6,537 bases of DNA, taken from positions 1 through 6,537 of the forward strand of contig SCRI01000003.1 in NCBI GenBank assembly GCA_004298675.1, read 5' to 3'. This DNA comes from a bacterium. GTDB lineage: Bacteria; Vulcanimicrobiota; Vulcanimicrobiia; Vulcanimicrobiales; SCRA01. Made by a program: the position numbers and the translations under genes. Each line of letters opens with the position of its first letter. The first letter of the stretch is position 1. Positions 1 through 6,537 of the stretch are shown in pieces. The notes below the pieces were generated by a model that worked only from the letters and a program-made list of their open reading frames with translations, made no database searches and had not been told where the DNA came from.

Positions 1-2
1 AC

Positions 3-80
3 AACCCACACCGCCGACACACGTCAATCGGCTTCCTCTCACCCATGGACTTCGAGCGCCGCATGAGTCAGCCCGCCTGA
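3..80 (+). CDS. IS3-family transposase (OrfB), C-terminal tail, partial
   Basis: The reading frame enters from the left edge and ends at TGA 78-80. It encodes 25 residues starting NPHRRHTSIGFLSPMDFE and ending in MSQPA. The first codon, cut by the edge, ends in AC and would give Tyr in the usual YN.RRRH context. The pattern YN-x-RRH-(S/T)-(S/A)-(L/I)-G-(Y/F)-LSP-x-(D/E)-(F/Y)-E is the classic C-terminus of the DDE integrase-core transposase (OrfB) of IS3-family elements, which cuts and joins the element's ends. The DDE catalytic residues lie upstream, outside the window. The identification rests on this short but very characteristic tail. A related rve-type integrase outside IS3 is the only real alternative. 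Confidence 0.85.
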   Translation, partial: NPHRRHTSIGFLSPMDFERRMSQPA

Positions 81-95
81 TGTCCAATCACAAAC

Positions 96-120
96 TCTCC
101 ACGAAACCGGACCAGCTTCA
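96..120 (+). repeat. Probable right terminal inverted repeat of the IS3-family element
   Basis: The 25 bases downstream of the transposase stop have the layout of an IS3-family right inverted repeat: an inner CCACGAAACCGG and an outer tip CAGCTTCA ending in CA. The partner repeat is not in the window, so it cannot be confirmed by pairing. Confidence 0.55.
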
Positions 121-211
121 GTTTCCCCCGCGTCTACTAGGCAAGACGGGCAAACGTTCACCGCGTCTATGCCAGCTCACTAAGCCCACCGAGGCAGCCG
201 ATAACCCGCCA

Positions 212-223
212 ATGACTCTCTGA
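212..223 (+). other. Likely original start codon followed by an in-frame TGA stop
   Basis: ATG at 212-214 is in the same frame as the AEP ORF and reads M-T-L-stop, then E-L-D-K-A-F-E-P-P from 224 with no further stop to 1463. The residues from 224 (FEPPILAYYDVVAPLI) look like the opening helix of the LigD polymerase domain (YY..VAP.ILP..). The natural start therefore seems to lie here. A single change (TCA Ser to TGA) would explain the stop. Confidence 0.5.
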
Positions 224-313
224 GAACTCGACAAAGCCTTCGAGCCGCCGATCCTGGCGTACTATGACGTCGTCGCCCCGCTGATCGAGCAGAGCTTCGC
301 CGGTTCGCCGATC

Positions 314-1465
314 GTGTACGGGAACTACCCCTCCGGCTTCGGCCACCCCACCAACTTCCGCATCCTGGACGTCCCGCTCTCCGCCCGCAAGCTCATGTGG
401 GCCTGCCACCGCTACTACGCCGTCGAGTTTCACACGTGGGCTCCGCTGCCGGAGGATGAAGACCGCCTACGCTTCGCTCGCATCCTCATCGAAGCGCCCG
501 ACGGCACTACGGAGGATACCGTTCGCGAGGCCGCCTTGGCCGTGCGCGCCGTGCTCGCAAACGTGCAGCTCCACGCGATTCCCATCCCCGACGGCCGCGC
601 CGGCATGGCGTTGTGGATTCCCTTCGCCGACGCGCCGCAGGCCGAGCTGCTACGTGGCTGGCTCCATCGACTCTGTGGCCGCATCGTCGCCGAACATCCG
701 AAGCTGGTCAGCGTCGAGCGCTACTCCCGTGCCCAAGGGCGCGCCCTGCTCCACGTCTCCAGCAACGCGCGCGGCCGCTTCAGCGCCATGCCGTACAGCC
801 TGCGCGGCGCGCCGGAGCTGCCGGTCTGTGCTCCGTTCGACTGGAGCGAGATTGCTACCATCGCCAACGGTGACATTACCGCAGCCAACTTCTGCGCGCG
901 CCTAGAGGCTCACGGTGACCTCTTTGCCCAGCAGGCCGCGCACTTAGCCGATCAGCGCTTTGTCGACGCGCAACGGCGCGTGATGCTGGCGGTTCCGGCC
1001 AGCGACGACCCCGCGCAAGCTCACGGCCACATGGTCAGCGCCGCCATCGAGATCCTCAGCGACGGCAGGGTGCGCACCGCTGAGCAGATCTTTGTCGAAG
1101 CAATGGAACGTAAACTCATCCCACCCACGGCCACGAAAAAGTACGTGTATACCGCGCTCATTGAATTCATCGCGCGCCAGATCGGCCACGGCCGCAAGCC
1201 GCCTTTTGTGCAGACGCCCGATCGCAGCTTCCGCATCAACGAGCCTCCGGACGACTGGCCGGACCTTACGCCGCAGCCGCAGCACGCTATCGATGCCAAG
1301 ACGCAGGCGCTCATCGATCGCCTCAGCGCCACCGCCGTGGGCGACGACCCAACCGCCTTCGAGCTTGCCGTCTGCGACGCTTTCGCGCACCTGGGCTTTG
1401 CCACTACGCACCTCGGCGGCAACAAGGCCGCGGACAATCGGCGCTTACAGCCACGACAACCGTGA
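314..1465 (+). CDS. LigD-like (inactive) primase-polymerase domain + winged helix + truncated Mrr-like endonuclease domain
   Basis: Numbering is from the GTG at 314 (383 aa). Residues about 1-205 follow the LigD-type archaeo-eukaryotic primase-polymerase (AEP) domain. The clearest match is NARGRFSAMPYSLRG (151-165), then PVCAPFDWSEI and the closing ARLEAHGDLFA, against N.RG..AAPYS.R..PGAPVS.PL.W.EL and RL..LGD in LigD. Catalytic positions look lost: the DxD motif is ILIEAP (57-62), the SGG.GLH motif is DGRAGMAL, and the third Asp is replaced around HVSS (147-150). Residues about 237-310 resemble a HARE-HTH-like winged helix. Residues 345-374 (FE...AFAHLGF....GGN) match the start of Mrr-type PD-(D/E)xK nucleases, but the ORF ends before the catalytic D...ExK. 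LigD similarity continues upstream in frame to 224, where TGA 221-223 interrupts an ATG at 212. The gene is probably decayed. It could be a shortened DNA-binding protein if translated from 314. Partner functions are unknown. Confidence 0.7.
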   Translation: MYGNYPSGFGHPTNFRILDVPLSARKLMWACHRYYAVEFHTWAPLPEDEDRLRFARILIEAPDGTTEDTVREAALAVRAVLANVQLHAIPIPDGRAGMALWIPFADAPQAELLRGWLHRLCGRIVAEHPKLVSVERYSRAQGRALLHVSSNARGRFSAMPYSLRGAPELPVCAPFDWSEIATIANGDITAANFCARLEAHGDLFAQQAAHLADQRFVDAQRRVMLAVPASDDPAQAHGHMVSAAIEILSDGRVRTAEQIFVEAMERKLIPPTATKKYVYTALIEFIARQIGHGRKPPFVQTPDRSFRINEPPDDWPDLTPQPQHAIDAKTQALIDRLSATAVGDDPTAFELAVCDAFAHLGFATTHLGGNKAADNRRLQPRQP

Positions 1466-2293
1466 TTGGTAGCCTAGCCTCAGTCCCTTCGGCACGTAGT
1501 CGGAACGTGTCAGAGCGTCTCTGAGGATTTGAATTTCTGCCTCATCGCCTTTGAGCCCAGAGTAGGATCGCCGACGCAGGTTTCCGTTTCGCAAGCTCGG
1601 ATGTAAGCTCGATGCAGCAATGCACGTATGGGACCTCCCGATGGCACCGCGTACAGGAAACTCCACACATGGTACCGCTGGAAGCGTGTCGTCCCGCTTC
1701 TTAAACGATTTGCGCATCCATCCAGCTAAGGCTGGAGCAAGATTCGCGAGAAACTGCGGTACGTAGGTTCCTAGAGCGATAATCAGCCTCGGCTTTTGAA
1801 CGTTTAGCTGGTATAGGAACATCTCTTCGCACATCGCAACGTACGGCAAATACGATCGCGAAGGATTCGCTCCGGTACAACTTACCGGCTTACCGTTGCT
1901 CTTTTTTCCCGTTCTTACGCCCATGTAAGCATTTGTGAAAAAGCAGTCTTGTTCGTTAACGTCAACGCGCTGAAGCAATGCAAGCATGTTCGTCCAGGTC
2001 GCGTTGCTCGCTAGTTCCTGGCCGTTTCTGCGCGCCGCTTCGAACTTCTCCAACGTGTCGAAGTCCTGGCCGAGGACCATGATCTCACCGACCGGGAATA
2101 CAGAACCGCGAACACCGCTACCACCGGGGAAGAACGCACGGCCCTCTATGAAACCCTTAGTCGGCACCATTCGCGGACGATCGGATCGCGAACTGGCTGA
2201 ATCGTGATACAGGTTATCGCCAAACTCACGGAGCCGCCTCAGGGGCGCATCAACTTCTGGGAATCGAACGGGTGCAATATGGTTGTCCGGCAT
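1445..2293 (-). CDS. Uracil-DNA glycosylase superfamily-like protein
   Basis: This 282-aa protein carries the landmarks of the UDG fold: a first active-site motif GQDFDT (75-80), comparable to GQDPYH of family 1 with Phe in place of Pro; W100TNML; the strand DCFFTNAYMGVR (116-127), in the position of the usual TN...CRP segment; PRLIIALGTYVPQFL (168-182), the second conserved strand-helix; and the HPS motif at 231-233 after IAASSL. UDG-fold enzymes excise uracil or other damaged bases from DNA. Substrate and activity are not certain, and diverged members may act in other nucleic-acid roles. AGAGG lies only 3 nt before the ATG at 2293, but no other start is attractive. The gene is GC-poorer (about 45-50% in sampled rows) than both neighbours (about 65-70%), which suggests separate acquisition. 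It converges on the AEP ORF and overlaps its last 21 bases. Confidence 0.7.
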   Translation of the reverse strand: MPDNHIAPVRFPEVDAPLRRLREFGDNLYHDSASSRSDRPRMVPTKGFIEGRAFFPGGSGVRGSVFPVGEIMVLGQDFDTLEKFEAARRNGQELASNATWTNMLALLQRVDVNEQDCFFTNAYMGVRTGKKSNGKPVSCTGANPSRSYLPYVAMCEEMFLYQLNVQKPRLIIALGTYVPQFLANLAPALAGWMRKSFKKRDDTLPAVPCVEFPVRGAIGRSHTCIAASSLHPSLRNGNLRRRSYSGLKGDEAEIQILRDALTRSDYVPKGLRLGYQSRLSWL

Positions 2294-2296
2294 CTG

Positions 2297-2301
2297 CCTC
2301 T
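2297..2301 (-). promoter_or_regulatory. Ribosome binding site for the UDG-like gene
   Basis: On the minus strand GAAAGAGGCAG precedes the ATG. AGAGG is a reasonable Shine-Dalgarno core, but its spacing to the start (3 nt) is shorter than usual. Confidence 0.4.
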
Positions 2302-2310
2302 TTCAGAGCG

Positions 2311-2388
2311 CTCTAGCCGAGCGCGCGCGCTTCCTGGTCCTGACAATGCTGGCCCTGCGAGCCAGATCACCATCGTCCTTGGCTAGAG
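2311..2388. repeat. Imperfect inverted repeat in the intergenic region
   Basis: CTCTAGCCGAG at 2311-2321 pairs with CTTGGCTAGAG at 2378-2388 (10 of 11 positions). A smaller stem, CTGGC (2349-2353) with GCCAG (2361-2365), sits inside. Together they could form a long stem with a nested hairpin. The repeat lies between the UDG-like gene start and the end of the M20 remnant, and I see no convincing gene in 2303-2442. It may be a mobile-element scar, a transcription-related structure or chance. Confidence 0.3.
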
Positions 2389-2442
2389 ACCCCGCCTCCT
2401 GCCTGCGGATCCGCCTTATCGTAAAGCGATCAAAAAGAGATA

Positions 2443-2860
2443 CTAGATCAGGTCGAGCAGGGAGGCCAACAGTGCCGTGCGGCGCGGAATCTCTGCAACT
2501 TTGGCGTGCTCGGAGCGCGCGTGGGCGCCGCCACCAACCGCACCCATGCCGTCGGGGACCGGCACGCCCAGCGCGGCGCAGAAGTTCGCGTCGCTGCCGC
2601 CGCCGACGAACGCTTCGTCCAGCGCGATACCCAGAGGCTTCGCCAGCTCCCGCGCGCGTTCGAACAGCGCGGCGATTTGCGGCGTGCACTCCATCGACGG
2701 CCGGCTGCCGCCTTCTGCCACGCTCCATCTCGCCGACCGTGGCTGCACGCACGTCAACCTTCGCGAAGGCCCGATCCTGGACGATGTTGAGGCGTGTCCC
2801 GCCGCCCACCACGCCGACACTCACGGTGGTACCGCTGCCGCGGTACAGATTCGCGACTTG
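2443..2860 (-). pseudogene. M20-family peptidase (glutamate carboxypeptidase-like), C-terminal remnant with frameshift
   Basis: Two reading frames together spell the C-terminal part of an M20 zinc peptidase. From 2860 the frame gives QVANLYRGSGTTVSVG, VVGGGTRLNIVQDRAFAKVDVR and AATVGEMER, which is the dimerisation domain (G.TV.VG...GGT..N.VPD.A...VDVR). Around 2711-2722 the sense moves to another frame: VAEGGSRPSMECTPQIAALF, then GGGSDANFCAALGVP and GAVGGGAHARSEH, the end of the catalytic domain with its last His metal ligand, stopping at TAG 2443. About 15-20 residues normally found between EMER and the RP.M segment are missing, so this is a deletion plus frame change. The N-terminal catalytic half (HxD and EE motifs) is absent. 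The 5' end is fused out of frame to an aminotransferase fragment. As it stands it cannot make an active peptidase. Confidence 0.85.
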
Positions 2861-2997
2861 AGTCCCGCGCCGCGGTGCACGCTGCTATACCACGGCGGCA
2901 TCGCTTCGATGGCACGCGCAGCGTCTTCGAGTGCAGGGGTACTGGCGGCGAAGTCCAGGTTAATGTAGTGCCGCCGTGTGCCGTCTATCAGCGGCAC
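2821..2997 (-). pseudogene. Class V aminotransferase / cysteine desulfurase-like, N-terminal fragment
   Basis: From a possible GTG start at 2997 the frame reads VPLIDGTRRHYINLDFAAST, PALEDAARAIEAM and PPWYSSVHRGAGLKSR, then leaves the family and stops at TGA 2823-2821 (58 aa). The pattern Y.NLD.AASTPAL...A......WYSSVHRGAG.KS is the N-terminus of fold-type I, class V PLP enzymes (SufS/Csd and relatives). These use PLP to remove sulfur or amino groups from amino acids. Everything after about residue 49 is missing, including the PLP-binding Lys. The frame is open upstream to 3054, overlapping the thioesterase end, so the original start could lie further left on the minus strand. The break falls at about 2850-2862, where M20 sequence begins in another frame. 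Confidence 0.78.
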
Positions 2998-3016
2998 CGT
3001 CGCGTTGGCAGCGCTC

Positions 3017-3463
3017 TCACCGGCCGGCGCTAACGTTTGTGCTGCAACCTGCCGTCAGATAGACGCCCCGGCCGCTGGCGAGCATCGTGCCCTCCATGTC
3101 GTAGACCACTGCCTCCGCGGAGGAGCATGTGCGCCCAAGCTTGAGCAGCCTGCCGCGCGCCCAGAGGTCACCCGGCATAGCCACCTTATGGTAGTCGATG
3201 CGCATGTCGACCGTCGGCACGCCGCGGCCGAACTTCGCCGCGATCGCCCAATCCGCGGCGAGGTCGATAAACGCTGCGAGGATGCCGCCGTGCGTGTACC
3301 GCAGCTCGGGATTGACGATGTACTCCTCGCGCCAGCGGATTCGGAGGTCGATGTGTTGCTCTGTCAGGGCGAGCAGCGAGAGGCCCATCCACCGATGAAA
3401 TGGCGCCTGCACGATCATGGAGCTCAGGTCTTCCGCACCTAGTACGTTTAATTTGTCGGCCAT
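3017..3463 (-). CDS. PaaI-like hotdog-fold acyl-CoA thioesterase
   Basis: This 148-aa protein has the normal length for the PaaI/YdiI-type hotdog thioesterases, which hydrolyse acyl- or aryl-CoA thioesters in the cytoplasm. The hotdog signature is clear: YTHGGILAAFIDLAADWAIA (56-75), with the HGG turn and the Asp of the central helix (D67), followed by the strands VPTVDMRIDYHKVAMPGDLW and ARGRLLKLGRTCSSAEAVVY that make up the beta sheet. I chose ATG 3463 because it begins one base after the stop of the upstream oxidoreductase gene; a TTG at 3478 would add five residues (MWRCS) with no family support. The Shine-Dalgarno is weak, so translational coupling is likely. In the operon it probably removes CoA from products or dead-end CoA esters. 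The last 12 residues or so (AGCSTNVSAGR) look non-conserved. Confidence 0.85.
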   Translation of the reverse strand: MADKLNVLGAEDLSSMIVQAPFHRWMGLSLLALTEQHIDLRIRWREEYIVNPELRYTHGGILAAFIDLAADWAIAAKFGRGVPTVDMRIDYHKVAMPGDLWARGRLLKLGRTCSSAEAVVYDMEGTMLASGRGVYLTAGCSTNVSAGR

Positions 3464-3464
3464 G

Positions 3465-4472
3465 CTACACCGCCACAATCGCTTTGCCGAAGACCTTGCG
3501 GTCCATGAGCTCCTGCATCGACTCCTTGATCCGCGCGAGTGGGCGCACGGAGTGGATCACGGGCGCGATCTTGCGTGCCGCCACCATCTCGAGCAGCGCG
3601 GCTTGATCTTCCGATGTCCAGCCGTTCGAGCCGATGATGTTCTGCTCGAAGGACCAGATATAGCGGATGTCCGTAGGAGGAGAGAAGCCCGCCGTCGCCC
3701 CGCAGGTCAGCATGCGTCCGTCGTGCTTGAGCGCGCGGAGACTCTTCGCCCACGTCTCGCCCCCGATGTAGTTGACGATGACGTCGACACCGCCGCTCTC
3801 GCCCCACACGCGCGGTTTCCCGTAGAGGCGAAGCGTCTCATCGACGAAATCTTGCTGTGTGGTGTCGATGACGTGATCGGCACCCAGGCTCTTCAGGCGC
3901 TCGCACTTCTCCTTGGAGCTCCCACACGCCACGACTTCGGCGCCGGCGAGCTTGGCCAACTGGACACAGCACGTGCCGACACCGCCGGTGGCGCCGAGAA
4001 TGAGCACGGACTCGCCCTTGGAGACTTTGCCGCGCGTGACCATCATCCGGCGCGCGGTGCCGTACGCCACCGGCAGCGCAGCTGCATCCTCGTACGAGAC
4101 GCCGTCGGGGATTGGAATGAGGTTTTCCGCGGGGACGCTGATATACTCGCAGGCACCCCCACGCAACGTCTCGCCGATCATCTTCGGCGGCACGAGCGGC
4201 ATGATGCTGACACGGCGGCCAATGCTCCACATGGAGGCGTCCACGCCGGGCCCCAGCGCGGCGATCTCTCCCGCGATGTCGCCGCCGGGAATCATCGGCA
4301 AAGGAATCTTGAGGCCGGGGATGCCGTGCACGATCATCGGATCGAAGCCGTTGAGCCCTACCGCATGCACGCGCACGAGGCACTCACCGGGGCCGGCCTC
4401 CGGCACCGCCAGGTCCTCGACGTAGCGCAGATTCTCCAGCGACCCGTGCTCCTCGAGAATCACCGCCTTCAT
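3465..4472 (-). CDS. Zinc-independent MDR (quinone-oxidoreductase-like) dehydrogenase
   Basis: This 335-aa protein is a medium-chain dehydrogenase/reductase. The GroES-like domain covers about 1-125 (MKAVILEEHG; VRVHAVGLNGFDPMIVHG; PMIPGGDIAGEI; GGACEYISVPAENL). The Rossmann domain follows with SVLILGATGGVGTCCVQLAK (155-174), the GATGGVG loop that binds NAD(P)H. The catalytic-zinc Cys expected after the AVG motif (C in GICGTD) is replaced in GLNGFD, the GHE motif is GGD, and the four-Cys structural zinc loop is absent. It therefore belongs with the quinone-reductase/enoyl-reductase side of the family, using NAD(P)H on C=C or carbonyl groups. ATG 4472 has GGAG six bases upstream and gives the standard MKAV start. 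ATG 4490 overlaps the upstream stop (TGATG) but lacks a ribosome site. The exact substrate is unknown. Confidence 0.9.
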   Translation of the reverse strand: MKAVILEEHGSLENLRYVEDLAVPEAGPGECLVRVHAVGLNGFDPMIVHGIPGLKIPLPMIPGGDIAGEIAALGPGVDASMWSIGRRVSIMPLVPPKMIGETLRGGACEYISVPAENLIPIPDGVSYEDAAALPVAYGTARRMMVTRGKVSKGESVLILGATGGVGTCCVQLAKLAGAEVVACGSSKEKCERLKSLGADHVIDTTQQDFVDETLRLYGKPRVWGESGGVDVIVNYIGGETWAKSLRALKHDGRMLTCGATAGFSPPTDIRYIWSFEQNIIGSNGWTSEDQAALLEMVAARKIAPVIHSVRPLARIKESMQELMDRKVFGKAIVAV

Positions 4473-4478
4473 GCGTTT

Positions 4479-4482
4479 CTCC
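4479..4482 (-). promoter_or_regulatory. Ribosome binding site deciding the MDR start
   Basis: GGAG lies six bases before ATG 4472 (GGAGAAACGCATG). It favours this start over the in-frame ATG at 4490, which overlaps the upstream stop codon and has no purine-rich site in front of it. Confidence 0.65.
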
Positions 4483-4489
4483 AGCGCCA

Positions 4490-5761
4490 TCAGCCCGGAT
4501 ATCCCAGATGGCAGATCTTGGCCGTATCGGCCGCCGAACGAGCGATCAGCGAAGCGTCTTGACGGTCGAGAATATCGAGAACGTCGTACTTGTCCTCGGG
4601 CGTGCCCTCCGCGCGCACCTTGCTGAAGAACGCCGGCCACATCAGCATGTGGTCGACCTTGCGGTACGACGACGCGCCTTTCCAGACCGAATTGAACTCG
4701 GCGCCCTCCAGTGTCCGTGCCACCTTGACGCCCTCGGTCGACTTGGCCTCGTTGATGGCCCACAGCAGGCGATCCATCGATACGTAGGCGCCCACGCTGT
4801 ACGGCGTCGGCGGGTAGCCGTAGCGTTTGCGGTACTCGGAGACGAAGTGCTGCGCCTCGGCATTGTCTTTGCCGAAGACGAGGTCGCCCTTGTAGTACCA
4901 TTCGACGCCCCAGTAGCCCACACGCGCCTCTTTGGGCAGCTGCCAGATAACCTCCAGCTCCGTGTAGGGGCCGGCAACTGGGATCTTCGCCAACAGGCCG
5001 TAGGACTGGGCTTGCTTCAAGAGGTTGACGAGGTCTTGGCCGCCGGGGATGGCGATGAAGCAGTCCGGCTTTGCCGCCTGGATCTTTAGCAAATACGAGC
5101 TATAGTCGGAGGTGCCGATCGGCACGAGATCGTTGCCGACGATCTGCCCGCCGATTTTCTTGATAACGTCTTCATAGCCGGCCGCGACCGAATGGCCGAA
5201 CGCGTAGTCCGGTGTGATAAGGTACCATTTCTTGCCGAACAGCTTGGCGATCGAGTAGCCGGTGGCGTGCGTCATCATCCACGTGTTGTGGCAGGTCTGG
5301 AAGCTGTTCCAGCGGCACTTCTCGCCGACGACGGCGTCGGTGTGGCCGCCGGAGTCGATGAAAACCACACCGAGCGAAGCCGCCGTCGAACTGACGGAGA
5401 GCGTCGACGCGCTATTGACCGTACCCATGAGGGCAACGCATTTCTGCTGGTAGACGAGCTCGCGTGCTTTGATCACGGCATTGCCGGGATTGTTCAGGTC
5501 ATCGCCGACCACGACTTCGACCTTGCGGCCCATGACGCCGCCGCGTTTGTTCCAGAGATCGACGGCCACCGCCGTGGCCTGCAGCTCGGTCTTTGCGAAG
5601 ACCGAGAACGGCCCGACGAGCGACTCGATTTGACCGATCTTGATGGTCTCTTCGGCCTGACTGCGCCGAGGGAGGAAGGCGGGAACGCCGGCGGCCACGG
5701 CGGCAGCAGCGAGCCCGGCGCCTTTTACGAACTGGTTCCTGGACACGGACCGGTTAGCCAT
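4490..5761 (-). CDS. Branched-chain amino-acid/amide-type ABC transporter substrate-binding protein (LivK-like)
   Basis: This 423-aa preprotein is a periplasmic type I binding protein (Leu/Ile/Val- and amide/urea-type receptors). Residues 1-36 form an export signal: SRNQFVKG, the hydrophobic AGLAAAAVAAGVPAF, and a likely cut after SQA. The mature part opens with ETIKIGQIESLVGPFSVFAK and shows VDLWNKRGGVMGRKVEVVVG, DDLNNPGNAVIKARELV, LMGTVNSASTLSVSS and WYLITPDYAFGHSVAAGYED, the usual lobe-1 and lobe-2 landmarks. SRNQF resembles a Tat motif (SRRxF) but has only one Arg, so Sec or Tat export is open. ATG 5761 overlaps the ligase stop by 8 nt and has AGGAG seven bases upstream; a start at 5776 would add only MRRRE. 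No permease or ATPase gene is in view. Such receptors also bind aromatic or carboxylic acids, so the ligand is undetermined. Confidence 0.92.
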   Translation of the reverse strand: MANRSVSRNQFVKGAGLAAAAVAAGVPAFLPRRSQAEETIKIGQIESLVGPFSVFAKTELQATAVAVDLWNKRGGVMGRKVEVVVGDDLNNPGNAVIKARELVYQQKCVALMGTVNSASTLSVSSTAASLGVVFIDSGGHTDAVVGEKCRWNSFQTCHNTWMMTHATGYSIAKLFGKKWYLITPDYAFGHSVAAGYEDVIKKIGGQIVGNDLVPIGTSDYSSYLLKIQAAKPDCFIAIPGGQDLVNLLKQAQSYGLLAKIPVAGPYTELEVIWQLPKEARVGYWGVEWYYKGDLVFGKDNAEAQHFVSEYRKRYGYPPTPYSVGAYVSMDRLLWAINEAKSTEGVKVARTLEGAEFNSVWKGASSYRKVDHMLMWPAFFSKVRAEGTPEDKYDVLDILDRQDASLIARSAADTAKICHLGYPG

Positions 5762-6537
5762 CTCTCTTCTCCTCACGAATGACCGGCTCTCGAGCGAGCT
5801 CGCAGAGCCGCTTGCGGTCGACCTTCCCGGGGCCGGACAGCGGGATCTCCTCTACGAAGAAGATCCGCCGGGGATGCGCATACGGCGGCCCATGTTGCAG
5901 GGTGTAAGCCTTGAGGGCTTCCTCGTCTCCGTGCGCGCCCCGGCGCAGCACCACGAAGGCAACGGGCACGTGCCCCTTGACGGGATGGGGAACGGGAACG
6001 ACGGCGGCGTCGACGACATCGGCGTGCCGTCGAAGGAGGTCCTCGACCTCGACAGGGTAGATGTTCTCTCCGGACGTGATGATCATGTCATCGGTCCGGC
6101 CCATGATGAAGTACCGTCCGGACGGCGTGCGCTTACAAAGATCGCGCGTATAGTACCAGCCGTCGCGGATACGCTGCGCGCTCACCTCCGGGTTCTTGTA
6201 GTATTCGCGCAGAACGCCGCGATTGCGCACGATGAGCTCACCGACCTCTCCGTCCGCGCAGCTGTTGCCATCCTCACGGACGATGCGTATCTCCGTCTCA
6301 GCGACGGCTTCGAGTCCGGGAACTCCATCGAGCGGCTGAATCAGCGTGACGGGGCCCCCTTCGGTAGAGCCGTACATCTCGCTGACGCGGGCCGTGGGAA
6401 AGTAGCGCTCGAGCAGACGCAGCAGCTCCGGCGCTACCGATGACGAGCCGACGGTAGCGATGCGCACCGACGAGACGTCGTACTTTTCGAAGAGCTCCGG
6501 GCGCGCGAAGATCATGTTGTACATGGCCGGCACGCCC
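5754..6537 (-). CDS. AMP-forming acyl-CoA synthetase/ligase, C-terminal part (gene runs off the right edge)
   Basis: About 260 residues are visible, entering in frame from the right edge and ending at TAA 5756-5754. They carry the back half of the ANL adenylating-enzyme core. Counted from the first GTG at 6533, these are YGSTE (54-58, motif A5), GWYYTRD (125-131, A7), GRTDDMIITSGENIYP (145-160, A8 hinge) and PLSGPGKVDRKRL (231-243, A10) with the catalytic Lys at 237. These enzymes join a carboxylic acid to CoA via an acyl-AMP. The A7 motif has Arg where Gly is usual (YTGD), which is worth noting but not clearly disabling. The substrate-pocket residues lie mostly upstream of the window, so the acid (fatty, aromatic or other) cannot be named. 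It is the first visible gene of the leftward operon. Confidence 0.9.
   Translation of the reverse strand, partial: GVPAMYNMIFARPELFEKYDVSSVRIATVGSSSVAPELLRLLERYFPTARVSEMYGSTEGGPVTLIQPLDGVPGLEAVAETEIRIVREDGNSCADGEVGELIVRNRGVLREYYKNPEVSAQRIRDGWYYTRDLCKRTPSGRYFIMGRTDDMIITSGENIYPVEVEDLLRRHADVVDAAVVPVPHPVKGHVPVAFVVLRRGAHGDEEALKAYTLQHGPPYAHPRRIFFVEEIPLSGPGKVDRKRLCELAREPVIREEKRDG
5769..5773 (-). promoter_or_regulatory. Ribosome binding site deciding the receptor start
   Basis: AGGAG with a seven-base spacer (AAGAGAG) precedes ATG 5761, inside the 3' end of the ligase gene. It supports the start at 5761 and translational coupling to the ligase. Confidence 0.75.

Follow-up and report, generated by a model that had tools for sequence, protein, structure and literature searches.

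Two groups of described proteins come close to the gene analysed here. On the nuclease side, a HARE-HTH winged helix is placed before a PD-(D/E)xK domain (REase, Mrr_cat) in nucleases found, for example, in Dnd neighbourhoods, and such fusions have been treated as recognisers of modified DNA (PMC10853773). Inactive helicases and methylases are already known as binding modules in restriction systems, DndH being one example (PMC10853773). Type IV winged-helix fusion endonucleases also combine a winged helix with an endonuclease; passages of the paper on them describe N6-methyladenine-dependent enzymes, rarely beside a methylase, and these passages mention no polymerase fold (PMC11037411). On the polymerase side, the hhhDhD, sxH and hD/E motifs are essential for catalysis in the superfamily (PMC4538821). 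In the Mycobacterium tuberculosis LigD polymerase domain (PolDom), Asp137, Asp139 and Asp227 have been discussed as active-site residues, and Phe63/64 and loop 1 hold the break ends (PMC3898472).

The family described below shares parts with each of these. Like the HARE-HTH and Mrr_cat nucleases, including a protein of another phylum (L125), it has a putative HARE-type winged helix before a PD-(D/E)xK domain, but it differs from L125 in that a dead LigD-type PrimPol domain precedes these parts and a second winged helix follows them. The PrimPol domain likewise sets it apart from the type IV fusions as those passages describe them. In the predicted model the nuclease domain is folded like those of FokI and HindIII, whereas the DNA-binding parts differ. 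Fold and overall sequence of the PrimPol domain are those of the M. tuberculosis LigD PolDom and of stand-alone NHEJ polymerases, but the catalytic Asp and His and the end-binding residues are absent and the domain is joined to a nuclease, not to a ligase. CRISPR-associated Prim-Pol (CAPP) bears a weak fold similarity to the family PrimPol (Foldseek E about 1e-3), and some family copies lie beside cas genes; nevertheless, CAPP structures are titled as a dGTP complex and a primer-initiation complex, whereas the family is without the catalytic residues and has a nuclease attached. We found no paper, in the one library searched, that describes a catalytically dead polymerase of the LigD type as a fusion partner of a nuclease or as a recognition module.

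A broken copy of the fusion gene

The window, i.e., the whole stretch of DNA analysed (6,537 bases), makes up the whole of contig C17 in a metagenome-assembled genome of 3.0 Mb, the relatives of which are Ca. Eremiobacterota and UBP12_UBA5184. An earlier note had read its open frame at bases 224-1465 as a LigD-like polymerase domain apparently without catalytic motifs, followed in the same frame by a winged helix and a Mrr-like nuclease. The features recognised in this region are as follows.

212..223, plus strand: putative original start, ATG ACT CTC, and then an in-frame TGA stop at 221-223 instead of TGG
224..1465, plus strand: open frame with family homology, 413 amino acids, broken copy of the fusion gene (ORF reading)
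224..988, plus strand: LigD-PolDom-like (PrimPol) domain without catalytic residues (Pfam PF21686, Foldseek)
485..493, plus strand: motif I, Leu88 for the first Asp and Glu90 for the second (alignment with 11 ordinary polymerases)
608..610, plus strand: motif II, Ala129 for the His of sxH (same alignment)
752..754, plus strand: motif III, His177 for the third Asp (same alignment)
1010..1237, plus strand: winged-helix domain 1, profile homologue of HARE-HTH (homologue model, hhalign)
1295..1435, plus strand: first part of a PD-(D/E)xK nuclease, ExK part missing (conserved residues Glu, 1361-1363, and Asp, 1433-1435)
1436..1465, plus strand: tail of unrelated sequence past the break (blastn ends at 1428-1435 against four relatives)

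Codon 4 of the original frame, at 221-223, is a stop in the window (ATG ACT CTC TGA GAA CTC), where the nearest relative (88% protein identity) has TGG (ATG ACT CTC TGG GAA CTC). At this place the G002 copy (L030) reads ATGACTCTCTGGGAACTCGAC, and the intact homologue L029 reads GTTTGGGAACTCGAT. At the other end, blastn alignments with four relatives break off at 1428-1435, inside the nuclease and ahead of the ExK motif, and therefore the ExK part is missing from the window copy. Judged by its sequence, the window copy is a recently broken, doubly damaged and truncated pseudogene, not a working protein. The earlier note had noticed neither the truncation of the window copy before ExK nor its TGA at codon 4.

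No intact family copy was found in the window's own genome. Two further copies in it are also damaged: the one on contig C11 (5533-6686) lacks the middle part of the gene, and contig C48 holds a short family fragment only (L056 1916-2061).

A LigD-type polymerase domain without its catalytic residues

The LigD-like domain was recovered by Pfam LigD_Prim-Pol (PF21686), which matched the window frame over residues 54-234 (bases 383-925) with an E value of 3.2e-26. The same profile scored above cut-off in family proteins, with values ranging from 2e-27 to 6e-11; by NCBIfam ligD_pol, five family proteins reached 37.8-66.9 bits and so fell below the curated cut-off of 214.7. A model of the homologue L029, the core of which has a local confidence mostly of 70-90, matched the M. 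tuberculosis LigD PolDom (2irx) with a Foldseek E value of 8e-10.

The catalytic positions were read from an alignment of 34 PrimPol domains of the family and 11 stand-alone polymerases of the same order. ILIEAP, DGRAGMAL and HVSS of the window, earlier proposed to be the lost motifs, do align with FDLDP, SGSxGIH and VDYNQN of the ordinary polymerases, in which the four positions are D, D, H and D in all 11 cases; the proposal is refined in that the second Asp is replaced by Glu and the third by His. Neither the first Asp nor the His of sxH is kept in any family member (0/34 each). The second position holds Asp in 0/34 and Glu in 21/34 and is without any acid in the other 13, and the third holds Asp in 2/34 and His in 16/34. 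Pairs of homologues gave dN/dS values of 0.18-0.45 over the dead domain, which is therefore constrained and not decaying. The family's polymerase domain is of the LigD-type fold and is predicted to be catalytically dead throughout the family. Decay of a single copy as the cause of the missing Asp residues, the outcome that would have undone the earlier reading, is ruled out by the family-wide loss together with purifying selection on the domain.

Positions K16 and K26 are break-end-binding lysines in the M. tuberculosis LigD polymerase structure. Lysines like these and the Phe63-Phe64 pair are not conserved in the family in the same alignment. The earlier view of a pseudo-polymerase kept as a binder of DNA ends or nucleotides survives as far as a dead fold under purifying selection is concerned. 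Nevertheless, the specific idea of a DNA-end sensor is weakened because the residues that bind break ends are not conserved, and a nucleotide-binding role is unsupported as the His of sxH is gone.

Winged helices and nuclease

Downstream of the polymerase domain, the A1 profile matched the window at 995-1435 (E 1.7e-60); profile, model and conserved residues agree that a winged helix comes next and that a nuclease begins after it, as had been read. In the structure model of a homologue, winged helix 1 has the order helix-helix-helix-strand-strand. It is absent from the list of fold matches, and its identity rests on this secondary structure and on hhalign, which aligned the family with the HARE-HTH and Mrr_cat protein L125 at a probability of 98.2% over 234 columns spanning winged helix and nuclease. 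Pfam HARE-HTH (PF05066), carried by L125 at 3e-17, matched no family protein, and Mrr_cat scored above cut-off in L036 and L033 and just short of it in other family proteins. Profile searches thus recovered two of the three domain families first named, LigD_Prim-Pol and Mrr_cat, whereas a HARE-HTH relationship is suggested by hhalign homology.

The nuclease had low confidence in the full-length model, and hence the C-terminal half was modelled alone (pLDDT 72). In fold comparison this model matched HindIII at Z 14.5, and it matched the cleavage domain of FokI at Z 13.9 (2.7 A, 144 residues), the nuclease-fold matches spanning Z 13.9-14.5 over 144-153 residues, and has a second winged helix after the nuclease (Z about 8). 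In the aligned copies the catalytic motif is retained almost throughout (Glu 38/38, Asp 38/38, Glu of ExK 37/38, Lys 36/38), corresponding to E391, D415 and E432-x-K434 in the 621-residue frame of L029. The intact family nuclease is, according to the model, a PD-(D/E)xK enzyme that has the HindIII/FokI/Mrr fold and keeps the catalytic residues. As anticipated, the homologues consistently lack the polymerase Asp residues (kept in 0/34, 0/34 and 2/34) while the nuclease keeps its D...ExK (36-38 of 38).

Distribution and decay of the family

Full-length homologues extending past the nuclease start, which the first reading had hoped for, occur in many Ca. Eremiobacterota genomes. They are about 600-690 residues long and have the expected layout plus one domain, in the order PrimPol-like domain, HARE-like winged helix (wHTH), PD-(D/E)xK nuclease and second wHTH. 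A profile of the wHTH-nuclease part matched 39 of 149 genomes of the phylum, all in one class; a single genome can have as many as 10 matches. Outside the phylum, coverage consisted of one peptide-pattern scan with the window protein over 84,980 genomes and of about 239 sampled genomes of other phyla. The scan returned seven loci, several in genomes already counted, all labelled Eremiobacterota, UBP12 or bacterial MAGs. Two of the sampled genomes had matches, the stronger being L125, in which the polymerase part is absent.

The PrimPol and wHTH-nuclease halves are separate adjoining genes at several loci, with PrimPol first in L050, L067 and L070, with the nuclease first in L052 and L055, and in looser arrangements in L054 and L069; some nuclease genes have no PrimPol half within the stretch read. 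The identity matrices of the two halves correlate over 27 loci (r = 0.61, reached in 0 of 2000 permutations). The two halves, by this measure of their sequences, belong together.

Internal deletions or frameshifts were seen in many copies (e.g., L004 5533-6686, L030 3690-4337, L033 5605-7328 and L032 5857-7790). So many damaged copies suggest frequent loss and regain of the gene.

Genomic surroundings

No partner gene common to most loci was found among 25 loci, and neither ligase nor Ku appears among the 25 most frequent neighbour Pfam families. The defence genes sought in the neighbourhoods were, by contrast with a control gene, enriched. Among 57 Cas1, C5-methylase and N6-methylase genes of the 39 family-carrying genomes, eight had a family gene within 10 kb, against two of 112 COX1 control genes (p = 0.003), and seven against two within 5 kb (p = 0.007); these are small counts (two of the eight genes are from one genome) from related genomes and short contigs. 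The evidence is moderate that the family gene lies nearer to defence genes than the control gene does, in line with the defence neighbourhoods earlier expected of homologues. One copy (L038) adjoins Cas9, Cas1 and a CRISPR array, another (L048) is divergent from an operon of Cas3 and Csd1, and a broken copy (L062) has a Cas1 gene and a long CRISPR array as neighbours. The methylase scan covered the C5 and N6 families. A C5 methylase lies within 3 kb of the family gene at three loci only (G026, at 194 bp; G022; G060) and an N6 methylase within 5 kb at two loci, and 25 of the 39 family-carrying genomes have no match to PF00145 (C5 methylase).

PADLOC gave only weak matches to the family itself, the best (E 2.4e-4) being to a type II REase model over the nuclease half only. 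Its counts for neighbours (233 models versus 37 in random stretches) are not treated as a statistic, as a few proteins match many models. A viral or plasmid origin was considered and rejected, as searches of viral contigs, phages and plasmids gave no match apart from three distant plasmid hits, two of them annotated as ligases of the LigD type. In another phylum, a Mrr_cat nuclease related to that of the family adjoins an N6/N4 DNA methylase gene (L126 4372-6803).

Putative function

The intact protein may be a solo restriction nuclease, one that probably depends on modification or structure of the DNA. The best explanation overall, for and against which we stand evenly poised, is a restriction-type defence nuclease that acts solo and uses the dead polymerase to bind or sense DNA. 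The dead polymerase fold and the winged helices would bind and sort DNA, and the nuclease would cut invading DNA once they engage; the host would be spared by its own DNA being without the recognised feature, rather than by a dedicated methyltransferase. The dead polymerase is a predicted DNA recogniser, and what it recognises we can only infer.

The descent from a LigD polymerase fold is clear and the same order has ordinary NHEJ-type polymerases, both of which would fit an accessory end-processing nuclease of DNA repair, with the dead polymerase docking on breaks or on Ku or ligase and the nuclease trimming ends. We judge this unlikely, since the K16-like and K26-like lysines and the Phe pair are not conserved, neither ligase nor Ku emerged as a conserved neighbour at the 25 loci (among the 25 most frequent neighbour families), and the patchy, multi-copy spread with its many broken copies is unlike that of a repair gene. 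A polymerase still active around a rearranged metal site could point to the Glu that takes the second Asp position in 21 domains and to the third Asp kept in two; the 13 domains with no acid at the second position, and the universal loss of the first Asp and of the His of sxH, i.e., of motifs essential in the superfamily (PMC4538821), make it highly improbable.

Homing or addiction-type nucleases that spread by self-copying would explain many dispersed and broken copies, and the up to 10 matches per genome with many fragments, the decay of all three copies known from the genome of the window and about 50 bp of upstream sequence common to copies in differing surroundings would suit such a selfish or mobile gene. 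It is nonetheless an unlikely account of the family, which was found neither in viral contigs, phage records and plasmids nor by PHROGs, has no established terminal repeats, and shows purifying selection and a neighbourhood bias to defence genes. In a classical restriction-modification system, the nuclease half would be a type II enzyme that cuts at specific sites, and a C5 methylase encoded close by or at another place in the genome would give protection; in favour speak the fold nearest to HindIII and FokI and the close methylases in G026 (194 bp), G022 and G060, where such pairing is possible. For the family at large we consider it decidedly unlikely, as 25 of the 39 family genomes lack a PF00145 match and no methylase is common to most loci.

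Returning to the solo defence nuclease, it is attractive to speculate, albeit tentatively and with more doubt than belief, that the family represents a new kind of immune nuclease, in which an end-joining polymerase stripped of catalysis recognises a state of the DNA and licenses a HARE-type restriction nuclease, so far in one Eremiobacterota class. That state may be a modified base, a gap, an overhang or a replication intermediate. If this is genuinely the case, an end-joining polymerase fold has been re-used as the recognition module of a restriction nuclease. The family would also offer defined, testable proteins from a phylum whose defence biology has hardly been studied.

Other features of the window

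Directly after the broken nuclease, the minus strand carries a uracil-DNA-glycosylase-like ORF (1445-2293; PF03167 E 1.4e-4, just below cut-off). A different ORF, UDG-like by eye and with no Pfam match, lies near family copies in L004 (4240-4899) and L031 (2596-3291). The remaining minus-strand ORFs (2303-6536), judged by eye from their translations, appear to belong to ordinary metabolism and comprise a substrate-binding protein, a zinc-type dehydrogenase, a thioesterase-like protein and an AMP-ligase. The last 115 bases of the window (6423-6537) are identical, in reverse, to the end of contig C48, and the two contigs probably join there.
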